NCBI GenBank assembly: GCA_031282245.1
Contig: JAITEB010000045.1
Coordinates: forward strand, 1 to 64,000
Direction of reading: 5' to 3'
Source: Oscillospiraceae bacterium
GTDB lineage: Bacteria > Bacillota > Clostridia > Oscillospirales > Ruminococcaceae
DNA length: 64,000 bases
Shown: in pieces, positions 1 through 64,000 of the stretch
Numbering within the stretch: the stretch's first letter is position 1
Layout of the letters: every line of letters starts with the position of its first letter
Program-made: the position numbers and the translations under genes
Notes under the pieces: model-generated
The model's input: only the letters and a program-made list of their open reading frames with translations
The model's database searches: none
What the model was told of the DNA's origin: nothing

Positions 1-1386
1 AGGTTTTCGTATGCTTAATATTAACAAAATAATTATAACAAGTAACAACAATAGTGCTGTAGCCATAATAATTACTGCACGTTCTTTAACTTTTCTCTCT
101 TCTTCAAGAAGGGGTGTCAGCTTGTCTTCTATTCCAAATTTTGCCGTTCCTGCTACTATGGTTAAGCCTTCCGAGACCAAATTTACCTCGGCTGTGCAGG
201 TCAAAAGCCACCCTTCCGGCAGTTCAGCAACTATTTTCCCTCTTTCAATTTTTCCAATAATTTCTTTTTCTTCGCCCGAACTAACGTTTTTTATTTGTAC
301 TGTAATCCTGAACTTTGAAAAATCTCCTGTCTTCAGGATGGATTTTCCTGATTTGTCATCAATCACATCCGCAACCAAAATTGCTGACTGAGTCTTGTCT
401 TTTGTGTTAGCCGAAACCTCGGCGGAAGCCTCTAAATGCACCGAATATGACAAAATGTAATAAATCTTAATACTTTTTTCGCCTGCGCTCTTAAACTTTA
501 TCAGCAAATCCTCTTTAACAGGCTTGTCTATGATTAAAATTTTGAACGATTCACCTGAAATCATCTTGGATTCTTTTTGATACGACTGGAATGATATGTC
601 AGAAACTGGAGTTTCGGAGGAAAAAAACACTTTAATTTTACTTATATATTCTGTCGGAATTGGGATAGTAACTTCTCTCTGTTCATTTTCTGTACTCAAG
701 CTGGTAATTGTATAAAAATTTTCCTTATAATATGGAAGGCACAAGCTTTCAACAGCCTTTTCGAGGTCGCTTAATTCCTTAATATCTTTGATTTCTCCGC
801 CGCTTTCCCGGCTTAATTGCGCAATTTTCTCAATATTCCCGTTAAAATAAGGCGAAATTATATAAGTATCTATAATTATTTTAGATTTTTTTGCCTTTTC
901 CAATGTTTCATACAGCAAATTTTCCGCTTCAGCGGCCTGAGTCTGACTTGCCCCGCTTCCCAAATATAGCTCGCCATCTGCAATTAGGATTATTTTACAA
1001 TTGCCGCCTTGACCTTCCAACAAGTTAACCGCCGCTTCCAACCCCGCGGCTAGATTCGTATTGCCTTTGTATGTTATTTGTTGTAAATATTCTGTAATGT
1101 TACTCTCGCTCTCATTTAGTAGCTGGCTATTTATGGTTACATTATCGGAATATGTTACCAATCCGACTTTCGCTTCTTTTGGAAGCAAATTCACGGCCAT
1201 TTCGAGGCAATTTTTAACTCCTTTTCCTTCCGGATCGGAGGTCTCCATTGAGCCGCTTGTATCAACCAAAAATACAATATTTGGAAAATTCGCATCCTCT
1301 GCATAATATAAAATATTATTGGCTTTAATGGAAAATATAAAAAATATCAGGAGAGAAACTGCAAATTTTGATGAAAAGTATCTCAT
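1..1386 (-). CDS. VWA-domain surface protein, C-terminus cut by window edge
   Basis: The reading frame opens at ATG 1386 and stays open to base 1 (462 codons, no stop). An N-terminal hydrophobic segment (about residues 8-20) looks like a signal peptide. It is followed by a von Willebrand A domain with a complete first MIDAS motif, D42-T-S44-G-S46. A segment rich in Lys, Glu and beta-prone residues follows, and a strongly hydrophobic helix ending in S-I-R-K-P reaches the window edge, so the protein is probably a membrane-anchored exoprotein with its VWA domain outside. A GGAG lies 5-8 bases before the ATG. The base composition is AT-rich compared with ligA and later genes. The ligand is unknown; VWA domains usually bind proteins through a metal ion. 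Confidence 0.8.
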   Translation of the reverse strand, partial: MRYFSSKFAVSLLIFFIFSIKANNILYYAEDANFPNIVFLVDTSGSMETSDPEGKGVKNCLEMAVNLLPKEAKVGLVTYSDNVTINSQLLNESESNITEYLQQITYKGNTNLAAGLEAAVNLLEGQGGNCKIILIADGELYLGSGASQTQAAEAENLLYETLEKAKKSKIIIDTYIISPYFNGNIEKIAQLSRESGGEIKDIKELSDLEKAVESLCLPYYKENFYTITSLSTENEQREVTIPIPTEYISKIKVFFSSETPVSDISFQSYQKESKMISGESFKILIIDKPVKEDLLIKFKSAGEKSIKIYYILSYSVHLEASAEVSANTKDKTQSAILVADVIDDKSGKSILKTGDFSKFRITVQIKNVSSGEEKEIIGKIERGKIVAELPEGWLLTCTAEVNLVSEGLTIVAGTAKFGIEDKLTPLLEEERKVKERAVIIMATALLLLLVIIILLILSIRKP

Positions 1387-2076
1387 TTTAAACTCTCCAT
1401 AATATAAAAATTTGGTAAAAATTTTCCTGAAATATATAAAAATACTGCCACTCGACTGATTTCTAGCTTATTTGCATATTTTTTCTAACCGTCATAGGCA
1501 TCGGAGCGTCCAATACACAAAAAGTATCAACCAGCAAACTGCAGTCACTAATTAATTATTTATTTCATTTTATTAATAAGAATAATACAGTTTTTTTGAG
1601 TTGTCAATAACTTTTTAGTGTAAATATATAGGTATATTAATTTCCATTAAAATTATTTATCTACTAATGTCAAAAATACAAAGTAATTTTTGGAAGTATT
1701 TCAGGGCGCTATAGAATTAGTGAACTGATTGTGAGCTGTATAATAGTTGGAATGGTCTTCTGTTCGCTTTTGGATACCATTGGCTATAATCAAACTCGTT
1801 GCCTTCCATATTGGTATAAATGCCCAGAATTCGGAAGTTTCTTTCAGGTTTGCGCCATTGTTTAAGCTTGTGTGAAGTTGCAGGCCGATAGGCTCGGAAC
1901 GCGTCTTTTTTCTCAATTCTGTAATTCTTTATTATGCGCCAAGAAAAGCGCAAAAACTAAAATTGTTTGTTGATTTTTTTGGCGGAGCATAGTATAATTC
2001 TAAGTGATAAACGTTTTGCCCTACACAAAAGCAAAGCTTAAACTATATATTCTGATAATAACGGAGGACTTTCCGC
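1387..2076. other. AT-rich intergenic region
   Basis: About 690 bases lie between the divergent VWA gene and the OadG-like gene. Two overlapping minus-strand reading frames around 1701-1953 have no ribosome-binding site and no recognisable domain, so I do not call them genes. The only element I can support is the plus-strand promoter at 1970-1998. Confidence 0.5.
1970..1998 (+). promoter_or_regulatory. Sigma-A promoter for the OadG-like gene
   Basis: TTGATT (1970-1975), a 17-base spacer and a consensus TATAAT (1993-1998) lie 79 bases before the OadG-like start codon. Confidence 0.65.
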
Positions 2077-2436
2077 ATGATGAATTTCAACAGCCTTGGA
2101 AGTGTTATTGTTACAGCTTTTATCTGCCTTGTGGCTTCTGCCCTTTTGATTTTTGCCCTTGCTACGCTCTACCGCAAAAACTTAAAGAAAAATACTCCTG
2201 CCGTTTCATATGATTTTGCGCCCGACGTACTGAAATCGGCGCCGGCCGCTGCGGCCTTGCCCCCGGAAGACGGCTACGCCGAGGAAATTGTCGCGGCGAT
2301 AACCGGAGCGATTATGGCGACGCGCTCGGCTTCCGGTGAAAACCGGCCTTTCGCGGTAAAGCGAATCAGCAAAGACAAGAGCCGCCATTCCGCCTGGCGC
2401 TTTGCGGGCCTGAAACAAAACCTTACACAGATATAA
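2077..2436 (+). CDS. OadG-like small membrane protein (decarboxylase gamma-chain family)
   Basis: A 119-residue protein has one N-terminal transmembrane helix (about residues 8-32), a Pro/Ala-rich linker and a short C-terminal block (EEIVAAITGAIMATRS, then AVKRI and a W-x-x-AG-like ending). This resembles the gamma chain of sodium-pumping oxaloacetate or methylmalonyl-CoA decarboxylases, in which the chain anchors the catalytic alpha subunit to the membrane beta subunit. GGAGGA lies 8 bases before the ATG. It has its own promoter and terminator, and no alpha or beta subunit is nearby, so its partner must be encoded elsewhere or it does another job. The family call rests on architecture and a short motif. 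Confidence 0.6.
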   Translation: MMNFNSLGSVIVTAFICLVASALLIFALATLYRKNLKKNTPAVSYDFAPDVLKSAPAAAALPPEDGYAEEIVAAITGAIMATRSASGENRPFAVKRISKDKSRHSAWRFAGLKQNLTQI

Positions 2437-2437
2437 G

Positions 2438-2480
2438 AAAGCAAAGGGGGAGGCGGCCGCAAACCTTCTCCTTTTGCTTT
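2438..2480 (+). terminator. Terminator of the OadG-like gene
   Basis: An imperfect inverted repeat (AAAGCAAAGGGGGAGG at 2438-2453 against CCTTCTCCTTTTGCTTT at 2464-2480) begins one base after the stop codon and runs into a T-rich stretch. Confidence 0.7.
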
Positions 2481-2548
2481 TATACTTTCGGAAAATGTGC
2501 TATAATAATTATAACAGCAAAATTTTATAAAGAGCGGCAAAGGAGTAA

Positions 2549-4548
<2,000 letters not shown>

Positions 4549-4549
<1 letters not shown>

Positions 4550-4821
4550 TGCCTGGGATCGACGTCAAAAAAATCGCGCGCTTGTCAAGACTTTTGATAG
4601 ACAACAGCGAAGCGGAACATTTTCAGCGCGAAATGGAAAATATTATCGCAATGGTGGAGAGACTGCCGGATACGTCCGATATTGTTTTAAGACTGAACCC
4701 GGAAGACAAAATGGAGCTTCGCGCGGACAAAACCGGGCCTTCGCTCAAACGGGACGAGCTTTTGAAGAATGCCCCGCAAAGCGAAGCAGGCTGTTTTGTC
4801 GTTCCGAAAGTCGTAGAATAG
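4549..4821 (+). CDS. gatC: Asp/Glu-tRNA amidotransferase subunit C
   Basis: This 90-residue GatC is the small chaperone-like subunit that holds GatA and GatB together in the complex that amidates Glu-tRNA(Gln) or Asp-tRNA(Asn). The N-terminal helix pattern (V-K-K-I-A-R-L-S-R-L) and the closing L-R-x-D region, followed by a C-terminal valine-rich V-P-K-V-V-E, are typical. It overlaps ligA by one base and precedes gatA and gatB. Confidence 0.93.
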
Positions 4822-4879
4822 GGGATCCGCGCTGTCGGCGCGCCAAAACATAAACGCATTTAATACAAGGAGTTTGAGC

Positions 4880-6340
4880 ATGGAACTGTACGAATATACG
4901 GCGGCGGAACTTTCGGCGATGTTCCGGGCGGGGGAATGCTCCGCCGAAGAAATAACCCGCAGCGCCCTTGACAGGATAAACACAGCCGAAGATAAAATAC
5001 AGGCGTTTTTGACCGTTACAGAAGAAAACGCGCTGGAAACCGCAAAGAGCGCCGATAAAAAATTTTCCGCGGGGGAAACTCTTCCGCCGCTTGCGGGAAT
5101 CCCCATCGGGATTAAAGACAATATTTGCACAAACGGTATTTTGACCACCTGCGCCTCTAAAATTCTGGGGAATTTTATCCCTCCATATGACGCGACGGTG
5201 ATAAAAAAAATAAAGACGCATTATATGCCAATTTTGGGAAAAATGAATCTTGACGAGTTCGCAATGGGCTCTTCCTGCGAAAATTCTTATTTTAAGAAAA
5301 CCCGCAACCCTTATGATACAGAGCGCGTCCCCGGCGGTTCGTCGGGGGGCTGCGCCGCCGCCGTTTCCGCGGGGGAAGTTCCTCTTGCGCTTGGATCCGA
5401 TACGGGCGGTTCAATCCGGCAGCCCGCGTCTTACTGCGGAAATGTCGGTCTTAAGCCGACTTATGGAAGCGTTTCGCGATACGGGCTTGTTGCGTTCGCG
5501 TCGTCGCTTGACCAGATAGGCGTTTTTGCAAAAACGGCGGAAGACGCGGCTTTGCTTTACTCCGTTATCTGCGGCAAGGACGAGAAGGACGCAACGTCAG
5601 TTCGGCGGGAATATCCCGATTTTGCCGCGGATATCAGCAATTTCGACTGCAAAAAACTGCGCGCGGGCGTTCCGAAAGAGTATTTCGGGCCGGGAATTGA
5701 CGGCGAAGTCCGCGACAGCGTTTACAAAGCGATAGAGCTTTTGAAGGAGAACGGCGCGGAAATCCGGGAAATAAGCCTGCCCAGCACGGACTACGCCCTT
5801 TCCGCCTATTATATTATCGCCTGCGCGGAAGCTTCGTCAAACCTGGCGCGCTTTGACGGCGTTAAATACGGCTACAGATCGGAAAAATTCGAGAATCTGA
5901 TTGACATGTACGAGCGCAGCAGAAGCGAAGGCTTTGGCGACGAAGTGAAACGCCGCATAATGCTGGGCGCTTTTGTTCTCAGTTCCGGTTATATCGACGC
6001 TTATTACAATAAGGCAAAAGCGACACAGGCGTTAATTTCGCGCGAGTTCGCCTCCGCCTTTGAACAGGCGGATTTGATTATCACGCCCACTTCCCCGACG
6101 ACGGCTTTCAAGCTGGGAGAAAAAACCGCCGACCCGCTCCAGATGTACGCTTCGGATATTTGCACCGTCACGGTCAACATTGCGGGACTGCCGGGATTGA
6201 ATGTGCCCTGCGGGCTTGACGGCAAGGGACTGCCGATTGGTATGCAGTTTGTCGGGCCGCATTTTTCGGAGGAAATTTTGCTGAAAGCCGCGCATTTTTA
6301 TGAAAGCTTGCGCGGGGAACTGCCCAGGGCGCTTCTGTAG
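4880..6340 (+). CDS. gatA: Asp/Glu-tRNA amidotransferase subunit A
   Basis: The glutaminase subunit of the GatCAB complex and a member of the amidase signature family. The Ser-cisSer-Lys triad is visible as Lys79 (G-I-K-D-N), Ser154 (G-G-S-S-G-G) and Ser178 (D-T-G-G-S-I-R-Q). Length (486 aa) is normal. ATG 4880 is chosen over an in-frame TTG at 4874 because AAGGAG at 4867-4872 lies 7 bases before the ATG but only 1 base before the TTG. It supplies ammonia for transamidation on GatB. Confidence 0.96.
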   Translation: MELYEYTAAELSAMFRAGECSAEEITRSALDRINTAEDKIQAFLTVTEENALETAKSADKKFSAGETLPPLAGIPIGIKDNICTNGILTTCASKILGNFIPPYDATVIKKIKTHYMPILGKMNLDEFAMGSSCENSYFKKTRNPYDTERVPGGSSGGCAAAVSAGEVPLALGSDTGGSIRQPASYCGNVGLKPTYGSVSRYGLVAFASSLDQIGVFAKTAEDAALLYSVICGKDEKDATSVRREYPDFAADISNFDCKKLRAGVPKEYFGPGIDGEVRDSVYKAIELLKENGAEIREISLPSTDYALSAYYIIACAEASSNLARFDGVKYGYRSEKFENLIDMYERSRSEGFGDEVKRRIMLGAFVLSSGYIDAYYNKAKATQALISREFASAFEQADLIITPTSPTTAFKLGEKTADPLQMYASDICTVTVNIAGLPGLNVPCGLDGKGLPIGMQFVGPHFSEEILLKAAHFYESLRGELPRALL

Positions 6341-6414
6341 GGGGGAAGCAATCAGCCCGCGCGCCGGACACGCACGAACGCTTTATTATTCATCAAACAA
6401 GGGGTCTTCCAAAA

Positions 6415-7860
6415 ATGCCTGGATTAAACGAAAAATACGAGATAATAGTCGGACTGGAAGTTCACGCCGAACTCTCGACCGAAACAAAAATATACTGCGC
6501 CTGCAAGAATTCATTCGGCGCGGAAGTCAACACCCAGTGCTGCGAAATTTGCACGGGTCTTCCCGGCACGCTTCCAACGCTTAACGAGAAGGTCGTCGAG
6601 TACGCAGTCAGGATGGGGCTTGCCGCAAACTGCAAAATAAATAATATTACAAAGCAGGACAGGAAAAATTATTTTTACCCGGACTTGCCGAAGGCGTATC
6701 AGATATCGCAGTACGACGTGCCCCTCTGTCAGAACGGCTGGCTTGATTTTCTGGTGGACGGCGAAGAAAGGCGGGTGGGGATAACGCGCATTCACATTGA
6801 GGAAGACGCGGGGAAGCTCCTCCACGGCGAAAGCTTTTCCGGCTCCCTTGTGGATTTCAACAGGTGCGGCGTGCCTCTTATAGAGATCGTCTCGGAGCCT
6901 GACATAAGAAGCTCCAAAGAAGCCAAAGCCTATCTTGAGACGCTCAAACAAATCCTGGTATATCTGGGCGTGTCCGACGGCAAAATGCAGGAAGGTTCTA
7001 TCCGCTGCGACGTTAACGTGTCCGTCCGGTTGAAAGGTCAGGAAGGATTTAATAACCGGGTCGAGATGAAAAACGTCAACACTTTTTCCGGAGCCGCCCG
7101 CGCGATTGATTACGAGGCCGCCAGACAGTCCGCCCTTATGGAAGCGGGGGAAACCGTCGGGCAGGAGACCCGCCGCTGGGACGACGTCAAAGGCGAAAAC
7201 ATTCTTTTGCGCAGCAAAGAAAACGCGATGGATTACCGGTATTTCCCGGAGCCGGATTTAAAAACTATCGTTGTTGACGATAGTTTTGTAAGCGCGCTGA
7301 AAGAGGGTTTGCCGGAACTGCCCAACAGGAAGACTGCGCGCTATATGCGCGAATACGGCCTTCCGGCCTATGACGCCGGTCTTCTGGCGGAAAGCATGGA
7401 CAGGGCCGCGTTTTTTGAGCGGGCCGCGGCGCTTGGCCTTTGCCAGCCGAAAAATATTTCAAACTGGCTCCTGGGGGATATTACCTATTTTTTGCGCGAA
7501 AAAAAGATGGAACTTTCCGAAAGCGCCGTCACGCCGGAAAAGCTTGCCGATATGGTCAGCCGGCTTGAAAAGGGCGAAATTTCCGGCGCCGCCGCAAAAA
7601 TAGTTGCGGAAGCTCTGCTTGACAGCGGGCTTAGCGCCGGGGAAATCATCAGCGAAAAGGGTCTTGCGCAGGTTTCCGACAGGGACGCGCTGGAATCAAT
7701 AGTTGATGCGGTTCTGGCCGACAGCGAAAAGGCCGTTATCCAGTATAAGTCCGGCAAAACGAATGTGCTTGGCTTTTTGGTCGGGCAGTGCATGAAACGC
7801 TCCAAAGGCAAAGGGAATCCGGCTGTTTTGAGCGGGATTATCGCGGAAAGGCTTAAATAA
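6415..7860 (+). CDS. gatB: Asp/Glu-tRNA amidotransferase subunit B
   Basis: GatB (481 aa) binds misacylated tRNA and carries the kinase and amidotransferase site. The opening E-I-I-V-G-L-E-V-H-A-E-L, the metal-binding CAC and C-C-E-I-C-x-G-L-P-G region, the long GatB core and the C-terminal tail domain (YqeY-like, ending near K-S-K-G-K-G-N-P) are all present. Its TAA overlaps the next start (TAATG), which joins the following secreted-protein gene to the operon. Confidence 0.96.
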   Translation: MPGLNEKYEIIVGLEVHAELSTETKIYCACKNSFGAEVNTQCCEICTGLPGTLPTLNEKVVEYAVRMGLAANCKINNITKQDRKNYFYPDLPKAYQISQYDVPLCQNGWLDFLVDGEERRVGITRIHIEEDAGKLLHGESFSGSLVDFNRCGVPLIEIVSEPDIRSSKEAKAYLETLKQILVYLGVSDGKMQEGSIRCDVNVSVRLKGQEGFNNRVEMKNVNTFSGAARAIDYEAARQSALMEAGETVGQETRRWDDVKGENILLRSKENAMDYRYFPEPDLKTIVVDDSFVSALKEGLPELPNRKTARYMREYGLPAYDAGLLAESMDRAAFFERAAALGLCQPKNISNWLLGDITYFLREKKMELSESAVTPEKLADMVSRLEKGEISGAAAKIVAEALLDSGLSAGEIISEKGLAQVSDRDALESIVDAVLADSEKAVIQYKSGKTNVLGFLVGQCMKRSKGKGNPAVLSGIIAERLK

Positions 7861-8561
7861 TGCGTCTGGCAAAAATAATGCTGACGGTTTTGCTTATTTT
7901 AACCGCGGCCCTTGTCACACATTTTGTTTTTAACTTGGGAAGTTTTGAATTCATCGCCGATCTGAGCTTGCCGGGTCGTTCCGCAGATCCGGGGGAACCC
8001 GGGGATTCTTCGGATAGCAAGCTTTCTTCGCGGGAAGAACCCCCGGCGGAAGCTTCGGCCGACTGGAAATATTATTACTCTGACGACGCGCCCTTTACGG
8101 ACGGGACAAGAGCGGGATCCGAAACTCTTCTGAAAGCCGGAGATATTTTTCTGGGCTGGGAACTGAAAGAGCTGGAGGCCGTCCGCGAAGAAAACACGGG
8201 CGCCGGGGAGAAACGCTACAACCTTAAGAAAGCCCGCTTTGACGGGGAAGTCACTGTAAAATGCAGCGTCGTCTATACGCCTGACGGTCTTTCTGGCGGG
8301 AGCGTCCTCATAACGCTTGCGGACGAGTCCGCCGGGCTTGTTCCTTTGCCTTATTACAGCGACAGGGATATCATAAGCTTTTTTGCCCGAAACGGCTCGG
8401 ATGTTATAGAGTGGCTTGGCGGATGGGATCAGCCGGGGTTTATCTATGAAGACGCCGAGGCGACAATCGGGAGTCTGGAATTTACAAGCGGCGCTTCGGG
8501 CGCTGTGTATATAAGCAGCCTGCAATGCTATGGCTTGAGAAAGCCTTTGGACGAAAGCTAA
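7860..8561 (+). CDS. Secreted/anchored protein, paralog of the next gene
   Basis: The function is not recognised. The 233 residues begin with a signal-anchor helix (about 6-28, no lipobox cysteine) and a Ser/Glu/Pro-rich spacer. A folded-looking domain from about residue 68 contains L-L-K-A-G-D-I-F-L-G-W and later D-V-I-E-W-L-G-G. The same two landmarks, at similar spacing, occur in the following gene, so the pair arose by tandem duplication. It is coupled to gatB by a TAATG overlap, which suggests co-transcription rather than shared function. Likely location is outside the membrane. Confidence 0.7.
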   Translation: MRLAKIMLTVLLILTAALVTHFVFNLGSFEFIADLSLPGRSADPGEPGDSSDSKLSSREEPPAEASADWKYYYSDDAPFTDGTRAGSETLLKAGDIFLGWELKELEAVREENTGAGEKRYNLKKARFDGEVTVKCSVVYTPDGLSGGSVLITLADESAGLVPLPYYSDRDIISFFARNGSDVIEWLGGWDQPGFIYEDAEATIGSLEFTSGASGAVYISSLQCYGLRKPLDES

Positions 8562-8585
8562 AACTTTTGAAAGGCGGAACAAAAA

Positions 8586-9392
8586 ATGAAAAAGGCAGTT
8601 ATACCGGAACTGCTGCTGACAGTACTGATTTTGACCTGCTCTTGTTCCGGACGGGATGCGCCCTCAAAAGCCCAGGAAATTTCTGAAAGCGTTCCGGAAA
8701 TATCTTCGGCGGCCTCGACATTTATTGATGAAAGCTCACAGTCAGTTTCTCCCGCGGCTTCTTCCCTGCTGGAGAACTCGTCGTCTCAACAATCCGTTTC
8801 AGGCGCAGCCAGCGCCGTCGCAGACCCCGACGAGGACGCCGGATATCCCGCGCGGCAGCCAGGCGCGCCTGTTTCGCAGGCGTTTTCTTCCCTGCCGGCA
8901 AGCTCTGCGGCGGCAAACTCCAAAGAAACTTTCAGCGCGGGCGGGATACAAATCCAAGGCTCGGACGCCGCGTATTTTTCCGACGCGGCGGGAAGTTTAT
9001 CGCCCGTTCTGCTGGAGGCGGGAGACAAGTTCCTTGGCTGGACTGTTCTGGAAATATCATCCCGGCGCTCCGGTTCCGTCGGCGCGCTTTTCTCGGGCGA
9101 GCAGAGAGTGAGCGGCAGCGTCGAGTTCGACGCCGCTTTCTACAACAACTACAGGATTTATCTTGACAGCGGCTATAAAAAAGCTTTTCCGCGCCCAATT
9201 GATCCAAATAACCCGCAGATAAACACAGAACCGTTCTTTTTGCTGGTGGATAACAGCGACGAGCTTATCAAGTGGCTTGGCGGCGAGAAAAAGCCGGATT
9301 TCGGCCGGCAAAGTCTGGTGCTTGACCGGTATTATATTATGCAGGAAGACGACATAGAAGTCTGCTCCGTTCGTGTGAAAGCGCTTGCATAG
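8586..9392 (+). CDS. Ser-rich lipoprotein, paralog of the preceding gene
   Basis: This 268-residue protein has a signal sequence ending at cysteines 18 and 20 (a plausible, not perfect lipobox). A long low-complexity Ser/Ala/Glu stalk (about 25-125) follows, then a C-terminal domain with L-L-E-A-G-D-K-F-L-G-W and D-E-L-I-K-W-L-G-G that matches its upstream neighbour. The stalk suggests the domain is held away from the membrane across the wall. No enzyme motif is visible. Confidence 0.7.
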   Translation: MKKAVIPELLLTVLILTCSCSGRDAPSKAQEISESVPEISSAASTFIDESSQSVSPAASSLLENSSSQQSVSGAASAVADPDEDAGYPARQPGAPVSQAFSSLPASSAAANSKETFSAGGIQIQGSDAAYFSDAAGSLSPVLLEAGDKFLGWTVLEISSRRSGSVGALFSGEQRVSGSVEFDAAFYNNYRIYLDSGYKKAFPRPIDPNNPQINTEPFFLLVDNSDELIKWLGGEKKPDFGRQSLVLDRYYIMQEDDIEVCSVRVKALA

Positions 9393-9429
9393 CGCCGGCG
9401 GAGAATTCTGTGCGTAAATAAAAAAGGGG

Positions 9430-10641
9430 ATGTTCAAAATAAAATTTGGAAAAAATCCGCGGCATTTATTAACGGCGCTATATGCCTTTCTGGTTGTCTG
9501 CGCGTCCATGCTGTTTTTCTTCTTGCTCAATCATTTTGATATTGTCAAGGCGTCCCTGGCAAATGTCGTGAAAATTCTCTCTCCTTTTATTGTGGGCTGT
9601 TCGCTCGCTTTTATTTTAAACCCGGTTTTAAAGTATTTTGAGGCTGCGTACAAGTTAATTTTAGAGAAAAAAAAAGAACGCCCAAAGCTTAAACGCGCCC
9701 TTGCGCTTCTTTCCGCCGTTCTGATTTTTGTTTTGGGAATCGGGGCTTTGCTTTTGGGTATAATACCGCAAACGCTCAGCAGCATAGAGTCTCTTGTGCC
9801 AATAGTTTACAGATGGGCTTTGCGGCTTATAGACCTGCTTGCGACTGTGCTTGCCGAAAGCCATCTTGAAACTTTCCTGGGACCCGACCAAATCCAGCAG
9901 GTGAAAGACGCGCTTAATCAGGCCACAATGCGGATTTATGAGCTTGCCCAGCGGCTTATACCTCAGCTTATTACTCTTGTGTTTTCCATTGCCACAAGCT
10001 TCTGGAATTTTGTTATCGGGCTTATTATCGCTATTTATATTCTTGCCGGAAAGGAAAAGTTCAAGGGCCAGTTTCGCAAAGCCGTCGTCTCGGTGCTCAG
10101 CGAGCGGGCGGCGGGCAGGCTTATCCGGTTTGTCACCCTTGCGAACAAAATTTTCAGCCGGTATATTCTCGGCCAGCTTACGGACGCGCTCCTTGTGGGC
10201 ATTATCTGCTTTATTTTTACTTTTTTTGTTTTCAAGGCCGAATTTGCCGTTCTGATTGCGGTGGTTGTCGCGGTCACAAATATTATTCCCTATTTCGGGC
10301 CGTTTATGGGCGGTTTTTTCGGCGGGATGATCCTGCTGATACAGAATCCTCTAAAGGCTTTGTTTTTCGGCGTGTTTATCCTGATTTTGCAGCAGGTTGA
10401 CGGGAATATCATCTCCCCGCGCATTCTTGGCGAATCGACCGGGCTTAACGGGATATGGATAATCTTTGCCGTGACAGTCGGCGGCGGGATTTTCGGAATG
10501 CCGGGAATGATTCTCGGCGTGCCTGTTTTCGCGGTGGTCTATTCGGTTGTCTGCGTTCTCCTCAACAAGCGCCTCAAAAGCAAAGGGCTTTCCGACGACA
10601 TAAAACAGTATCTGAACGAAGATCAGGCTAAATTTTTGTGA
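9430..10641 (+). CDS. AI-2E family (PerM/YtvI-like) membrane permease
   Basis: A 403-residue polytopic protein of the AI-2E/UPF0118 transporter family. It has paired N-terminal helices, a large soluble loop around 130-210, and the family's C-terminal hydrophobic block containing V-T-N-I-I-P-Y-F-G-P and Q-Q-V-D-G-N-I-I-S-P. Family members export small molecules or exchange ions; the substrate here cannot be told. The Shine-Dalgarno AAAAGGGG abuts the ATG with no spacer, which is unusual, and no better in-frame start is nearby. Confidence 0.85.
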   Translation: MFKIKFGKNPRHLLTALYAFLVVCASMLFFFLLNHFDIVKASLANVVKILSPFIVGCSLAFILNPVLKYFEAAYKLILEKKKERPKLKRALALLSAVLIFVLGIGALLLGIIPQTLSSIESLVPIVYRWALRLIDLLATVLAESHLETFLGPDQIQQVKDALNQATMRIYELAQRLIPQLITLVFSIATSFWNFVIGLIIAIYILAGKEKFKGQFRKAVVSVLSERAAGRLIRFVTLANKIFSRYILGQLTDALLVGIICFIFTFFVFKAEFAVLIAVVVAVTNIIPYFGPFMGGFFGGMILLIQNPLKALFFGVFILILQQVDGNIISPRILGESTGLNGIWIIFAVTVGGGIFGMPGMILGVPVFAVVYSVVCVLLNKRLKSKGLSDDIKQYLNEDQAKFL

Positions 10642-10731
10642 CGCTTCAAATTTCAAGCGCGAAAAAAATAAATAATATTGATATTCACAGACTGACTAAC
10701 TCATCTCAATCACGAAAGGACTTATTAAAAA

Positions 10732-11616
10732 ATGCCGCAGCTGATGTCAATACAATGGTTCCCCGGCCACATGGCGAAAACCCGCCGCATTATAAAAGCA
10801 AACCTGCAAAAGGTCGACGCGGTTATTGAAGTGCTGGACGCAAGGATACCCTGCTCCAGCCGCAACCCGGAAATGGATCTGCTTTTAAAAGGCAAACCCC
10901 GCTTTGTCGCCCTGAACAAGTCAGATATTGCCGATGAAAACATAACTAAAAAATGGGAAAATTATTTAAAAAATAAAAACCTGAAAGCGATCTCGCTTGA
11001 TTCAAGAAGCGGGAAAGGCCTTCAAAAGATAAAACCGGCCGCGGAAGAAGTCCTGCGTGAGGAACTTGCGCGCCGCGCCAAAAGGGGCATGTCCGGCATG
11101 GCCATCCGCCTTATGGTCGTCGGCATACCCAACGTCGGCAAATCCTCCCTGATAAACCGTCTCTGCGGTTCCCGCTGCGCAAAGGTTGAAGACCGCCCCG
11201 GCGTCACAAGGGGAACCCAGTGGGTCAACGCGGGAGGAAATCTGGAAATCCTGGACACGCCGGGCATTCTCTGGCCTAAATTTGAAGACCCGCACTGCGC
11301 CGAACGCCTGGCTTTCACCGGCGCTATAAAAGACGATATTCTTGATATAGAAGCTCTTGCGGCGCGCATGCTGGAATACCTGAACGTAAATTATAATAAA
11401 ATACTGGAAGAGCGTTACAGCCTGAAAGAGACGTCAAGCCTGGAGCCGGCGGAGCTTTTGGAGCTTTTTGCCGTAAAACGGGGCATGGTTCAAAAAGGAG
11501 GGCTTCCCGACACACTTAGAGCGGCGATTCACATTATAGACGAATTCCGCGCAGGAAAAACCGGGCGCATATCACTTGAAAGCCCAGAAGATTTTTTGGC
11601 CGAAGGGAGACAGTGA
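10732..11616 (+). CDS. rbgA: Ribosome biogenesis GTPase RbgA (YlqF)
   Basis: A 294-residue circularly permuted GTPase needed for late maturation of the 50S subunit. The order of motifs is permuted as expected: G4 (N-K-S-D, about residue 62) precedes G1 (G-I-P-N-V-G-K-S-S, about 131-139) and G3 (D-T-P-G). The N-terminal I-Q-W-F-P-G-H-M-A-K signature is characteristic. GAAAGGA lies about 12 bases before the ATG. It sits directly ahead of the RNase HII gene, a common order in Firmicutes. Confidence 0.95.
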   Translation: MPQLMSIQWFPGHMAKTRRIIKANLQKVDAVIEVLDARIPCSSRNPEMDLLLKGKPRFVALNKSDIADENITKKWENYLKNKNLKAISLDSRSGKGLQKIKPAAEEVLREELARRAKRGMSGMAIRLMVVGIPNVGKSSLINRLCGSRCAKVEDRPGVTRGTQWVNAGGNLEILDTPGILWPKFEDPHCAERLAFTGAIKDDILDIEALAARMLEYLNVNYNKILEERYSLKETSSLEPAELLELFAVKRGMVQKGGLPDTLRAAIHIIDEFRAGKTGRISLESPEDFLAEGRQ

Positions 11617-11619
11617 TTT

Positions 11620-12594
11620 ATGGCGGAAAAAAACAAAGCCAGGCCCGATTTGTATTATTATGAGAACAGCTATCATTCCCAGGGCTTCGGCGATATTTGC
11701 GGGATCGACGAAGCCGGGCGGGGACCTCTGGCCGGTCCTGTTTTTGCCGCCGCGGTTATCCTTGGCGATGAAAAAATAGAAGGGCTTGACGACTCCAAAA
11801 AACTGTCTGAAGAAAAGCGCGAGGCGCTTTTTGATAAAATCACCAGGAACGCCAGCGCTTATGCCGTCGCCTTCTGCAACGAAAAAGAAATAGACAAAAT
11901 AAATATTCTGCAAGCCAGCCTTGAGGCTATGCGCCGCGCCGCCGGCGGGCTGAGCGTAAAGCCCTCCCTCGCGCTTGTGGACGGTGACCAGAATCCAAAG
12001 CTGGACGTGAAAACTGTCTGTATTGTCGGCGGGGACGCAAAGTCCGCTTCTGTCGCGGCGGCTTCTATCCTTGCAAAGGTAAGCCGCGACCGATACATGA
12101 CCGTGCTTGACCAAAAATATCCCGGCTACGGCTTTGCGAAGCACAAAGGCTATCCCACAAAAGAGCACTATAAAAAGCTTGACGAGCTGGGCGTCTCGGA
12201 GATTCACAGAAAGACTTTCCTGAAAAAGTACGAGGCCGCAAGAATCGGCAGGGCCGGCGAAAATTTCGCCGCGCGTTATCTGGAAAAACAGGGCTTTAAT
12301 ATACTGGCGCGCAACTGGCGCTGTCCTTACGGAGAAATTGACGTGATCGCCGAAAACGGCGAGTTCCTGGCCTTTGTGGAGGTGAAGTCGCGCTCGGAAA
12401 TTTTTCAGGCGCTGCCCTGCGAAGCCGTGGACGAAAAAAAGCGCAGAAAAATAATCCTTGCCGCCACCGCCTATCTTTCGGAGCGCGAGAGCGCCCTGCA
12501 GCCGCGTTTTGACATAATGGAAATTATCGTCAATCCGGAGACCGGCAAAATTTACAAATACAGATATATAGAAAACTCATTCTGGGATAAATAA
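11620..12594 (+). CDS. rnhB: RNase HII fused to YraN-family nuclease-like protein
   Basis: One uninterrupted 324-residue frame carries two proteins that are usually separate. Residues about 20-207 are RNase HII, which removes ribonucleotides from DNA: G-I-D-E-A-G-R-G-P-L-A-G-P, S-I-L-A-K-V-S-R-D-R and G-Y-P-T-K-E-H are present. Residues about 210-324 are a complete UPF0102/YraN domain (G-R-A-G-E-N-F-A-A-R-Y-L, then a PD-(D/E)xK-like G-E-I-D-V-I-A and V-E-V-K-S-R). The genes are commonly adjacent, so the fusion is plausible biology. It starts 3 bases after rbgA. Confidence 0.93.
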   Translation: MAEKNKARPDLYYYENSYHSQGFGDICGIDEAGRGPLAGPVFAAAVILGDEKIEGLDDSKKLSEEKREALFDKITRNASAYAVAFCNEKEIDKINILQASLEAMRRAAGGLSVKPSLALVDGDQNPKLDVKTVCIVGGDAKSASVAAASILAKVSRDRYMTVLDQKYPGYGFAKHKGYPTKEHYKKLDELGVSEIHRKTFLKKYEAARIGRAGENFAARYLEKQGFNILARNWRCPYGEIDVIAENGEFLAFVEVKSRSEIFQALPCEAVDEKKRRKIILAATAYLSERESALQPRFDIMEIIVNPETGKIYKYRYIENSFWDK

Positions 12595-12735
12595 TATTTT
12601 TTAACTCTGTCCCGGCGTGAGATTTTTATTCATAAAAATTTAATAGACTAATCAAAAATAAAATATACAAGCGCAATATCCGCTTGTTATACTGGTTTTC
12701 AAGTATAGTAAAAAAAGGAGGCAAATAAACTCCAA

Positions 12736-13671
12736 TTGAAAACTTCAGGCAGAATTAAGGCTAAAATTATTGATTATACAGAAGTAAACGCCGCGGTGAA
12801 TCAGGGCGCTGAAAATTATATATCCAGGTGCGAGGATTATTATAAAAGCCAGATTGACGAAATATGCGAGGAGCTTATCGGCAGAAATTCAAAAATAATA
12901 CTTCTGGCGGGGCCTTCGTCCTCCGGCAAGACCACCACGGCGGCGCGGCTGTGCGCCGGTCTTGAAAAAAGAGGGCGTTCCGGGCAAATTGTTTCTATCG
13001 ACGATTTTTATATAGACAGGGACAAACTGCCGCCGCTTCCTGACGGTTCGCTGGATTTGGAGACCATAGAAGCGATAGACGTTTCGCATCTGCGTTTCTG
13101 CCTGGACAAGCTGCTTAATGACGGGCGGGCGGACTTTCCTGTCTTTGACTTCCACCGGGCAAAGCGCCTGGGAACGCCGCAGAGAATAGAGTGCGGGACA
13201 GATCATGTTATTATAGTCGAAGGCATTCATGCGCTTAACCCGCTGATTGTGCAGGGACTGGATGAATCGCAGTTTTTCAGGCTGTTTATCAGCGTCGCCA
13301 GCTTCTATCTCCACAACGAGGGGAGAATTCTGCTTGATCGCTACGAATTGCGCCTGATAAGGCGCGTGATACGCGATTTTAACTACCGCAATTCCACTTT
13401 GGAAAAAACTGTTTCCATGTGGAAGTCTGTCCGGATTGGCGAGAAAAAATATATTTCTCCGTTCAAGCCTCTGGCTGATTATTTTATAGACTCATTGCTT
13501 TTTTATGAACCGGGGATGTTCAGAACGCTGTTTGAGCCTTTGTTTGAGGCGGCGGACAAAAACGGCCCGTATTACGGGGCGCTGGAGTCGCTTTATAATC
13601 AATTAGAACTTTTTGATAAAATTCCCGTCAAACTGGTTCCGGAAGATTCGCTTCTGCGGGAATTTATCTAG
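12736..13671 (+). CDS. Uridine kinase-like nucleoside kinase
   Basis: A 311-residue P-loop kinase of the uridine kinase/phosphoribulokinase family. The Walker A is A-G-P-S-S-S-G-K-T-T (about 56-65), followed by S-I-D-D-F-Y (the nucleoside-binding D-D-F-Y) and V-E-G-I-H-A-L-N. Clostridial relatives often carry an N-terminal threonyl-tRNA-synthetase-like TGS region; this one has only about 50 residues before the P-loop, so that part is mostly missing. The start is TTG 12736, 14 bases after AGGAGG; no closer in-frame start exists. The exact substrate is uncertain. Confidence 0.85.
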   Translation: MKTSGRIKAKIIDYTEVNAAVNQGAENYISRCEDYYKSQIDEICEELIGRNSKIILLAGPSSSGKTTTAARLCAGLEKRGRSGQIVSIDDFYIDRDKLPPLPDGSLDLETIEAIDVSHLRFCLDKLLNDGRADFPVFDFHRAKRLGTPQRIECGTDHVIIVEGIHALNPLIVQGLDESQFFRLFISVASFYLHNEGRILLDRYELRLIRRVIRDFNYRNSTLEKTVSMWKSVRIGEKKYISPFKPLADYFIDSLLFYEPGMFRTLFEPLFEAADKNGPYYGALESLYNQLELFDKIPVKLVPEDSLLREFI

Positions 13672-13693
13672 ATATTATTTCATATAATAGCAC

Positions 13694-13722
13694 TTGTAAA
13701 GCAATATTCCAAATGGTATAAT
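13694..13722 (+). promoter_or_regulatory. Sigma-A promoter for the zinc-ribbon gene
   Basis: TTGTAA (13694-13699), a 17-base spacer and consensus TATAAT (13717-13722) lie 52 bases before the start codon. Confidence 0.7.
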
Positions 13723-13774
13723 AAGGCTGAATTTTAGTTATATATTATTAATTAATCAGAAAGGTTGGCAAAAA

Positions 13775-14260
13775 ATGGATAATGTGAACCAGCTCCTCGA
13801 AAAAGCGAAAGAATTGATCGATGCCATTGGAAAAAAGACTGACGAGACCATCAGAATCTCGAAACTGCGCGCGACGAAAGCTACTTTGAAAGCGGAACTG
13901 CGCGGCACTTACAGCAAGCTTGGCGGCGCTTATTATGAGGCGAAGCGCTACGACATTGACAAAAACGCCGAGATTGACCAGTTTGTGGCCGTCATTGACG
14001 AAATCATCGGGAAAATACATGTTCTTGACCGCTCCATAAGCGAGCTTTCCACAAAAACCGTATGTAAAGTATGCGGCACTGTCAACCCGAAGTCGGCGCA
14101 TTATTGCCAGCACTGCGGGGCCCTTATCGAAGCCGAGCCGTATAAACCGCAGGAAGAGCCTTCGGAAGAAATTCTGACCGAAATTGTGGACGAGGTAAAA
14201 GCCGAGGTTAAAGAAATTGTCGACGTCCCTATTGAGCCAGAACTTAAAGACGAAGAATAA
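13775..14260 (+). CDS. Zinc-ribbon protein of unknown function
   Basis: A 161-residue soluble protein. The first 95 residues are mostly helical and probably coiled (L-E-K-A-K-E-L-I-D onward). A double-CxxC zinc ribbon follows at about 98-120 (C-K-V-C, then C-Q-H-C), with an acidic tail after it. The arrangement recalls small clostridial zinc-ribbon proteins of unknown role. It has its own promoter and a strong shared terminator. Confidence 0.8.
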   Translation: MDNVNQLLEKAKELIDAIGKKTDETIRISKLRATKATLKAELRGTYSKLGGAYYEAKRYDIDKNAEIDQFVAVIDEIIGKIHVLDRSISELSTKTVCKVCGTVNPKSAHYCQHCGALIEAEPYKPQEEPSEEILTEIVDEVKAEVKEIVDVPIEPELKDEE

Positions 14261-14276
14261 TATAGCTATTATTATT

Positions 14277-14316
14277 AAGAAAGCAGGGCGGGAGAATTCT
14301 CCCGCCCTGCTTTCTT
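14277..14316. terminator. Perfect 40-base palindromic bidirectional terminator
   Basis: A perfect inverted repeat (two 20-base arms meeting at 14296/14297) has A-rich and T-rich outer ends (AAGAAAG and CTTTCTT). It lies between the converging zinc-ribbon gene and the peptide operon and can stop transcription from both sides. It forms the left boundary of the AT-rich island. Confidence 0.9.
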
Positions 14317-14334
14317 GTGTTACGCTCACTATAT

Positions 14335-14700
14335 TTACCTGAATCTCACAACTGCGCCATCATAAATTTGGGTATTCACATCTATAACCACTGGCGATTC
14401 AAGTTTGCCATAAAAGACTAAATTGTCGTTTTCGTCAAAATACGCAGTGATATATTTTTTCTTGACAGAGTATTCGTTTCCCCAAGCCCCGCGTGTTTTT
14501 TCCACAATCCATATATATGTTAGTTTACCATCATTGTACAGTGCGGTTTTAGGCAATAAAACCGAATCCGCCCCCTTCGGCGTACCCATACTGATATTAA
14601 CTATAGGCAAGTGGTCGCGATAGTGACTTATGCAAACAGCTGTCATTATGCCCATAAACAAAAAAAACAAACAAAATATAATAATTATTGTTTTTTTTAT
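14335..14700 (-). CDS. Small membrane protein with HlyD/adaptor C-terminal-like domain
   Basis: The last gene of the peptide operon. One N-terminal transmembrane helix is followed by about 80 residues resembling only the C-terminal domain of efflux adaptor proteins (L-L-P-K-T-A-L-Y-N-D-G-K-L-T-Y-I-W-I-V-E, then a beta-rich end G-A-V-V-R-F). The lipoyl and hairpin parts of a full adaptor are missing. The only ATG/GTG/TTG with a long frame is a TTG at 14670 with no ribosome-binding site. GGAGG at 14712-14708 instead points to ATA 14700, giving the typical start M-K-K-T-I-I-I-I. It probably cooperates with the operon's exporter or permeases. Confidence 0.6.
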   Translation of the reverse strand: MKKTIIIIFCLFFLFMGIMTAVCISHYRDHLPIVNISMGTPKGADSVLLPKTALYNDGKLTYIWIVEKTRGAWGNEYSVKKKYITAYFDENDNLVFYGKLESPVVIDVNTQIYDGAVVRFR

Positions 14701-15449
14701 GATTTATCCCTCCTCAATGTTAAGGCTATTCCACCGGCTAAAAAATCATGTCCTAAAGCGAACACTAAAACGGCAGGAATAATATATATAACGCTTATTG
14801 AAAAGACAAGTGAGGAATTGTCGGCGATTAGACGCGAAAGGTATACGGATAAAGGTTCTTCATAGTTGTTTTTGATAAAGACGACTGCCTGGTCAACAAT
14901 GTTCCAGCAATCTGCAAATGTCAAAACGGAAAGCGCCGCCAAAGTTGAGCTTATGTTTGGCACAACTATGCGCCAAAACACAGTAAACTCTCCCGCGCCG
15001 TCAACACGCGCGGCATCCAGCTGCGAACGATTAATTCCTCTTAATTGCTGGCGTATTAAAAACGTCCCAAAAGGAGCAAAAATTCCCGGCAGGATAATAG
15101 CCCACCAAGTCCCGTTATAGCCAAGAAGTTCAGCCGTAATATAGTGAGGAACCATTAGCAATTGCAATGGCATTAACATTATGATTATATACAAAAAATA
15201 CAAAGCCTCTTTACCGCGAAAACGTGCCGTTTCAAACGCGAAAGCCGCCATCGGCGAGACAATCAGCTGTCCCAGTAGTATCGGAACAGTAAGCAGAACG
15301 GAGTTCCAAAACAATCGAAAGTACAACGGGTCACTCAGCAGCGCATTGCGATATCCGCCGAAAGATCTCACAATGACAAAGACCAGCGGCACGATTACAG
15401 TCGCCGCGCACAATATCAAAAAGCATATGCGAAAAATATCTTTTTTCAA
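14697..15449 (-). CDS. ABC sugar-type permease, MalG-like
   Basis: An inner-membrane permease of the carbohydrate uptake (CUT1) type, about 250 residues with six predicted helices. The EAA loop reads D-A-A-R-V-D-G-A-G-E-F-T-V-F. The frame could start upstream at 15500, but AAAGG at 15462-15458 with suitable spacing favours TTG 15449, which leaves a 4-base gap after the preceding permease. It pairs with that permease and the solute-binding protein of the same operon. No import ATPase is encoded in the cluster. Confidence 0.85.
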   Translation of the reverse strand: MKKDIFRICFLILCAATVIVPLVFVIVRSFGGYRNALLSDPLYFRLFWNSVLLTVPILLGQLIVSPMAAFAFETARFRGKEALYFLYIIIMLMPLQLLMVPHYITAELLGYNGTWWAIILPGIFAPFGTFLIRQQLRGINRSQLDAARVDGAGEFTVFWRIVVPNISSTLAALSVLTFADCWNIVDQAVVFIKNNYEEPLSVYLSRLIADNSSLVFSISVIYIIPAVLVFALGHDFLAGGIALTLRRDKS

Positions 15450-15453
15450 GAGC

Positions 15454-16251
15454 TTACAACCTTTCGCCAAATTTTTTCTGTCCCCAAAACATCGCGGCAA
15501 TCACTACAGTAACAAGCACGGAAATTACAGACGATGCCGCACTGAGTTTTTGCAGGTTTGCCGCAAAAAACTGATTGTTCATATAGTGTTGCAGCATATA
15601 TATCGACTTGTGAGGATAATTTCCAAACAAAAGAAATATTTCCCGAAAAATTTTGAAAGAGTTGACAAATGACATCAAAAACGCCACAAACAATGTCGGT
15701 GATAAAAACGGTATAGTGACCATATGGAATATACGCCAACCCCCCGCGCCCTCAATAGAAGCAACTTCATAGAAAGTGCGCGGGATAAACTCCAATCCCG
15801 CCACTAGTAAAACAGTATTAAACCCGACGTTTTTAAACATAAATACGACAATTATCGCGAATAACGCGAGATCGCTTTGCAAAACGCTGCCAGGTATAAC
15901 ATTTTGCCAAAAGGCAACTGTAGCGCCACTTGGAATAACCAACGGCAGCATAAATAACAGTAAGCAAATCTTGTTTACAATGCGAGTATGATAAAGCAAG
16001 TTTGCCAAAAAAAATGATACTATTACGTTCAAAGGTACGCAAATAAGCATAAAAACGGAAGTGTTGCCCAGCGCCATTTTAAACGCCTGACTTCCCAGTA
16101 CGTCCCGGAAATTTGCAAGTCCTGCGAATTTTCCGTCAATGTCAGTGAAGGAGTAATAATACGACATAATATACGGCAAAATATAAAGCCCTAAGATGCC
16201 AAGCAAACTTGGTAACAGAAATGGCAGCGAACGGCGGGACGAAGATTTCAT
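15454..16251 (-). CDS. ABC sugar-type permease, MalF-like
   Basis: A 265-residue CUT1-type permease with six hydrophobic helices. The coupling helix region reads E-V-A-S-I-E-G-A-G-G-W-R-I-F. GAGAGAG precedes the ATG. It lies between the subtilase-like gene and the second permease within the Cys-rich peptide operon, which suggests that uptake of some solute or peptide is tied to the peptide system. It lacks the large N-terminal extension seen in the second importer of this window (54477-55790). Confidence 0.87.
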   Translation of the reverse strand: MKSSSRRSLPFLLPSLLGILGLYILPYIMSYYYSFTDIDGKFAGLANFRDVLGSQAFKMALGNTSVFMLICVPLNVIVSFFLANLLYHTRIVNKICLLLFMLPLVIPSGATVAFWQNVIPGSVLQSDLALFAIIVVFMFKNVGFNTVLLVAGLEFIPRTFYEVASIEGAGGWRIFHMVTIPFLSPTLFVAFLMSFVNSFKIFREIFLLFGNYPHKSIYMLQHYMNNQFFAANLQKLSAASSVISVLVTVVIAAMFWGQKKFGERL

Positions 16252-16274
16252 GTTTACACTCTCTCAAATAAATT

Positions 16275-17384
16275 TCAGGTGAACATTTCGATTAACTTGT
16301 TTTTCACAGCATTAACTGCCGAATATTCATCGATGTGTTTGGATATATCTATAACTGGCAAGTCCAGTGGCCTCGCAGCGCCGTTAAGCGACACAATTAC
16401 ATCCGCACATTTTTCAGAATAAGAGTTATTCAGCAAAAGAAATACTAAATCAGTATTCGCTGAACAATAGATTATCGCGCGTTTTGTTTGTTTTTCAACC
16501 GTATCGTTTGCAAACAATTTTTCATATGGGAAAGTCAATTCACTAACGGAAAACGGTATGTCGTCCCCGACGATACAAGAACAATATTCTTCTTTTTCAA
16601 AAAGTTGTTTCAGGCGTTTAGCAAATAATAATTTATCCGCGTTATCGCCGGTAATTCCAACAATAATTGGATTACTGTCTATACTTGCAGGCTGTAAAAT
16701 ACTTTTGTAATTGTCCAAACCCCATAAAATAGGCTTGGATTGTTTAGTCAATTCATGACAGACATACTCAAAAGAATTTTTAATACTAAAAGACATGATT
16801 TCACAAACAATTGCGCCGATATATTGAGTGGTTACACTGTTTGACATAAACCTGGCGTTTTTCACGGTTCTATTACCGCTTAATGAGTCAGGTACAGAGC
16901 TATTAATATTTATTCCGTCAAAAGGATCATGTTCAAATAAGAATTCTCCATTTGACAGTTGATTGCTTCTGCCATTTCTCACGCCCAGAACGCCTGGAAG
17001 CGATGCCGGGTAAGTTATTATGTTTTTGTTGCTGCACGCGCAGACCATAATTATATCATTATCCAGCATATTTTTTACAGCCGGCTTAACAGCCCTTGCG
17101 GCCAAACTGTCAGTTGTTCCCGCGCTCATAATAACTAAATCCGGACGCGTATTCGCCGCTTTATTAAAGACATTTATCAAGGCGGATATATCTGCCGGCT
17201 GTTGCCCGCTTGATTGAAAAGAATATAAAAAAACTTCTTTGTTCTCCTGGGCATATTTTTGAAATACCATATTGCACATTTTTCCATGAGGAATCGAAGA
17301 TACAAATAAACCCGTTTCAAAATTCTTTTCAATAGTTGCCGAGTCAAAAATATCATCTATAATTGCAACTTTGATTTTTCTCAT
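16275..17384 (-). CDS. Subtilase (S8)-like protease with extra C-terminal domain
   Basis: A 369-residue cytoplasmic-looking protein (no signal peptide). The first 200 residues hold a compact subtilase core with every catalytic residue in place: Asp10 (V-A-I-I-D), His33 (P-H-G-K), oxyanion Asn119 (C-S-N-K) and Ser183 (M-S-N-S-V-T-T). The subtilase landmark Y-P-A-S-L-P-G-V-L-G-V is at 125-135. The motifs around His and Ser are degenerate. Residues from about 235 form a second domain (I-I-V-G-I-T-G-D-N) that resembles part of the TIGR04066-type protein. It overlaps the acyl-carrier-related gene by 4 bases. I infer it is the leader peptidase, since the exporter has no peptidase domain. Confidence 0.8.
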   Translation of the reverse strand: MRKIKVAIIDDIFDSATIEKNFETGLFVSSIPHGKMCNMVFQKYAQENKEVFLYSFQSSGQQPADISALINVFNKAANTRPDLVIMSAGTTDSLAARAVKPAVKNMLDNDIIMVCACSNKNIITYPASLPGVLGVRNGRSNQLSNGEFLFEHDPFDGININSSVPDSLSGNRTVKNARFMSNSVTTQYIGAIVCEIMSFSIKNSFEYVCHELTKQSKPILWGLDNYKSILQPASIDSNPIIVGITGDNADKLLFAKRLKQLFEKEEYCSCIVGDDIPFSVSELTFPYEKLFANDTVEKQTKRAIIYCSANTDLVFLLLNNSYSEKCADVIVSLNGAARPLDLPVIDISKHIDEYSAVNAVKNKLIEMFT

Positions 17385-17641
17385 GCGAGTTCTATTATAT
17401 CATAAATTGATTCGACTATAACTTGAAGAGAAAACCCGCGCCGCTTATTTTCAATCGTATCAATAAGTTGTTGGATATTTAACTGGAAATCACGTTCTAT
17501 ACGAATCAGGGCATATGCCGCATCTGCCGACGTGAAGTTAAGGCGCTTTCCAAAAAGACTTTCTGTCTCATTTGAGGCGTCAAACTTTTTTATGCTCTCA
17601 AAAATTGTCTTCACTTTGTTTCGTACATCATCTTTGTTCAT
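17381..17641 (-). CDS. Acyl-carrier-related peptide maturation protein
   Basis: An 86-residue four-helix, acyl-carrier-protein-like chain. The region equal to the D-S-L-x-x-V-E-L motif reads F-T-S38-A-D-A-A-Y-A-L-I-R-I-E-R-D-F. The serine that would carry phosphopantetheine is kept, but the preceding Asp is Thr and the following Leu is Ala, so modification is doubtful. GAGG about 11 bases upstream favours ATG 17641 over an upstream GTG at 17662. Recalled family: the acyl carrier-related protein of clostridial Cys-rich peptide loci (TIGR04069). Its likely role is to bind or shuttle the precursor or a partner enzyme. Confidence 0.8.
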   Translation of the reverse strand: MNKDDVRNKVKTIFESIKKFDASNETESLFGKRLNFTSADAAYALIRIERDFQLNIQQLIDTIENKRRGFSLQVIVESIYDIIELA

Positions 17642-17665
17642 AATATACCCATCCTCAAACACACT

Positions 17666-18709
17666 CTACGAAGCCGCAAGCAGATTATATATTTCGTCAA
17701 AAACATAAAGAGTGCTGATATTGTCAAATACGCTAAATACCCGTCTATCTAAATTATTTCGTTGAGTATGAACGGTCAAAAAACCAATTTCCTCAATATT
17801 CGCAGGATCGTACAGCAGTCTTTTATTTGCCTCGTGTATAAACTCAACGCGGCAGTTTAGTTTATTACTTGCTTTTGCCATAATTTCTTTCAAATCGCTT
17901 TGACGTCCATAACTTTTATATATGCTTAAAATACAAACGTCCGCATCCAAAGCGGCGGAAATACATAGTGCAATTTCTCCAAATCCATTTGGTCTTTTTT
18001 TTGTCATATAACTATAGCCGCCTGGTATTCCAACAATTATCAGATCGGGATTTTGTTCTTTTTCCCGCTTGCTCACATATTGATTAAACATAAGCGCTTT
18101 ATCAGAAAATGATAACCGTTCATATAAAAAGCCGGGCAACTGAGAAAAGCCGAATAGTTCAGAATATGCTCGGCTTCCAAATTGCAATATATTATAACCT
18201 TTATTTTGAAAATATGCCCGCAGCGCTAATTGAATATCAAATTTATTGCAATTCTCGCCGATCCCGGCGACGAAAATAATTGGAGTATTTATCACGCAAA
18301 GACTATTATTAATATAATTAGAATAACCCGCTTGCTTTTGTCCTATAACTTTTATATTTAGATATTTATCTTCAGGAATTCCCAAATATTCTTCTAAATT
18401 TTGTGTAATAATAATTGTTTTATTTTGCGACAAACTTTCGTTTATCCTGTCAAAATAAACGCCCGGTGTAATTTTTTCAGAAATAAAATCCATAAATACA
18501 GTATCGCATTGGTTAAGCGCCTTATTAAAATCATCTGAAATTATCACTCCGGTAATATTTCCATTATCGCAGAATCCTGCGTCCTGCCCGCACAGCCCCC
18601 AAGCTTTAGGCGAAATGGCGCCGCGAACCGAATAAGCCGAAAGATTCGCATACCGAACAATCGCTGCGTGTTCAGCAGCGAACGGAAAAATCATTAACGC
18701 GCTATTCAT
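17666..18709 (-). CDS. Peptide maturation system protein, TIGR04066 type
   Basis: A 347-residue soluble protein matching, from memory, the TIGR04066 'peptide maturation system' family, which occurs only beside the radical SAM maturase. It has an N-terminal half starting N-S-A-L-M-I-F-P-F and a C-terminal Rossmann-like half with I-I-F-V-A-G-I-G-E-N-C-N-K and later L-I-I-V-G-I-P-G-G. The mechanism is unknown. A frame extends to 18751, but AAGGAGG-like bases 8 positions before ATG 18709 fix the start there; it overlaps the maturase stop by 8 bases (ATGAATAG), indicating coupled translation. Confidence 0.85.
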   Translation of the reverse strand: MNSALMIFPFAAEHAAIVRYANLSAYSVRGAISPKAWGLCGQDAGFCDNGNITGVIISDDFNKALNQCDTVFMDFISEKITPGVYFDRINESLSQNKTIIITQNLEEYLGIPEDKYLNIKVIGQKQAGYSNYINNSLCVINTPIIFVAGIGENCNKFDIQLALRAYFQNKGYNILQFGSRAYSELFGFSQLPGFLYERLSFSDKALMFNQYVSKREKEQNPDLIIVGIPGGYSYMTKKRPNGFGEIALCISAALDADVCILSIYKSYGRQSDLKEIMAKASNKLNCRVEFIHEANKRLLYDPANIEEIGFLTVHTQRNNLDRRVFSVFDNISTLYVFDEIYNLLAAS

Positions 18710-20114
18710 AGGCAAGCCCTCCTTGATTTTCAAAATCATATCCCTGTTCAAGAAGAAAACAATATATTTTAAACTTTTCTAAAATATCCGCAAGGACTCC
18801 GGAACAGCGCGAAAGACGTAGTCTGCGCGAAAGCTTTTGTGTGCCGTCTGCCGCGGCCGCACACTGTGTGCAATGTATCAGTCCCCAGCAGTTTGAGCAG
18901 ACATCGGCGGAAATTGCGCCTACGTTTAACAGCGTTTTTGCTTTGTCTATATCTATCCCTTTTTCTATTGTTCCTATTTTCATAATACCGGAATTCTCGC
19001 TGACGCGCTCACACGGGTATATATTGCCATTTACATCGACAAACGGGCGTCGCGCCCCCGGTAAACAAGGCCCTCCAGGGTGACAAACTTCGCTTAAAGC
19101 TCCCGCAGACTTCAGAAGGTCGTGGGTTCTTTTCACGGCTGCTTTTTCTATAATAAATAATTTAGAAACACGATCTTCGTCAAGTTTACCCGCAAGCCAT
19201 AACAGCGCTTTTAGATGCTCATATCTTTCTGTGATTACAAATGATTCGTTATAATTCACATAATTTTTAGCATTATATGTATTAACTATACTATATTTCG
19301 GAGAATAACAGCTTACAACATCGTCTGTATTATAAAAGCTATTTACACACTTAAAATCAACATCTTGGCTTATTACTGTATTAATTGTAATCTTATGATA
19401 ATATTCGGGATAATTATTTTTTATATACAATAAGTTCCGCATAACTTTATCATACGTACCTTGACCGTTTATGAATTTCCGATGACGGTCATGCACGTCT
19501 TTATTACCATCCATACTAAGCATTATATTAAAGTTTGCCGCAACCAAAAAATCCATTATATCCGCTGTTAATAAAGTGCCATTTGTAGTTATAGTTAAAT
19601 TTATATCTTTTTCAGAATAATTGTTTTGAATATATTTAACGCAGTCCTTAATTAACTGAATCTCTAAAAGAGGTTCGCCTCCATAAAACCCTAATGCCAC
19701 TTTATCATTCTCACATGAATGAGATATAAGATAATCAATGCACTTTTGCGCCATTTCAAAGCTCATCCGTCTATTAGAATGACTACGATTTTCATATCCT
19801 CCTGAATAAGGACAATAATCACAACGCAAATTGCAATTTTGTGTGATCTGTAATGTAATTTGCTCCGTTTTTCTTTGGATGTGTTCACACAAGTCACGGG
19901 TTTCCGGATGCTGTATCGTTTTTATAACAGACGGTAACAGGTATCCTGCATTTTGAAATCGTTGAATAACTTGATTAATATTCTCATCAGTTTGCTTGTT
20001 TTCAAACTTTTGCAAAGAAACAAAATCTTGTTTATCGACTGTAAGTATTGAATTTGTATTTCTGTCATAGACATAATACCCATCCAGAGTACAAAACGTC
20101 TTAAATATGGGCAT
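18702..20114 (-). CDS. ccpM: Radical SAM/SPASM Cys-rich peptide maturase (CcpM-like)
   Basis: A 470-residue radical SAM enzyme. The N-terminal 85 residues form a small domain of the type that binds RiPP leaders. Cys94-x3-Cys98-x2-Cys101 (C-N-L-R-C-D-Y-C) binds the SAM cluster, and G-F-Y-G-G-E-P follows. The C-terminal SPASM region carries many cysteines (E-V-C-H-P-G-G-P-C, Y-P-C-E-R, V-C-S-N-C, H-C-T-Q-C) for auxiliary iron-sulfur clusters. Such enzymes usually form thioether bonds from cysteine to a carbon of another residue. The substrate is inferred to be the CxC precursor encoded two genes upstream. Confidence 0.92.
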   Translation of the reverse strand: MPIFKTFCTLDGYYVYDRNTNSILTVDKQDFVSLQKFENKQTDENINQVIQRFQNAGYLLPSVIKTIQHPETRDLCEHIQRKTEQITLQITQNCNLRCDYCPYSGGYENRSHSNRRMSFEMAQKCIDYLISHSCENDKVALGFYGGEPLLEIQLIKDCVKYIQNNYSEKDINLTITTNGTLLTADIMDFLVAANFNIMLSMDGNKDVHDRHRKFINGQGTYDKVMRNLLYIKNNYPEYYHKITINTVISQDVDFKCVNSFYNTDDVVSCYSPKYSIVNTYNAKNYVNYNESFVITERYEHLKALLWLAGKLDEDRVSKLFIIEKAAVKRTHDLLKSAGALSEVCHPGGPCLPGARRPFVDVNGNIYPCERVSENSGIMKIGTIEKGIDIDKAKTLLNVGAISADVCSNCWGLIHCTQCAAAADGTQKLSRRLRLSRCSGVLADILEKFKIYCFLLEQGYDFENQGGLAYE

Positions 20115-20215
20115 CTTTCACAGCTCCAAATGTTAAATTTTTCAGTTGCGCGAATTACTTTAAGAATAAGCAGTTGCAAATCTCATATGTTTCAAAATAA
20201 TTTTGCCGCAAAACA

Positions 20216-21637
20216 CTATTCGTTGATGTAAACCGACACCTTTGAGTTAATGCTGTCGAGCGTCTCCTTCGTCGAGTACTCGTCTGTTAAATACAAATAT
20301 AAATCAGGCCAAATAATCTTATTCAGTTGAGAATACCGGGAAACCGGGTAATTCAATTCGTCTGGCAATGAAATCAAGAAATCGACCGTTTCTGCAATAA
20401 CCGTATCTTTATCTTTTGTTGTTTTCATGCCGAATTGTTGCTGACCCGTTATATACGCAGCGTCCGCCGCGAGCCGGGCATGCGTTTCATAGTTATTCCG
20501 ATTTACGGAACCAGCGCCAACGGTATACGCGTATGCATCAGGATAAGCGGATATATCGGCATACGGATCCTTTTTATCTTCTATGCAAAATTTTATAAAC
20601 TCCCAAGCTAAATCTTTATCAGGGCAGGTTTTATTTATGCAAAAAATATTGCCTGGACTAAACAATTTATTTCCGTTAAGAGTTTTAAGCATCTGAGGCT
20701 GCGTATATATTCTGCCTTCATAGGGAAACAGCAAAGACGGAGAATAAGCAGCGCTGTCGCAGGAAAGAAACAGATAGCCGTAATCCATGTCAGATGTTTG
20801 CTTATATGCGTCCTCTGTTGACCCAAAGCTGGAAATCAGCATACTTTCAGGCATATATTCAACATTAGGCGCGGGGGGAATCGCTTTTGCCATATCCAGC
20901 AAGTCAATCATTTCGGGATCCGACAGCCGCGACGTTTTGCCGTTAAAATCAATAAATTTATCGTATGCGTAATAAAACAAACTGGCAGGAGAATACGATT
21001 CGTATACTGACAAAAAAGCTTTTCCATATTGTTCATATGCTCTCAACACGTCTGCATATGAAAATTCTCCGCTTTCAAACTGCGTCTTCAGTTCTTCAGG
21101 CACATCGCTTCTCATGCTGATTAACCCGAAAGGATGAAATTGCGAAGTCAAACCATACAATTTTCCATCGGACTCAAAACACGAAAGCATATGCATATAA
21201 TAATTCTCATCGTTTATATCCGCGCTTTGTTTTATATATTCGTTCAGGTCGACAAAGTACCCGCTTTGCAAGAGACTGTCTATGCTATAATTCAGGTCAA
21301 GCACAATAATATCCGCGGCTTGTCCCGACATTAACTGCGTGGCCAGCTTTTCGATCGTTTCGCCATAATTTCCATCATCGTATTCAACAGTTATATCAAC
21401 ATCTTTATTGAGAGCCATAAACTCAACAACAGCGTTGTGTATGTAATTGCTTGGTGAGCCGTAACCCGACGACTTAATGCTCAGGACGCGTTTTGTGTCC
21501 GGCGCTGATTCAACTGCTTGCGATGATGGGGCTACACTTAAATTTTCATACAGCTTGTCGTCCGCCGATTGTCCGCAACCCGCAAAAAGCAAAATTGCGG
21601 ACAACGCGACGAACACACGTTTGATACCAATAGACAT
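20216..21637 (-). CDS. ABC solute-binding lipoprotein in the peptide operon
   Basis: A 473-residue extracellular solute-binding protein of the sugar-binding (CUT1) class. The signal peptide ends in a clear lipobox, L-F-A-G-C21. The fold is suggested by S-G-Q-A-A-D-I-I-V-L-D-L and the C-terminal D-L-A-W-E-F-I-K-F-C. GAGGGA precedes the ATG. It sits between the precursor and the maturase and belongs with the two permeases at 14697-16251. The ligand is unknown: it could be an oligosaccharide, a peptide, or the mature product itself as an immunity or sensing function. Confidence 0.85.
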   Translation of the reverse strand: MSIGIKRVFVALSAILLFAGCGQSADDKLYENLSVAPSSQAVESAPDTKRVLSIKSSGYGSPSNYIHNAVVEFMALNKDVDITVEYDDGNYGETIEKLATQLMSGQAADIIVLDLNYSIDSLLQSGYFVDLNEYIKQSADINDENYYMHMLSCFESDGKLYGLTSQFHPFGLISMRSDVPEELKTQFESGEFSYADVLRAYEQYGKAFLSVYESYSPASLFYYAYDKFIDFNGKTSRLSDPEMIDLLDMAKAIPPAPNVEYMPESMLISSFGSTEDAYKQTSDMDYGYLFLSCDSAAYSPSLLFPYEGRIYTQPQMLKTLNGNKLFSPGNIFCINKTCPDKDLAWEFIKFCIEDKKDPYADISAYPDAYAYTVGAGSVNRNNYETHARLAADAAYITGQQQFGMKTTKDKDTVIAETVDFLISLPDELNYPVSRYSQLNKIIWPDLYLYLTDEYSTKETLDSINSKVSVYINE

Positions 21638-21669
21638 TCTATTCCCTCACTACTTGGACATCCATATTT

Positions 21670-21876
21670 TTAGTTGCTTGACGAATCGCCGCTCATTATT
21701 CCGGTGTCAACGTGAATGTAGCTGTAAAACGCTTCATTTTGATAGCTGCTTGTGTTATTTCCCGCACTAGCTAAGCTGTCATAGCATGCACAAACACAAA
21801 CGCAATAACAAGAACAGCCATAAACTTGCACCTGTTGAGAGTCAGCCCGTTTGACCAGCTTTTTGACGTTTTTCAT
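21670..21876 (-). CDS. Cys-rich RiPP precursor peptide with six alternating cysteines
   Basis: A 68-residue precursor. A lysine-rich leader of about 18 residues (M-K-N-V-K-K-L-V-K-R) precedes the core, which starts around Y-G-C. Cysteines stand at 21, 23, 25, 27, 29 and 31, each separated by one residue (S, Y, V, V, A). The rest (33-68) is rich in Ser, Asn, Asp, Tyr and Gly and has no Cys. AAAGGGGG lies 8 bases before the ATG. It resembles the CLI_3235/Clo7bot class of putative clostridial bacteriocin precursors, and every expected maturation gene adjoins it. The product structure, cleavage site and target are unknown. Confidence 0.88.
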   Translation of the reverse strand: MKNVKKLVKRADSQQVQVYGCSCYCVCVCACYDSLASAGNNTSSYQNEAFYSYIHVDTGIMSGDSSSN

Positions 21877-21955
21877 TGTTTTGTCCCCCTTTCTGATAAA
21901 ATTTGAGTTTCGATTAGTTCTTTACTGCTTTGCCCAAGTAGTCGCTGATATGCTT

Positions 21956-23617
21956 TTAGTTGACAATTTCGCCGTTATCCAGTCTAATCACCTTGTCCAT
22001 ATATTTTAATATATCCTCGCGATGCGTAATCACAATAATATAATCATATTTCATCATTTCGCAAATATATGCATTACATACTTTTTCCGATTCCAAATCG
22101 AAACTTGACGTCGCTTCATCCAAAATCAAAATTTTTGCATTTTTTAATACCGCACGCAGCACAGATAATTTTTGAGCTTCGCCGCCGGATAATTTTGCTC
22201 CGTTTTTTCCAACAACGGTATTTAGTCCTTCCGGATGAGTTTCTAAAACATCTGTTAACGCTAAAGAATTAAACGTATCAAATAATCCTTCTTCTGTGTG
22301 ACGCCCCATAGGGTCAATATTATCCCGAATAGTCGTATTGAACAATTTTGCGTCTTGCCGAACAACAGCGAACATTTCTCTGTATGCGTCTATATCATAA
22401 TCAATAATATCTACTCCGTCAAACTGAATCTTACCGGCAGCAGGCTCATAAAAACGAAGCAAGAGATTAATCAGTGTCGATTTACCGCAACCGTTGTCGC
22501 CGACCAAGGCAATCTTTTGCCTTTTTTTTATCATAAAGCTTATATTATTTATTACTCTATTTCCTCCATAAGAAAAAGAAACGTTATTAAACGAAATAAC
22601 GTCAGGAACACGAACGAGTTTTTCCTTTGGGTCGTCGCAACCCTCTTCAGGCATCTGCATAAACTCTATATATCTTTTCATACTCGGGAACACATCAACA
22701 AAATGGTACTTAATTTTTGTTAAGAATGATACAGGACTGATCACTTGCGCTGTATAGGCAATAAACGCCATAAGCCCGCCAGCTGTGAGTTCTCCAGAGA
22801 TTATCTCTGTCAACCCAACTAAATACAAAACACAATTCAGAAAAAAATCTATCAAAGATTCCAAAGTATCACTATATTTGTCTGTATATTCCAATGTCAA
22901 AGAAGTTTTAACGCTGTCATTTTGTATGGATAAAAGATCACTGATTTTTTGCTTATGCAACCCCCAGAGCTTAACTATATCAATAGAATTCAAAGTATCG
23001 CCAAACCAGGAGCCGAATTTATTTAAATTACTTAACGTTTTCTTATACGTCGCCTCACGTTTGGCTGTGTAATGCCGTACAATCAGCAATTTGGCAGGAA
23101 TAGATAATATAACAAAAATTAACAATTTTGCATCAAGTACACATAATCCAATAATTCCGCCTATAATAGAAAATATTTGGACAATCGACACCAGCATATA
23201 CCTATCTGTCAAATAACACAGTTTAGATATATCAAATCTAATATTATTCATAATTTGAGCTTCGTTATGTGTTTTAAAATAATCTAATTTTAGTTTTAAT
23301 AAGTGTTCTGTGGATTTTTTTGTCAAATCAGTTTCCATCTGTTTATTGATTTTTGTTAATTGAGCAAACTCAATGAAATCAAAAAGTTTTGTTGCGATAA
23401 AAAGAATTGCCAAAATAGATAAATAAAATACAAGAACGGCAAAATCTTTTGCAATAACGCCCTTGTCAATAATAGCTTTATTTACAAGCGGGAAAAATAT
23501 ATTCAATACTGAGACCACAGTAACACAAAAAGCAACGGCTATCAAATTTTTTTTATATGGGGAAAGCAAAACACGTGTATTAGAAATAAAACTTCTATCA
23601 TTATGCAATTCCGTCAT
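21956..23617 (-). CDS. ABC exporter (fused permease-ATPase) for the peptide
   Basis: The first gene of the operon: a 553-residue half-transporter with six N-terminal helices followed by an ATPase domain. Walker A is G-D-N-G-C-G-K-S-T (about 373-381), the signature is L-S-G-G-E-A-Q-K, and Walker B is I-L-I-L-D-E-A-T. It works as a homodimer. Unlike many bacteriocin exporters it has no N-terminal C39 cysteine peptidase, so the leader must be cut by another enzyme, probably the subtilase of the same operon. Confidence 0.92.
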   Translation of the reverse strand: MTELHNDRSFISNTRVLLSPYKKNLIAVAFCVTVVSVLNIFFPLVNKAIIDKGVIAKDFAVLVFYLSILAILFIATKLFDFIEFAQLTKINKQMETDLTKKSTEHLLKLKLDYFKTHNEAQIMNNIRFDISKLCYLTDRYMLVSIVQIFSIIGGIIGLCVLDAKLLIFVILSIPAKLLIVRHYTAKREATYKKTLSNLNKFGSWFGDTLNSIDIVKLWGLHKQKISDLLSIQNDSVKTSLTLEYTDKYSDTLESLIDFFLNCVLYLVGLTEIISGELTAGGLMAFIAYTAQVISPVSFLTKIKYHFVDVFPSMKRYIEFMQMPEEGCDDPKEKLVRVPDVISFNNVSFSYGGNRVINNISFMIKKRQKIALVGDNGCGKSTLINLLLRFYEPAAGKIQFDGVDIIDYDIDAYREMFAVVRQDAKLFNTTIRDNIDPMGRHTEEGLFDTFNSLALTDVLETHPEGLNTVVGKNGAKLSGGEAQKLSVLRAVLKNAKILILDEATSSFDLESEKVCNAYICEMMKYDYIIVITHREDILKYMDKVIRLDNGEIVN

Positions 23618-23693
23618 GAATCACAGCCCCATAAAAATACATATTACCAAGCAATTATTAATACAAAATTATATTATTTATTATATATGTATA

Positions 23694-23723
23694 TATATAA
23701 CATATGATATAGTGATTTGTCAA
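23694..23723 (-). promoter_or_regulatory. Promoter of the Cys-rich peptide operon
   Basis: Reading leftward: consensus TTGACA (23723-23718), an 18-base spacer and TATATA (23699-23694), about 75 bases before the exporter start. The surrounding DNA is extremely AT-rich, so the -10 position could shift by one or two bases. Confidence 0.6.
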
Positions 23724-23856
23724 TATATAAATTCAACATGATTTGATAAAAATTTTTGGTAAAAACTTTGATTCCAGCTTACAACTGACATTTTTTGTCG
23801 ACATTTTGCCTTAAACTTTCGCTTCAGCTAATTAACAATTGAGGCGGGCAAAAGGC

Positions 23857-23898
23857 AAACCGTCTATTGACCTCGCAGAGTTTGTCAATAGACGGTTT
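23857..23898. terminator. 15-bp perfect stem-loop next to tRNA-Val
   Basis: AAACCGTCTATTGAC (23857-23871) pairs perfectly with 23884-23898 across a 12-base loop. It lies just downstream of the minus-strand tRNA, with short T runs beyond both ends, so it probably ends the tRNA transcript and separates it from the peptide operon promoter. Confidence 0.65.
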
Positions 23899-23905
23899 TA
23901 TATTT

Positions 23906-23982
23906 TGGTGGGGATAGGGAGGCTCGAACTCTCGACCTCACGGATGTGAACCGTGCGCTCTGACCAACTGAGCTATACCCCC
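23906..23982 (-). tRNA. tRNA-Val (anticodon CAC)
   Basis: A 77-base cloverleaf with encoded CCA at 23908-23906. The acceptor stem is GGGGGTA/TATCCCC with one G-T pair, the D arm is GCTC-AGTTGGTCA-GAGC, and the anticodon stem CACGG/CCGTG encloses the loop TTCACAT with anticodon CAC, which reads the valine codon GTG. The variable loop is AGGTC. The T stem GAGAG/CTCCC has one A-C mismatch. It stands at the right edge of the AT-rich island. Confidence 0.92.
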
Positions 23983-24174
23983 ATTAATATATTTTATATT
24001 AACACAAAAATAAACGCCTGACAAGCCTAAATTTAATTTTTTGGTATATTTGCGGGAATTTGATATTGCGCCCAGCCTGTCTTTCACGTGCGGGAGCTTC
24101 GGAAGGGCAGAGGGCGGAATTTGCAAGAGTTCAAACAGTGCTTCGTATTTTTATACTTTCGTAAAAACTTTCTA

Positions 24175-24203
24175 TTGAAATAATCTCCGTTTTGCTATAT
24201 TAT
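24175..24203 (+). promoter_or_regulatory. Sigma-A promoter for efp
   Basis: TTGAAA (24175-24180), a 17-base spacer and TATTAT (24198-24203) lie 54 bases before the efp start. Confidence 0.65.
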
Positions 24204-24257
24204 ATATCTTTAGAATAAGCGCGCTGCCAAGCGCGGCATAAGGAGAGGTTCAATCAT

Positions 24258-24815
24258 ATGATTTCAGCAGGCGATTTCCGCAACGGCGTAACATTCGATA
24301 TTGATGGCAATGTTTTTCAGATAATTGAGTTCCAGCATGTGAAACCCGGCAAGGGCGCGGCCTTCGTCAGAACTAAAATCAAAAATGTTATCAGCGGCGC
24401 TGTTGTTGAGCGCACATTCAACCCTTCGGACAAATTCCCCACCGCCTTTATCGAAAGAAAAGAAATGCAGTATCTCTATAAAGAGGGCGCCATATATTAT
24501 TTCATGGACAACGAAACCTATGAGCAGATCCCTATCGGCGAAGGCACTTTGTCCGACAATTTTAAATTTGTCAAAGAAAACACGGATGTGAGAGTACTGT
24601 CTTATAAAGGCAGCGTTTTCGGCGTTGAGCCGCCGTTTTTCGTCGAGCTGGAAGTTACAAGAACCGACCCGGGCGTACGCGGCAACACAGCCACAAATGT
24701 GACAAAACCCGCCACTCTGGAGACCGGCGCGGAAGTCTCCGTCCCGCTTTTCATAAACGAGGGCGACAAAGTCAGGATTGATACCCGCGTTGGCGAATAT
24801 ATGGAACGCGCATAA
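24258..24815 (+). CDS. efp: Elongation factor P
   Basis: A full-length (185 aa) EF-P, which helps the ribosome through polyproline stretches. The KOW-like N-terminal domain ends in H-V-K-P-G-K32-G-A-A-F, where Lys32 is at the tip that is modified in many bacteria. Two OB domains follow, ending in D-T-R-V-G-E-Y. GGAGAGG precedes the ATG. No modification enzyme is encoded nearby. Confidence 0.97.
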
Positions 24816-24856
24816 AATATTTTTTATTCCGTAAACGGAGAAAGGACAGGCAAACT

Positions 24857-25300
24857 ATGTATGTAACAGAAAAGGCCGCCTATCTTAAGGGGCTTATCGA
24901 CGGAGTGGAACTGGACGATTCAAAAGAATCCAGGATAATAAAGGCCATGGCCGAGGTTATCGGCGAGCTTGCCGAAGCGGTTTCAGTTCTGCAGGAAGAC
25001 GGCGAGGATTTATATAACATCGCCGAGGAACTTCAGGAATGCATTGACGACATTCAGGATATTGTCTATGATGAAGGCGAGCACTACTGCAGCTGCCGCC
25101 ACAGCCATAGCCACGGCGACACAGCCGATGAGGACGATGAGGAGGAGCGCGAGCTTGTCTATGAAACTATCTGCCCTACCTGCGGCGCGGAAGTTTTGAT
25201 AGACAGCCCGGAGGACGGCGAGGTAAACTGCCCGGAGTGCGGCGAACTTTTGGAATTTGATATCGAGGATCTGGAAGGCAAAGAATTGGGCGGCGAGTAA
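24857..25300 (+). CDS. CD1247-like zinc-ribbon protein
   Basis: A 147-residue acidic protein matching the clostridial 'CD1247 N-terminal domain' type, usually found beside efp. It starts M-Y-V-T-E-K-A-A-Y-L-K-G-L-I-D-G and continues as helical hairpins. A His/Cys segment (Y-C-S-C-R-H-S-H-S-H) and a C-terminal C-P-T-C / C-P-E-C zinc ribbon follow. The function is unknown. It is 41 bases after efp with its own ribosome-binding site, so it is probably co-transcribed. Confidence 0.85.
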   Translation: MYVTEKAAYLKGLIDGVELDDSKESRIIKAMAEVIGELAEAVSVLQEDGEDLYNIAEELQECIDDIQDIVYDEGEHYCSCRHSHSHGDTADEDDEEERELVYETICPTCGAEVLIDSPEDGEVNCPECGELLEFDIEDLEGKELGGE

Positions 25301-25304
25301 GCTT

Positions 25305-25339
25305 TGACAAAGCCCGCCGTTTTTCGGCGGGCTTTGTCA
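25305..25339 (+). terminator. GC-rich stem-loop after the CD1247-like gene
   Basis: TGACAAAGCCCGCCG (25305-25319) pairs perfectly with 25325-25339 across TTTTT. It begins 4 bases after the stop codon. No T tract follows, so termination may be partial or the hairpin may protect the mRNA end. Confidence 0.6.
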
Positions 25340-25384
25340 GTTCAGTCAATCGGCTGGCCTGACAAAGAATTTTTATATAATCCC

Positions 25385-25413
25385 TTGCATTTAAAAAAAA
25401 TTCGTGATAAAAT
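25385..25413 (+). promoter_or_regulatory. Sigma-A promoter for rpsT
   Basis: TTGCAT (25385-25390), a 17-base spacer and TAAAAT (25408-25413) lie 37 bases before the start of rpsT. Confidence 0.6.
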
Positions 25414-25450
25414 AACCTGTATTGTGTAATCAGCGCAGGGAGGTGAAACA

Positions 25451-25711
25451 ATGCCGAATATTAAGTCCGCTAAAAAAAGGGTTCGTGTGTCACAAAAAGC
25501 AAATCTCCGCAATAAGTCCGCCCGCTCCGCAATGAAAACCTTTATTAAAAAAGCTGAAAAGGCTATTTTGGCCGGCGCGGAGGATCGTGAAACTCTTGCG
25601 AAAAACGCTTTTAAAGCCGTTGATCAGGCTTCCTCAAAGGGAGTTATTCACAAAAATAAGGCTTCCAGGACGAAATCTCAGATTGCTAAAAAACTTAACA
25701 GGGCGGTCTAA
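25451..25711 (+). CDS. rpsT: 30S ribosomal protein S20
   Basis: An 86-residue, lysine- and arginine-rich three-helix protein that binds 16S rRNA. The N-terminus M-P-N-I-K-S-A-K-K-R-V and the ending S-Q-I-A-K-K-L-N-R are typical. GGGAGGTG precedes the ATG. It is monocistronic, with its own promoter and terminator. Confidence 0.96.
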   Translation: MPNIKSAKKRVRVSQKANLRNKSARSAMKTFIKKAEKAILAGAEDRETLAKNAFKAVDQASSKGVIHKNKASRTKSQIAKKLNRAV

Positions 25712-25742
25712 GCTCAATTCCCCGGAGTTACCAAATCGGGCA

Positions 25743-25784
25743 AAAAACCCGGTCGGTAATGCCCGGGTTTTTATTTTTTTTTTT
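25743..25784 (+). terminator. Terminator of rpsT
   Basis: AAAAACCCGG (25743-25752) pairs with CCGGGTTTTT (25763-25772), followed by a run of T residues. Confidence 0.9.
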
Positions 25785-25809
25785 CGGGAAAAGCCCGGCG
25801 CATAAACTC

Positions 25810-25839
25810 TTGACAAAAGACGAAAGTTGTGTATATAAT
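25810..25839 (+). promoter_or_regulatory. Promoter of the T-box leader (dcd-tyrS)
   Basis: Consensus TTGACA (25810-25815), an 18-base spacer and consensus TATAAT (25834-25839). Confidence 0.8.
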
Positions 25840-25845
25840 AGATTT

Positions 25846-26156
25846 AAAGCATCGCAAAATAACAAACAGTAAGCAAAGGCTGTGACGGGAACAAGTAAGC
25901 CTGCTTTGCGGTTTCAGAGAGCTTTCCGGTTGCTGAAAGGAAAGAACCGCTACACGCCCAATACATCCCCGAGCCGCGCCGCCGAAATTCTTCGCAGTAG
26001 GCGGCTGCCGTTGCGCGCGCGTTACAGCGCAGAGTTGCCAAAACTCGCAAAAGGCTTCTTTCCGTGAGGACAGAGGTAAATATGAGGTGGTACAGCGGTA
26101 TAAACTATCGCCCTCGTTTACGGCCATGGCCGTGGATGGGGCTTTTATTTTTTTCA
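25846..26156 (+). promoter_or_regulatory. Tyrosine T-box leader controlling dcd-tyrS
   Basis: A long structured leader that senses uncharged tRNA. The conserved apical part of stem I is visible (CAGAGAGCTTTCCGGTTGCTG, 25915-25935), followed by GAACCG and a candidate specifier codon TAC at 25951-25953 (Tyr). The T-box sequence AGGTGGTACAGCG is at 26085-26097; its TGGT (26088-26091) would pair with the ACCA end of tRNA-Tyr. A GC-rich terminator arm (GCCC at 26110 to GGGGC at 26142) and a T run to 26154 follow. Uncharged tRNA-Tyr should favour the antiterminator. The specifier is inferred from position and from tyrS downstream. Confidence 0.88.
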
Positions 26157-26173
26157 GACAAGAGGAAAATATT

Positions 26174-26725
26174 ATGATATTATCAGGAAAAGAAATTAAA
26201 AAGCGCTTGGGGACGGATATAATAATAGAACCTTTCAACGAGGCGCAGCTAAACCCAAACAGTTATAATCTGCGGCTTAGCAGCGAGCTTCTTGTATACG
26301 ACGAAGCGGTTCTTGATATGCGCAGGCCGAATAACTTCCACAGGATGGAGATCCCGGGGGAAGGGCTGGTTTTGCAGCCCGCCCGGCTTTATCTGGGCCG
26401 CACTTTGGAGCAGACCGCCACCTACGGTTTTGTGCCCATGCTGGAAGGGCGTTCGTCCGTGGGCAGGCTGGGGCTTCATGTCCATGTGACGGCTGGTTTC
26501 GGAGATGTGGGGTTCTGCGGGTTCTGGACGCTGGAAATTCACTGCGTCAGTCCGGTTAAAATTTATCCCGGCGTTGAGATTTGCCAAATTTTTTATCATA
26601 CGCTTCTGGGCGAATATGACGATTACGACTCCGGAAAATATCAAAAAAATACCGGGGTTCAGCCCAGTTTGCTGTATAAAGATTTCCAGAATGGCGTATT
26701 GCCCCTGCAATCGGAAAAATTTTAA
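26174..26725 (+). CDS. dcd: dCTP deaminase
   Basis: A 183-residue trimeric enzyme of the dUTPase-like fold that deaminates dCTP to dUTP for thymidylate synthesis. Landmarks are M-I-L-S-G-K-E-I, N-P-N-S-Y-N-L-R-L, the active-site block E-G-R-S-S-V-G-R-L-G-L, and V-T-A-G-F-G-D-V-G-F. A frame extends to 26087 inside the T-box, but AGAGG 8 bases before ATG 26174 and the family N-terminus fix the start. It lies between a tyrosine T-box and tyrS, an unexpected regulatory setting. A separate dut gene is at 36098. Confidence 0.93.
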   Translation: MILSGKEIKKRLGTDIIIEPFNEAQLNPNSYNLRLSSELLVYDEAVLDMRRPNNFHRMEIPGEGLVLQPARLYLGRTLEQTATYGFVPMLEGRSSVGRLGLHVHVTAGFGDVGFCGFWTLEIHCVSPVKIYPGVEICQIFYHTLLGEYDDYDSGKYQKNTGVQPSLLYKDFQNGVLPLQSEKF

Positions 26726-26741
26726 ATTTGGAGGAGTTTAC

Positions 26742-27971
26742 ATGCAAAACGTTTTAGATACACTTGCGTCAAGAGGCCTTGTCGCGCAGTCAACCAATTT
26801 GGACGCTCTTAAAAAAATTTTGTCAAAAGAAAAAATAAAATTTTATATAGGTTTTGACGGCACCGCCGACAGTCTTCATGTCGGGCACTTTATCCCGATT
26901 GTCCTGATGAAGCACATGCAGAACGCCGGGCACACCCCTATCGCGCTGCTGGGCACCGGCACAACACTGATAGGCGACCCTACCGGCAAAAGCGACATGC
27001 GCAAAATGCTCGACATGGAGGAAATAAACAAAAACGCCGAGCTGTTCCGGAGGCAAATCTCGAAATATATAGATTTTTCCGGCGGCAGAGCGATTGTCGA
27101 GCGCAACGGCGACTGGCTCTGCGAGATAAAATATATCGACATGCTGAGGGAGGTGGGCCTGCATTTCTCCGTCAACAGAATGCTCGCGGCCGAATGCTTT
27201 AAAAACCGCATGGAGCGCGGCTTGTCTTTCATGGAGTTCAACTACATGATTATGCAAAGCTACGACTTTTTACAGCTCTACAGGCGGCACAGCTGCCTGC
27301 TGCAGATGGGCGGCGACGACCAGTGGTCTAATATTATCGGCGGCGTTGAGCTTGTGCGCCGCAAGGAAGGCCGGGAGGTTTTCGGGCTGACGGTCCCTTT
27401 GCTTACCACCAAAGAGGGCAGGAAAATGGGTAAAACCGAAAAAGGCGCGCTCTGGCTTGACCCGGACAAAACTTCGCCCTACGACTTTTTCCAGTATTGG
27501 CGCAATATCGGCGACCAGGACGTTATAAACACGATGAAATTTATAACCTTCCTGCCGCCGGAGGAAATAGACGAATTCGCGAAGCTGGAGGACAGCGATA
27601 TAAACAAGGCTAAAGAACGCCTTGCCTTCGAGGTCACAAAGCTGATTCACGGCGAGGACGAGGCCAAAAAAGCGCTTTCCGCGGCGCAGTCCGTTTTTGT
27701 TGCGGGCGGCGCGGACGCGAATATGCCCTCCGCTTCCCTTTCTGAAGAGGATTTCACAGAGGGCAAAATCGAAATTTTGAAACTGCTGCTTGCTTCCGGG
27801 CTTGCTCCCTCCAGAAGCGAGGGCAGACGGCTTGTGACGCAGGGCGGGATTGTCGTGGGCGGCGAGAAAATCTCCGACCCGGCGCAAGAGTTTGAAAAAG
27901 CTCTCTTTGAGGGCGAGGGCGTGATTGTCAAAAAGGGAAAGAAAGTTTTCCTGCGGGTTAATTTTAGCTGA
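26742..27971 (+). CDS. tyrS: Tyrosyl-tRNA synthetase
   Basis: A 409-residue class I synthetase charging tRNA-Tyr. The HIGH motif reads H-V-G-H-F, the KMSKS motif is K-M-G-K-T, and a C-terminal S4 RNA-binding domain (S-E-G-R-R-L-V-T-Q-G-G-I-V) is intact. GGAGG lies 7 bases before ATG 26742; the frame is open to 26505 but that part overlaps dcd in another frame. The upstream T-box with a TAC specifier fits its product. Confidence 0.96.
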   Translation: MQNVLDTLASRGLVAQSTNLDALKKILSKEKIKFYIGFDGTADSLHVGHFIPIVLMKHMQNAGHTPIALLGTGTTLIGDPTGKSDMRKMLDMEEINKNAELFRRQISKYIDFSGGRAIVERNGDWLCEIKYIDMLREVGLHFSVNRMLAAECFKNRMERGLSFMEFNYMIMQSYDFLQLYRRHSCLLQMGGDDQWSNIIGGVELVRRKEGREVFGLTVPLLTTKEGRKMGKTEKGALWLDPDKTSPYDFFQYWRNIGDQDVINTMKFITFLPPEEIDEFAKLEDSDINKAKERLAFEVTKLIHGEDEAKKALSAAQSVFVAGGADANMPSASLSEEDFTEGKIEILKLLLASGLAPSRSEGRRLVTQGGIVVGGEKISDPAQEFEKALFEGEGVIVKKGKKVFLRVNFS

Positions 27972-28027
27972 AAAGCAAAATTTCGCGCTCTGATTTGAAT
28001 CTTATCTTAAACATGTCACTTTAATGA

Positions 28028-28483
28028 TTATCTCCGCAGGATATTTTGGAAAAATCTTTGTAAAATTTTTTTAGATTCTTCCGCCAGAACCCCGCTTTTA
28101 ACGAGCGGCTTATGCGCAAACTGCATATGAAAAAGATTCGCCACACTCCCCGCCGCCCCCGCCTTTGAATCCTTCGCGGCAAAGACAAGCCGCTCTATCC
28201 GCGCGTTTATAATCGCCCCCGCGCACATCGGGCAGGGTTCAAGCGTGACAAAAATCTCGCAGCCGGAAAGCCGCCACGAATTCAGCTTCCCGCACGCGGC
28301 GGCAATCGCGCTCATCTCCGCATGAGCAAGGGCGCTTCGGTCCCTTTCGCGGCAATTTTTGCCCTCGGCGATGATTTCCCCGTCTTTCACAATAAGGGCG
28401 CCGACGGGGATTTCCCCCTCCTGGGCGGCTTCCGCGGCCAATTCCAGCGCACGGCGCATGTAAAATTCATCGCGCCGCCCCAT
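28028..28483 (-). CDS. tadA: tRNA adenosine deaminase TadA
   Basis: A 151-residue zinc deaminase that makes inosine at the wobble position of tRNA-Arg. The zinc site is complete: H54-A-E56 and P-C84-P-M-C87. The N-terminus F-Y-M-R-R-A-L-E-L-A is typical. Its start overlaps the stop of the CPBP-like gene by one base (TGATG). Confidence 0.93.
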   Translation of the reverse strand: MGRRDEFYMRRALELAAEAAQEGEIPVGALIVKDGEIIAEGKNCRERDRSALAHAEMSAIAAACGKLNSWRLSGCEIFVTLEPCPMCAGAIINARIERLVFAAKDSKAGAAGSVANLFHMQFAHKPLVKSGVLAEESKKILQRFFQNILRR

Positions 28484-29598
28484 CAGGATTTTACAGTTCC
28501 GGGCAGAGAGTTTGCCAGCATGCCGGAGAACAGTATAAACAGGCTGATAAGCACAAACGGGGAAGAAAACACAAGCGACAGTTTTTCTCCGGGCCTGATT
28601 ATAGATTTTGTCGCAAGCGGCTTGAAAAGTTCCTTCTGAGATTTTATAATATAAAAAAAGGCAAGATAGGCCGCAATGAAAACAATCAGCTTTATAACAG
28701 CCCAGACCGTGCTGTTTGCGCGCAAATCGTTTATAATCGGGATGTTCTGGTAAGAGTTGATTATTATGCCGGAGCCGAACTCCGCAAAGAGACGCATTGC
28801 AAGTGGCACTATTATATTGTCTGAATAAACGGCGAAATAGCCAAGCACAAGCCCGAGCATAAAATTGCCCGGCATCCTGGCGAGATCCATGCGGAAAATC
28901 GCGGCGAACAGCGACGAGAGCACAATCGCAAAGCCGTGGCCAAAATCCGCAAAAGACTGAATAACCGCCCCTCTGAAGAAAAACTCCTCAAAAAAGGCGG
29001 GTAAAAGGCAGGGCAGCAAGAACCTGAACACAAAAGTGAAAGGTGAAGCCTGAGGATCAAAGCGGGCAACCCTGCTGCCGCTGATAAGCGCGACGCCGAA
29101 TAATTTTGACGTTGACACGAATATTTTTTTAAAGTAGTCGCTCATTATAAAAAAGGCAAGCATGACTATGCAGGCCGGGAGCAAAAGCTTTATGTCCGGT
29201 TTGCTGCGGACGTTGTTGGAAAAATTCACAAGACTCCTGATTGACATTCTTGTAAAAACGGAATACAGCACAAAAAGCAGGGCGTAACTAAGCAGACAAA
29301 CTATATAGGGGTATAAATAAATGTAAATTGCGTAATTTTTGAACCGGGAAAGAAATTCTATAAACTTGTCCTGAAAAAACGAGCCTTCCCGCAGAAAGAA
29401 GCCGACTGTCAGGAAAACCAGCGTCGCTATCCCCAAAATATAACTTCGGCGGCGAAGACTGCGCCTTTCTTCTTCCTCCGGTTTTTTCGGGAGAAAGCCC
29501 TGCCCGACAATAAAAGTAAAATTATTGTCCGGTCCGGGATCGCTGCCGGAATTGACAGCGTATATCTCTGGGGACCCGTTATAAGATTCAGAGGACAT
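28483..29598 (-). CDS. CPBP-family (CAAX protease-like) membrane protein, degenerate
   Basis: A 371-residue multi-helix protein. The CPBP core is near 200-290: motif 1 (F-F-E-E-F-F-F-R-G) is intact. Motif 2, normally F-x-x-x-H, reads F-A-A-I-F-R, and the third motif's histidine is also absent (P-L-A-M-R-L-F). Without these metal-site histidines it may be inactive as a protease and act as a binding protein. The N-terminal 80 residues are cytoplasmic and charged. It is co-transcribed with tadA. Confidence 0.8.
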   Translation of the reverse strand: MSSESYNGSPEIYAVNSGSDPGPDNNFTFIVGQGFLPKKPEEEERRSLRRRSYILGIATLVFLTVGFFLREGSFFQDKFIEFLSRFKNYAIYIYLYPYIVCLLSYALLFVLYSVFTRMSIRSLVNFSNNVRSKPDIKLLLPACIVMLAFFIMSDYFKKIFVSTSKLFGVALISGSRVARFDPQASPFTFVFRFLLPCLLPAFFEEFFFRGAVIQSFADFGHGFAIVLSSLFAAIFRMDLARMPGNFMLGLVLGYFAVYSDNIIVPLAMRLFAEFGSGIIINSYQNIPIINDLRANSTVWAVIKLIVFIAAYLAFFYIIKSQKELFKPLATKSIIRPGEKLSLVFSSPFVLISLFILFSGMLANSLPGTVKS

Positions 29599-29932
29599 CC
29601 GGCGATACCTTTCCCTTCTTTTTTAGGATTTCAACAAATTCGGGCGTTTCTTATTGTCCTGAAAAAAATTCTTCCAGCACAGCATATTATAGCATAAAGC
29701 GCAAAAGCTCTTCTATTGGCACTATTAAATTTTTTATGAATTAATATATTTATGTATGGCGGACACATATAAATTATCTTATAATATAGTCTAAAATATT
29801 AATTTTCAGCCTGAAAACGGCCTCCGGGCTTTCCCCCGCACACCGGCGCGGCGCGAATAATTATGCGCGGAATTTTCCCGCATGCCGCACAATAACAACA
29901 ATAGTCGCACATTTTGAAAGGATGAAGCTGCT
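29599..29932. other. Divergent intergenic region
   Basis: Holds the upstream regions of the CPBP-like gene (-) and the CNNM gene (+). It is AT-rich at 29700-29810 with a TATAAT at 29780-29785 but no matching -35 box, then GC-rich. No further element is supported. Confidence 0.4.
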
Positions 29933-31287
29933 TTGCCTTCGGATGACTTATTCTAGGTAAGTTTGTTCTGCAATTTGTTCTTATTTTCCTGAACGCCGTT
30001 TTTGCCTGCGCCGAAATCTCCGTTATTTCGCTCAACGAAGTTCTGGTGCGCCGCGACGCGGAAAGCGGCGACAAAAAGGCTCAGAAACTGCTCTACATGA
30101 TTGAACGCCCGACAAAATTTCTCGCCACCATTCAGGTCTGCATAACGCTGGCCGGTCTGCTGGGCAGCGCCTTTGCCGCCGACAGCTTCTCCGATCCCCT
30201 TGCCAAATGGCTGCTGGGCCTTGGCGTGCCGCTTGAAAAAAACTTGCTGAATAATATCTGCGTTGTGCTCATCACCCTGGTTTTGGCCTATTTTTCGCTG
30301 GTTTTGGGCGAGCTTGTGCCAAAACGCATCGCGATGAAAAGAACCGAGGCGGTCGCGGACTTTGCCGCCGGTCTGATTTATTATGCGGGAAAAATCGCCT
30401 CGCCGCTCGTCGCTTTCCTGAACATATCGACAAGCGCCGTCCTCTCCCTTATCGGCATCGACCCGAACGAGAAGGGAGAAACCGTTACAGAAGAAGAGAT
30501 CAGGGCAATGGTTGACGCAAGCAGCCAGAGCGGGAATATAGACCCCGAAGAAAAGGCCATGATTGAAAATATATTCGAGTTTAACAATAAAACCGTCGAT
30601 GAAATTATGGTTCATCGCACTGACGTTGATTTTCTGTGGCTGGAAGACAGTCTGGACGTCTGGGAAAACACTTTTATAAGTTCTAACCATTCATATCTTC
30701 CTGTCTGCGGAGAGGACGCCGACGATATAGTCGGCATACTTCATTCCAAGAAATTTTACGCCGCCAGAAGAGACAACGTGACGGAAACCAGGGATATCAA
30801 GTCTTATTTGGGCAGCCCGTATTTTGTCCCGGAGTACATCACTATCAATGTGCTTTTCAAAAACATGCAGAAGAAAAAAAGCCGCTTTGCCGTCGTTCTG
30901 GACGAATACGGCGGCATGTCCGGCATAATCACAATGAACGACCTTCTTGAGGAAATTGTCGGCGACTTTGACGACGAAATAGAAGATCCGGAAATAAATG
31001 TCGTCGGCGAGGGCAGGTGGCGCATCAAGGGCACCACCGACCTGGAAAGCGTGAGCCGGGCAACCGGAGCCGCGCTTCCGGAGGACGAGGACTACGACAC
31101 TTTGGGCGGGCTTATCATTCATGAGCTGAAAGCCATCCCCTTTGACTCAAACGTCCCGCCTGTGGAAAAATACGGCCTGAAAATATGGGTCGAAGAAGTG
31201 AAAGCCCGGCGGATTGAATGGGCGGGCGTTATGCTTCTTGAGACAGAAAAAAAAGAAGCCGCAGACGAAACCGCGGCCAAAAATTAG
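29933..31287 (+). CDS. CNNM/CBS-pair membrane protein, 5' end probably frameshifted
   Basis: A hemolysin C/CorC-type ion transporter with an N-terminal DUF21 membrane domain, two CBS domains (about 190-310) and a C-terminal CorC_HlyC domain. The continuous frame has no ATG, GTG or TTG before GTG 30046, which would cut off the first helix, yet upstream codons encode the family's expected helix (L-N-A-V-F-A-C-A-E-I-S-V-I-S-L-N). A TTG at 29933 after AAAGGATGA opens another frame (M-P-S-D-D-L-F) that stops at 29954; inserting one base near 29953 joins the two. Either a real inactivating deletion or a sequence error. It overlaps the convergent gene by 4 bases. Confidence 0.75.
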
Positions 31288-32765
31288 AATCTCTGCAAAA
31301 ACTTGTACCCGCCCAGAAAAGAGCGCAGCCGCCCGGCAATATAATCGCAGCCGCCCGGCGAATCGGACTCTATATCAAGCGGCATAAGCGGCTCATGCAA
31401 AGAAAGCCGCAGCAAAAACCAGCCGTTTCCAAAATCTTCTTCACAGTTCACCCGCAATCCTTCGTAATTTTCGCCCTCGGCGCTCCAGCCTTCAGCCGTT
31501 TTTACAAACTCCCCAAGCCCCGCTAAAACCTGATCTCCACAGGCTTTAAAGTTCTCCGCGCTGATTTTCAGCCGGAGATTTTTTGTCTCCAGCGGTTGTT
31601 TCAGATCGGAAAGCAAGTCTTCCACGGTTTTTACCTCGCGGCGAAGCCGCGCCGCCTTGATGATGATTTTCGCGCTCAAATAAGCCCCGTCGTCCAGAAA
31701 ATAATTCTCCCGCAGGGCGGCATGGCCGGAAGTCTCTATGGCAAGCGGCGCGGAAATCCCCTCCCGGTTAAGCCGTATCGCCTCGCCGATAACATTGCGG
31801 TATCCGCGCTTGAAACGGCGGTGCTTCCCGCCAAGCCCGGCAATGAACAGGGGCAGTCCGGCGCTTGTGACCGAATCCGTCACGATTACCCCTCCGGGGT
31901 TTTCTTCCAGAACAATTGCGGCGCTTAGGGCGATCAGCGCATTGCGGTTTATTTCTCTTCCGCTTTTGCCGACGATTGCGGAGCGGTCAACGTCCGTGTC
32001 AAAAATAATGCCCAAATCCGCGCCGCCTTTCACCGTCGCTTCCCGTATAGAGCGCATTGCGCCGGCGTTTTCGGGGTTTGGCATATGATTGGGGAAATTG
32101 CCGTCAGGAGACAAAAACTGGCTTGCGGAAACGTCCGCTCCAAGCCGCGCAAGAACTTTCTCCGCAAAGAAACCGCCCGCGCCGTTGCCTGCGTCCACAG
32201 CTATTTTAAAGCCGGCAAGCGGCCTTTCATAATCTTCCGGTGAGTTTATACCGGCGCGTATCAGATCAATCAAAAAATCCGAGTAAACGCCAATCAGGTC
32301 GGCATTTTGAATTTTGCCGCCATTTTTCGGCTCCGGAGGGGAGGAGTTTTCCAGAATATATTTTATATCCAAAGCTTCACAGCCCCCGGATTTAGAGAAA
32401 AATTTCATGCCGTTATAATAATATGGCAGATGGCTTGCCGTTACCATGATAGATCCGTCGCAGTCATATCCTTCCGGCACGCAGGCCATAAACATGGCGG
32501 GAGTCGTCGCCATTCCGCAGTCCAGCACAAAACAGCCCATTTTTGCAAGGCTTTGGGCAAGCGCGGATTTAAGACCCGGCCCGGACAGCCGCGAATCCAT
32601 GCCCACTGCGATTTTCAGGTTTTCCCTGCCGGTTTTTTCTTTGAGGAGTTTCACAAAGCCAGAACTGATTAAGGCGCAGTTTTCCGGGCTCAGGCTTATT
32701 TTGCTTTCTTTGGTTTCTATCGCGACTCCCCTTATGTCCGAACCGTTTTGCAATTTCAGCAGCAT
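31284..32765 (-). CDS. Phosphomannomutase/phosphoglucomutase-family enzyme
   Basis: A 493-residue alpha-D-phosphohexomutase that interconverts hexose 1- and 6-phosphates. The catalytic serine is in V-T-A-S-H-L-P (the usual N of T-A-S-H-N-P is L), the metal loop is D-T-D-V-D-R, and the sugar loop is E-T-S-G-H. All four domains appear to be present. Which hexose is used cannot be told; glycogen phosphorylase at 33640 makes glucose-1-phosphate, so a glucomutase role would fit. Confidence 0.88.
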   Translation of the reverse strand: MLLKLQNGSDIRGVAIETKESKISLSPENCALISSGFVKLLKEKTGRENLKIAVGMDSRLSGPGLKSALAQSLAKMGCFVLDCGMATTPAMFMACVPEGYDCDGSIMVTASHLPYYYNGMKFFSKSGGCEALDIKYILENSSPPEPKNGGKIQNADLIGVYSDFLIDLIRAGINSPEDYERPLAGFKIAVDAGNGAGGFFAEKVLARLGADVSASQFLSPDGNFPNHMPNPENAGAMRSIREATVKGGADLGIIFDTDVDRSAIVGKSGREINRNALIALSAAIVLEENPGGVIVTDSVTSAGLPLFIAGLGGKHRRFKRGYRNVIGEAIRLNREGISAPLAIETSGHAALRENYFLDDGAYLSAKIIIKAARLRREVKTVEDLLSDLKQPLETKNLRLKISAENFKACGDQVLAGLGEFVKTAEGWSAEGENYEGLRVNCEEDFGNGWFLLRLSLHEPLMPLDIESDSPGGCDYIAGRLRSFLGGYKFLQRF

Positions 32766-32848
32766 GTTCTATCCACCTTTGCAAATGATTTTACGAGCAG
32801 CGGGTCTTTCAGGGAGAGACTGGACCTGTACCCCGCCAGGGCAGGCAA

Positions 32849-33229
32849 TTACAGGCTAAGTATTCTGTAGCCTTCGGGCATGCCAGACTCCAGCAGCTGG
32901 GACTTAAGCTGCTGATTTTCTTTTTTGAGAGCGGCGATGTCGCGCCGCAGGCTGTCAACCTCGCTTCGGGCCGAGGCTGCGTCCTCCAGATAATCTTTAA
33001 TCTGGGTGCGGAGGTTGTCCGAGTTGCTTTCGGACTTGTTGGAGTCGTCCAGATAAGACAGCGCGCAGAGCACAAGCGCCTGCGTAATAGAAATATGGCT
33101 GTCTTTGTTCATAATATCTTTGACGGAGTTATCAAGGCCGCTTGCCAGCTCGCGCACATAATCGGGGTCTTCGTTTGACAGGATTGAATATTCGGAGTTG
33201 CAGATAAAAACTTTAATACGGTTTGCCAT
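32849..33229 (-). CDS. zapA: Cell division protein ZapA
   Basis: A 126-residue ZapA-type protein that bundles FtsZ. The N-terminal globular domain reads N-R-I-K-V-F-I-C-N-S-E-Y, and a long coiled coil follows from about residue 70 (rich in Leu, Glu, Lys). The frame continues to 33292, but ATG 33229 matches the family start; AAAGGA lies about 14 bases upstream. Confidence 0.85.
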   Translation of the reverse strand: MANRIKVFICNSEYSILSNEDPDYVRELASGLDNSVKDIMNKDSHISITQALVLCALSYLDDSNKSESNSDNLRTQIKDYLEDAASARSEVDSLRRDIAALKKENQQLKSQLLESGMPEGYRILSL

Positions 33230-33504
33230 AAGGTTTTTAACATTCCTTTCTAATAATAAACAAATTTTAACAGTTCCAGCCCAGAAAGACACCCTGTTTA
33301 TTTTCAGAAAAAAGTTTTTAAATTATTTGCAGAATTATTATATTTGACAATTAGCGCATATATAATTAAGACGTTTCAAATATAAGTATAATCTATTATA
33401 AAGGCAAAATCAATAAAACCAAACTAATTTATAAAAATAAATTGCGGAAATCAAGAAAGGGGAGTTTTTATCGCCCTGTCTTTAAGAATTGCCATAAATA
33501 CACA

Positions 33505-33533
33505 TTTACTTTACTGGATATAAAAGGTATAAT
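33505..33533 (+). promoter_or_regulatory. Sigma-A promoter for glgP
   Basis: TTTACT (33505-33510), a 17-base spacer and consensus TATAAT (33528-33533). The transcript would begin just before the hairpin at 33547. Confidence 0.6.
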
Positions 33534-33546
33534 ATAGCTTATGTGA

Positions 33547-33609
33547 ATGCCGGGCGGACTGCGTTAGCCCTCTGTCGGCGGAACCTGCGCAGCGATGCGG
33601 TCCGCGCAT
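33547..33609 (+). promoter_or_regulatory. GC-rich leader hairpin upstream of glgP
   Basis: ATGC, CGG and GCGGAC on the left (33547-33559) can pair with GTCCGC and GCAT on the right (33600-33609), enclosing about 40 bases. A T-rich stretch (TTTATTTTATT) follows directly. The layout resembles an attenuator in the 5' leader, but I do not recognise a known riboswitch class. Confidence 0.45.
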
Positions 33610-33639
33610 TTATTTTATTAAAAAGGCTAGGGAGGCTCT

Positions 33640-36048
33640 ATGTTTGGCATGAGAGAAGAAATCAAAAGATCAGAACTTGAATCGCTTTTGGCGCAGAAGC
33701 TTGAGAAAGGATACGGAGTAGCCCGAGAAGACGCAACCGACGAGATACTCTATAAGGCGCTGGCCTCCGTGATAAAAGACTATCTTGCGGAAAAACGCCG
33801 GAAATTTTCGGTTGACATCAGCAGCCACGGCAGAAAAAGAGTTTATTATATCTGCATGGAATTTCTGCTGGGGCGTTCGCTTAAAAACAACTTGTTTAAC
33901 TTGGGTATAGAAAAAAGCGCGCGCGAAGTCCTGAAAAAGACATATGACGCGAACCTTGACGCGCTGTACGAACAGGAACCGGACGCGGGACTCGGCAACG
34001 GCGGGCTTGGGCGGCTTGCGGCCTGCTTTATGGATTCTCTTGCGGCTTTGGAATACCCCGCCACGGGCTATTCGATCCTGTACGAGTTCGGCATATTCAA
34101 ACAGCGGATTATCGACGGCTGGCAGACGGAGCTTCCCGATAACTGGCTTCCCGGCGGGGAGGTGTGGCTTACGCCGCGCCCCGATCAGACAAGCGAGGTT
34201 CACTTTGGCGGGGAAATTCAGGAATTCTGGGACTACGGCTACCACTATATCAATTATGTGAATTACAAAACTGTCGAGGCCGTACCCTATGACATGTATG
34301 TATCCGGCTATGACAGCAAGGGCGTGACAAAGCTGCGGCTCTTCAAGGCGAAAAGCCCGAGCATAGACATGGGCCTGTTCAACAGCGGGGACTATGCCCG
34401 CGCAATCAACCAGAACGCCATGGCCGAAGTAATTTCTAAAATATTATACCCGAACGACAATCACATAGAAGGCAAGCAGCTTCGCCTGGAACAGCAGTAT
34501 TTTCTGGTCTGCGCCGCTCTTAACAATATAACCACAACGCACTTGAAAACGTACGGCACTATGGACAACTTTCACGAAAAAGTCGCAATACAGCTCAACG
34601 ACACGCACCCGGCCCTCATGATTCCGGAGCTTATGCGCGTGCTGCTTGACGAATGCGGCTACAGCTGGGATAAAGCCTATGATATAACGATCAACACTTT
34701 CTCTTATACAAATCATACGGTCATGTCCGAGGCCCTGGAAGTCTGGAACGAGGATCTGTTCCGGACGCTTCTGCCAAGGCATCACCAGATTCTCAAAGAG
34801 ATTGATAACCGATTTGCCGCCGAAATACGCGGCGTTACCGACAAATCCGAAGCCGAAATCGCCGGAATGACCGTCATCAGCAAGCATCAGATCAGGATGG
34901 CGAATCTTTCTGTTATAGCCAGCCACGCCGTCAACGGCGTTTCGGCCATTCATTCGCAGATTATAAAAGACGACGTATTCAGCGGCTTTTATTCTGTAAT
35001 GCCGAAGAAATTCAAAAACGTCACCAACGGCATTTCCAGCAGGAGATGGCTAAACCAGTCCAACCACGGTCTGACGGAGCTTTGCAATGACCTTCTTGGA
35101 AGCGATTACGTCAAGAATATGACAAAACTGGAAGGTCTCCGCAAGTATCAGAACGACGCGCAAGTTCTCGAAAGACTTGGGGCAGTCAAGCGGGAAAACA
35201 AAGAAAACTTTGCGAAATACCTCAAAAGCCGCAGTATCGGAATTATCGACCCCGCTTCCATGTTTGACGTCCAGGTCAAGCGTATGCACGAGTACAAGCG
35301 CCAGCACCTCAACGCCCTGAACATCATCAGCCTTTACCAGAAACTGCTTGACAATCCGCAATTGGATATAGTCCCGCAGACATTTATTTTCGGCGCGAAA
35401 GCCGCCCCGGGCTACTATCTTGCAAAGCAGATTATAAGGCTTATCTGTCAGCTCCAGAAAGAAATAGAAAAGCGCCCGGACATCAGCGAGAAACTGCGCA
35501 TTGTCTACCTTGAGGACTACAAGGTAAGCCTTTCGGAGGTTTTAATGCCGGCAAGCGAGGTTTCCGAGCAGATTTCACTTGCCGGAACAGAAGCTTCCGG
35601 AACAGGCAATATGAAACTTATGCTCAACGGGGCAATCACGCTGGGGACGCTTGACGGCGCCAATATCGAAATCAAAGAAGCCTGCGGCGACGAGAACATT
35701 ATTATTTTCGGCATGAACGCCCAGGAAGCAAAGGCGGCAAAGGCCGCCTACCGCCCGATAGAATATTACAACGGCAATCCTGATATAAAACGCGCAATTG
35801 ATCTTATGGTCAGCGGGGTAAACGGCAACAGCTTTGAGGAACTTGCCAATTCCCTCAAGAACAGCGACCCCTATATGGTCCTGAAAGATTTTGAAAGCTA
35901 TCGCGAAGCCCGCGGCCGCATGACCAGGCTCTATAGAGAACCGGCCGCCTGGAACAGGATGAGCCTGAACAATATAGCCGGGGCGGGACGTTTTTCCGCC
36001 GACGAAGCTATCCGGAAGTACGCCGCCGATATTTGGCGCTGCAACTGA
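33640..36048 (+). CDS. glgP: Glycogen/maltodextrin phosphorylase
   Basis: An 802-residue phosphorylase that releases glucose-1-phosphate from alpha-1,4-glucans. The pyridoxal phosphate lysine lies in E-A-S-G-T-G-N-M-K, and the N-terminal G-L-G-N-G-G-L-G-R-L-A-A-C glucan/PLP region and K-R-M-H-E-Y-K-R-Q are intact. GGGAGG precedes the ATG. Length is normal for the bacterial family. A leader hairpin and a sigma-A promoter precede it. Confidence 0.96.
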   Translation: MFGMREEIKRSELESLLAQKLEKGYGVAREDATDEILYKALASVIKDYLAEKRRKFSVDISSHGRKRVYYICMEFLLGRSLKNNLFNLGIEKSAREVLKKTYDANLDALYEQEPDAGLGNGGLGRLAACFMDSLAALEYPATGYSILYEFGIFKQRIIDGWQTELPDNWLPGGEVWLTPRPDQTSEVHFGGEIQEFWDYGYHYINYVNYKTVEAVPYDMYVSGYDSKGVTKLRLFKAKSPSIDMGLFNSGDYARAINQNAMAEVISKILYPNDNHIEGKQLRLEQQYFLVCAALNNITTTHLKTYGTMDNFHEKVAIQLNDTHPALMIPELMRVLLDECGYSWDKAYDITINTFSYTNHTVMSEALEVWNEDLFRTLLPRHHQILKEIDNRFAAEIRGVTDKSEAEIAGMTVISKHQIRMANLSVIASHAVNGVSAIHSQIIKDDVFSGFYSVMPKKFKNVTNGISSRRWLNQSNHGLTELCNDLLGSDYVKNMTKLEGLRKYQNDAQVLERLGAVKRENKENFAKYLKSRSIGIIDPASMFDVQVKRMHEYKRQHLNALNIISLYQKLLDNPQLDIVPQTFIFGAKAAPGYYLAKQIIRLICQLQKEIEKRPDISEKLRIVYLEDYKVSLSEVLMPASEVSEQISLAGTEASGTGNMKLMLNGAITLGTLDGANIEIKEACGDENIIIFGMNAQEAKAAKAAYRPIEYYNGNPDIKRAIDLMVSGVNGNSFEELANSLKNSDPYMVLKDFESYREARGRMTRLYREPAAWNRMSLNNIAGAGRFSADEAIRKYAADIWRCN

Positions 36049-36097
36049 TTTTTTTCCGCCTTTTTAAATCATGTATAATCTATTGAAGTATTTATCT

Positions 36098-36538
36098 GTG
36101 GAGAAAATTTTCTATAAAAAAACGCGGCCAAACGCAGTCGTCCCCAAAAGAGCAAGTCCCGGAAGCGCGGGGTACGACCTCTGCGCCTGCCTGGAGTCGG
36201 AACTGGGCATCTCCCCCGGCGCGACCGCCTTAGTTCCGACCGGGATTTCTATAGAGCTGCCCTCTCAGCATTGCGTCGCTTATATTTTCGCGCGGAGTTC
36301 CCTCGGCACAAAAAAAGGAATAATCCCCGCGAACTGCGTCGGGGTTATCGACAGCGACTATCGCGGGGAAATCTATGTTTCGCTTTATAACAGATCAGGC
36401 CAGAATTTTGCGGTGCGCCACGGCGACCGAATCGCCCAAATGGTGCTTTCGCCCGTGTTCACGCCGGAGCTTGAAGCGGCGGAAGCCCTTGGCGACACCG
36501 AGCGCGGAAGCGGGGGCTTTGGCTCGACAGGCATTTAA
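36098..36538 (+). CDS. dut: dUTP diphosphatase
   Basis: A trimeric dUTPase that hydrolyses dUTP to dUMP. All five motifs are visible: S-A-G-Y-D-L, A-R-S-S-L-G, G-V-I-D-S-D-Y-R-G-E, G-D-R-I-A-Q, and the C-terminal G-S-G-G-F-G-S-T-G. An ATG at 36071 also fits the frame, but it has no ribosome-binding site and sits inside a TATAAT-like element. GTG 36098 gives the family's usual N-terminus (K-I-F-Y-K-K). The start remains uncertain. Together with dcd it serves the dCTP to dUMP route. Confidence 0.9.
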   Translation: MEKIFYKKTRPNAVVPKRASPGSAGYDLCACLESELGISPGATALVPTGISIELPSQHCVAYIFARSSLGTKKGIIPANCVGVIDSDYRGEIYVSLYNRSGQNFAVRHGDRIAQMVLSPVFTPELEAAEALGDTERGSGGFGSTGI

Positions 36539-36935
36539 GCGCATTTATAAAAAATATACAGCAAGCCGCCCATCACCAGAATGAGCGGCTTCTGTCACCG
36601 GCAGAGAGCGAAAGAGTTTTTATCCGTTTAAACAATCACAGGGAATGCAAAGCGGAATTAGTATATAAATTAAAAATAATCTCTATCCTGGAAAATCTAT
36701 AAATAAACTATTTTTTCATATACTAAATCCAGTTTTGTCTCTCTGCCGCAAACGCTCCACAAAGAAAAAGCGAATAAATAATCTTTTGCCGACTGCATTA
36801 TTATTCTGGCTGATTAATTAAAAAAAATGTGCGGTAAATAATAGAATTTTAGTTCCGGTTTTTTTTGAGATACCACAGACAAAGCAAAGAGAAGGCCCCT
36901 AACAGCCTTCCCCTGAATTTTAATTAATATTTTTT
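36539..36935. other. AT-rich intergenic region between convergent genes
   Basis: About 400 bases between dut and the ispH-rpsA gene. A hairpin (AAGCCGC at 36563-36569 with GCGGCTT at 36585-36591) could end the dut transcript although no T run follows. The rest is AT-rich without a recognisable element. Confidence 0.45.
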
Positions 36936-38978
36936 TTACGCCAAGTCTTTCGGAAGTTCCCCAACAACGCCGTCAGGTCCAATCTCATAGGACGTGAAGC
37001 CTTTTTCTTCGGCGGCGTCCCGCTCTTCCGGGGCTTTGCTCCTGTCCTCGTCATTCAGAGCGGCCCTGATGGACAGGCTGACACGCTTGCGCTCATAGTC
37101 TATATCCGTGATCATAACTTCCACTTCCTGCCCGACGCTGAGAGCGTCCTGCGGCTTCGCCACATGCTGCTGCGAAATCTGGGAAATATGAATCAGGCCG
37201 TCTATTCCGGGGGAAATGTTGGCAAACGCGCCGAAATCAGTGAGAGAAACGATCTTACCTTTGGTCTTGACGCCGGACTGCAGCGTCTGCCGCAGAATCT
37301 CCCAGGGATTATCCTCATTTTTTCTGTAACCAAGGGAAATTTTTTTAGACTGCGCGTCAATGTCTCTGATATAGACCTCCACAACGTCGCCCTCTTTGAT
37401 AACTTCGGAAGGATGGTGTATACGTCCCCAGGAAAGCTCCGATATGTGAACCATACCGTCAACGCCGCCCAGATCGACAAAGGCGCCGTAACTTGTAAGG
37501 GATTTCACCTCGCCTTTATATACTTTTCCAATTTCAGCCTCTTCCCAGAATTTCTCCTGCTTCTGTTTCTTCTGATCTTTCAAAACAGAACGGATAGAAC
37601 CGACGGAACGCCGGCGGCTTGGATTGACTTCAATAATCCGGAACTGAACTTCCTTTCGGAGAAGCCCCTCAAGAGGCTCGTTCTTTGTGAGAGTCGCCTG
37701 CGACATCGGGATAAAAACCTTGACCCCGTTGGACACCGCGATAACTCCGCCGCGGACGATCTCCGTAACGATACCGCTGAGAATTTCACTCGTTTCAGCC
37801 GCTTTGCAGATTTTTTCATAGCCCGCGATAGAATCAAGACGCTTTTTTGAGAGCGTCACTGTCCCCTCAACATCGTTAACCCGGCTTACGATAAGGTCAA
37901 GCCTGTCTCCGACTTTGGCAAGGTCGGCCGGGGTTTTTGTGGGGTCGTCGGTCAGTTCGGCCAAGGGGACGTATCCGGCGTGCTTTGTACCTATATCAAC
38001 TTGAACCTCTGTCGGCCCGACGGCAATTACCTCGCCGATAACCCGGTCGCCGTTATGTACGCTTTTCAGCGTTTGCTCAAGACCTTCTTCAAAGCTGATA
38101 TCGTCTCCATCAACAGTGTTTACGTTCATGAAGTCACTCATGGTTTCTTGTACCTCCTTAATTATGCGGGCAGGAGTGGATGCGCCCGCAGTAAGCCCTA
38201 CCCTAGCATTGCTCATAATGTCAATATTTTTTAAATCCCCCGCCGACTCAATAAGAAAAGCCGGGCAGTGTCTTTGACATACGTCACGAAGTTTTGCAGT
38301 GTTGGAACTGGTCTTCCCCCCGACCACTATCATGATGTCGCAGTTTTCAGCCAGCTGTACGGCTTCTTTCTGTCTCAAAGCTGTTGCATTACATATTGTA
38401 TCAAAAAAGATTGTATTTGTACATATTTTTTTCGCTAAATTTACGCAGCTTTTATAGATTTCTTTATTAAATGTCGTCTGAGCGGCCAAAACCGGGATTT
38501 TGCCGCCGTTTCGGGCTGTTTTCTCCAGTATTTGCCTGAAATCGTCTTCGTTGTCGGCCACATGACAGCTTCCCTCGCAATATGAAACAATCGCTTTCAC
38601 TTCCGGATGCTCCGCGTCGCCCAGAATAATAACTTCAGCGCCCGGCTGCCTGGACTGCTCCGCGACGATTTTCTGAACCCTGCTTACAAAGGGACAGCTT
38701 GCGTCGGCATAGTTCATATTATTAGCTTTTATATACTCAATCACCTGCTTTGTGACGCCGTGGGAGCGCAGGACTATAATTTCGCCTGCTTCGGCCTGCG
38801 AAGGCTCTTCAATAATTCGTGCCCCCCGCCCGGCCATCTCGGCGACAATCTGCGGGTTGTGGATAATCGGCCCCAGAGTGCAGACTTTTTTGCCCTCGTC
38901 CAAAAGCCGGTAGACCATTTTGACGGCGCGTTCCACACCGAAGCAGAATCCCGCCGACTTGCATACTGTAAGCGTCAA
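36936..38978 (-). CDS. ispH: IspH fused to ribosomal protein S1
   Basis: A 680-residue bifunctional protein known from Clostridia. Residues 1 to about 285 are 4-hydroxy-3-methylbut-2-enyl diphosphate reductase, the last step of the MEP isoprenoid pathway; the three cluster cysteines are Cys12, Cys95 and Cys196. Residues from about 300 hold four S1 RNA-binding repeats (for example G-D-R-V-I-G-E-V and K-I-G-D... style starts such as G-K-V-Y-K-G-E-V). The tail is acidic. It lies downstream of plsC and cmk, a typical clostridial order. Confidence 0.95.
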   Translation of the reverse strand: MTLTVCKSAGFCFGVERAVKMVYRLLDEGKKVCTLGPIIHNPQIVAEMAGRGARIIEEPSQAEAGEIIVLRSHGVTKQVIEYIKANNMNYADASCPFVSRVQKIVAEQSRQPGAEVIILGDAEHPEVKAIVSYCEGSCHVADNEDDFRQILEKTARNGGKIPVLAAQTTFNKEIYKSCVNLAKKICTNTIFFDTICNATALRQKEAVQLAENCDIMIVVGGKTSSNTAKLRDVCQRHCPAFLIESAGDLKNIDIMSNARVGLTAGASTPARIIKEVQETMSDFMNVNTVDGDDISFEEGLEQTLKSVHNGDRVIGEVIAVGPTEVQVDIGTKHAGYVPLAELTDDPTKTPADLAKVGDRLDLIVSRVNDVEGTVTLSKKRLDSIAGYEKICKAAETSEILSGIVTEIVRGGVIAVSNGVKVFIPMSQATLTKNEPLEGLLRKEVQFRIIEVNPSRRRSVGSIRSVLKDQKKQKQEKFWEEAEIGKVYKGEVKSLTSYGAFVDLGGVDGMVHISELSWGRIHHPSEVIKEGDVVEVYIRDIDAQSKKISLGYRKNEDNPWEILRQTLQSGVKTKGKIVSLTDFGAFANISPGIDGLIHISQISQQHVAKPQDALSVGQEVEVMITDIDYERKRVSLSIRAALNDEDRSKAPEERDAAEEKGFTSYEIGPDGVVGELPKDLA

Positions 38979-39022
38979 GGCGATTATACATTCCTTTCCG
39001 GCGCAAATTGGAGTTCCTGAAT

Positions 39023-39691
39023 CTATAGGGACGACAATCTGCGCCCCTGCTTATCCTCCGCATGCCGCAGCCCCGCAAGCTCGTGAATGCGTTCCATGAT
39101 CATGCGGCTTGCGGCCTTTCTCTCGGACGAGCGCAGCGGATTTGAAAAATTAAATTCATGATTTTTTATAATCTGGCCAAAGCGAATAGTAATCTTCTTA
39201 AAAAAACCGACTTTGCCGTCACAGTAAATGCTTATGGGAAGCACGTCGGCTCCAGTCTGCGCGGCAATAAGCCCGACGCCGGACTGCACCGGCAGCGGCT
39301 CGCCCCTGAACGAGCGGTGCCCCTCAGGAAAAATGGCCAGAATCTGGCCTTTTTTAATTATATTTCTTGCGGTCTCAATAGCCTTTACGTCGCGTCTCCC
39401 GCGGTTGACGGGATAAGCTCCCAAAGCCTCAATAAGCTTTCCCAGCGGCGGGAACTTCCACAATTCCCTCTTTGCCATAAAGTGAAGCATGCGCGACTTT
39501 AAAATAACGGCAAGATACAACGGGTCCCAGTTGCTTCTATGGTTGGCGGCCAGAACAAGCCCCCCGCTTTCCGGAACGTTTTCCAGGCCGTGGATATCAA
39601 GCCGGAAAAACAGCTTTATAAAAGGCTTCATCAAGCCAATGGCAAATTTATAAAATTTATTCATGCTATCGGTGTTTTTCACAGCGTCCAT
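39023..39691 (-). CDS. plsC: 1-acyl-glycerol-3-phosphate acyltransferase
   Basis: A 222-residue PlsC-type acyltransferase that makes phosphatidic acid at the membrane. The catalytic H-x4-D is N-H-R-S-N-W-D, and the substrate motif reads F-P-E-G-H-R-S. A hydrophobic segment near residues 13-30 would anchor it. The ATG follows the cmk stop directly (TGAATG) and AGGGGAAAG provides the ribosome-binding site. Confidence 0.93.
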   Translation of the reverse strand: MDAVKNTDSMNKFYKFAIGLMKPFIKLFFRLDIHGLENVPESGGLVLAANHRSNWDPLYLAVILKSRMLHFMAKRELWKFPPLGKLIEALGAYPVNRGRRDVKAIETARNIIKKGQILAIFPEGHRSFRGEPLPVQSGVGLIAAQTGADVLPISIYCDGKVGFFKKITIRFGQIIKNHEFNFSNPLRSSERKAASRMIMERIHELAGLRHAEDKQGRRLSSL

Positions 39692-40354
39692 TCAAATCTT
39701 TCCCCTTATTATATCAAGCATCTTCTGTACCGTCTCATCAAAGTCAAGGCCGGAGCTGTCAACCAGAACCGCATCTTCAGCCCGTCGCAGAGGCGCAATT
39801 CCACGGTTTTCGTCCTGCCGGTCGCGCTTTATAACCCCGTTCAAAACATCCTGATAGGAGACGTCTTCCCCCCGCAGAACAAGTTCGTCAAAGCGCCGCT
39901 TCGCCCGGATTTCCGGCGCGGCGGTCAGGAATATTTTAACGTCCGCGCCGGGAAGCACAAAAGTTCCAATATCGCGCCCGTCCATTATGACCGAATTTTC
40001 CCGCGCAAGCCGCCGCTGGGTTTCCAGCAGAAAGGCGCGCACTTCGGCGTACCTTGCGACTGTAGAAACGGCGGCCGAAACAACTTCGCCGCGTATTTCG
40101 GCGCTCACGTCCTTCCCGCCCAGGAAGACATGCTGAACGCCGTCTATATATTTTATGCCGACCTCCGCGCCTTTAAGACCTTCGGCGACGGCGGCGCCGC
40201 AGTTTATATCAATATTGTTACCCAGCGCATGCAGGGCAAGCGCCCTGTAAAGCGCGCCGGTGTCAACATAAGTAACGCCCAGTATTTCAGCGAGTTTTTT
40301 TGCCGCCGTGCTTTTTCCCGCTCCGGACGGCCCGTCTATCGCAACAGAAAACAT
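39692..40354 (-). CDS. cmk: Cytidylate kinase
   Basis: A 220-residue CMP/dCMP kinase. The P-loop is G-P-S-G-A-G-K-S-T (residues 8-16), followed by Y-V-D-T-G-A-L-Y-R, the G-R-D-I-G-T-F-V segment, and R-R-F-D-E-L. It is followed without a gap by plsC. Confidence 0.95.
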   Translation of the reverse strand: MFSVAIDGPSGAGKSTAAKKLAEILGVTYVDTGALYRALALHALGNNIDINCGAAVAEGLKGAEVGIKYIDGVQHVFLGGKDVSAEIRGEVVSAAVSTVARYAEVRAFLLETQRRLARENSVIMDGRDIGTFVLPGADVKIFLTAAPEIRAKRRFDELVLRGEDVSYQDVLNGVIKRDRQDENRGIAPLRRAEDAVLVDSSGLDFDETVQKMLDIIRGKI

Positions 40355-40396
40355 GCAATTCCTCCGCTGTTTGCAAAACCAAATTTCGCAAGTCTA

Positions 40397-41644
40397 TTAA
40401 ACCAAAACCGGATTTAAATTCGCCCCCGCCGCATAAGCTGTCGAAAAGGCTATCTGCAAATTAAAGCCCCCTGTATATGCGTCCACGTCAATAAGTTCAC
40501 CCGCAAAATACAGCCCCGGCACAAGCTTTGACTGCATAGTCGCGGGGTCTATCTCTTTGACGCTGACCCCGCCGGAAGTGATCACAGCCTCTTCTATAGG
40601 GCGAGGCGCCTTCAGGCTCAGCGGGAAATTTTTCAAAAGCTCCGCAAAAGCCCGGCGGCGCTCCCTGGAAATGCCATTGACCTTTTCTTCCGGCACGATT
40701 CCCGAAAGGGCGACGATCACCGGAATAAGTTTTGCGGGCAGCAAATCGCACAAGGCGTTTGAAAAATTTTTGTTGATATATCTAGTAAAATCTTTTTGAA
40801 GCCGTTTGTCAAGTGTTTCTATGTCAAGCGCCGGCTTTAAATCGATGGTAATTTTATACATGTCAAATTCATCGGACTCAATAAAGGCGCTGGCTGAAAG
40901 AACCAGCGGCCCGGATATGCCAAAAGATGTAAAAAGCATTTCGCCCTGCTCAGCAAAAAGCGGCTTTTTTCCGCCTTTTTTAAGCAGCTTTAACGTCACG
41001 TTGCGCAGGGACAAGCCCTCCAGATCCGCGCAGTATGTCTCGCGGCACTCCAGCGGCACAAGGGAGGCGCGGGGAGGCGTTATGCTGTGCCCGAAAATTT
41101 TGGCAAAACGGTAGCCGTCGCCGGTCGAGCCTGTAGAAGGGTAAGAAAGACCGCCGGTCGCAAGCAAAAGCGTGCGGCTTCTGTAAATCAGCCCGCTTTT
41201 GCAGCGGATTTCAAAAAAGCCGTCTTTTTTGACGGCGGCTTCTGCTTCATCATGTACGGTCCGTGCCCCGGCAGCCCGGGCGGCACGGGCAAGCGCCCGG
41301 GCAACGTCCGAAGCTTTGTCCGAGACTGGAAAAACACGATTCCCGCGCTCTGTTTTAAGCTCCAGACCTTCAGCTTCAAAAAAGGCCATAAGCGCCTGCG
41401 GAGGAAAAGCCGCCAGAGAACTGTACAAAAAGCGCGGGTTACGGTGAACGTTCTTAAGAAAAGACTGGATGTCGCAGTTGTTGGTGAGGTTACAGCGACC
41501 TTTCCCGGTGATCAGAAGTTTCTTAGTAGGATAGCTGTTTTTTTCTATTATAAGGCAAGCAAATTCCCGGCGCGCCGCTTGAATGGCGGCCATAAGCCCA
41601 GCCGCGCCGCCGCCGACTATCGCGGAGTCATAAATCTTCAGCAT
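40397..41644 (-). CDS. HI0933/BaiN-family flavoprotein
   Basis: A 415-residue NAD(P)/FAD-dependent oxidoreductase of the HI0933-like family (often labelled aminoacetone oxidase or BaiN). The FAD dinucleotide motif is G-G-G-A-A-G-L-M-A-A, followed by G-K-G-R-C-N-L-T-N. The C-terminal G-L-Y-F-A-G-E-L-I-D-V-D-A-Y-T-G-G-F-N-L-Q-I-A region is typical. The substrate is not known for most members. It is upstream of cmk on the same strand. Confidence 0.9.
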   Translation of the reverse strand: MLKIYDSAIVGGGAAGLMAAIQAARREFACLIIEKNSYPTKKLLITGKGRCNLTNNCDIQSFLKNVHRNPRFLYSSLAAFPPQALMAFFEAEGLELKTERGNRVFPVSDKASDVARALARAARAAGARTVHDEAEAAVKKDGFFEIRCKSGLIYRSRTLLLATGGLSYPSTGSTGDGYRFAKIFGHSITPPRASLVPLECRETYCADLEGLSLRNVTLKLLKKGGKKPLFAEQGEMLFTSFGISGPLVLSASAFIESDEFDMYKITIDLKPALDIETLDKRLQKDFTRYINKNFSNALCDLLPAKLIPVIVALSGIVPEEKVNGISRERRRAFAELLKNFPLSLKAPRPIEEAVITSGGVSVKEIDPATMQSKLVPGLYFAGELIDVDAYTGGFNLQIAFSTAYAAGANLNPVLV

Positions 41645-41708
41645 AGTCTCATTTCCCCATTTCTAAGATGTCAAGAAACTGCATTCAAGTTTTGCCACAC
41701 ACAAAAAC

Positions 41709-41742
41709 AGGTCTGCCATGAAAAACTATACATCACAGACCT
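41709..41742 (-). terminator. Terminator of spoVG
   Basis: AGGTCTG (41709-41715) pairs with CAGACCT (41736-41742). On the minus strand the stem is followed by TGTTTTTG, which suits termination after spoVG. Confidence 0.6.
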
Positions 41743-41774
41743 TTTTTCTTGAAAGCAAAATTTACTTGGGGGGT

Positions 41775-42095
41775 TTACTCAGTCTTTTCGTCTCTGTCGT
41801 TCTTAAGTTCGCTATAAAGATTTTCCTGTTTAATAAGCTCTTCTTTATATCTGTAGTATTCGCCGAGAATACGGTCTTCCAAGTCGCGCCTTGCTTTGAC
41901 GTTGATTGGGTGAACAACATCGCGGAAAACGCCGTTTTCCTCCTGCCTGCTGGGCATAGCGATGAAGTAACGTTCTGGCCCTTCTATGACTTTAATATCG
42001 TGAATAGCAAGGTCGTTATCAAGAGTGATTGAAACCAGCGCACGAAGCTTACCTTCGTTATAAGTTCTTCTAATTTTTACTTCGGTAATATCCAT
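41775..42095 (-). CDS. spoVG: Septation/regulatory protein SpoVG
   Basis: A 106-residue SpoVG with the hallmark start M-D-I-T-E-V-K-I-R-R and the block F-I-A-M-P-S-R. SpoVG binds DNA and RNA and tunes sporulation, division or virulence genes in Firmicutes. AAGGAGG precedes the ATG. It is monocistronic with its own terminator. Confidence 0.95.
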   Translation of the reverse strand: MDITEVKIRRTYNEGKLRALVSITLDNDLAIHDIKVIEGPERYFIAMPSRQEENGVFRDVVHPINVKARRDLEDRILGEYYRYKEELIKQENLYSELKNDRDEKTE

Positions 42096-42629
42096 TCTGT
42101 AAATAGTCCCTCCTTGTTATGAATATTTTAAGCTGGAAAACGCAAATTATTCATACAAGAAAATTTTTTATAGCCCTCTTTTGGGTTGATTCCGCGAAAA
42201 TACATTGTGTCAAAAACTAACAGTCGAGTAAATATGCCTCAGCAAGAAGTTAGCCGCTGTCTGATAATATCCGACACAATTATTTCACCTTCTTGGCTTA
42301 TAAATTTTCCGCACCCAACTACTTTATTATATTACCCTTTATTTTGTAAATTTTCAACATGTTTTTCTAAATATCAGAAAAAAAGTTTTCGATAAAGCTC
42401 ACGCTTTAGAACGCAAAACTGAATAAAAATATAAAATATTATATTCTGTCAAAAAAACTCGCGTTAGAAACAGATTTTTTGGATATATAGCCAAATGCCC
42501 GCAAATTACGCCGACGCAAGTAAAATTGGTTTTGGCAAAAGACAGTGCTTGAAAATTTTACACACTTGTATTATAGTATATAAAAGAAAGATAACTCAGA
42601 GAAACCATGGGGAGAGTGCTCTATCAGGC
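42096..42629. other. Divergent intergenic region of spoVG and trkA
   Basis: About 530 AT-rich bases. A trkA promoter is visible at 42549-42577. A minus-strand TTGACA (42213-42208) has no convincing -10 box. No gene is supported here. Confidence 0.5.
42549..42577 (+). promoter_or_regulatory. Sigma-A promoter for trkA-trkH
   Basis: TTGAAA (42549-42554), a 17-base spacer and TATAGT (42572-42577), 52 bases before the trkA start. Confidence 0.65.
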
Positions 42630-43985
42630 ATGAATATAATTATAGTGGGCGACGGCAAGGTTGGCCACGCTTTGGCCGAAAGGCTCAGCCAGGAAAATCA
42701 TCAGGTTACTATTATAGATACAAACGCGGAAAAATTGGCTGACTCCGCCAGTGTTCTTGATATAAGCGTATTGAAGGGAAACGGCGCAAGCATGGACGTC
42801 CAGCTTGAGGCGGGCGTGCAGGGCGCCGATTTGCTGATTGCCGCCGCTTCCAGCGACGAGATAAACATGATTTGCTGCCTGATGGCCAAGAAATTGGGGG
42901 CAAAAAACACAATCGCGCGCATACGCAACCCGGAATACAAAGAACAGATGAGCATGCTGGAGGACGAGTTCAATCTCAGCATGACTATAAACCCGGAATC
43001 TTATACCGCTTCGGAAATATCAAAGCTGATACGCTTCCCCACCGCAATCCGGACGGACTCGTTCGCCAACGGGCGGGTGGATATTGTCGAACTGAAAATA
43101 AAGCCGGGCAATCCCCTTATCGGCGTTCCCCTGAAGTCAATCGGCAGGCAGAGCATTGGAAAAATACTGATCTGCGTGCGTGAGCATGGCGGAGAGGTTG
43201 AAATTCCCAACGGAGACACTGTTTTTTGCGAGAACGACAAAATACATATAACAGGTTCCGGTCAGGAAATACACAGGTTTTTAAAATCCGTCGGGGAAAT
43301 TGAGCAGAAAATAAAAAGCGTCCTGATTATTGGCGGGGGCAAGGTTTCGTATTATCTTGCCCAGCTTCTCGAAACAATGGATATGTATATAACTATAATA
43401 GAAAAAAATCCCAGGCGCTGCGAGGAGCTTTGCGAAGAATTCCCGGAGGCAAATATCGTCTGCGGGGACGGCACTGACCAGGAGATACTTAATTCCGAAG
43501 GTTTTCAGAATGTCGACGCTTTTATTTCACTGACGGATATAGACGAGGAAAACATAGTCGCTTCTATATGCGCGGCTGAACAGAAAATCAAAAAAGTGAT
43601 CACTAAAATAAACCGCAGCAATTATTTCTCTATACTTGAGAAGATAGGCGCGGGAAGCACAGTAAGCCCGAAAACCATCACGGCCGACCGGGTGGCCAGA
43701 TATATCAGGGCCATGCAGAACACAGAGAAAAGCGGCTTCGACACGCTTTATAAAATAGCCGGCGGGAAAGCCGAGGCGCTGGAATTCAGGATTGACCCGC
43801 AGTCGATCTATGCGGGCAGGCAGCTTCAAACGCTGCCACTCAAAAAGAATATATTAATCGCGAACATAGTCCGCAGGGGCAAAGTGATTATTCCAAACGG
43901 CCGGGACTGCATTATGCCCAGGGATCATATTGTCGTCGTGACAACGAACTGGAAAGTAAATTATTACGAAGACATATTCACATAA
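42630..43985 (+). CDS. trkA: Trk potassium uptake regulator TrkA
   Basis: A 451-residue cytoplasmic gating subunit of the Trk potassium channel. Two tandem RCK units are present, each with a Rossmann NAD-binding site: I-I-V-G-D-G-K-V-G (residue 3 onward) and L-I-I-G-G-G-K-V-S (about 233), each followed by a TrkA-C domain. The frame continues upstream to 42495, but the family N-terminus M-N-I-I-I-V and a GGGGAGAG in front support ATG 42630. trkH follows 19 bases later. Confidence 0.95.
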   Translation: MNIIIVGDGKVGHALAERLSQENHQVTIIDTNAEKLADSASVLDISVLKGNGASMDVQLEAGVQGADLLIAAASSDEINMICCLMAKKLGAKNTIARIRNPEYKEQMSMLEDEFNLSMTINPESYTASEISKLIRFPTAIRTDSFANGRVDIVELKIKPGNPLIGVPLKSIGRQSIGKILICVREHGGEVEIPNGDTVFCENDKIHITGSGQEIHRFLKSVGEIEQKIKSVLIIGGGKVSYYLAQLLETMDMYITIIEKNPRRCEELCEEFPEANIVCGDGTDQEILNSEGFQNVDAFISLTDIDEENIVASICAAEQKIKKVITKINRSNYFSILEKIGAGSTVSPKTITADRVARYIRAMQNTEKSGFDTLYKIAGGKAEALEFRIDPQSIYAGRQLQTLPLKKNILIANIVRRGKVIIPNGRDCIMPRDHIVVVTTNWKVNYYEDIFT

Positions 43986-44004
43986 ATTGAGGTAATTTTA
44001 ATAT

Positions 44005-45450
44005 ATGAATTATCGTCTGTTTGCGCGCATCACAGGGCAGGTTATGTGCGTTCTTGCGGCGGCCATGCTGCCTTCTCTGGCGGCCGGGCTTTACTTCGGC
44101 GAGACAAACGCGGCCGCGGCCCTTGCGATAAGCATTGCCGCGATACTGGCGGCTTTTGTTCCGCTTGCTCTGGTAAAGCCCAAAAGCAAAAACATGTATC
44201 CCCGCGACGGCTTTGTGATAGTTTCGTTCATATGGCTGCTTTTTTCGGTTTTTTCAACCCTGCCTTTTTTAATCAGCGGGGAAATTCCTTCGTTTGTGGA
44301 CGCTTTTTTCGAGATGTGCTCGGGCTATTCGACGACGGGAGCCACTATTATAAGCGACGTTGAAAAAATTTCAAAAAGCCTTTTGCTGTTCCGCTCGTTT
44401 ACGCAGTGGCTGGGCGGAATGGGTATATTGATTTTTGTCGTGGCGATACTGCCGCTTTCCGGCACAAGGACGATAAACCTGATGCGCGCCGAAATTGCGG
44501 GGCCGACCGCGGACAAGCTTGTCCCGCTTATCAAGCACAGCACAAGAATTTCTTATATCATATATTTTGCGCTGACGCTTATCATGTTTATCGCGCTGCT
44601 GCTGACGGGTATGCCCGCCTTTGACAGCCTTACAAACGCGTTCGCGACGGCGGGAACCGGCGGCTTCAGCGTAGTAAGACATGGGATAGCGGCCTATGGC
44701 GACCCTGCCGCCGAGTGGATTATCATCATTTTTATGATCCTTTTTGGAATAAACTTCAACCTGTATTTTCTGATGCTGAGAAAGAAATTCAAAGAAGTCG
44801 GGAAGAACACCGAGCTTAGATTTTTTCTGCTGATCATTGTGGTTTCCACGGTTTTGATTTATTTGGACACGATGAAAAACTATCCCAGCGTTTCCGAAGG
44901 AATCAGAACGGCATTGTTTCAGGCGGCCGCATTTGCGTCGACGACAAGCTTTGCGACCGTAGATTTCAATCTTTGGCCGAGCTTCAGCAAGACTATATTG
45001 CTTCTGCTTATGTTTATTGGCGGCTGCGCCGGTTCAACGGCCTGCGGGCTTAAAGTTTCAAGAGTCATACTTATGGTCAAAGCGGCAAAAGAGCAGCTTC
45101 GCAAAATGGTTCATCCCAAGCGGGTTTTTAACATAAAGCTTGATGGGAACGTGGTGGAGCGGGAAGTGATCTCCCTGATTGGTTCTTATATAATTATATT
45201 TTTAATAATCTTTGCGGCTTCGTTTCTTGTAATTTCTATTGACGGTTTCACTTTCGAGGAAAATTTCAGCGCCGTCGCTTCATGCATTAACAATATCGGC
45301 CCCGGCTTTGGAAGAATAGGTCCCTATGGTAGTTTTGCGGGGTTTTCGCCGCTTAGCAAAATCGCGCTTTCTCTTGACATGCTTATGGGGCGTTTGGAAA
45401 TTTTCCCGATTATTCTGATGTTCTCGCCGAGCGTCTGGAAAAATCATTAG
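44005..45450 (+). CDS. trkH: Trk potassium uptake channel TrkH
   Basis: A 481-residue membrane channel with four repeated M1-P-M2 units. Filter regions are visible as G-Y-S-T-T-G-A-T, A-T-A-G-T-G-G-F-S, and G-G-C-A-G-S-T-A-C-G. It forms the potassium pore gated by TrkA. GAGGTAATTTT lies before the ATG. Confidence 0.95.
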   Translation: MNYRLFARITGQVMCVLAAAMLPSLAAGLYFGETNAAAALAISIAAILAAFVPLALVKPKSKNMYPRDGFVIVSFIWLLFSVFSTLPFLISGEIPSFVDAFFEMCSGYSTTGATIISDVEKISKSLLLFRSFTQWLGGMGILIFVVAILPLSGTRTINLMRAEIAGPTADKLVPLIKHSTRISYIIYFALTLIMFIALLLTGMPAFDSLTNAFATAGTGGFSVVRHGIAAYGDPAAEWIIIIFMILFGINFNLYFLMLRKKFKEVGKNTELRFFLLIIVVSTVLIYLDTMKNYPSVSEGIRTALFQAAAFASTTSFATVDFNLWPSFSKTILLLLMFIGGCAGSTACGLKVSRVILMVKAAKEQLRKMVHPKRVFNIKLDGNVVEREVISLIGSYIIIFLIIFAASFLVISIDGFTFEENFSAVASCINNIGPGFGRIGPYGSFAGFSPLSKIALSLDMLMGRLEIFPIILMFSPSVWKNH

Positions 45451-45517
45451 GCCGGAGACGGCAAATCGGAGACGCGTGCGCAGGGAGACAGTATTTTAAA
45501 AAAACTGGGGGAATTTT

Positions 45518-46228
45518 ATGAATCTGAAAAAAATCGCTTCGGCGGTAAAATCATCGTTTGCGCCCACAATCCCGGTTATGACGGGCTATTTGTTCATGGG
45601 CGCGGCTTTCGGGATTCTTTTACAGAGCAAGGGCTATAATTTTCTGTGGTCGGGCTTTATGGCCGTCGTGATATACGCGGGGAGCGCGCAGTTTGTGGCG
45701 GCGGAGCTGCTTTCAAAGGCGTTTAACCCGCTTAACGCTTTTCTGGTTATATTAATGGTCAATGCCCGGCATATTTTTTACGGCTTCTCCATGCTGGACA
45801 AATACAGCGGCATGGGCAAAATCAGGCCGTATCTGGTGTTTTCGCTGACCGACGAGACTTTCACTGTTTTATATTCGGCGCAGCCGCCGCAGGGACTTTC
45901 GCAAAAAGCTTTTTATCTCTGCGTGTCGCTCATGAACCAGATTTACTGGGTAATCGGCTGCATTGCGGGAGGGGCCGCGGGTTCCGCGCTGCCGATAAAC
46001 CCCAGGGGCATTGATTTTGTGATGACGGCGCTTTTTGTCGCCATATTTGCGGATTTGCTCCGCGAAAAGCAAAACCGGGTTCCGGCGGCTGTCGGCGTTT
46101 TCGCTTCGGTGCTTTGCCTGTTTATATTCGGGGCGGAAAATTTTCTGATTCCGGCGATGCTCCTGATGGCGCTGGCGCTGACGGTTCTGAAAAAGCCCAT
46201 AGAAAGGCTGGCGGCGAAGTATGAGTGA
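45518..46228 (+). CDS. azlC: Branched-chain amino acid exporter subunit AzlC
   Basis: A 236-residue AzlC permease, the large subunit of a branched-chain amino acid exporter. The N-terminal P-V-M-T-G-Y-L-F-M-G-A-A-F-G and the Y-A-G-S-A-Q-F-V-A-A segment are typical. GGGGGA lies before the ATG. It overlaps azlD by 8 bases. Confidence 0.93.
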   Translation: MNLKKIASAVKSSFAPTIPVMTGYLFMGAAFGILLQSKGYNFLWSGFMAVVIYAGSAQFVAAELLSKAFNPLNAFLVILMVNARHIFYGFSMLDKYSGMGKIRPYLVFSLTDETFTVLYSAQPPQGLSQKAFYLCVSLMNQIYWVIGCIAGGAAGSALPINPRGIDFVMTALFVAIFADLLREKQNRVPAAVGVFASVLCLFIFGAENFLIPAMLLMALALTVLKKPIERLAAKYE

Positions 46229-46547
46229 AAGCCAGGCTCTTATCAGCGTTTTGCTGATTGCTGCGGCGACGGTTCTGACGCGCGCGCTGCCTTTTATAAT
46301 TTTCCCCTCCGGCAAAGAAACCCCGGCCTATATCAGGTATCTTGGAAAGGTTCTGCCCTGCGCCGCCATAGGAATGCTTGTTGTATATTGCGTCAAGGCC
46401 GTAAAGCCGCTGGAGTTCCCATATGGTTTGCCGGAGCTTATCTCAATCGCGCTTGTCGCCGTTATGCAATTCTGGAAAAAAAACACGCTTCTGAGCATTT
46501 TCGCCGGCACGGTTTTATATATGCTTCTGGTGCAGCTTGTTTTTTAG
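46221..46547 (+). CDS. azlD: Branched-chain amino acid exporter subunit AzlD
   Basis: A 108-residue AzlD with four hydrophobic helices, the small partner of AzlC. The segments L-T-R-A-L-P-F and Y-L-G-K-V-L-P fit the family. It overlaps azlC by 8 bases, so both are made together. Confidence 0.92.
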   Translation: MSESQALISVLLIAAATVLTRALPFIIFPSGKETPAYIRYLGKVLPCAAIGMLVVYCVKAVKPLEFPYGLPELISIALVAVMQFWKKNTLLSIFAGTVLYMLLVQLVF

Positions 46548-46562
46548 CGGGAGTTCTTCTCA

Positions 46563-46594
46563 AAGAAAAAAACCGCCAAAATTTCTTTTGGCGG
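46563..46594. terminator. Bidirectional terminator between azlD and the HPr-like gene
   Basis: CCGCCAAAA (46573-46581) pairs with TTTTGGCGG (46586-46594) across TTTC. The A-rich run at 46563-46572 becomes a T run for the minus-strand gene; on the plus strand TTTTTT follows a few bases later. Confidence 0.85.
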
Positions 46595-46620
46595 CTCGCG
46601 TTTTTTGGTTTTTCCGGTTC

Positions 46621-46851
46621 TTATTTAACAAGGAACTTGTCGATTTCTTTAAAGAATTCCTCCGGGCTGTCGCTGTGGGCTTTCAGTTCGATAGGCTTGG
46701 AAAGATCCAGGCTGAAAATGCCCATGATGGACTTTGCGTCAATGCTGTAACGCCCGGAAACAAGATCAATGTCAAAATCATAGCCGGAAACAATAGTGAC
46801 GAATTCTTTTACGTCGTTGATAGTATTGAGAACGATTTCCACTTTTTTCAT
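46621..46851 (-). CDS. HPr-like (Crh-type) protein lacking the catalytic histidine
   Basis: A 76-residue protein with the HPr fold pattern. The regulatory serine is kept (D-A-K-S41-I-M-G-I, equal to HPr Ser46), but the phosphotransfer histidine of the first loop is missing: residues 10-16 read T-I-N-D-V-K-E and the only His is at about residue 59. It therefore cannot serve as a normal sugar phosphotransferase carrier and resembles Crh, which acts with CcpA in carbon catabolite control. Function is inferred. Confidence 0.85.
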   Translation of the reverse strand: MKKVEIVLNTINDVKEFVTIVSGYDFDIDLVSGRYSIDAKSIMGIFSLDLSKPIELKAHSDSPEEFFKEIDKFLVK

Positions 46852-46928
46852 AAGATTTAACCTCCAGTAAATAAGTTATCTTGATTAAAATTTTTCCTGC
46901 GGCAGGTTTACGTCCCGCTTATAAAAAC

Positions 46929-46956
46929 ATATTAACATACTGTCGCGAGAAGTCAA
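46929..46956 (-). promoter_or_regulatory. Promoter of the HPr-like gene
   Basis: Reading leftward: TTGACT (46956-46951), a 16-base spacer and TAATAT (46934-46929). Confidence 0.5.
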
Positions 46957-46966
46957 CACCTATTTT

Positions 46967-46995
46967 TTGAACAAAAAAGATTTCAGAGCTATGAT
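46967..46995 (+). promoter_or_regulatory. Promoter of mtaB
   Basis: TTGAAC (46967-46972), a 17-base spacer and TATGAT (46990-46995), about 65 bases before the mtaB start and divergent from the HPr-like promoter. Confidence 0.6.
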
Positions 46996-47059
46996 AAGAT
47001 TAATACAAGCGTTTTATTAATTTATTTTACGGATCCGCCAAATTATTGAGGTGTTTTTT

Positions 47060-48346
47060 ATGCGCGTTGCCTTTTATACTCTCGGCTGCAAGGTCAATCA
47101 GTACGAGAGCCAGATTTTAAAGCAAAATTTCAGTCAAGCCGGTTTTGATATTGCCGAAGGCGGGAACGGGCTTGACGTCTATGTGATTAACTCCTGTACA
47201 GTTACCGCTGAAAGCGACCGCAAGACCCGCCAGCTTATTCACAGGATCAGGCGCGGCAATCCGGAAGCCGTCATTGCCCTGACAGGCTGTATGCCGCAGG
47301 CTTTCCCGGAGGAGTCCGGGCTTCTGGAAGACGTTCAGGTTGTGACGGGCGCGTATAAGCGCGCCGGGCTGGTCGCGGCTGTGCAAAAAGCAATAGGGAC
47401 GGGCGAGCGCGTTATAGACATAAGCCGCCACACGCGCGGCGAAAGCTTTGAGCAAATGCGCGCGAACGCTTTCGAGGGCAGGACAAGAGCTTTCGTCAAG
47501 ATTCAGGACGGCTGCGAGCGCTATTGTTCGTATTGCATAATACCGGCGGCAAGGGGCGGTTTCCGGTCCAAGCCGCTTGAGGAAGTTCGCGGGGAAGCTG
47601 CGGGTCTTGCCGGGCGGGGCTTTGCCGAAATTGTGCTGGTGGGGATAAATCTTTCGTGCTACGGTTTGGAACGGGGGCTTTCGCTTGCGGACGCTGTGGA
47701 GGCGGTTTGCAATACAGAAGGCGTTGAGCGCGTGCGGCTCAGTTCGCTGGAACCGGAAATGCTTTCGCCGGAAAATATCAAGAAGCTGAGCGGGTTTCCG
47801 GCTTTCTGCCCGCAGTTCCATCTCTCTCTTCAGAGCGGGAGCGACAGCGTTTTAAAGCGCATGAACAGGCATTACACAAGGCTTGAATATCTGGAGATCG
47901 TCAATAATATACGAAAAGTATTTAATAACAGTTCTATTACAACTGATATAATGGTGGGCTTTCCCGGCGAAACCGAACAGGAATTCCGGGAGACGATAGA
48001 ATTTGCAAGAGAAGCAGGTTTCGCAAAAATTCACGTTTTTCCCTATTCGAGACGCAAAGGCACCCTTGCGGACGCTATGCCGGGACAGCTTGAGCGCAAA
48101 GAAAAAGCCGAAAGAAGCCGCAGGCTTATACAAGTCGCCGGGGAGGAAAGATTAAAATTTCTGCGTGGGCAGATTGGCCGCACTTGCCGCGTTCTGATTG
48201 AGAACGTCAAAGAGGGCGAGGGGTTCGGCTACAGCGAGAACTACAGCCCCGTCAAAATCACCGGGCTTGATGCGGGTTTTGCCGGGAAAATCAGCGAGAT
48301 CCTGATTAATGGCATAGAAAATGGGGTCTGTCTGGGTAAAATATAA
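47060..48346 (+). CDS. mtaB: tRNA t6A37 methylthiotransferase MtaB
   Basis: A 428-residue radical SAM enzyme that converts t6A37 to ms2t6A in tRNAs reading ANN codons. The N-terminal UPF0004 cysteines (G-C-K-V-N-Q-Y and S-C-T-V-T and G-C-M-P) bind one cluster, the radical SAM motif is C-E-R-Y-C-S-Y-C, and a TRAM-like C-terminal domain follows. ATG 47060 is preferred over GTG 47051 because GAGG lies at the right distance. Confidence 0.94.
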   Translation: MRVAFYTLGCKVNQYESQILKQNFSQAGFDIAEGGNGLDVYVINSCTVTAESDRKTRQLIHRIRRGNPEAVIALTGCMPQAFPEESGLLEDVQVVTGAYKRAGLVAAVQKAIGTGERVIDISRHTRGESFEQMRANAFEGRTRAFVKIQDGCERYCSYCIIPAARGGFRSKPLEEVRGEAAGLAGRGFAEIVLVGINLSCYGLERGLSLADAVEAVCNTEGVERVRLSSLEPEMLSPENIKKLSGFPAFCPQFHLSLQSGSDSVLKRMNRHYTRLEYLEIVNNIRKVFNNSSITTDIMVGFPGETEQEFRETIEFAREAGFAKIHVFPYSRRKGTLADAMPGQLERKEKAERSRRLIQVAGEERLKFLRGQIGRTCRVLIENVKEGEGFGYSENYSPVKITGLDAGFAGKISEILINGIENGVCLGKI

Positions 48347-48363
48347 CATGAAAGGAAAATATT

Positions 48364-49611
48364 ATGTTTGAATTGCAGGGTAAATATAATATGGCGAAAG
48401 TTTTTACGGACAACGCGGATTCCGAGACAGTATCGCAGATTATGCGCGTGCTCAATCAGGAGTTCGCGGCGGGAAGCCAAATCCGGATTATGCCGGACAC
48501 CCATGCGGGCGCGGGCTGCACAATCGGCACCACTATGACAATTCACGGCAAGGTCGTCCCCTTTATGGTGGGCGTTGACATTGGCTGCGGCATGGAGACA
48601 GTATTACTAAAAGACAAACACATAGAACCACAACAGATTGACCGGGTTATACACAAGAACATCCCCGCCGGGTTTGAAATCCGGGAGAAAGCTCACGCGA
48701 TGGCGGAACAGACAACTATAGAAAAACTCCGCTGCGCCGAAGAAGTGAACCTTGACCGGGGGTACAAAAGCATTGGAACGCTGGGCGGCGGGAATCACTT
48801 TATCGAAATTGACCGGGACGACGAAGGCCGCTATTATCTGGTGGTGCATTCCGGAAGCAGGCATATCGGCAAGCAGGTTGCCGAATTCTACCAGAAAGAG
48901 GCCGAAATCCAGCGCAAGCTGGGCGGATCCTCCCGCAGAGAATTTATCGCCCTGATGAAGTCTCAGGGCAGACAAAAAGAAATCCAGAAAGAACTTAAAA
49001 GTCTTCCCGCGGATGTTTCGGGGATTGACCGCTCGCTCATGTTCCTGGAGGGAAGTTTGCTCGACGACTATCTGCACGACATGGCGATTACACAGGAATA
49101 CGCCGGCGTAAACCGCAAATGCATAGTTAGAGAAATCCTGAAAAACTCCGGGCTTAAAGCGGAAGAAAGTTTCACAACTATACACAACTATATTGACATA
49201 GAGAACAAAATTTTAAGAAAGGGCGCGATCTCCGCGCGGGAAGGCGAGCGCGTTTTGATTCCCATTAACATGCGCGACGGAAGCCTTATCTGTACGGGCA
49301 GGGGCAACCCGGACTGGAACTTCTCCGCGCCTCACGGCGCGGGCAGGCTGATGAGCCGCAGCGCCGCCAGAAGCGCTATTACTATGAGCCAGTATAAAAA
49401 GTCCATGGAGGGCATATACTCTACTACTGTAAGTGAAAGCACCCTGGACGAATCGCCCTTTGCGTATAAACCAATAGAGGAGATTATCGCGAACATTCAG
49501 GACACGGTTCTTATAGACAAAATTATCAAGCCCGTATATAACTTCAAGGCGGCTGAAAGCGATACTCCTTTCTCGCGTAAAAAGAAGCTGGCAAGAGAAA
49601 AAGGCCGCTGA
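48364..49611 (+). CDS. rtcB: RtcB-family RNA ligase
   Basis: A 415-residue RtcB-type 3'-phosphate RNA ligase, which joins RNA ends using GTP and manganese. Metal and GTP residues are visible: D-I-G-C-G-M, G-G-G-N-H-F, H-S-G-S-R-H, and the guanylated His in S-A-P-H-G-A-G-R. GAAAGGA precedes the ATG. It lies 17 bases after mtaB and is probably co-transcribed, which suggests RNA repair rather than tRNA splicing. Confidence 0.92.
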   Translation: MFELQGKYNMAKVFTDNADSETVSQIMRVLNQEFAAGSQIRIMPDTHAGAGCTIGTTMTIHGKVVPFMVGVDIGCGMETVLLKDKHIEPQQIDRVIHKNIPAGFEIREKAHAMAEQTTIEKLRCAEEVNLDRGYKSIGTLGGGNHFIEIDRDDEGRYYLVVHSGSRHIGKQVAEFYQKEAEIQRKLGGSSRREFIALMKSQGRQKEIQKELKSLPADVSGIDRSLMFLEGSLLDDYLHDMAITQEYAGVNRKCIVREILKNSGLKAEESFTTIHNYIDIENKILRKGAISAREGERVLIPINMRDGSLICTGRGNPDWNFSAPHGAGRLMSRSAARSAITMSQYKKSMEGIYSTTVSESTLDESPFAYKPIEEIIANIQDTVLIDKIIKPVYNFKAAESDTPFSRKKKLAREKGR

Positions 49612-49711
49612 TTTCTCATGGGAGAGCCGCGCTTGCCCATCATGCGCGTATTTCAATTGCCGGTTTATATTTTTTATATAACACTATAATAATTTTAAGG
49701 AGTGCAAAAAA

Positions 49712-50215
49712 ATGACAGGATTCAAGGCGTTCACAAAGCAGGATCTGCCCTTTAACCCCCTTATCGCGCTTGACGACGAATGGATGCTGATAAGCGCCGA
49801 AAAAGACGGGAAGGCTAACACGATGACGGCCTCATGGGGCGGTTTTGGAATTCTCTGGTCAAAGCCGGTGGCCTATATCGTGCTTCGCCCGCAGCGTTAC
49901 ACAAAAGAATTTGTAGACGCGGCGGAGCGGTTTTCGCTTTCGTTTTTTGGCGGCGGTCAAAAAAAAGCCCTGGGCTATCTCGGCACTGTTTCCGGCCGGG
50001 ACAGCGATAAAATTTCTCAAACCGGCCTGACCCTGAAAAGCGAAAACGGCGTTCCCTATTTTGAAGAGGCAAAGACTGTGCTTGTCTGTAAGAAACTTTT
50101 CCGCCAGCCCATGACCGCGGAAAGCTTTGTCGTCCCCGAAGTGGCGCGGGTCAACTACCCCGGCGGGGACTTCCACACGCTGTATATCGGGGAGATTGAG
50201 CAAATACGTTTGTAA
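49712..50215 (+). CDS. Flavin reductase-like domain protein
   Basis: A 167-residue FMN-binding split-barrel protein of the flavin reductase-like family. The phosphate-binding S-W-G-G-F-G region (usual family pattern T-A-S-W), Y-I-V-L-R-P-Q-R-Y-T and the C-terminal H-T-L-Y-I-G-E-I are present. It could be a reductase or a simple flavoprotein; the partner is unknown. AAGGAG precedes the ATG. Confidence 0.85.
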   Translation: MTGFKAFTKQDLPFNPLIALDDEWMLISAEKDGKANTMTASWGGFGILWSKPVAYIVLRPQRYTKEFVDAAERFSLSFFGGGQKKALGYLGTVSGRDSDKISQTGLTLKSENGVPYFEEAKTVLVCKKLFRQPMTAESFVVPEVARVNYPGGDFHTLYIGEIEQIRL

Positions 50216-50323
50216 ATGGAACTGCGGTGAAATAGCCGTACTTGAACTTTCCCCCGCGCCGGAGCGCAAGGGCTTTACTCTGGTTGAATGGGGCGGCTCG
50301 AAGGCGTAATTTTTTTAATTTTA

Positions 50324-50359
50324 CAGGGGCAAACCTTGCGGCTGCCCCTGATTTTTTTT
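50324..50359 (+). terminator. Terminator after the flavin reductase gene
   Basis: CAGGGGCA (50324-50331) pairs with TGCCCCTG (50343-50350), followed by ATTTTTTTT. Confidence 0.85.
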
Positions 50360-50365
50360 AATTAT

Positions 50366-50968
50366 TTAATTTTCCCAGGGACTTTCATCGCTTCTTGGGC
50401 GGATTTTCCTGTAAATAAATCTTACCAGATAAAAGTAAAGCGGCGTGCACAAAAACGTGTAGATTATTATCGGCACAAAATCCCACAGGAACAGCCGCGC
50501 CAAAACCGCGCCGCTGTGCGGCCATATTCCGAAATAAAAGAAAAAGTACAGACCGGAATAAATCACAGAAACCGCCGCGCAAAGCAGAAACGCGCTCAGC
50601 ATTCTTTTTTTGAGCAAAAGCTGAATCAAAAGCCCGCAGCCAATACAGCAGACAAATAAAATCAACGCGTGAAAACCCATAAACGCGTCTGAACCCGTGT
50701 CCCAGAAAATTCCCGCCGCCGCCGCAAAAAGTCCGCCGGCAAATTCTCCCTCGAACATACTTATGCAGACAGTCAAAGGAATCAGCAGCATCGGGCGGGA
50801 GTACCCGCCGGTGAGGAAACCCGGCGTAACCATCAGGACATACGAAAGAATCATGATAATGCTGTAAACCAGCCATTTGAGTACGGCAATAAGGCGGCGT
50901 TTAGTCAGCGAATTTTTGTCCTTGGTGGTTTTGCCGCTGCTCCATCCGCCAAAGCCTTCGTTGCCCAT
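50366..50968 (-). CDS. mreD: Rod-shape protein MreD
   Basis: A 200-residue membrane protein with five or six helices, the MreD component of the wall elongation complex. Sequence support is weak by nature of the family (G-E-F-A-G-G-L-F-A-A-A-A-G near 75-90), but its place one base-overlap after mreC makes the call firm. The first 30 residues are hydrophilic, longer than usual. Confidence 0.85.
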   Translation of the reverse strand: MGNEGFGGWSSGKTTKDKNSLTKRRLIAVLKWLVYSIIMILSYVLMVTPGFLTGGYSRPMLLIPLTVCISMFEGEFAGGLFAAAAGIFWDTGSDAFMGFHALILFVCCIGCGLLIQLLLKKRMLSAFLLCAAVSVIYSGLYFFFYFGIWPHSGAVLARLFLWDFVPIIIYTFLCTPLYFYLVRFIYRKIRPRSDESPWEN

Positions 50969-51870
50969 CAGGAATCTGCCCCGGAGTCGTCGTTTTCGGG
51001 TTCTTCCAGCTGGGAAGCCTGTCCCCTGAAAGAAATTATTACAATGACTTCTTTTATAGAAGTAATATCCACAGCAGGCTCAATTACGGCATATTTGGAA
51101 GTGCCCGTGTTTTCTTTGCCGATTTCTTTGACGGTTCCCACTGTAATCCCCTTGGGGAAAGTTCCTCCCACGCCGGAGCTGATAATTGTGTCGCCGACGG
51201 CCATCTGGCTCTCGTTAGGGATAAAGCGCATTTTGGTCAGCCGCTCTATCGCGTATTCCAGCGTACCCTCAACAATGCCAACATCGAAAGTCTTTGACGA
51301 ATATACTCCCACATTGATGGACGGGTCAAGAATCGTCTTCACCCGGGAATCCGAAAGGTTCGCCTCCCACACAAGCCCGACAAGACCGTGGGAAGTGATA
51401 ACGGGATCGTTTTTCTTCACGCCGTCCAGCGTGCCCACATCAATAGAAAACGAGCAGTATTTGTTGTCCGGATCGCGGGCAATCACCATCCCGGAAACCG
51501 GAACCTGTTCGGAATTTTTATCCTGTAGACCTGTATATTTTTTCAGCTCTTCCAGTTCCTGCTTTGTCGCTTCGTATTCGATCAGGCGGTCTTTGAGATC
51601 CTGGTTTTCCTCCCGGAGCCGCTCGTTTTCCCGGGAAATTGCGTCCGCCATAACAAATTTGCGCAGAAAACTTGACCCCGCCGCAGAAATGCTTGCGGAA
51701 GCCTTTTTCGCCGGGGCGGTCACAAAGCCGATAAAGTCCGAAGTCAGCCCCTTAAGGCTGCCCATTCTGGCCGCGCCGACTATATATCCAATAATCAAAA
51801 ACAACACGACGACCAATATCAGGAAGCGTTTTGACTTAAAAAATTCTTTCAATCCGATTACCACCCGCAA
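50968..51870 (-). CDS. mreC: Rod-shape protein MreC
   Basis: A 300-residue membrane-anchored MreC that links MreB to the wall synthesis enzymes outside. One N-terminal helix (about 13-30), a coiled coil (about 75-110, E-N-E-R-L-R-E-E-N-Q-D-L-K) and the beta-rich domain with S-S-G-V-G-G-T-F-P-K-G follow in order. mreB is not in the window. Confidence 0.93.
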   Translation of the reverse strand: MRVVIGLKEFFKSKRFLILVVVLFLIIGYIVGAARMGSLKGLTSDFIGFVTAPAKKASASISAAGSSFLRKFVMADAISRENERLREENQDLKDRLIEYEATKQELEELKKYTGLQDKNSEQVPVSGMVIARDPDNKYCSFSIDVGTLDGVKKNDPVITSHGLVGLVWEANLSDSRVKTILDPSINVGVYSSKTFDVGIVEGTLEYAIERLTKMRFIPNESQMAVGDTIISSGVGGTFPKGITVGTVKEIGKENTGTSKYAVIEPAVDITSIKEVIVIISFRGQASQLEEPENDDSGADS

Positions 51871-51885
51871 ATTCCTGCAAAAGTT

Positions 51886-52692
51886 TTATCCCGCGAATAT
51901 ATGCGCGCCTATAAGAGAATATATTTCTCCTCTTTTTTCTATAAAAACAAGCCCGCAGTATAAAAAATCCGCGCTCATATAGTTCTTATGGTGTCCGGGG
52001 CTGTCTTTCCACTGTTCGTAAACCTCCCGCGCCGAAGAGCCTATCTGGTTCGCGACAAGGTTTTCGCCCCTTGTATAAGCCGTATAGCCAATGTCCTCAA
52101 AAACGCTGAAGCAGTCCCGGCCGTCTGGCCTTGTATGCGAAAACGAATCAGGCAGATTTGAAAAGCATTCCGCAACCCGCATTTTCGCCCCCTGGTTGAG
52201 CGTCGCGTCCATCTGGAGGGAGGTAAGCCCGGCGGCGGTTCTTTCCTGATTGATAAGCGCGAGCACCTGCTGAGCCATAGCTGCATTTTCCGTCACGGTG
52301 TCTGCCTGTACGGATTCCGCCGGCGGGATCACATCGGGGACAAACTCGCCTGATGAATCCGCAGCCGAAAATGTCTCTACAGAAGGCGTTTCTATTAAAG
52401 AAACAACTTCTTCAGACGAAGCGGCGTCGGAAGATGCCGGAGCCGTTTCAGAACTGGCGGCGATCTCGGAGGAGCTTTCTTCCGGCTGTGACGGCGGGGA
52501 AGCGCTGGAAACAAGCGCAGAGGATTCCGGCGAAGCGACGACGGCCCGGCTTGACACGACTTCTTCTGATGAAAAAACTTCGGATATTATTGACGTGGTT
52601 TCTTCAGAAGAACCGGAACTTCCGCAGGCGCTGAGAGCGGAGAACAGAAGCGCCAGAGCAGCTAACGCCAGGAACGTTTTTCTGAGAGCCAT
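51886..52692 (-). CDS. CAP/SCP-domain lipoprotein with Ser-rich stalk
   Basis: A 268-residue lipoprotein. The signal peptide ends in the lipobox L-S-A-C, followed by a Ser/Glu/Ala-rich stalk of about 110 residues. A CAP domain (related to YkwD and plant PR-1) occupies about 140-268: L-I-N-Q-E-R-T-A-A-G-L, S-H-T-R-P-D-G, G-E-N, and W-K-D-S-P-G-H-H. It lies 16 bases upstream of mreC on the same strand, so it may be expressed with the elongation proteins. Its activity is unknown. Confidence 0.9.
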   Translation of the reverse strand: MALRKTFLALAALALLFSALSACGSSGSSEETTSIISEVFSSEEVVSSRAVVASPESSALVSSASPPSQPEESSSEIAASSETAPASSDAASSEEVVSLIETPSVETFSAADSSGEFVPDVIPPAESVQADTVTENAAMAQQVLALINQERTAAGLTSLQMDATLNQGAKMRVAECFSNLPDSFSHTRPDGRDCFSVFEDIGYTAYTRGENLVANQIGSSAREVYEQWKDSPGHHKNYMSADFLYCGLVFIEKRGEIYSLIGAHIFAG

Positions 52693-53086
52693 AATTTTGA
52701 CTTCCTTAAATTTTATAAATTTTTATATTATGAGCCGAAGGCTGTCTTGTTTTTGCAAGTTATAATTATATACTAGCAAAAATGCACAGCAGTGTCAAGA
52801 TTTTGATGGGCAAAGTCACAAAAAAAGAAATCCGTTATGAAATATGCGCTAATGGCGCGGATTCAGCCGACTTAGCGCAATAGAACACATGGATATTCTT
52901 TCCGTCAAGAAATTCTGGCAATAACCTTGCATAAATTAATAAAACCGCAGATGGGAGATTCTTCAAAGCGCACCGCTGGGTTTTTAATTTTTTAAAAATA
53001 AAGAATATATTTTGATTTTTAAAATTCGTAAAATTTCGTTCATACTAAACAAAAAAAATATTCATATTCAACAATAACTATACATA

Positions 53087-53115
53087 TTGACGGCGGCGTT
53101 TAAATGTGCTATTCT
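53087..53115 (+). promoter_or_regulatory. Promoter of the malEFG-type operon
   Basis: TTGACG (53087-53092), a 17-base spacer and TATTCT (53110-53115). Confidence 0.65.
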
Positions 53116-53123
53116 AAAATCAG

Positions 53124-53140
53124 TACTTAACATTTAAGTA
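53124..53140 (+). promoter_or_regulatory. Putative repressor operator
   Basis: TACTTAA-CAT-TTAAGTA is a perfect 7+7 inverted repeat placed just after the -10 box, at about the transcription start, where a repressor would block initiation. The regulator is not encoded nearby. Confidence 0.5.
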
Positions 53141-53213
53141 TCCAGTCTCGTCAAAATCCACGTTGAGGGGCTGACGCGCAAAAATTTATATTTACAAACG
53201 GAGGAATATGCAC

Positions 53214-54392
53214 ATGAAAAAAATTCTTTTTGCACTGCTCGTCCTTTCCCTGGTTCTGTTCAGCTTTGCTTCATGCTCCGGCAAAAGCGGCGGCCCCGTT
53301 GAACTGACCGTCTGGGAATCGACGGCAGGTCCTGATGAATTCATTAAGCAAGCTGGCGCGGCGTTCACGGCAAATAATCCTGATATTACTATTAAGTATG
53401 TCAACGTGGAACTTGGAGATGCAGCCAAGCAGATATCGCTGGACGGCCCGGCCGGAGTTGGCGCGGATATTTTTGCCGCCCCGCACGACGCAATCGGCCA
53501 GCTTGTTTCCGACGGTCACATCCTGCCCACAGCCGATGGCGACAAGATTAAGGGCCAGGTTCTCGCCGCCTGCGCGCAGGCTATAACCTACGACGGCAAA
53601 GCCTATGGTTATCCTGTTTCCGCAGAAACTTACGCTTTATACTACAACAAAGCGTTTGTGACCGATCCTCCGAAAACCTGGGACGATGTCATTGCGTTCT
53701 GCGAGAGCTATAACAGCGCAAATAAATATGGCTTTATGATGGATGTCGGCAACGCATATTACACCATCCTGTTCACAAGCGGCGGCGGCAACCGCCTGTT
53801 TGGACCGAACGGAGACGACCAGACCAAAACTTACCTGAATACTGACGCCGCTGTAAAGGGCATGGAAACTCTTGTCAGCTTGCGTAAAATTCTTGACGTC
53901 GCCGCCGGCGACCTCAACACTTCGTTTGCTGACGGCGCTTTCCAGAGCGGCACAGCCGCCATGCACATTTCCGGTCCCTGGAACATCAAGAATTTCGAGG
54001 ATGCGGGCGTTGATTTCGGCGTTGCTCCGCTTCCGTCTCTCCCGGGAGAAAGCACCCCCGCCGGTTCGTTCTCCGGCACGCGCTGCATGTTTGTTTCCGC
54101 TTATACAAAGCATCCGGAAGAAGCCGCAAAGTTTGCCGAATTCCTGATCAGCCCGGAAATGCAGAAGCTCCGCTTTGATCTTACAGGCGCTATTCCCTCT
54201 ATTGATATAACCGTTGACAGCCCGTATATCGGCGGTTTCCTTGAGCAGCTCAAGTACGCTTTCCCGATGCCTTCTGTTCCGAAGATGTCCGGTTTCTGGG
54301 ACGCTATGAACAACGCTTCCGCCAACATCTGGAACGGCGCCGACATCAAAGGTGAACTTGACGCCTGCGACACCAAGATCCTGAATTCATAA
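53214..54392 (+). CDS. Maltose-type ABC solute-binding lipoprotein
   Basis: A 392-residue MalE-like binding protein. The signal peptide ends in the lipobox S-F-A-S-C. The MalE-type landmarks are L-T-V-W-E-S, the A-Y-G-Y-P-V-S-A-E-T-Y-A-L-Y-Y-N-K segment, and A-M-H-I-S-G-P-W-N. ATG 53214 is chosen over 53208 because GGAGGA lies 8 bases before it and only 2 before the other. The ligand is probably maltodextrin or a related oligosaccharide. Confidence 0.92.
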   Translation: MKKILFALLVLSLVLFSFASCSGKSGGPVELTVWESTAGPDEFIKQAGAAFTANNPDITIKYVNVELGDAAKQISLDGPAGVGADIFAAPHDAIGQLVSDGHILPTADGDKIKGQVLAACAQAITYDGKAYGYPVSAETYALYYNKAFVTDPPKTWDDVIAFCESYNSANKYGFMMDVGNAYYTILFTSGGGNRLFGPNGDDQTKTYLNTDAAVKGMETLVSLRKILDVAAGDLNTSFADGAFQSGTAAMHISGPWNIKNFEDAGVDFGVAPLPSLPGESTPAGSFSGTRCMFVSAYTKHPEEAAKFAEFLISPEMQKLRFDLTGAIPSIDITVDSPYIGGFLEQLKYAFPMPSVPKMSGFWDAMNNASANIWNGADIKGELDACDTKILNS

Positions 54393-54413
54393 TTTTAATT
54401 TACAGCCTTTGAA

Positions 54414-54440
54414 ATAGGGGCGGAGTGCTTCCGCCCCTAT
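54414..54440 (+). other. Hairpin between the malE-like and malF-like genes
   Basis: ATAGGGGCGGA (54414-54424) pairs perfectly with 54430-54440. It has no T run, so it more likely stabilises the abundant binding-protein mRNA or reduces read-through into the permease genes than fully terminates. Confidence 0.65.
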
Positions 54441-54476
54441 TCCATGTACAGTAAAATAGAGAGGGTGATAAAAAAA

Positions 54477-55790
54477 ATGGAAGCTGCCGAAGGACTCAGC
54501 AGAAAAAAAGTGCTGGGCTTTTCTGTTGTATTTATGGGCCTCGCTCATATTGCTCTGCTTAAGCAGTATATAAAGGGAGCGCTTTTCGCCCTGGTTGAGA
54601 TTGTTTTTCTTGTTTTTTCCCCTTCAATAGTCAGAAAATTGATTGACATGATGACGCTGGGCGACGAGAAGCCCGACCTGCCGGTCACCATGCGCGACAA
54701 TTCAGTTTTCATGCTGATAGACGGGGTTATGATTCTGGCGGTAGTTTTGATTTTTGCCGCGCTTTATTACATCTCTGTGCGGAGCGCTTTGCAGGAACAC
54801 GAGCGCGCACAGATTTCCGGGTCATTTTCAAAAAATACGGCTGTTATCAGCAATCTGTCGGGCAACGCTTTCCCGATAGCCGCGCTTTCGCCGACGCTGA
54901 TACTTGTTGTGTTTTTCGTGGTGGTGCCGCTGGTTTTTTCCGCGCTGGTAGCTTTTACGAACTATTCAACGCCGGATCACATTCCCCCCAACAAGACCGT
55001 CGACTGGGTAGGCCTTGAGAATTTTATCTATCTTTTCGGCGGCGACGCGACTTGGACGGGCGCGTTGCTGCGCGTAGCGGTATGGACGCTCTGCTGGGCG
55101 CTTCTCGCCACTTTTACCTGCTATTTCGGCGGTATGATTATGGCCGTTGTGCTTCAGGAAAGCAAGCTGAAAATAGTCCCGGCTTTCCGTTCTATTTTTA
55201 TACTGCCCTATGCGGTTCCGGCGGTCGTCACGATGCTTGTCTGGAAGAACCTTCTCAACGGGGCTTTCGGCACAGTCAACCGGACGCTGATAGAACTGGG
55301 AGTTATAAACAACGCTATTCCCTGGCTTTCCGACGAGTGGCTGGCGAAATTCACGACGATTCTGATAAACCTGTGGGCCGGTTTCCCGTATTTTATGCTG
55401 CTGGTGACGGGGACAATGACAGCCATCTCGGCGGATATTTATGAAGCCGCGACGATTGACGGCGCGAACAAGTTCCAGACTTTCCGGCATGTCACCCTGC
55501 CGCTTGTGATTTATCAGACGGCGCCGCTGATTATCATGTCGTTCACGCATAATATCAATAATTTCGGCGCGATATTCTTCCTGACGGGGGGCAACCCGGT
55601 TGTTGCGGACTCCACAATGACCAGCGCGAAGGGGACGGATATACTTGTCACGTGGATTTACAACCTGACTGTTAACCTGCTCAAGTATAATTACGCCTCG
55701 GTGCTTGCGGTTATGATTTTCGTATTTCTTGCTCCGGTGGCCATATTCAACTTCCGCCGCACAAAATCCTATAAGGAGGGCGAACTGTAA
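54477..55790 (+). CDS. Maltose-type ABC permease, MalF-like
   Basis: A 437-residue CUT1 permease with an extended N-terminal part (two extra helices before about residue 110), then six core helices. The coupling helix is E-A-A-T-I-D-G-A-N-K-F-Q-T-F. ATG 54444 is in frame too, but GAGAGGGTG at 54459-54467 supports ATG 54477. Its stop overlaps the next start (TAATG). Confidence 0.92.
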   Translation: MEAAEGLSRKKVLGFSVVFMGLAHIALLKQYIKGALFALVEIVFLVFSPSIVRKLIDMMTLGDEKPDLPVTMRDNSVFMLIDGVMILAVVLIFAALYYISVRSALQEHERAQISGSFSKNTAVISNLSGNAFPIAALSPTLILVVFFVVVPLVFSALVAFTNYSTPDHIPPNKTVDWVGLENFIYLFGGDATWTGALLRVAVWTLCWALLATFTCYFGGMIMAVVLQESKLKIVPAFRSIFILPYAVPAVVTMLVWKNLLNGAFGTVNRTLIELGVINNAIPWLSDEWLAKFTTILINLWAGFPYFMLLVTGTMTAISADIYEAATIDGANKFQTFRHVTLPLVIYQTAPLIIMSFTHNINNFGAIFFLTGGNPVVADSTMTSAKGTDILVTWIYNLTVNLLKYNYASVLAVMIFVFLAPVAIFNFRRTKSYKEGEL

Positions 55791-56626
55791 TGGGCGTTAA
55801 AGCGACAAGAACGATTAATTCGATTGTGATTGTGATAATCCTCACAATAGTTGCCCTTGCGGTGCTTTATCCGCTTGTTTATACCGTAAGCTCGGCTTTT
55901 TCGCCCGGAAACGACATATCAAATATGCCGCTGATTCCTTTTGGGAAGGGCGTTACGTTTGATCACTTCAAAACCCTTTTTTCCGGGAGCTATGTCAGGT
56001 GGTTTTTGAACACGCTGATTATCGCGTCATTCACTTCGGCGGGAACGCTGCTGGTGGCTTCAATGGGCGCGTATGTTTTTTCGCGCTTCAGGTTCACGTT
56101 CAAGAAATCCATGATGATGAGTATGCTTATTTTACAGATTTTCCCGTCTTTTGTCGGCATGGTCGCAATTTATGTCATACTCTACAGAATAGGCGGTCTT
56201 GACACGCTCTGGGGGCTTGTATTGGTTTATCTGGCGGGAAATATCCCGTATAACACCTGGCTTGTCAAGAGCTATATGGACAACATCCCAAAGAGCCTTG
56301 ACGAAGCCGCAAGAATTGACGGCGCGAATCATTTCAGGATTTACGGCACGATTATCCTGCCGATCGCCAAGCCGATTTTGATTTTCCTGACGGTTACGAG
56401 TTTTACAGGCCCATGGATGGACTATATTTTCCCAAAAATGGTTCTCCGAAGCGACGCGAACATGACGCTTGCGCTGGGGCTTTTCAATTTTGTCACGGAC
56501 AGGAAAAACGAGTTTACGAACTTTGCGGCGGGCGCTCTGCTGGTGGCGATACCTTTTGTCATCTTTTTTATAATTACGCAGAAAATGCTGGTCACTTCTC
56601 TGGGCGGCGCGGCGGTCAAAGAATAA
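55790..56626 (+). CDS. Maltose-type ABC permease, MalG-like
   Basis: A 278-residue CUT1 permease with six helices and the coupling helix E-A-A-R-I-D-G-A-N-H-F-R-I-Y. It pairs with the MalF-like protein. No ATPase gene follows, so the complex must borrow a shared MsmX-type ATPase. Confidence 0.93.
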   Translation: MGVKATRTINSIVIVIILTIVALAVLYPLVYTVSSAFSPGNDISNMPLIPFGKGVTFDHFKTLFSGSYVRWFLNTLIIASFTSAGTLLVASMGAYVFSRFRFTFKKSMMMSMLILQIFPSFVGMVAIYVILYRIGGLDTLWGLVLVYLAGNIPYNTWLVKSYMDNIPKSLDEAARIDGANHFRIYGTIILPIAKPILIFLTVTSFTGPWMDYIFPKMVLRSDANMTLALGLFNFVTDRKNEFTNFAAGALLVAIPFVIFFIITQKMLVTSLGGAAVKE

Positions 56627-56750
56627 ACAAACCGCGCCCCTGTGCGTTTTGTTTAGAAAGTAATGCGAATTTAATAAAAATTAATTTGCAAAATTTCACA
56701 TTTTGTGCTATATTAAAGTCACAATGATAAACAGAAAAGAGGTTGCGAAA

Positions 56751-56963
56751 ATGCGTCACGACTCAAAAATGCCCTGGCAGGCATGGGTTGCGGTGACCCT
56801 GCTTGTCGCAATAATCGGCGCGCTTGGCGTTATTATTGCCAGCTTTATCTCCTCTGGCGGAATTGAGAAGATTCACGAGCTGCGCAAAAACTGTCCCGAT
56901 AAGCATCACCATTGCAAAAAAGAGAAGTCTGAAGCCGCTCCCGCCGAAGAAATTGCGGCGTAA
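56751..56963 (+). CDS. Small single-helix membrane protein with His/Cys tail
   Basis: A 70-residue protein: a short basic N-terminus, one transmembrane helix (about 12-34), then a polar tail with C-P-D-K-H-H-H-C-K-K that could bind a metal ion. AGAGG lies 8 bases before ATG 56751; a longer in-frame start at 56703 has no ribosome-binding site. The function is unknown. It follows the importer genes but is separated by about 120 bases. Confidence 0.6.
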   Translation: MRHDSKMPWQAWVAVTLLVAIIGALGVIIASFISSGGIEKIHELRKNCPDKHHHCKKEKSEAAPAEEIAA

Positions 56964-56986
56964 ACCAAGCCTTGAAAAACGCACAC

Positions 56987-57020
56987 AAAAAAGGAAGCCC
57001 CCAAAAGGCTTTCTTTTTTT
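56987..57020 (+). terminator. Terminator of the small membrane protein gene
   Basis: AAAAAAGGAAGCC (56987-56999) pairs with GGCTTTCTTTTT (57007 onward) across CCCAAAA and runs into T residues. Confidence 0.8.
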
Positions 57021-57072
57021 ATTTCTAATACTGAATATAAAATAACAGTTCTGTAAAAATTTAATTTATTGC

Positions 57073-57101
57073 TTGCAATGCTTGACAAATTGGGCTATAA
57101 A
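57073..57101 (+). promoter_or_regulatory. Promoter of the aldo/keto reductase gene
   Basis: TTGCAA (57073-57078), a 17-base spacer and TATAAA (57096-57101). Confidence 0.55.
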
Positions 57102-57161
57102 GCTCAATATTAAATCAGATAAATCTCTTTTGGCTGAAAATAAATATAAAGGGGATAAAAA

Positions 57162-58184
57162 ATGAGCAAAGTTATTTTGGGGAAAACAGGCATAGAATCC
57201 GATAAAAATGCTTTCGGCGCGCTCCCCATCCAGCGTATATCAAAAGAAAGCGCGGCAAAGCTTCTGCGCAAAGCCGCCGCCAGCGGCATCAGTTATTTCG
57301 ACACAGCAAGAAGTTACACCGACAGCGAGGAAAAAATCGGCTATGCCTTGTCCGGCATCCGGAAAAGTCTGGCTATCGCGACAAAAACGCCGGCCCAAAA
57401 CGCTGCGGATTTCTGGAATGATCTGGAGACAAGCCTTCGCCTGCTGAAAACGGATTATATTGACGTCTGCCAGTTCCACAATCCCGCTTTCCTGCCAAGG
57501 CCCGGTGACGAATCCGGGCTGTATGACGCTATGCTGGAGGCGAAGGCCCAGGGGAAAATACGGCACATCGGCATAAGCAACCACAGGCTGAACATAGCTT
57601 TTGAAGCGGTGAATTCCGGGCTTTATGAGACACTGCAATTCCCGTTCTCGTTTTTGTCTGGCGAAAAAGAACATGAACTTGTGCGGCTCTGCAAAGAAAA
57701 AGGCGTGGGTTTTATCGCAATGAAAGCCCTTTCCGGCGGGCTTATCACAAATTCCGCGGCGGCTTATGCCTGGATGAGCCAGTTTGAAAACGTTCTGCCT
57801 ATTTGGGGGATCCAGCGCGAAAACGAGCTTGACGAATTTTTGAGCTATATGAAAAATCCGCCCGTTTATGCCGGCGAATTGAAAGCCGCCGTCGAAAAAG
57901 ATCGCGCGGAACTGGCGGGCAATTTCTGCCGGGGCTGCGGGTACTGCCTGCCCTGCCCGGCTGGAATTAAAATCAATGACTGCGCCAGGATTTCCCAGCT
58001 TATACGCCGCGCGCCAAGCCAGGGCTTTCTTGAAGAGAGCTTTCAGACAGAGATGTCAAAAATATACAACTGTATAAACTGCGGTCACTGCCGCCGTCAT
58101 TGTCCCTATGGTCTGGACACGCCCGAGCTGCTCAGGCTCAATCTGAAAGACTACGAAGAAATTCTTGCCGGAAAGCGAATTTGA
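57162..58184 (+). CDS. Aldo/keto reductase with C-terminal ferredoxin domain
   Basis: A 340-residue fusion found in anaerobes. The N-terminal TIM barrel (1 to about 235) keeps the reductase residues D-T-A-R-S-Y, A-T-K-T and Q-F-H-N. The C-terminal part has C-R-G-C-G-Y-C-L-P-C-P and C-I-N-C-G-H-C-R-R-H-C-P, enough for two [4Fe-4S] clusters. The natural substrate is unknown; it may pass electrons between NAD(P)H and iron-sulfur carriers. Confidence 0.92.
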   Translation: MSKVILGKTGIESDKNAFGALPIQRISKESAAKLLRKAAASGISYFDTARSYTDSEEKIGYALSGIRKSLAIATKTPAQNAADFWNDLETSLRLLKTDYIDVCQFHNPAFLPRPGDESGLYDAMLEAKAQGKIRHIGISNHRLNIAFEAVNSGLYETLQFPFSFLSGEKEHELVRLCKEKGVGFIAMKALSGGLITNSAAAYAWMSQFENVLPIWGIQRENELDEFLSYMKNPPVYAGELKAAVEKDRAELAGNFCRGCGYCLPCPAGIKINDCARISQLIRRAPSQGFLEESFQTEMSKIYNCINCGHCRRHCPYGLDTPELLRLNLKDYEEILAGKRI

Positions 58185-58200
58185 ATTCTGTATTTTTTAG

Positions 58201-58229
58201 TTGTGTATAAAATTTTATTGTGGTATACT
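58201..58229 (+). promoter_or_regulatory. Promoter of the asp23-nusB operon
   Basis: TTGTGT (58201-58206), a 17-base spacer and TATACT (58224-58229), 34 bases before the start codon. Confidence 0.6.
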
Positions 58230-58263
58230 ATCAAAAAAGACGTTTAGTCTGGGGGAAGAAAAG

Positions 58264-58614
58264 TTGGAAAAAGTAGTTCTGAGAGATGTTTTCGGCAGTC
58301 TGCGCATTTCAGAAGACGTACTGGTAAAAATAGCCGCCGCCGCTGTCCTTGAAGTGGACGGGGTGAAAGCGCTTGCAAAGCTGCCCTTTTATTTTAACAA
58401 CGGCAAGGGTTTAATCCCGAAGAAAAACAGCGGCGTGAGCATTGACGGCAACGGTGAGCTTGCCGTTATCAATGCGGCTGTCGTTCTGGAGGCCGACAAA
58501 AGCGCAAGCAGAGTTTCAAAGCTTGTTCAGCAGAATGTCAAAGAAGCCGTCCAGAATATGACAGGCGTGGCTGTCTCAAAAGTAAATGTTTATGTCCAGG
58601 ACATAAGCTTTTAG
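58264..58614 (+). CDS. Asp23/Gls24-family envelope stress protein
   Basis: A 116-residue Asp23 (DUF322) protein. R-I-S-E-D-V-L-V-K-I-A-A-A-A-V-L and G-V-A-V-S-K-V-N-V-Y-V-Q-D-I are the family ends. The start is TTG 58264 with GGGGGAAG in front; the frame continues upstream without signal. Members bind the membrane or envelope under stress. It is the usual neighbour of nusB in Clostridia. Confidence 0.92.
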   Translation: MEKVVLRDVFGSLRISEDVLVKIAAAAVLEVDGVKALAKLPFYFNNGKGLIPKKNSGVSIDGNGELAVINAAVVLEADKSASRVSKLVQQNVKEAVQNMTGVAVSKVNVYVQDISF

Positions 58615-58626
58615 AAAGGCGCGCCT

Positions 58627-59085
58627 ATGAACAGAAGGACAAGCAGGGAACAGGCGTTTATGCTTGTGTTTGAAAAAAGTTTTCATCGGGAAATTCCAAT
58701 GCGGGAGCTTATTTCCATTGCGGCGGAGACGAGGGACGACGAGTATGACCACTATCTGGGCGAAAGGGATTTGGACAGCTTTGCCCTTATGATAAGTCTC
58801 AATATAGAAGCGAAATTTGAAGAAATAGATAAAATTATTTCCGGGCACTCCCAAAGGTGGGCGACGAAAAGGCTTTCCCGGGTTTCGCTTGCCGTGCTCA
58901 GGCTGGCGCTTTTCGAGATTTTTAACTTGGAAAGTATACCGACAAGCGTTTCTATTAACGAAGCCGTCGAACTTGCCAAAAAATATGGCGGCGAAGAAGA
59001 CTTTTCTTTTGTGAACGGTCTTTTGGGGAGCATTGTGAGAAATCCGGAATATGGGCTTGACGCGGCGGGTGACAAATATGTCTGA
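58627..59085 (+). CDS. nusB: Transcription antitermination factor NusB
   Basis: A 152-residue all-helical NusB, needed for rRNA antitermination with NusE. R-R-T-S-R-E-Q-A-F, the L-S-R-V-S-L-A-V-L-R-L-A-L-F-E segment and S-I-N-E-A-V-E-L-A-K are typical. It overlaps the next gene by 8 bases. Confidence 0.94.
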   Translation: MNRRTSREQAFMLVFEKSFHREIPMRELISIAAETRDDEYDHYLGERDLDSFALMISLNIEAKFEEIDKIISGHSQRWATKRLSRVSLAVLRLALFEIFNLESIPTSVSINEAVELAKKYGGEEDFSFVNGLLGSIVRNPEYGLDAAGDKYV

Positions 59086-60037
59086 TTTTCTCGGTATAGA
59101 CACCAGCAATTATACATGCTCTCTTGCGCTCTATAATAAATCGGAAGGAACGATGGCGCAGAACCGGAAAGTTCTTTCCGTCAAAGAGGGCTTTCTGGGG
59201 CTTAAGCAGAGCGACGCGGTTTTCCAGCATGTGAAGCTGATACCGGAAGCCGCGAACGCCCTGATGAAAGACAGGCAGCCGTATCTGAAAGCTGTCGGCG
59301 TCTCGGTGCGCCCGAAGGACGGGGAAGACTCTTATATGCCCTGCTTCATTGTGGGCAAAAGCGTTGCGCACGCCCTCGCTTCAGTCAGCAGGGTTCCCGT
59401 TTATGAGTTTTCCCATCAGGCGGGGCATATCGCGGCGGCCGTGTTTTCTTCCGGGAATCCTGAGCTTATCAAAAAAGAATTTATTGCCTTTCACGTCTCC
59501 GGCGGCACAACAGAAACTGTTTTTGTCCAGCCGGACCAGGAAAAAGTAATGCGCATAAAATCAATCGGTCAAAGCCTTGACCTGAAGGCCGGGCAGCTTG
59601 TTGACAGGGTGGGCGGGCTGCTGGGGCTGAAGTTCCCCGCCGGGGAAGCTTTGGAGAAGCTTGCGGGGCAAAGTTCGGCTTCTTTTGCCTTGTCGCACAC
59701 GACAAAGCCGGTTATGCGCGGCGCGGACTGCTCGCTTTCCGGCTTTGAGAATAAATGTGAAAAATTATATAAAAATAAAATATCAAAAGAAAACATCGCG
59801 AAATTCTGTCTTGAAGCAGTCGCGCGAACTGTTTTTGAAATGACGGCGGCCGCAATGGAGCTGCATCCCGGCCTTCCTGTGTTGTATGCCGGGGGAGTTC
59901 TCTCGAATTCTATCATACGCGCCTATCTTGGGGAAAATCTTGAGAGAAGTGCGGAGATTTTTTTCGCGGAGCCGGAATATTCCCGCGACAACGCCGCCGG
60001 GCTTGCATGGCTCGCCGCGCTCGCGAACGCTTTGTAA
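59078..60037 (+). CDS. Kae1/TsaD-like (peptidase M22 family) paralog
   Basis: A 319-residue actin-like ATPase-fold protein. The start F-L-G-I-D-T-S-N-Y-T-C-S-L-A is the phosphate loop, and the metal pair is H-Q-A-G-H (H-x3-H). The region H-V-S-G-G-T-T-E is equal to the Kae1 glycine loop. The true TsaD normally lies elsewhere with TsaB/TsaE; this is likely the clostridial paralog seen between nusB and xseA. It may act in tRNA modification or another process. ATG 59078 overlaps the nusB stop by 8 bases. Confidence 0.85.
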   Translation: MSDFLGIDTSNYTCSLALYNKSEGTMAQNRKVLSVKEGFLGLKQSDAVFQHVKLIPEAANALMKDRQPYLKAVGVSVRPKDGEDSYMPCFIVGKSVAHALASVSRVPVYEFSHQAGHIAAAVFSSGNPELIKKEFIAFHVSGGTTETVFVQPDQEKVMRIKSIGQSLDLKAGQLVDRVGGLLGLKFPAGEALEKLAGQSSASFALSHTTKPVMRGADCSLSGFENKCEKLYKNKISKENIAKFCLEAVARTVFEMTAAAMELHPGLPVLYAGGVLSNSIIRAYLGENLERSAEIFFAEPEYSRDNAAGLAWLAALANAL

Positions 60038-60062
60038 AAAACGCCGCGCAGAGGGGGACTTT

Positions 60063-61193
60063 ATGTTCAGCTTTAATATAATAACGGTCAGCCAGCTTAA
60101 CGTATATTTAAAATCCCTGCTGGACGGCGACAAAATCCTTGGCGAATGCCTTGTTAAGGGGGAAATTTCTAATTTTAAAAGACATTATCCTTCCGGGCAT
60201 CTGTATTTCAGTTTGAAAGACAAAGCCGTCTCGATAAGGGCTGTCATGTTCAAGTCCAGCGCGCAGAACCTGCGGTTCAGCCTGACGGACGGGATGGAAG
60301 TGATTGTCCGAGGGAATGTTTCGCTTTATGAGCGCGACGGCGGGGTGCAAATTTACGCCGCCGACATTCTGCCCGACGGAATCGGCGCGTTGAACTTTGC
60401 TTTTGAGCAGCTCAAAGAAAAGCTTGCAAAAGAGGGGCTTTTTGATCCCGGGCACAAAAAGCCGCTGCCAAAATTCCCTGAAGCGATAGGAATCGTCAGT
60501 TCCAAAACGGGCGCGGCTTTGCAGGATATTTTAAATATATTAAGAAGGCGCTGGCCGCCTGCAAAAATAGTCCTGGCGCCGGCGCTTGTTCAGGGCGACG
60601 CTGCCGGGGAACAGATTGCGCGCGGCATTGCCGCGCTGAATAAGACCCGTTGCGACGTTATCATTATGGGGCGCGGCGGCGGCAGTATTGAGGAGCTTTG
60701 GGCCTTCAACACAGAGGCGGTCGCGCGGGCCGTATATAATTCAAAAATCCCGGTAGTCTCGGCTGTCGGGCATGAAACTGACTTCACAATTGCGGATTTT
60801 GTCGCCGATCTTCGCGCCCCAACGCCTTCGGCGGCGGCGGAGCTGGTAAGTCCTGATATAAACGGCGTTTTACAGTATCTGGATGAGATGGCCGGCTCCA
60901 TGCGCGAAAACGCGGCGGGCAGAATTAAAAGCATTCGGCAAAGCCTTTTGGATTCTCCCCTTAGGGACAATATTTTGCGGCTTCACAAAGAGCGCAAAAG
61001 CGAAACCCTGCGCCTTGCGGAGACGCTGAGCAGTCTGAGTCCGCTGGATGTTCTTTTGCGGGGCTATGCAATAGCAAGCGGCAAAGGCGGCGTTATAAAA
61101 AGCGTCCGGGACTGCGCCGCCGGGGATCAAATTGATATAAGATTTAAAGACGGTTCTGTTCTGGCCGAAATTGCCGGGATTTGCCCGGCATAG
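60063..61193 (+). CDS. xseA: Exodeoxyribonuclease VII large subunit
   Basis: A 376-residue XseA, the catalytic subunit that degrades single-stranded DNA. The N-terminal OB domain (Y-P-S-G-H-L-Y-F-S-L-K-D) and catalytic core (G-R-G-G-G-S-I-E-E-L-W, G-H-E-T-D-F-T-I-A-D) are complete. It is short compared with typical XseA (about 400-450 aa) because the coiled-coil region after about residue 265 is reduced. ATG 60063 with GGGGG before it fits the family start. Confidence 0.93.
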   Translation: MFSFNIITVSQLNVYLKSLLDGDKILGECLVKGEISNFKRHYPSGHLYFSLKDKAVSIRAVMFKSSAQNLRFSLTDGMEVIVRGNVSLYERDGGVQIYAADILPDGIGALNFAFEQLKEKLAKEGLFDPGHKKPLPKFPEAIGIVSSKTGAALQDILNILRRRWPPAKIVLAPALVQGDAAGEQIARGIAALNKTRCDVIIMGRGGGSIEELWAFNTEAVARAVYNSKIPVVSAVGHETDFTIADFVADLRAPTPSAAAELVSPDINGVLQYLDEMAGSMRENAAGRIKSIRQSLLDSPLRDNILRLHKERKSETLRLAETLSSLSPLDVLLRGYAIASGKGGVIKSVRDCAAGDQIDIRFKDGSVLAEIAGICPA

Positions 61194-61280
61194 AGGCAAT
61201 TCCTGTGTCCTGGCGGGCAAAAGCGAAAATTATGCGTAAAGGGCGGAAGGCTGCCACGCACATACAAACGGAGGCTTATT

Positions 61281-61502
61281 ATGATAGACGATTTTTCTCT
61301 GGAAGAAAGCCTGAAAAGGCTTGATGAGATAAACCGTGCCATGAAAGCCGGAGGGCTTACGCTGGAACGCTCTCTGGAGCTTTACGAAGAAGGGGCGAAG
61401 CTGGTCGCGCTTTGCTATGAAAAGCTCGACCAGACTGAACTGAAAATACAGGAGATTTCAGAGCGGACGCTCAAAAAAGCTAAAACAAATGGGGAATTTT
61501 AA
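61281..61502 (+). CDS. xseB: Exodeoxyribonuclease VII small subunit
   Basis: A 73-residue helical XseB, the partner that wraps the XseA coiled coil. S-L-E-E-S-L-K-R-L-D-E-I and G-G-L-T-L-E-R-S-L-E-L-Y-E-E-G are characteristic. It is followed with one spare base by ispA. Confidence 0.93.
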   Translation: MIDDFSLEESLKRLDEINRAMKAGGLTLERSLELYEEGAKLVALCYEKLDQTELKIQEISERTLKKAKTNGEF

Positions 61503-61503
61503 C

Positions 61504-62373
61504 TTGCACCAGGAAAAATTAACAGGCTATGTTAACTCAATCGAAACGGAGCTTGAGAGATATACAGACGCGGAGGGCGAGTGGTCCGGGCTTGTGCGGG
61601 CGATGCGCTACAGCCTTGAGGGCGGCAAAAAAATCCGCGGGGTTCTGGCGCTTGCGTTCTGCGAGCTTTGCGGCGGGGAGCTGGAAAAGGCGCTTCCGCT
61701 GGCCTGCGCGCTGGAGATGGTTCACGGCTATTCGTTGATTCATGACGACCTGCCCTGCATGGACAATGCGGATTTAAGGCGCGGCAAGCCTTCCTGCCAC
61801 GCAAAATTCGGGGAAGCGAACGCGCTTTTGGCGGGAGACGCGCTTTTGACGCTTGCTTTCGGCGCAATCGCGGATTCCTCCCTGCCGGATGCGGCCAAAT
61901 CCCGCGCGGTTTCCGTCCTGTCCGCGGCGGCGGGCTATAAGGGCATGGCGGGCGGGCAATTTATGGATTTGAAATATGAGGGAACAAGAATCGGCGCCGG
62001 AACACTCGTCCAGCTTCACAGTCTCAAAACGGGCGCTTTGATAAGGGCTTCGGCTGTTTTGGGCGGCATGGCGGCGGGCGCAGGCGGCAAAACCCTGGCG
62101 GCTATTGACAGATACGCCGAGAAATTGGGTCTGTGTTTCCAGATAGTCGACGATATTCTTGACCGAACCGCTGACGCCGAAGAACTGGGCAAACCGGCCG
62201 GAAACGATGAGAAAAACGCCAAAAATACGTTTGTTTCGTTTTACGGTCTTGAAAAAGCCGAAGAAATGGCGGCGGGGCTTTCGCGGGAAGCCAAAGAAAT
62301 TTTGAACGCCCTGGATGGGAACGCGGGGTTTTTGCTGTGGCTTACTGATTTGCTTCTTGAAAGGCGCAAATAA
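61504..62373 (+). CDS. ispA: Farnesyl diphosphate synthase-type prenyltransferase
   Basis: A 289-residue polyprenyl synthase making farnesyl (or geranyl) diphosphate. The first Asp-rich motif is D-D-L-P-C-M-D and the second is V-D-D-I-L-D. ATG 61489 overlaps xseB and has no ribosome-binding site; TTG 61504 lies 8 bases after GGGGA. It uses isoprenoid units made by the MEP pathway to which IspH (36936-38978) belongs. Confidence 0.93.
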   Translation: MHQEKLTGYVNSIETELERYTDAEGEWSGLVRAMRYSLEGGKKIRGVLALAFCELCGGELEKALPLACALEMVHGYSLIHDDLPCMDNADLRRGKPSCHAKFGEANALLAGDALLTLAFGAIADSSLPDAAKSRAVSVLSAAAGYKGMAGGQFMDLKYEGTRIGAGTLVQLHSLKTGALIRASAVLGGMAAGAGGKTLAAIDRYAEKLGLCFQIVDDILDRTADAEELGKPAGNDEKNAKNTFVSFYGLEKAEEMAAGLSREAKEILNALDGNAGFLLWLTDLLLERRK

Positions 62374-62398
62374 TTTTAACTTTTAGGGGTTTTGTTTT

Positions 62399-62911
62399 AT
62401 GAGAGTGGTATTTGTGACCTTATTGCGCAATAAAGTAATATTTGTTTCTCTGTTATCATGGGCCGCCGCGCAAATACTCAAGACCTTGTTTAATCTGGCC
62501 ATCACCAGAAAATTTAAATTAGAGCGCCTTTTCGGGGCCGGGGGAATGCCTTCGGGACATTCGGCGCTGGTCAGCTCGCTTGTTATCTCCATGGCGAAAA
62601 CCGCCGGGCTGGATTCGCCGGAGTTCGCCTTTTCGATACTTTTCGCGGGGATTGTCATGTACGACGCAATGGGCGTGCGGAGGGCGGCGGGCGAACAGGC
62701 CAAAGCAATCAACAAATATTTCCTGAACATGGGCTTTTTTGGCGAAGATCCCCCGGAGTGCCTTCAAACCGCTCCCCCAAAGAAGAAGCGCTTCCGGGTG
62801 AAAAAAGATATAGGCCACAGAATGCTCAAAGAATTTATCGGCCATACCCCTCTTGAGGTGATGTGCGGCGGGATGCTGGGCATTATTATCGCCATGATTG
62901 CGATGAACTGA
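62399..62911 (+). CDS. Divergent PAP2-family membrane protein
   Basis: A 170-residue protein of the divergent PAP2 (YuiD-like) family. G-G-M-P-S-G-H-S-A, Y-D-A-M-G-V-R-R-A-A-G and I-G-H-T-P-L-E-V are the family blocks. Such proteins have four or so helices and resemble phosphatidic acid phosphatases; the substrate may be a lipid or prenyl phosphate, which would match its place after ispA. Confidence 0.88.
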   Translation: MRVVFVTLLRNKVIFVSLLSWAAAQILKTLFNLAITRKFKLERLFGAGGMPSGHSALVSSLVISMAKTAGLDSPEFAFSILFAGIVMYDAMGVRRAAGEQAKAINKYFLNMGFFGEDPPECLQTAPPKKKRFRVKKDIGHRMLKEFIGHTPLEVMCGGMLGIIIAMIAMN

Positions 62912-62967
62912 TTTTTTTCCTGCGCAAAATATTTTCGCAACGCATTAAAATTGGGAGCTGATTTAAT

Positions 62968-63426
62968 TTGAAATGCCCCTTTTGCGGCCACTGGGAAAGC
63001 AGGGTGATTGACTCCCGGCCAACCGACGAATGGCGCTGCATACGCCGCAGGCGCGAATGCCTGGAATGCCAGCGCCGCTTTACGACTTACGAGACAGTCG
63101 AAACGCTCCCCGTCACAGTGATAAAAAAAGACGGCACCCGCCAGAGCTTTGACCGCGACAAGCTTGTCGCGGGCTTAATGAAAGCCTGCGCAAACAGGCC
63201 GGTTTCGCGGGAATCTATAAATACGGTCGCTCAGGAAATAGAAAACGCTGTTCACGGCTCGCTTGACAGGGAGGTGCGGTCCTATACGATTGCGCAGCTC
63301 GCTATGGGGAAGCTGAAAGAACTGGACGAAGTGGCCTATGTGCGTTTTGCCAGCGTCACAAACCGCTTCAGCGACGTGGAGTCTTTTTTTGAGCTGCTTG
63401 ACGACTTGAAAAATAATAAAGGCTGA
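62968..63426 (+). CDS. nrdR: Transcriptional repressor NrdR
   Basis: A 152-residue repressor of ribonucleotide reductase genes. The zinc ribbon uses Cys3, Cys6, Cys31 and Cys34, followed by an ATP-cone domain (V-I-K-K-D-G-T-R-Q-S-F-D-R-D-K). The start is TTG 62968, about 10 bases after GGGAG. Its targets are not in this window. Confidence 0.95.
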   Translation: MKCPFCGHWESRVIDSRPTDEWRCIRRRRECLECQRRFTTYETVETLPVTVIKKDGTRQSFDRDKLVAGLMKACANRPVSRESINTVAQEIENAVHGSLDREVRSYTIAQLAMGKLKELDEVAYVRFASVTNRFSDVESFFELLDDLKNNKG

Positions 63427-63438
63427 AATTTGCATAAT

Positions 63439-63482
63439 AAAAAAGCGCGGGGGCGAACAAATATTCGCCCCCGCGCTTTTTT
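63439..63482. terminator. Strong bidirectional terminator between nrdR and araD
   Basis: A 19-base stem with A and T tails (63439-63457 with 63464-63482) encloses a 6-base loop. It ends both converging genes; the araD stop codon overlaps its T run. Confidence 0.93.
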
Positions 63483-64000
63483 ATTGGCCGTAATACGCGT
63501 TTTTGCCGTGCTTTCTCAAAAAGTGCCTGTCCAGAAGTTCCGTTTGCATGGGCGCTATATCCGGGCGCATAGCCTGGCAGTGCCAGGCCATGAAACTCAA
63601 TTCCTCCAGAACAGCGGCGTTATGAACGCTCTCCGCCGCGTCTTTGCCCCAGGCGAAAGGCCCGTGACCGGCGACAAGAACGGCGGGAACGTCATCGGGA
63701 GACTTGTCCAGGAAAGCTTCGGCAATTACCCTGCCGGTTTCCAGCTCGTACTCCCCGGCGATTTCGGCGGGGGTCATCAGTCGGGTGCAGGGGACTTCGC
63801 CATAGAAATAATCCCCGTGCGTCGTCCCCAGCGGGGGGATTCCCCGCCCGGCCTGCGCAAAAACAGTCGCCCAGCGGCTGTGCGTGTGCGTTATCCCGCC
63901 GATATTGGGAAATTTTCTGTAAAGCTCCAAGTGCGTGGGGGCGTCGCTGGAGGGTTTCAGGCTCCCCTCAACGATTTCGCCCTCCAGATTCAGTATAACT
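63481..64000 (-). CDS. araD: L-ribulose-5-phosphate 4-epimerase, N-terminus outside the window
   Basis: The C-terminal 172 residues of AraD, which converts L-ribulose-5-phosphate to D-xylulose-5-phosphate. The frame is open to the right edge. The zinc site H-T-H-S and V-A-G-H-G, the substrate segments K-P-S-S-D-A-P-T-H and G-T-T-H-G-D-Y-F are present. A TTG inside at 63930 is not the true start. Confidence 0.93.

Follow-up and report, generated by a model that had tools for sequence, protein, structure and literature searches.

CcpM-type RiPP clusters are recurrent across Clostridia and are represented in NCBIfam by the CLI_3235/CcpM system. The Clo7bot system likewise involves a radical SAM maturase of a clostridial Cys-rich peptide, for which a separate model (TIGR04334) exists. 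The eight-gene SacP23 cluster of Paenibacillus polymyxa #23 was antibacterial when expressed in B. subtilis, and its authors proposed an immunity role for the TIGR04066 protein (PMC10731318). A single CcpM-type cluster tested by expression was found in the open literature, where a structure of its product was not found. The operon analyzed in this study, which is contained in a 64-kb stretch of DNA from a gut-type Firmicute (the whole stretch analyzed, referred to here as the window), shares with SacP23 a CLI_3235-family precursor, an ABC exporter, CcpM (TIGR04068), the TIGR04066 and TIGR04069 proteins, and a subtilase. SacP23 differs from the window in having a sigma-factor gene and an 'unc-89' gene and in lacking the binding protein, permeases, and adaptor, all of which the window has (PMC10731318).

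The ORF list of the window bore out the preliminary description of ten genes running in one direction with short gaps or overlaps (Table 1). All ten were present at the positions and in the order first given, from 23617 to 14335, with gaps of 23 to 101 bp between neighboring genes and overlaps at several junctions. Such an arrangement is far beyond chance, and the gene content points to one set for making, maturing, and exporting a single modified Cys-rich peptide. Internal starts are likely for the TIGR04066 protein (~18709), the carrier-like protein (~17641), and the second permease (~15449). The most likely start of the last ORF is the ATA at 14700, which lies directly behind an AGGAGG motif and overlaps the permease stop; the TTG start at 14670 that was assumed initially removes the N-terminal KKT of the adaptor's membrane helix.

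Table 1. Genes of the ten-gene operon in the window, in order of transcription
Feature	Position	Strand	Evidence
ABC exporter, half-size, with membrane domain and ATPase	21956..23617	-	PF00664 and PF00005 over cut-off
Cys-rich RiPP precursor, 68 aa	21670..21876	-	leave-window-out profile 37.1 bits, E 1e-10
Solute-binding lipoprotein, lipobox Cys21, sugar-importer (CUT1) type fold	20216..21637	-	PF13416 52 bits
Radical SAM/SPASM maturase CcpM	18702..20114	-	TIGR04068 560.6 bits, cut-off 500
TIGR04066 protein	17666..18709	-	282.1 bits, cut-off 200; ORF open up to 18751
Carrier-like small protein (TIGR04069 type)	17381..17641	-	23.3 bits, cut-off 70; ORF open up to 17662
Subtilase	16275..17384	-	triad in alignment; TIGR04066-homologous C-terminal part
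MalF-type permease	15454..16251	-	PF00528 41.7 bits
MalG-type permease	14697..15449	-	PF00528 56.8 bits; ORF open up to 15500
Putative membrane-fusion protein remnant	14335..14700	-	alignment with 226-228-aa versions

As judged from its profile matches, the core of the operon is of the CLI_3235/CcpM class, a RiPP type that is already known. The maturase and the TIGR04066 protein both scored above the curated NCBIfam cut-offs of these peptide-maturation families, as in the CLI_3235/CcpM system. The precursor and the very divergent carrier-like protein are in place but fell below their cut-offs, and the import module is an addition to that system. The precursor reached 19.2 bits with TIGR04065 (E 0.001; cut-off, 26). 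When a precursor profile was built without the window's sequences, the window's ORF ranked first of 676, with the next at 8.8 bits. The precursor consists of a Lys-rich leader, the core GCSCYCVCVCAC, and a polar tail. The maturase has its CxxxCxxC motif at positions 94, 98, and 101, seven further Cys residues that are invariant in the alignment and follow the SPASM spacing, and a predicted leader-binding N-terminal region. Its N-terminal 240 residues match 5wgg, a solved peptide maturase and the nearest structure. Of the Clo7bot/CLI_3235 type proposed initially, only the CLI_3235 part held: TIGR04334 (cut-off, 600) was absent among the best 25 of the 75 NCBIfam matches of the window's maturase, with scores down to 59.3 bits, which places this maturase outside the Clo7bot model.

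A scan of genome contigs yielded 54 loci elsewhere with a true CcpM, in which the gene set was conserved. TIGR04066 and carrier genes almost always came next after CcpM, the family of the window's exporter was found beside CcpM in 42 of the 54 loci, and a subtilase was present in 32. The conserved neighborhood that had been suggested for the maturase was thus recovered for the core, which is assigned as above because of the profile matches, the blind identification of the precursor, this co-occurrence in 54 loci, and the intact subtilase triad. The importer parts had been counted as belonging to the same set; instead, the lipoprotein, the MalF/MalG permeases, and the adaptor-like stub form a recurring minority accessory module of CcpM clusters, outside the usual set. 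Most CcpM clusters, including SacP23, are without an import module.

The subtilase-like protein proved to have an intact Asp-His-Ser triad (Asp10, His33, and Ser183) and the oxyanion Asn119, all of which are invariant in 26 cluster subtilases, including that of the window. It scored 18.1 bits against the Pfam S8 model, under the cut-off of 21.8, and no signal peptide was seen. Among NCBIfam models, that of QhpE, a leader protease, matches it best (E 1e-8). In the maturation of quinohemoprotein amine dehydrogenase, the radical SAM enzyme QhpD introduces cross-links and the cytoplasmic subtilisin-like protease QhpE removes the leader. The window likewise pairs a radical SAM enzyme with a subtilisin-like protease; however, the match to QhpE is weak, the window's protease has an additional TIGR04066-like half, and the target in the window is a small peptide. 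Because no C39 leader peptidase domain was listed among the Pfam matches of the ABC exporter, the subtilase is predicted to be the best candidate for leader removal.

The C-terminal part of the subtilase is homologous to the TIGR04066 protein (profile-profile probability, 97.6%; E 3.4e-12). By sequence, nothing significant was found for the TIGR04066 protein among solved structures, and no Pfam family matched it, the DUF1611 model included; its identity came from fold comparison. The AlphaFold2 model (pLDDT 89.9) resembled the DUF1611 structures 2g0t (Z 24.0 over 309 residues, rmsd 3.8) and 2obn (Z 22.1), as well as the N-acetyltransferase DgcN, 7xrj (Z 18.1). On this model, the protein has a two-domain DUF1611/DgcN fold over its whole length. 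It differs from these proteins in that the P-loop is degraded (G163..K170-F171, with Phe replacing the following Ser/Thr). The P-loop Lys is kept in 36 of 46 relatives, with mostly Phe or Leu at the next position. In related clusters from the window's order that have a different radical SAM enzyme, a protein of ~610 aa is a fusion of subtilase and TIGR04066 protein and matches Pfam DUF1611 (38.1 bits; cut-off, 25); in these non-CcpM clusters the fusion adjoins a carrier in which a genuine phosphopantetheine site is present. The modeled DUF1611-like fold does not support the immunity role proposed for the TIGR04066 protein of SacP23, and this predicted identity replaces the earlier idea that the protein is an ATPase subunit that confers immunity. 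The DUF1611-like protein, which recurs as half of the protease and in relatives is joined to it in one chain, may offer a structural entry point to the maturation complex.

The carrier-like protein is in the right place and can be aligned with its relatives. Although it was initially labeled 'acyl-carrier-related', it lacks the attachment serine of a carrier: no conserved Ser of the phosphopantetheine (DSL) motif was seen in an alignment of 28 relatives. Because this serine is not conserved, the carrier-like protein in CcpM clusters probably carries nothing any more.

The binding protein of the import module is a lipoprotein of 473 aa. Its model, of modest confidence (pLDDT 72.6), is nearest CbpC (Z 25.8 over 383 residues), and only general oligosaccharide-binding proteins were matched when a ligand was sought from the fold. 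The model thus points to an ordinary oligosaccharide-binding fold, which by itself would favor sugar. No invariant aromatic residue was found in the alignment of binding proteins, and no close paralogue was found elsewhere in the window's genome. Both suspected sugar-type permeases were recognized as such (Table 1); the MalF-type protein is 36 to 44% and the MalG-type protein 36 to 51% identical to permeases of other such loci. The guess of an adaptor for the terminal stub was right in kind. Alignment identifies it as a shortened membrane-fusion protein: it aligns with versions of 226 to 228 aa, and relatives of ~340 to 650 aa carry HlyD domains. A single membrane helix is kept, as is the C-terminal barrel, and the lipoyl/barrel-sandwich part that is present in full-length relatives is missing. 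CUT1 features of the operon are the binding protein and two permeases. No MalK/UgpC-type ATPase was found in the operon, and a UgpC-type ATPase is encoded elsewhere in the window's genome (479 bits; cut-off, 432).

Seven of the 54 CcpM loci had binding-protein genes within 6 kb on the same strand, and none of 103 other radical-SAM loci did; this control was drawn mostly from viral contigs, in which genes of this type are uncommon in any case. Among the seven positives, L053 is a weak and distant match, with 44.5 bits for the binding protein and ~100 bits for the permeases, and is doubtful. A further locus (L060) has binding-protein and permease genes near CcpM; it was left out of the count for its weak profile matches. 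Beyond these seven, more clusters with binding proteins were found in the window's order. Two clusters of one genome (L241 and L242) each have a precursor followed by two binding proteins. All parts of the window's operon are found in the L239/L254 cluster, which has three precursor genes and six binding-protein genes and runs in the order precursor, two binding proteins, precursor, binding protein, precursor, three binding proteins, exporter, subtilase, two permeases, adaptor, and MacB-like protein. In a gut isolate, two units of precursor, binding protein, and CcpM occur with permeases, an adaptor, and their own MalK (L058/L240). The window's own genome holds a second, partial cluster (L251) with TIGR04066, carrier, 226-aa adaptor, permeases, and subtilase, the missing half of which was not in the assembly. 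Several clusters have binding proteins with no permeases within reach. Mapping the binding-protein label onto the CcpM tree takes 9 changes, of which no fewer than 7 are forced, and this indicates repeated gain or loss among CcpM clusters. In the same test, the label showed no significant clustering on the tree.

MalG-family permeases are widespread in the order, with matches at E 1e-42 in 103 of 394 genomes, and many genomes of the order have a free-standing permease/adaptor module without RiPP genes, tandem binding proteins included. In the four free-standing examples that were examined in full (L301, L302, L304, and L305), the permeases are accompanied by a HlyD-type fusion protein of ~630 to 660 aa, a MacB-core protein, and a binding protein of ~780 to 860 aa. 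The window shares with this module and with CUT1 importers the permease family, the binding-protein fold, and a permease-adjoining fusion protein. However, its adaptor has only ~120 aa and its binding protein 473 aa, and it has neither the MacB-like protein nor an ATPase. Fusion proteins in RiPP clusters have 226 to 240 or ~120 to 140 aa, with the barrel-sandwich part missing. In a permease tree, which is a quick tree with long branches, the window grouped with L240 and L251, and L243 and L254 stood apart. Because of this separation, the import module was probably recruited to RiPP clusters at least twice, and a single origin was rejected. In some genomes (L297 to L300), the RiPP-like form of the module is kept without CcpM nearby.

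Gene content, conservation, catalytic residues, folds, and recurrence are best explained if the operon produces a CLI_3235/CcpM Cys-rich peptide, matures and exports it, and has its own surface capture and uptake module, a reading to which we give slightly less than an even chance. From these observations we infer the chemistry, the removal of the leader by the subtilase, and, above all, the peptide as the ligand of the binding protein. CcpM would hold the leader via its N-terminal region and introduce radical links into the CxCxCxC core. The DUF1611-like TIGR04066 protein and the carrier-like protein may be partners in a maturation complex, on which the subtilase, docked via its own TIGR04066-like half, would cut the leader off in the cytoplasm. 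A partnership of subtilase and TIGR04066 protein is proposed because they are fused in relatives and homologous within the window. The ABC exporter, without a leader peptidase, would then ship the peptide out. The core belongs to a known, little-studied bacteriocin-type set, and in SacP23 it confers antibacterial activity on B. subtilis (PMC10731318). At the cell surface, the lipoprotein may capture the exported peptide, and the MalF/MalG pair, together with the membrane-fusion remnant, would remove or retrieve it for self-protection or re-uptake. A UgpC-type ATPase encoded elsewhere could drive this step, as the L058/L240 cluster carries MalK and the window's genome has such an ATPase.

Capture of the peptide is proposed because the association with binding-protein genes is repeated (7 of 54 CcpM loci, compared with 0 of the 103 others), because binding-protein genes lie beside precursor genes and alternate with them in L239/L254, and because L251 repeats permeases and adaptor in the window's genome. 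Against it, the lipoprotein has an oligosaccharide-binding fold, importers of this type transport sugars, the free-standing RiPP-free module is common in the order, and the module is missing from most CcpM clusters. The same fold and the commonness of the free-standing module, together with the location of the ATPase outside the operon, would suit an ordinary importer of oligosaccharides whose only tie to the peptide genes is cotranscription, which could, for instance, couple peptide production to the supply of a nutrient. Such an arrangement is possible but somewhat less likely. Speaking against it are the repeated association with CcpM, the alternation with precursor genes, the clusters with binding proteins and no permeases within reach, the lack of an invariant aromatic residue in the alignment, and the reduction of the adaptor and the smaller size of the binding protein relative to the free-standing form. 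Peptide capture or re-uptake is therefore considered more likely than a passenger sugar importer, if not by much. In its most specific form, peptide capture would mean that the lipoprotein, permeases, and reduced fusion protein are a dedicated receptor and re-uptake system for the radical-SAM-modified Cys-rich peptide, which was derived on several occasions from a free-standing module of the oligosaccharide type and whose binding proteins diversify along with precursors; this is a possibility that we regard as rather doubtful.

Other roles of the module were judged less probable. A secreted carrier, such as a thiol-rich metal binder that is returned loaded in the manner of a siderophore, would fit an operon that combines exporter and importer parts, has a core dense in Cys, and places a binding protein beside the precursor; however, the operon showed neither a repressor that responds to metal nor a metal-release enzyme or a binding protein of metal type, the permeases are MalF/MalG-like, and the Cys residues may be consumed in thioether links, so that this is unlikely. 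Equally unlikely is a peptide signal with the binding protein as its receptor. AgrB and response-regulator genes do occur near CcpM clusters in several Lachnospiraceae loci, but these agr genes go with clusters without the import module, and the window's operon has no regulator. A sugar-type importer in a RiPP operon could also supply sugar for attachment to the peptide, which is very improbable, as no glycosyltransferase was found in the window's operon or among recurrent neighbors.

If the lipoprotein does bind the peptide, the subtype with a capture module would make function testable, and the binding protein would be a ready affinity reagent for the product. RiPP clusters with solute-binding proteins gave no relevant match in a literature search that covered mainly open-access journal papers; within that scope, the import-bearing subtype, the DUF1611 identity of TIGR04066, and its repeat in the protease were likewise not found.

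The genomic setting suggests that the operon is a sporadic block that was probably acquired. An empty insertion site could not be demonstrated by flanking synteny, as the tRNA-Val gene and the far flank next to EF-P are not kept in relatives, and no convincing att-like repeats of the tRNA end were found around the block. A phage origin was rejected; viral contigs held only distant radical-SAM relatives. The G+C content of the block is 31 to 42%, compared with mostly 45 to 54% in the flanks, and the block starts ~290 bp from the tRNA-Val gene, on its 3' side; its acquired look rests on these two features. The rarity of the maturase, which exceeded the TIGR04068 cut-off in 0 of 60 relatives and in 14 of 391 genomes of the class (the window's own counted), adds to this view. 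In an order-level search, the TIGR04066 protein exceeded its cut-off in 6 of 394 genomes.

The genome that carries the operon also contains a second cluster of the same kind (L251), which is truncated by the contig; the assembly lacks the maturase, exporter and binding protein of this second cluster. The adaptor gene of the operon itself has an apparent ATA start preceded by a good ribosome-binding site, while its relatives have ATG at this position. The ATA is either a rare start codon or the mark of a decaying adaptor gene. Binding proteins of odd architecture were observed in two other CcpM clusters.

Features with coordinates
Feature	Location	Description
Adaptor start codon	14698-14700	ATA
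Second cluster	L251 (G000:C20:20000-29281)	
CcpM-cluster binding protein	L089:13017-15599	860 aa; tandem pair of binding domains
CcpM-cluster binding protein	L061:7178-9385	735 aa; probable beta-propeller plus binding domain

Within the taxonomic order of the window, a related cluster type (L246-L250) combines a radical SAM enzyme near TIGR04463/TIGR04334, a subtilase-DUF1611/TIGR04066 fusion of ~610 aa, two ABC half-transporters, a protein of ~330 aa that matches no family and, in some clusters, a carrier with a phosphopantetheine site. The same order harbors a free-standing module, apparently undescribed so far, of MalF/MalG-type permeases, an HlyD-type membrane-fusion protein (~630 to 660 aa), a MacB-core protein and a binding protein of ~780 to 860 aa (L301, L302, L304, L305). 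In some of these loci, it is adjoined by VTC-, DUF4956- and CotH-like genes, the families being judged by eye.

Genes for AgrB, a histidine kinase-like protein and a LytTR response regulator lie upstream of Lachnospiraceae CcpM clusters (L062, L063, L064, L069, L072, L073, L083, L098; the Pfam check covered one AgrB and one regulator only). Their position suggests that peptide production in these clusters is under agr-type control.
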